A stretch of 8,059 nt of DNA, taken from the NCBI GenBank assembly GCA_020342025.1, contig CP070840.1, positions 2,850,904 to 2,858,962 of the forward strand, read 5' to 3'. How positions within the stretch are numbered: the stretch's first letter is position 1; the number at the start of each line of letters is the position of its first letter. Below the pieces are notes generated by a model, which was not told where the DNA came from, did no database searches, and saw only the letters and a program-made list of their open reading frames with translations. Shown here in pieces: positions 1-8,059 of this stretch. The position numbers and the translations under genes were made by a program. Source of the stretch: Deltaproteobacteria bacterium. Its GTDB lineage: Bacteria > Desulfobacterota > DSM-4660 > Desulfatiglandales > HGW-15.

Positions 1-675
1 CAGGTCACGGATGTTATAGACCAACTGTGGTCGTTGCTCCTCCATATACTGAGAAATTCGTAACATCAAACGAAGCATGGCCTGGATGGGGTTCTCCGTC
101 ATATTGGCCAGGGATGCATGAAGCCTCTTCCCAAAGGTGCAGATCTGGACTTCAACGTAGCCGTAGTTGCTCAAACAGGGCCTAAGATCTGTGGGTTCAC
201 CCACGATCGCCCAGGGAAAGTGGTAATCTTCAACCAGACGTTCCCCTCCATCCCCTTCCTCCTCTTCCCCCACCACAATACAGAGGGCCGCAGGCATCCC
301 GGAACGTCCTGATTCGTAAAGCGTCATATAGGCTTCCACCATGGCCGCGCAACCCCCTTTCATATCTGCGGTCCCGAGACCCTTAATCTGGTCCCCCTGT
401 TCCACATATCCATACTCGTTCAGGTCATAGGCGGCAACGGTGTCCAGATGACCCACAAGCGCTAGAGGCACATCCTGTTCAGCAGGCATGACCACGAGAT
501 TGTATCGCTTCTCGTCCACAGGTTGACACAGGACGGGGACACCGTGGCGCTTGAGGTAGCCGTTGAGAAAGTGGAGGATCTCCTCTTCCTTACCGGATGG
601 ACTGTAGATATCCACAAGCCTGTGCAAAAGTTTTTTCAGGCGACTGGGATCGAAGGTGGAATGGGTGTCCGGCAT
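1..675 (-). CDS. M20 family metallopeptidase (ArgE/DapE/CPG2-like), C-terminus cut by window edge
   Basis: A zinc-dependent amidohydrolase of the M20 family, which removes N-acyl groups from amino acids or cleaves small peptides in the cytoplasm. The 225 visible codons stay open to the left edge. Visible motifs are GHLDT at residues 75-79 (metal ligands H76 and D78), GTADMKGG at 101-108 (bridging Asp D104), GEEEEG at 136-141 (catalytic and metal-binding Glu at 137/138) and GEPTDL at 159-164 (ligand E160). GKRLHAS at 182-188 begins the lid/dimerisation domain. About 150-200 C-terminal residues, including the last metal His, should lie outside the window. The ATG overlaps the stop of the upstream acetyltransferase by one base (TGATG), which fixes the start and implies translational coupling. 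Family membership is secure. The substrate (acetylornithine, acetyl-lysine, succinyl-DAP or a dipeptide) cannot be read from this fragment. Confidence 0.9.
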   Translation of the reverse strand, partial: MPDTHSTFDPSRLKKLLHRLVDIYSPSGKEEEILHFLNGYLKRHGVPVLCQPVDEKRYNLVVMPAEQDVPLALVGHLDTVAAYDLNEYGYVEQGDQIKGLGTADMKGGCAAMVEAYMTLYESGRSGMPAALCIVVGEEEEGDGGERLVEDYHFPWAIVGEPTDLRPCLSNYGYVEVQICTFGKRLHASLANMTENPIQAMLRLMLRISQYMEEQRPQLVYNIRDL

Positions 676-1232
676 CAGGTCTTCTGCAATCGCCGATTGA
701 GCGATGCTTCCTTTTGTTTCTTCTTGAGTGATTTCTGCTGAGCGGCCACATTCAATGTGAGGTAGATATGTTGTAGGGGGTTTCCAAACCCCATTTTTCG
801 GAAAAAGAAGAGGGCTGGAAGGTTTTCCGCTTCCGTGTCCACCAGCACCATCCTGACGCCATTTTTCAGCATCAGGTCAACGAACCGATTGAGGAGCTTT
901 TCCCCCAACCCTGATCTCTGGTGGGAGGGCTTCACACCCAGCCATATGAGGTGGCCATATTTCCAGGCTGAGCGGCTTTTCTCAATGGTTGTCCCGAGGG
1001 CAAAGCCAACGATCTTCTTGCTTGCCTCTGCCACAAGACAAAACTCAGAATCGCTGTTGAAAAGCTCCACCACCTCGAACTCTCCCCATGTGCGGTATAG
1101 ATTGGGCACCTTTTCCGCTTTAAAAAGCATTTCGCCGAGATGAAAAACATCGGCCAAGTCGTCAATTTCCATTTCACGGATCTTCACATACGGACGTTTG
1201 CCTTTTACGTCTCGGTCGTTATTCTTTGTCAT
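675..1232 (-). CDS. GNAT family N-acetyltransferase
   Basis: A 185-residue protein with a single GNAT fold, predicted to move an acetyl group from acetyl-CoA to an amine in the cytoplasm. The fold begins near residue 16 (YVKIREMEIDDL). The beta4 strand HLIWLGV (94-100) is followed by the acetyl-CoA pyrophosphate loop HQRSGLG (104-110, the Q/RxxGxG motif). AENLPALFFFRKMGF (135-149) is the usual motif B with the conserved Asn, Phe and Gly. The C-terminal 20 or so residues form a basic tail rich in Lys, Gln and Arg that is not part of the fold. GAGGG lies 13 bases before the ATG, rather far; the next in-frame ATG, at residue 21, would remove beta1, so the upstream start is kept. It overlaps the M20 gene by one base, so the two are almost certainly one operon. 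A role in making or using an N-acetylated intermediate is inference. Confidence 0.88.
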   Translation of the reverse strand: MTKNNDRDVKGKRPYVKIREMEIDDLADVFHLGEMLFKAEKVPNLYRTWGEFEVVELFNSDSEFCLVAEASKKIVGFALGTTIEKSRSAWKYGHLIWLGVKPSHQRSGLGEKLLNRFVDLMLKNGVRMVLVDTEAENLPALFFFRKMGFGNPLQHIYLTLNVAAQQKSLKKKQKEASLNRRLQKT

Positions 1233-1388
1233 CCTGTCTTTTTCACCCTCTTTTCTTCACATAAATAAAAGAATATCATGCTTATCCCACGAAATGCCAC
1301 CAAATTCTCCTTATTGCATCACTTATCCCCTGTTTGCTTCCGGCCTGCCCATCTCTCTGCCTTGATCTGGGGCTTTTGCAAATAGACC

Positions 1389-1417
1389 TTGCCAGCGAAA
1401 GGCCCCTTGTCTACAAT
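1389..1417 (+). promoter_or_regulatory. sigma-70 type promoter of the CoA-transferase gene
   Basis: TTGCCA (1389-1394) and TACAAT (1412-1417) are separated by exactly 17 bases. Each hexamer differs from consensus by one base. Transcription would start near 1424, giving a leader of about 40 bases before the start at 1464. This is the best promoter in the divergent spacer (1233-1463). No convincing promoter was found on the minus strand for the GNAT/M20 pair. Confidence 0.65.
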
Positions 1418-1463
1418 ACCGCACAACGCGAAATCGGATAAGCAAGTTGTGGAGGACTAAGGA

Positions 1464-2675
1464 ATGAAGCAGCCTTTGGAGGGTATACGGGTACTTGATT
1501 GCGGGATATATCATGCTGGGCCTGGTGGACTCGCCATCCTTGGCGAACTGGGCGCTGAAGTGATAAAGATCGAACAACCGGGAACGGGTGATCCTGTAAG
1601 GGCGGTAAAGAAGATCGGAAGCATTTCATTTGAGATACCGGGCGACAGGAGCATCTTCTGTGAAGGGGCCAATCGGAACAAAAAGAGCATAACCATAGAC
1701 CTTAGAAACGACAAGGGTCAGGAGATCCTCTATCGACTGGTGAAGAAGTCAGATGTTTTTCTGACCAACATGCGGCCCCAGGCCGTTGACAGCCTCAACA
1801 TCACGTATCCCAAACTGCGGCAGATCAATCCCATGCTCATTTACGCCATCGTGTCCGCATTCGGACCCAAGGGGCCTGACGTGGACCGGGGCGGATTCGA
1901 CTATGAGGGGCAGGCCAGATCGGGGTTCATGTATTCCATGGGTGAGAAGGGTATGCCTCCCCTGGTATGCCAGTTCGGTATCGTGGATCAGGCCACAGCC
2001 ATCATGGCCAGTCATCAGATCATCACCGCCCTCTATATGCGGGAACGTTTTGGTGAGGGTCAGGAGGTGCACGTCTCCATACTGGGAACGGCCATCTATC
2101 TTCTCTACTTCAACGTGCTGATGGCCCAGATGGGGGGTTTTGAAGCCCCTCGCCATAGGCGTTCCAGTGAGCATCCCATGAGAAACTATTACCAGTGTCA
2201 CGATGGCCGCTGGCTCATGATCACGCTCACCCCACCGGAAAGGCACTGGACACCGCTCTGTCAGGCGCTGAATCACCCTGAACTTGAAAATGATCCGCGT
2301 TTCGATACAGACGCCAAAAGGCTCGACAATGCGCAAGAGCTTGTCGCCCTCTTTGATGAGATCTTTGCCACGCGTCCCCGGGATGAGTGGCTTCGCATCT
2401 TTGGTAAGTACGATCTTTTCTGTTCCGGCGTGAATTCAGTGATGGAGCTGCCGGATGACCCTCAGGTCATTGAAAATGGCTATATGGTTGACTTTGAGCA
2501 TCCCACGGTAGGGAAAATTAAGATTCCGGGATACCCTGTTCACTTCAGCGAAACCTGGGCACAGACGACCCGTGCTGCCCCTGAGTTGGGTGAACACACA
2601 GAGGAGGTGCTCACGGGCTTGGGTGAATACACCAGGAATGAGATTGCCCAATTGAGGGAAGAAGGGGTAATATGA
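1464..2675 (+). CDS. Class III CoA-transferase (CaiB/BaiF family)
   Basis: A 403-residue cytoplasmic enzyme of the formyl-CoA transferase/CaiB family, which moves CoA between carboxylic acids; about 400 residues is the normal size. The N-terminus LEGIRVLDCGIYHAGP followed by LGELGAEVIKIEQP (residues 27-39) is the typical Rossmann-like opening. DRGGFDYEGQARSGFM (141-156) and FGIVDQATAIMA (171-182) are the core signatures, and D175 is the expected catalytic Asp that forms the acyl and CoA intermediates. GEGQEVHVSILGTAIYLL (197-214) and DGRWLMITL (247-255) are also family-typical. The start is supported by GGAGG eight bases upstream (1451-1455) and by the promoter at 1389-1417. It appears to be a single-gene unit with no obvious partner next to it. 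The specific acid pair cannot be predicted; this family is expanded in anaerobes that degrade aromatics, alkanes, carnitine or oxalate. Confidence 0.93.
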   Translation: MKQPLEGIRVLDCGIYHAGPGGLAILGELGAEVIKIEQPGTGDPVRAVKKIGSISFEIPGDRSIFCEGANRNKKSITIDLRNDKGQEILYRLVKKSDVFLTNMRPQAVDSLNITYPKLRQINPMLIYAIVSAFGPKGPDVDRGGFDYEGQARSGFMYSMGEKGMPPLVCQFGIVDQATAIMASHQIITALYMRERFGEGQEVHVSILGTAIYLLYFNVLMAQMGGFEAPRHRRSSEHPMRNYYQCHDGRWLMITLTPPERHWTPLCQALNHPELENDPRFDTDAKRLDNAQELVALFDEIFATRPRDEWLRIFGKYDLFCSGVNSVMELPDDPQVIENGYMVDFEHPTVGKIKIPGYPVHFSETWAQTTRAAPELGEHTEEVLTGLGEYTRNEIAQLREEGVI

Positions 2676-2705
2676 TTATGTTGTGAAATAGCTACCCTTC
2701 GAGGT

Positions 2706-2720
2706 ATTGCGCAGCGCAAT
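2706..2720. repeat. 15-base near-perfect palindrome upstream of the SYLF gene
   Basis: ATTGCGCAGCGCAAT is a perfect inverted repeat of seven bases around one central base. As RNA it would form a 6-bp stem with a CAG loop. No T tract follows it, so it is not a classical terminator for the CoA-transferase gene 30 bases upstream. It could be a protein-binding site or a weak RNA hairpin. Confidence 0.4.
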
Positions 2721-2752
2721 CAAAGTCAAAATGAAGTGCCCAAGAAGGAGGA

Positions 2753-2785
2753 ATGATGACCATTGAAGTAGTTCGCCACTTTTGA
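2753..2785 (+). other. Possible 10-residue leader ORF with a strong ribosome binding site
   Basis: A consensus-like AAGGAGG (2745-2751) sits just before two tandem ATG codons (2753, 2756). They open a reading frame for MMTIEVVRHF that ends in TGA at 2783-2785, 29 bases before the SYLF gene start. The Shine-Dalgarno sequence is better than those of most real genes in the window. The spacing is very short (1 or 4 bases), and no attenuator-like hairpin or run of regulatory codons is visible. It may be a leader peptide, the relic start of a lost gene, or chance. Confidence 0.2.
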
Positions 2786-2814
2786 TTAGGAAAAATAACT
2801 AAATGGAGGGAACA

Positions 2815-3522
2815 ATGAAAATGATTATGAGAGGAGCAGTCCTCATCGTCCTAGCCTCTACAATGCTTGCTTGTGCGTCCATGTCTAGCACAACAGATGA
2901 ACCCATCGTACAGCAATTATTGGTTGATGAGGCACGTGTTGTGGTTGACACATTCGCCGCCGACCCAGATATGGCATGGTTCCGAAACTACTTAAAGGAT
3001 GCCAAAGGCGTTTTGATTGTCCCTGATTTGTATAAAGGGGCTTGGTTTCTTGGTGGCTCAGGTGGTAGGGGTGCGCTTGTGGTGAGAGATCAGGAGACGG
3101 GCAAGTGGGCCGGACCCGCTTTTTACACCATGGGATCAGTAAGCTTTGGTCTTCAATTTGGCGGTCAGAAGTCGGAGGCAATTGTTCTTGTAATGACGGA
3201 AAAAGGCATAAAATCCCTACAAAAAACATCTGTCAAGCTTGGGGGAGATGTTTCCGTAGCTGCAGGGCCCATCGGTATAGGTGCCCAAGGTGCAACGGCA
3301 CCAAGTTTGAAGGTGGACTACATTACCTTTGCCCGTTCCATGGGAGCATTTATCGGCATATCCCTAGATGGTGCCGTCATAGATGAGAATTATGATTGGA
3401 ACAAAGCTTATTATGGAAAACCAGTAAGGCCAGCGGACATCCTTGTGAGCCGTGGTGTCACCAACCCAAATGCTGCCAAGCTCCGCTCGGCTGTGACCAA
3501 AGCCTCAGTGAGTGCGCAATAG
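2815..3522 (+). CDS. SYLF/Ysc84-domain lipid-binding lipoprotein
   Basis: A 235-residue exported protein with a SYLF domain, a fold known in eukaryotic Ysc84/SH3YL1 for binding phosphoinositides and common in proteobacteria as a periplasmic or membrane-anchored protein of unclear role. Residues 1-19 form a signal peptide (basic MKMIMR start, then a hydrophobic run) ending in MLAC, with C20 as a plausible though imperfect lipobox Cys. The domain runs from about residue 60 to 205. It includes DAKGVLIVPDLYKGAWFLGG (62-81), GGRGALVVRD (83-92), FYTMGSVSFGLQFGGQKSEA (103-122), the Gly/Ala-rich VSVAAGPIGIGAQGA (147-160) and SLDGAVIDENYDWNKAYYG (183-201), all typical of the family. The ATG at 2815 is chosen because GGAGGG (2805-2810) is placed correctly for it. 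The in-frame ATG at 2803 lacks such a site and would add four residues before the signal peptide. Family is confident; function is not known. Confidence 0.9.
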   Translation: MKMIMRGAVLIVLASTMLACASMSSTTDEPIVQQLLVDEARVVVDTFAADPDMAWFRNYLKDAKGVLIVPDLYKGAWFLGGSGGRGALVVRDQETGKWAGPAFYTMGSVSFGLQFGGQKSEAIVLVMTEKGIKSLQKTSVKLGGDVSVAAGPIGIGAQGATAPSLKVDYITFARSMGAFIGISLDGAVIDENYDWNKAYYGKPVRPADILVSRGVTNPNAAKLRSAVTKASVSAQ

Positions 3523-3605
3523 GGATGGATGGTCTAGGAAGGGAGGGTCATCACGGACCTGCTTTCCAGTTTCTGAAGATGGAGATCACAGGGGACCGGA
3601 GAAAT

Positions 3606-4124
3606 ATGGCAGAACCGGGTAAAGTTCATCGGATTGAACTGAATGTGCAAGGTATGACCTGAGCGGGTTGAGAGCCGAAGGTGGTGCGCGCTCTGGAAGA
3701 GCTGCCAGGAGTGAAGGAAGCCTATGCACATTTTCCGGAAAAAAGGGCTGTCGTCATTTATGACCGGGATTCGGTGACAACGGACCAGCTGAGTCAGGCT
3801 TTGCTCAAAGCGGGGTATGTTGCAAGTCCCCAAGGAAACGAGGAGACGACACGTACGATCAGCCCCCAGGAGTCAGGGCAGACAAGGGAACATCAGATAC
3901 AGGACCTTATATGTTATTGTTTTGCGTTTACGAAACAGGACATTGAACAAGATCTTATGAAAAATGGCCGCTCCCTGATCATGGAAAAGATCATGACAGA
4001 GAAGAAGACAGGGGGTTGTGACTGCAAGAACCTGAATCCTAAGGGTGGGTGATGTCTGTCCGATGTCCGCCGGGTGGTGGAAGAGGCCATGGACCAAACT
4101 AATCTCAAGAGAAGAGGTTTATAG
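3606..4124 (+). CDS. Probable selenoprotein metallochaperone: HMA domain plus CopZ-type Fe-S domain, three in-frame TGA (Sec) codons
   Basis: Read through three TGA codons (3660-3662, 3669-3671, 4050-4052), this frame gives a 172-residue protein ending at TAG (4122-4124). Residues 7-70 are a heavy-metal-associated domain: VHRIELNVQGMT, then U19-AG-U22, then VVRALEELPGVKEAYAHFPE and LSQALLKAGY. Both metal-binding Cys of GMTCxxC are TGA. After a linker rich in Gln, Glu and Thr (about 75-98), residues 101-165 match the [2Fe-2S] half of CopZ-like metallochaperones: LICYCF (C103, C105), GGCDC (C138, C140), NPKGG, then U149, C150 and LSDVRRVVEEA. Family members have NPxGxCC there, so U149 replaces the first Cys. 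The zinc-binding N-terminal part of CopZ is absent. GGAG (3598-3601) precedes the ATG by four bases; an in-frame ATG at 3579 lacks such a site. Exactly three TGA codons, all at conserved Cys positions, with no TAA, TAG or frameshift, favour selenocysteine over a pseudogene. A soft-metal (Cu, Hg) binding and delivery role is inferred. It starts 83 bases after the SYLF gene and may share its transcript. Confidence 0.82.
3690..3702 (+). promoter_or_regulatory. Candidate bacterial SECIS hairpin for the paired HMA-domain UGA codons
   Basis: GCTCT-GGA-AGAGC forms a perfect 5-bp stem with a loop starting GG. The loop begins 24 bases after the second TGA and 33 after the first. Known bacterial SECIS elements have a small hairpin within a few tens of bases after UGA with G at the start of the apical loop, so one hairpin could serve both codons. 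An alternative pairing uses AGAGC at 3671-3675 with the same GCTCT and leaves a 14-base loop containing GGTGGT. The two structures exclude each other. Confidence 0.5.
4066..4081 (+). promoter_or_regulatory. Candidate bacterial SECIS hairpin after the third UGA
   Basis: T-CCGCC-GGGT-GGTGG-A folds into a 6-bp stem (one G-U pair) closed by the tetraloop GGGT (4072-4075). The loop starts 20 bases after the TGA at 4050-4052. In the E. coli fdhF SECIS, as I recall it, the GGUC loop starts about 19 bases after UGA, so position and loop are close to the model. The element lies inside the coding frame, as bacterial SECIS elements do. Confidence 0.6.
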
Positions 4125-4451
4125 GCCGACAATATCAACAAGGTTTCATACCCATTTGGGAGCTGTTTGCTATACCCTCTTATAAACAAGTATATTTTTC
4201 CTGAATCCTCCTGTCCAATTTAGTGCACAAATCGTCCCTTCTCCCTCCTGCTTTCTTTATTGGCAGTATATCTGTAACCACATGAAATCACTTTGGAAGA
4301 CAGGCTTGTAGAGCGCGATCGTCTGGTCTGGCACGGTTTGTGCTCTATAAAAAAGTTCGTCTTTCACAAGAAATCCGGTTTCGTGCGGGCAAACCACTTC
4401 ATTTGGCGAAATCAGATGCATTATTATTAGATGACAAAGAGGGGCAGAGAC
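4125..4451. other. 327-base noncoding region between the selenoprotein and bactofilin genes
   Basis: No gene is supported here. It holds a weak terminator candidate, TATAC (4171-4175) pairing with GTATA (4190-4194) before TTTTT (4195-4199); the stem is AT-rich with a 14-base loop, so confidence is low. A pyrimidine-rich tract lies at about 4232-4258. A 12-base imperfect palindrome TTAGTGCACAAA (4220-4231) lies about 100 bases upstream of the sigma-54-like element, a distance usual for activator sites, but this role is speculative. The sigma-54-like promoter is listed separately. Confidence 0.6.
4329..4344 (+). promoter_or_regulatory. Sigma-54 (RpoN) type -24/-12 promoter of the bactofilin gene
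   Basis: TGGCACGGTTTGTGCT fits the RpoN consensus TGGCACG-N4-TTGCW with a single mismatch (G for the first T of TTGC). The preceding C also fits. The GG (4330-4331) and GC (4342-4343) are separated by exactly 10 bases, the required spacing. Transcription would start near 4355, giving a leader of about 97 bases. If real, the bactofilin gene depends on an AAA+ enhancer-binding activator, which is not in this window. Confidence 0.6.
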
Positions 4452-4862
4452 ATGAAGGCCATAGAGAATATCACCACGTACATAGGAAAAGACACGGAGT
4501 TCGAGGGCAAACTGAAGTTCTATGGGACGATCAGGATAGACGGTCATTTTCGGGGAGAGATCATGGGCGAGGGGACCCTCATTGTTGGCGAAGGCGCTAT
4601 AATCGAGTCTGATATTCATGTCTCCCAGATCTTTAATAGCGGCAGAATTAAAGGGGACGTTACGGCAGATAACAAGATTGAGATCCGTGCGCCCGGAAAA
4701 ATCCTCGGAAATATCCAGTCGCCCAGTATCGTGATCAATGAGGGGGCCACGATAGAGGGAAACTGTCGAATGCATGGGATAGAAAAAAAGGAGGGGAGAA
4801 AGTTGGCCGTCGTTGGTTCTGATGAATCAGAGGTGACGGTTTCTTCTTCGGCGGCCAAATAG
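4452..4862 (+). CDS. Bactofilin (polymer-forming cytoskeletal protein)
   Basis: A 136-residue bactofilin. These proteins self-assemble without nucleotide into filaments that organise cell shape, stalks, or peptidoglycan and polarity factors at the inner membrane. The core (about residues 8-108) is a right-handed beta-helix of short repeats: TTYIGKDTEFEGKLKFYGTI, RIDGHFRGEI, GEGTLIVGEGAIIESDI, SGRIKGDV, IEIRAPGKILGNI, SPSIVINEGATIEGNCRM. This pattern of alternating hydrophobics with G-D/N/E turns is diagnostic. The C-terminal tail (109-136) is charged, then Ser-rich, and likely disordered; no transmembrane segment is present. The ATG at 4452 is chosen because GAGGGG (4439-4444) is well placed; the upstream in-frame ATG at 4431 would put that site inside the gene. 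It has its own sigma-54-like promoter and a small hairpin after it. No peptidase or other usual partner is adjacent. Confidence 0.93.
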   Translation: MKAIENITTYIGKDTEFEGKLKFYGTIRIDGHFRGEIMGEGTLIVGEGAIIESDIHVSQIFNSGRIKGDVTADNKIEIRAPGKILGNIQSPSIVINEGATIEGNCRMHGIEKKEGRKLAVVGSDESEVTVSSSAAK

Positions 4863-4889
4863 AAGGCTCCAGCAGAAGAAAGGAATCAT

Positions 4890-4909
4890 ACCCGTTATTG
4901 ACGGGTTTT
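4890..4909 (+). terminator. Weak hairpin after the bactofilin gene, overlapping the next leader
   Basis: ACCCGT-TATTG-ACGGGT forms a 6-bp stem with a 5-base loop and runs into TTTT (4906-4909). The tract is short, so termination would be partial. The Shine-Dalgarno sequence AGGAGG of the next gene starts right after it (4910). It may trim read-through from the bactofilin gene into the exported-protein gene. Confidence 0.4.
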
Positions 4910-4921
4910 AGGAGGATCAAA

Positions 4922-5347
4922 ATGAAACGTGTGCATAGGACACAGTTGCTCGTCGCAGTCAGTTGCGTACTCCTTATGTTTTCATGGAGCGCGTGTGCGG
5001 TAACAGGTGGCGGCATTCACATGGGCGGCAGCGAACCGGTTGTAAAGGGGGGTGGCCCACCACCCCATGCACCCGCTCATGGGTACAGGGCAAAACATGC
5101 CTATTATTACTATCCTGACGCGTATGTCTACTTTGACCTCTCAAAAAAGGTCTATTTTTACCTTCAAGGGGATCAATGGAGGGTTTCCGCTTCATTGCCC
5201 CACAGTTTCAGTGTGCGATTGGGCGACCACGTGAGAATCGAATTGGATTCGGAGAGGCCCTACACGCATTTTGATACGCATAAGAAGAAATATCCTCCGG
5301 GCCAACTAAAGAAGAAGGAAAAGCATGTAAAGAAAAAAAAGTGGTAA
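4922..5347 (+). CDS. Small exported protein of unknown function with basic C-terminal tail
   Basis: A 141-residue protein I cannot assign to a named family. Residues 1-24 are a signal peptide (MKRVHRTQ, then a hydrophobic stretch to about residue 20) ending SWSAC; C25 could be lipidated, but the -3 Trp makes the lipobox poor, so a periplasmic form is equally possible. A Gly/Pro/His-rich linker (28-57) follows, then a compact aromatic region AYYYYPDAYVYFDLSKKVYFYLQGDQWRVSASLP (60-93), then RLGDHVRIELDSERPYTHFDTHKKKYPPGQ (99-128). The protein ends in a Lys-rich tail and a final Trp. The tyrosine pattern resembles small exported hypothetical proteins I recall from deltaproteobacteria. The start is fixed by AGGAGG (4910-4915) six bases upstream. 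An A8 tract (5333-5340) encodes part of the Lys tail and is slippage-prone. It lies 59 bases after the bactofilin gene and may be co-transcribed with it; a cell-envelope role is a guess. Confidence 0.8.
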   Translation: MKRVHRTQLLVAVSCVLLMFSWSACAVTGGGIHMGGSEPVVKGGGPPPHAPAHGYRAKHAYYYYPDAYVYFDLSKKVYFYLQGDQWRVSASLPHSFSVRLGDHVRIELDSERPYTHFDTHKKKYPPGQLKKKEKHVKKKKW

Positions 5348-5375
5348 ACGACTCATAGTGGACATGGAAAATCCC

Positions 5376-5410
5376 AAAGGCAGGGCCATAAAATGCCCTG
5401 CCTTTTCTTT
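5376..5410. terminator. Strong intrinsic terminator between convergent genes
   Basis: AAAGGCAGGGC (5376-5386) pairs with GCCCTGCCTTT (5395-5405) around an 8-base loop, and the T-rich tract TTTTCTTTT follows on the plus strand. It ends the 4922-5347 gene. The mirrored stem, flanked by A residues on the other side, may also stop the minus-strand MFS gene, whose stop codon is at 5415-5417. Confidence 0.88.
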
Positions 5411-5414
5411 TCAT

Positions 5415-6668
5415 CTAAGACCTGATGGCGCCAGCCTCCTGATGGACCGGTTTTAATGATGCGGTCAATATCATACCTATGAGGCTCAGCGCCGCCAGGA
5501 TATAAAAGACGATCTGATAACTCGTGGTTACATCGAATAGGTGTCCTGCCAGCATGGGACCAATAGCCCCCCCTATCGTACTGCTGAAGATAACGATGCC
5601 AAAAATCAAGCCATGTGATCTGGTTCCAAATAGTCCGGCCACGAGCGGTGAACCCAAGGCAAAGAAACCCCCGTGTGCGAAACCATACAATGCAGCGAAC
5701 ACATAGAACATCCCTAATGTTTTGGCCAGTTGTAGCCACATGATTCCAACGAACAAGAACAGAAGGCAAATAAACAGTGCCCGCCTGTTACCGATCCTGT
5801 CCCCAGCACTTCCCATTAGAAACCTGCCAGCAATACTCACCCCACCAATCGTGGCCAGAATACTGGCCGCCCTGGTGGCCGTGATTCCAAGATCTATGGC
5901 ATGCTGGACAATGTGAAATAGGATGGTGTAGACACAAGCGAGAATCAGACAATAGACAGCACAAACGGTCCAGAACTGCCTGGTGTGAACGGTCTCCTGA
6001 AAGGACAATCCGCGCTCACTCGAATCCGTTTTGCTCACGCTTGCTTCTGTAGCATTATCAGCCAACTGTCCCTTCTTGGCCGGGTCGCGCACCAGGAATT
6101 GAGAGAGCAAAATAATAATTACAATGATGAGAAGACCCAGCACAGCAAAGGCGGTGCGCCAACCATGGGTGGTGATGAGATAGGTGACGAAAATGGGCAT
6201 AATCAACATGCCAACCCCTGTGCCCACTTTGATGAGGCCACTCATCGTTCCCCGCTTCTTTTCGAACCACCTGGCTATGGTGGATAGCATGATAACATCC
6301 ATACCGCTCAGGCCGACGCCAGCAATAAGACCATAGAACAGATAAAGCTGCCAAACCGCAGTGACGCTCGTCATTAGTAAATAGCCCAGTCCCAGAAAGA
6401 AGCCGCAGACTGTCATGATCAGCCGCGGTCCAAACCTGTCGTTTAGGCCACCCACAAAGATGCTGACAAGGCCGTGTACAAGAAAATTCATTGAGACCGC
6501 ACCCGAGATGGTGGCCCTCAGCCACCCAAACTCGGTGAGCAATGGGTTGAAGAATACGCCAAAACTGTTATTGATGCCCCAGGCCATGACTTGGATAAAG
6601 AAGGCAGCCGCAACAACCACATAGCCATAAAAAAATCCGGGTCTATTCAAGGGCACGAACTGGAACAT
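5415..6668 (-). CDS. Major facilitator superfamily transporter, OxlT/monocarboxylate (MCT)-like
   Basis: A 417-residue inner-membrane carrier with about 12 hydrophobic segments, the usual MFS size. Numbered from the ATG: RPGFFYGYVVVAAAFFIQVM opens TM1, and NNSFGVFFNPLLTEFGW precedes TM2, a typical opening for the OxlT/MCT group. Motif A of the first half is GGLNDRFGPRL; the second half has the matching GSAGDRIGNRR. A charged central loop of about 35 residues (RDPAKKGQLADNATEASVSK and on) divides the two halves. The substrate is probably a small organic anion by family, but nothing here identifies it. The start is uncertain: the ATG at 6668 directly abuts GGAG with no spacer, while a GTG at 6713 would add 15 polar residues and has no visible ribosome site. 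Upstream, TTGACT (6769-6764, minus) is a good -35 hexamer, but no good -10 follows at the right distance. It is divergent from the metallo-hydrolase gene and convergent with the exported-protein gene. Confidence 0.9.
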   Translation of the reverse strand: MFQFVPLNRPGFFYGYVVVAAAFFIQVMAWGINNSFGVFFNPLLTEFGWLRATISGAVSMNFLVHGLVSIFVGGLNDRFGPRLIMTVCGFFLGLGYLLMTSVTAVWQLYLFYGLIAGVGLSGMDVIMLSTIARWFEKKRGTMSGLIKVGTGVGMLIMPIFVTYLITTHGWRTAFAVLGLLIIVIIILLSQFLVRDPAKKGQLADNATEASVSKTDSSERGLSFQETVHTRQFWTVCAVYCLILACVYTILFHIVQHAIDLGITATRAASILATIGGVSIAGRFLMGSAGDRIGNRRALFICLLFLFVGIMWLQLAKTLGMFYVFAALYGFAHGGFFALGSPLVAGLFGTRSHGLIFGIVIFSSTIGGAIGPMLAGHLFDVTTSYQIVFYILAALSLIGMILTASLKPVHQEAGAIRS

Positions 6669-6812
6669 CTCCTTTTTATCTGGCGCTCCTCTCTGAACGG
6701 GATCGCGCCGCACGCAGCATTTACTGCGAATGTGTCACTTTACTTATTCGCAAGCAGCAAGAGAGTCAAGGGAATTACCCGAAAGATTCTCAGGTGTCCC
6801 CTTTGCCCATGC

Positions 6813-6839
6813 TTGACAGCCGGGGGGCATTTTTGTCAA
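6813..6839. repeat. TTGACA/TGTCAA inverted repeat between the divergent MFS and hydrolase genes
   Basis: TTGACA (6813-6818) and TGTCAA (6834-6839) are perfect inverted 6-mers separated by 15 bases, so each strand carries a consensus -35 hexamer. On the plus strand the best -10 is AATAGT (6838-6843), at a long 19-base spacing. On the minus strand no -10 is visible at 17 bases. The repeat could be overlapping promoter parts or an operator. Confidence 0.4.
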
Positions 6840-6883
6840 TAGTGAAAGTCTAGATCGGCTCATCGGAGCAAATTGGAGGTCGT

Positions 6884-7651
6884 ATGCTTGAAGTCATCTT
6901 TTTGGGCGTTGGTGAGGCCTTTGATGAAGCGCTTCCGAACACGTCCATTTTGATCCGTCACCAGGGGGGAGACCTTCCTGCCACATTCCTGCTGGATTGC
7001 GGCTATACCGCGCCACCCCCGTTCTGGAGGGAGAAAGCAGAAGTGAATATGCTGGATGGCATCTGGATTTCCCATTTTCACGCTGACCACTGCTTCGGAG
7101 TTCCAGCCCTCCTGGTCCGGTTTTGGGAGGAAGGACGTGACAAGGGACTAACGCTCTTGGGGCAAAAGGGGATAGAATCCTTCACCCGCAAATGCCTTGA
7201 TCTCGCCTATCCGGCCTTCTATGAGAGATTGACATTTCCACTCAGGTTCATAGAGTTGGAACCCGAGAAGAGAGTGGAGATCTTGGGTCTCAACTTTCGA
7301 ACGGCTGAAGCCGCCCATTCCCAGAGGAATCTCGCACTGAGAATTGATGTGGCGGGAAAGTCAATCTATTACAGCGGTGACGGAAAGCCTACGCCAGAGA
7401 GTATGGCCCTGGCACGGGACAGCGAATTCATCATCCATGAGGCCTTCCATATGGAAACGGAGATCCCGGGGCATGGAACCATCGCGGGCTCCATTGATAT
7501 GGCCAAAAGGTGTGAGGCGTTTCTTCTTGCCCTCGTGCATATACAAAGGGATGTGCGAGGGCCGGCCAAGGATAGGATTCATGAACTTAAAAGAATGTCC
7601 AGACCCGTGGATGTGATCATCCCAGAGCCGGGATTCAGGATGACCATTTAG
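6884..7651 (+). CDS. MBL-fold metallo-hydrolase, RNase Z-like
   Basis: A 255-residue metallo-beta-lactamase-fold enzyme, expected to be a cytoplasmic di-zinc hydrolase. The fold opens with LEVIFLGVGEAFDEALPNTS, as in the RNase Z/ElaC and arylsulfatase-like branch. The metal motif HFHADH (H64, H66, D68, H69) is complete. H145 (EAAHSQRNLALRI), D166 (IYYSGDGKPT) and H219 supply the remaining ligands. FIIHEAFHM (182-190), followed by PGHGT, resembles the HEAT region of RNase Z. About 255 residues is shorter than full RNase Z (about 300), and no flexible exosite arm is visible, so tRNA 3' processing should not be assumed; a phosphodiesterase or sulfatase-like role is equally possible. GGAGG (6875-6879) lies four bases before the ATG. 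It appears to be a single-gene unit, divergent from the MFS gene and convergent with the ATPase gene. Confidence 0.9.
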   Translation: MLEVIFLGVGEAFDEALPNTSILIRHQGGDLPATFLLDCGYTAPPPFWREKAEVNMLDGIWISHFHADHCFGVPALLVRFWEEGRDKGLTLLGQKGIESFTRKCLDLAYPAFYERLTFPLRFIELEPEKRVEILGLNFRTAEAAHSQRNLALRIDVAGKSIYYSGDGKPTPESMALARDSEFIIHEAFHMETEIPGHGTIAGSIDMAKRCEAFLLALVHIQRDVRGPAKDRIHELKRMSRPVDVIIPEPGFRMTI

Positions 7652-7707
7652 TCGTTTCAAAACCCCACCTGCTGTGCTCGTGGCATATTTAAGCATGCCC
7701 TCACTTC

Positions 7708-7724
7708 ACACCCCTGTGGGGTGT
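7708..7724. terminator. Hairpin in the convergent intergenic region
   Basis: ACACCCC-TGT-GGGGTGT is a perfect 7-bp GC-rich stem with a 3-base loop, 57 bases after the metallo-hydrolase stop. No T tract follows (AATCAG), so it is not a classical intrinsic terminator, but it is well placed to block 3' exonucleases or slow polymerase between convergent genes. Confidence 0.45.
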
Positions 7725-7733
7725 AATCAGAGC

Positions 7734-7751
7734 CGGGCTCCTTTGGGCCCG
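7734..7751. terminator. Second hairpin in the convergent intergenic region
   Basis: CGGGCTC-CTTT-GGGCCCG forms a 7-bp stem (one T-G pair) with a tetraloop, followed by AATTATTTACTC, a weak T-rich tail on the plus strand. It is the likelier terminator of the metallo-hydrolase gene. A third stem, GGGGC (7771-7775) with GCCCC (7786-7790), lies directly after the stop codon of the minus-strand ATPase gene and could end that transcript. Confidence 0.45.
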
Positions 7752-7790
7752 AATTATTTACTCAACGCAAGGGGCGCGATAGGAGGCCCC

Positions 7791-8059
7791 CTAACTTGGA
7801 GGAATGAAGCGTGCGGCACGAAGGCGGTTGATTGCCGCGGCGATCTCGAATTTGCGAGGACGGGCAAAGCTGCCCGGGTGCCTTTCGGAACGATGGAACG
7901 GGTCCAGGAGATCGAGTCCGTTCGCATCCAAGTAGACCTCAAGCTGATCCAGTATCTCTTTCAAGGGTTTCTTGCCATCCATGAACCGGCCGGCGGCAAG
8001 GTGAATGGCAAGTCCCACGGCACGGGTCTGACTGAAGTCCACCAGTTGCTCCACACCTC
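7791..8059 (-). CDS. Predicted ATPase of the ABC class, C-terminal fragment
   Basis: The frame is open to the right edge, so the start lies outside the window; 89 complete codons are visible, ending in TAG (7791-7793). The visible sequence, VEQLVDFSQTRAVGLAIHLA, then GRFMDGKKPLKEILDQLE, then YLDANGLDLLDPF and ARPRKFEIAAAINRLRAARF, matches my memory of the C-terminus of the PF09818/COG3044 'predicted ATPase of the ABC class'. In that family the nucleotide-binding motifs lie far upstream, so none can be checked here. The conserved PRxFEIAAAINRLR ending is the strongest clue. The cellular role of this family is poorly known. No frameshift or internal stop is seen in the visible part. Confidence 0.65.
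   Translation of the reverse strand, partial: GVEQLVDFSQTRAVGLAIHLAAGRFMDGKKPLKEILDQLEVYLDANGLDLLDPFHRSERHPGSFARPRKFEIAAAINRLRAARFIPPS

Follow-up and report, generated by a model that had tools for sequence, protein, structure and literature searches.

A predicted selenoprotein joining an HMA domain with two selenocysteines to a CopZ-type 2Fe-2S domain with a third

The stretch of deltaproteobacterial DNA analysed here (8,059 nucleotides, hereafter the window) contains on its forward strand a frame of 172 codons (3606..4124), which runs from an ATG at 3606 to a TAG at 4122 and is interrupted by exactly three internal stops, all of them TGA. The question raised by this locus is whether these codons are the scars of a damaged gene, the sign of an altered code or the positions of selenocysteine (Sec, U) in a hitherto overlooked protein. 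Re-reading of the frame placed the three TGA codons at residues 19 (3660..3662), 22 (3669..3671) and 149 (4050..4052), in agreement with the original prediction of a single frame broken by TGA only. A Shine-Dalgarno-like GGAG (3598..3601, forward strand), read directly from the sequence, lies 4 nt 5′ of the ATG. With U at each TGA, the conceptual translation reads GMT-U-AG-U at the N-terminal site and NPKGG-U-C at the C-terminal site. UGA 1 and UGA 2 (Sec19 and Sec22) thereby stand at the first and second Cys of a CxxC motif, and UGA 3 (Sec149) at the first Cys of an NPxGxCC motif. Ordinary gene calling does hide the protein, as had been claimed: the standard ORF list offers the fragments 3396..3662 and 3681..4052 in its place. 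The GNAT and CoA-transferase genes of the window, for which normal termination had been noted, both end in TGA, and TAG is the stop of the SYLF, bactofilin, MFS and MBL genes. Promoter-like sites near the gene are about as numerous as in shuffled sequence (two versus a mean of 1.2), no terminator-like site was found near the gene, and an Rfam scan of the window returned a single, sub-threshold match elsewhere than in the gene.

With C substituted for U, two domains can be recognised in the encoded 172-residue protein. The HMA domain with its metal-site motif GMTUAGU (3639..3818, forward strand) matches Pfam HMA (PF00403) over residues 12-71 with an E-value of 1.4e-13 and 51.5 bits (cut-off 24.8), and an HMA fold is also present in the model of the predicted structure. 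In the proposed reading its metal site is UxxU at the CxxC positions, with Sec for Cys. The CopZ-type 2Fe-2S (BFD-like) domain (3906..4082, forward strand; CYC..CDC..NPKGGUC) matches Fer2_BFD (PF04324) over residues 101-159 with an E-value of 2e-5 and 25.2 bits, just below the cut-off of 26, and a profile comparison of this Sec-containing domain with 14 Cys proteins of the CopZ family gave a match of 99.6% probability. In the fold search with the whole protein HMA domains crowded out other matches, and the Fe-S half was therefore folded separately. Its matches to solved structures are weak (best E 0.063, among the best 60 of 120), and the rows of this search are beta-2-microglobulin or its fusions plus one light-chain entry (best 60 of 120). 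A chain of alignments leads to a solved structure via L060, a Cys relative of the Fe-S half of CopZ_CC type that matches 2hu9 (E 3.3e-14); along this chain C103, C105, C140, U149 and C150 correspond to Cys 75, 77, 109, 118 and 119 of 2hu9. Cys 75, 77, 109 and 119, the counterparts of C103, C105, C140 and C150, are what we take to be the cluster ligands of 2hu9.

The same three codons recur in related genes. Four relatives' genes from four other genomes, with 42-57% protein identity to the window, have TGA at the same places in 12 of 12 cases, so that the window and L131, L132, L133 and L134 together show TGA in 15 of 15 cells, that is in all five genes at each of the three sites. L134 starts at a contig end, its start codon thus lying outside the sequence, and in L132 and L134 a fourth TGA terminates the frame and was taken as the true stop. 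Neither TAA nor TAG nor a frameshift, which the original prediction had associated with a pseudogene, occurs in the four full-length relatives' genes seen as DNA. The TGA codons of the relatives at the same places and a Cys at site 22 of the database protein P0109 also bear out the earlier placement of the TGAs at conserved Cys positions.

Altogether 138 distinct database proteins, the window's own fragment P0002 among them, were aligned to the frame (protein search, best 120 of 126 matches; profile search, best 120 of 290). Full-length sequences account for 14 of these, with W,W,W at the three sites in 13 and W,C,W in P0109. In 118 of the 124 fragments the first residue falls within 23-33 and the last is 148; P0052 and P0108 extend from residue 20 to 148, the latter with Cys at site 22, and four end elsewhere in the alignment, P0078 and P0094 of these with NPKxx as judged by eye. 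From the genes seen as DNA we infer that Trp in the database relatives stands for TGA; the three Trp of the full-length entries are probably false. An all-Cys full-length relative was not found among the 138 retrieved proteins (best 120 of 126 and of 290). Site 22 is variable, being Cys in P0108 and P0109 and apparently Ser in P0052, which suggests that the two Sec residues of the HMA domain are not strictly coupled.

A genome search found 81 stretches encoding relatives, 80 of which were kept. Two viral contig loci, L138 (a standalone GxUC gene) and L139, bring the set to 82 loci, and 79 of them contain the BFD pattern, as three triple-Sec, 60 standalone GxUC and 16 Cys loci; the third site in the 76 non-triple BFD loci is accordingly TGA in 60 and Cys in 16. 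L001-L003 originate from metagenome-assembled genomes titled Deltaproteobacteria or Desulfobacteraceae, and a fourth triple gene was located in genome G419 by a family search of 46 genomes. Among the matches listed, a gene with three TGAs is present in one of 389 genomes of G001's order, namely G001 itself; further genome sets contain it in two of 85 (G002 and G419) and in one of five (G391). G001, G002 and G391 were chosen for having the triple gene, and only G419 stems from the survey. Eight rows of the standalone kind in the 389-genome listing also contain TAA or TAG, among the matches listed. Plasmid records matched in 346 of 72,556 cases, all below 60% identity, the 15 listed being mostly P-type ATPases. 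Three loci with Actinomycetes or Actinobacteria titles (L066, L067 and L072) encode CopZ-like proteins with TGA at the GxUC position, where Sec would therefore extend beyond the deltaproteobacteria.

For the ten pairs of the five triple genes, the pooled pN/pS ratio is 0.48 overall, 0.52 in the HMA segment (residues 23-75), 0.23 in the BFD segment (99-148) and 0.45 just 3′ of TGA 3 (150-159), and synonymous sites approach saturation in some stretches (pS up to 0.81). The last 13 residues, with a ratio of 1.14, are without conservation.

The relatives' genomes were inspected for the Sec machinery. In all four triple-gene genomes selA scores above the cut-off (control: 1 of 14 known genomes). 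The selD gene is present in three of the four, each time with one in-frame TGA, and is missing from G002 (control 2/14), and selB was found in G001, G391 and G419 and lies below the cut-off in G002 (3/4; control 2/14). These gaps in G002 may reflect incompleteness of its assembly of 2.6 Mb. tRNA-Sec was detected in G001, G002 and G391 (3/3 tested; control 5/14) and was below the cut-off in G003, which has a standalone gene only. In the four triple-gene genomes 19 HMA stretches are listed, and 14 of them are TGA-free, from which it follows that TGA is no general Cys or sense codon in those genomes. Several of the TGA-free stretches sit in open frames of 760-838 residues and, judged by this length, probably belong to P-type ATPases. 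The five HMA stretches with two TGAs are the four triple genes and a separate frame of 78 residues in G391 (G391:C195:9270-9461), found alongside the triple-Sec fusion; it matches HMA and is perhaps a standalone UxxU metal-binding selenoprotein.

The consensus for bacterial SECIS elements comprises a loop of 3-9 nt, a stem of 4-16 bp, a G among the first two loop bases and a spacing of 16-37 nt, according to PMC13188914, and the hairpins found after UGA 1/2 and after UGA 3 both lie within these limits for loop, stem, G and spacing. The putative SECIS hairpin of UGA 3, UCCGCC-GGGU-GGUGGA (4066..4081, forward strand), has its loop 19 nt after the codon, and UCCGCC-[AG]GGU-GGUGGA describes its commonest forms across genes. 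It was assessed in 85 sequences, obtained from 87 distinct matches after two near-identical ones had been dropped; Cys genes lie outside this set because the search pattern required TGA at the UGA-3 site. Standard pairs occupy 93.3% of the pair cells (shuffle mean 89.4%, maximum 91.2%), and 19 cells are compensatory, as compared with a mean of 4.0 and a maximum of 10 in 2000 shuffles, which ignore relatedness among the sequences, and with 0-9 in slid controls, which paired 32-73% of cells. Shuffles also reach as many extra pair types as the nine observed (maximum 9), and 25 of the 85 genes have a non-standard pair at the innermost position. The pair between a silent Val base and the first base of an Asp, Asn, Glu or Lys codon is C-G in 67, T-A in 14 and T-G in four genes.

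Codons within the hairpin show little synonymous freedom (Arg is CGC in 66/66, Gln is CAG in 43/43 and the second Val is GTG in 74/77), whereas codons before UGA 3 or beyond the hairpin draw on most of their synonyms. Residues 150-159 of the five triple genes have a pS of 0.25, as compared with 0.55-0.81 in longer segments. Compared with synonymous resampling, the fold energy at UGA 3 gives z values of -0.9 to -3.1, and the minimum-energy fold contains the hairpin in four of the five triple genes, L134 being the exception.

The other putative SECIS hairpin, GCUCU-GGA-AGAGC (3690..3702, forward strand), has its loop 23 nt after UGA 2 and 32 nt after UGA 1, spacings at which a single hairpin fits both codons. 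All five pairs are intact in 5/5 genes; in L131 and L134 a U-A pair is replaced by C-G, and the protein there has Gly for Glu. The energy of this hairpin is unremarkable (z -0.4 to -1.6, five sequences), and alternative longer stems exist at the site in L132 and L134. The evidence for the UGA-3 hairpin is far stronger than that for the hairpin of UGA 1 and UGA 2, an element common to both codons being weakly supported. The TGA columns shared by the relatives, the Sec machinery in their genomes and the SECIS-like hairpins after the UGAs favour the selenoprotein metallochaperone that had been proposed from the window.

The other genes of the window encode an M20 peptidase, GNAT, CoA-transferase, a SYLF lipoprotein, bactofilin, an unmatched ORF at 4898, an organic-acid-type MFS transporter, an MBL hydrolase and a partial MRB1590_C protein. 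No recognised metal-resistance gene is among the nine window genes checked, and a function has therefore to be carried over from relatives. The MRB1590_C match (E 2.7e-24) is a frame of 87 residues at 7791-8054 on the reverse strand and forms the end of a larger protein at the window edge. A search for an operon common to the triple genes found none, either among the neighbours of L131 and L001 or, by ORF list, among those of L002 and L003. In L131 (G419) a thioredoxin_3 gene follows 228 bp downstream of the triple gene. Upstream of the triple gene of L001 lie presumably FeoAB-like and DtxR-like genes, as read from the ORFs, and downstream an ArsR gene at about 2 kb and a TsoB-like gene at about 3 kb. 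The latter (L001:11401-13221) encodes a rhodanese/DsbD protein behind ArsR that matches NF045694 at positions 130-571 with 790 bits (cut-off 805); an in-frame TGA may separate it from the front part that it lacks.

The 60 standalone GxUC genes (among L004-L072, and L138) are small Fe-S genes with one TGA and appear to encode accessory proteins of metalloid resistance that have been overlooked. At 26 of these 60 loci at least one metal(loid)-type gene is found within 3 kb, the set comprising ArsR, ArsP, ArsC, ACR3, TauE, MerA-like, ArsM-like and thioredoxin_3; each BLAST cluster of neighbours took its family name from a single representative. ORFs less than 1.5 kb from the GxUC gene make up 14/17 for ArsR, 13/17 for ArsP, 9/10 for ArsC, 7/8 for TauE, 4/5 for ACR3, 3/4 for MerA-like, 7/12 for thioredoxin_3 and 2/6 for ArsM-like, as compared with 251/648 for ORFs of any kind; ArsM-like and thioredoxin_3 genes are thus less close than ArsR, ArsP and ArsC. 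By analogy, the GxUC neighbourhoods point to arsenic, mercury or copper handling. The frame of an ArsP-type permease (L029:3034-4221) ends with a TGA and is followed immediately, in the same frame, by a GxUC gene; this TGA may simply terminate translation, or it may encode another Sec and so join the two into a permease fusion. HMA frames also occur close to genes of the Fe-S kind: of the 15 Cys loci checked, 4 (L056, L060, L070 and L073) have one at most 700 nt upstream of the CopZ_CC gene, and in G149 a TGA-free HMA frame ends 58 nt before the GxUC gene. The triple-Sec protein may accordingly be a fusion of such neighbours.

Neighbourhood and domain content bear on the alternative that survives best, although it is unlikely, namely a redox selenoprotein that works as a diselenide or selenylsulfide reductase via UxxU and GxUC and is not a metal carrier. 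The HMA fold with its GMTxxxx loop is typical of metal carriers, the Fe-S domain is of CopZ type and the 26 of 60 standalone relatives described above lie near genes of metal(loid)-resistance type, all of which argues against a pure redox role, even though the thioredoxin_3 gene close behind the triple gene of G419 would suit it. Also in favour of the redox reading, PMC13188914 judges most uncharacterised selenoproteins to be redox proteins and notes UxxU in Prx-like oxidoreductases too. A considerably less probable alternative is partial decoding, in which some UGAs are read as Sec (UGA 3, for example, efficiently) while others mostly terminate and yield a short regulated product. The hairpin support at UGA 3, far above that at UGA 1/2, speaks for such a division, but conserved HMA sequence runs on past UGA 1 and 2 in frame with the Fe-S domain, so that the synthesis of this sequence takes read-through.

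It is highly improbable that the gene is a pseudogene or the product of sequencing or assembly errors, with the TGAs as disabling mutations or artefacts. Three stops in a short frame do resemble decay, and the protein is absent from the standard ORF list; the identical TGA trio is nevertheless kept in 5/5 genes at the identities given above with no internal TAA or TAG, conservation flanks every TGA, and 118 of the 124 database fragments are bounded at precisely these sites. Still less credible is UGA as a sense codon in this organism, with W or G (Trp or Gly) at the sites, for the W seen in full-length database relatives at sites 1 and 3 (14/14) and at site 2 (13/14) is outweighed by the GNAT and CoA-transferase genes terminating in TGA, by the TGAs of the gene itself, which fall at metal-site Cys positions only, and by relatives that possess selA and tRNA-Sec and in whose genomes 14 of the 19 listed HMA stretches are TGA-free. 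In view of the conserved TGA columns and the normal TGA stops in the window, the pseudogene and code-change readings were both rejected.

The reading preferred here is that the gene encodes one 172-residue selenoprotein with three Sec and a metal(loid)-handling mechanism based on the HMA and [2Fe-2S] domains, which the sequence evidence makes very likely. The protein is probably cytosolic. In the mechanism proposed, the SelB/tRNA-Sec system would decode UGA 1 and UGA 2 via the hairpin that starts 18 nt after UGA 2, and the second hairpin would serve the decoding of UGA 3. The N-terminal domain of MerP/CopZ fold would bind a soft metal(loid) ion, Hg(II), Cu(I) or As(III), which would be held between two selenolates in place of two thiolates. 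The C-terminal CopZ-type domain would carry a [2Fe-2S] cluster on C103, C105, C140 and C150, and Sec149, which adjoins the ligand C150, could donate an electron or act as an additional soft ligand. The protein's role in metal(loid) detoxification would thus be to take up the ion, to maintain its reduced state and to deliver it to a partner that exports or reduces it. The CopZ of Archaeoglobus fulgidus is reported to reduce Cu(II) through its Fe-S domain (PMC7558416), which by analogy suggests the redox role proposed for the triple-Sec protein. More tentatively, the protein might be a dedicated diselenolate carrier with its own electron source, in which UxxU grips the ion tighter than CxxC, the [2Fe-2S] cluster and Sec reduce or strip the ion, and one hairpin directs two Sec insertions six bases apart. 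If this were true, anaerobic bacteria would possess, alongside Mer/CopZ, a detoxification pathway that relies on selenium.

Both Sec motifs have been listed before. The available part of a 2026 inventory of 119 selenoprotein families (PMC13188914) includes a UxxU metal-binding protein with two Sec, the CopZ form 1 GxUC with one Sec and a single family with three Sec, ArsM/AhpD; the HMA and CopZ-type triple-Sec fusion is absent from it. PMC9312934, in the part available, lists the UxxU and GxUC motifs separately, and nothing like the fusion appears in the available parts of PMC5322559, PMC2147054, PMC8318568, PMC2398784 and PMC12013277. A literature search yielded no recognised description of the fusion; an earlier one is possible, likeliest in Haft and Tolstoy 2025 (mSystems). 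The caution in the original prediction that Sec in HMA-like domains might already be described was thus justified, UxxU and GxUC each being known as predicted selenoproteins, and its impression that the triple-Sec architecture is undescribed agrees with the lack of an entry for the fused protein in the same part of the inventory. The new part appears to be the fused triple-Sec protein only.

What the fusion adds is a conserved protein whose entire two-residue metal site is predicted to be Sec and which is joined to an Fe-S domain with a third Sec, a small but concrete case for the question why some metal-handling proteins use Sec. A single hairpin serving two UGAs six bases apart would, moreover, inform the understanding of Sec decoding. 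The gene is easily overlooked, since database entries show either a middle fragment of about 123 residues, named 'copper chaperone CopZ' or 'cation transport ATPase' by some sources, or a full-length protein with three Trp.

In order to compare the protein with curated families, NCBIfam models were considered. Sixteen families are reported, all below their curated cut-offs, among them CopZ_Nterm_CC (NF047645; 51.7 bits versus 100, positions 76-137 of 138 matched) and MerT_CopZ_Se (NF045683; 32.6 bits versus 375, positions 156-228 of 235). The best match for the N-terminal part (E 1.6e-16) is NF041115, the UxxU metal-binding (seleno)protein or 'putative mercuric reductase' with two Sec, in which both Cys of the HMA-type metal site are likewise Sec. 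Unlike the triple-Sec protein, however, this model of 74 positions lacks an Fe-S domain, and with 60.2 bits versus a cut-off of 95 the triple-Sec protein falls outside NF041115 by the curated rule.

CopZ family form 1 (GxUC, one Sec; cd10141) has the same kind of C-terminal domain and the same Sec position, NPxGxUC, and its GxUC motif is found here as NPKGGUC in a CopZ-type BFD domain. In the available part of the inventory it is listed with one Sec and without HMA, whereas the triple-Sec protein adds the HMA domain and two Sec. The arsenite methyltransferase/AhpD family (NF041537) likewise combines three Sec and two Sec domains in one protein, but the domains are unrelated.

MerP and the CopZ/Atx1-type chaperones possess CxxC and no Fe-S domain, as opposed to UxxU plus an Fe-S domain in the triple-Sec protein. 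The CopZ of A. fulgidus, of which 2hu9 is the N-terminal domain, resembles the triple-Sec protein in that HMA is joined to an Fe-S domain, but it uses Cys only where the latter has Sec at three sites. In A. fulgidus CopZ the Fe-S domain is situated at the N-terminus, ahead of HMA. Its zinc site is named in the title of a paper cited in PMC7558416. In the triple-Sec protein, by contrast, HMA (residues 12-71) precedes BFD (residues 101-159), and the zinc-bearing N-terminal part of A. fulgidus CopZ is missing.
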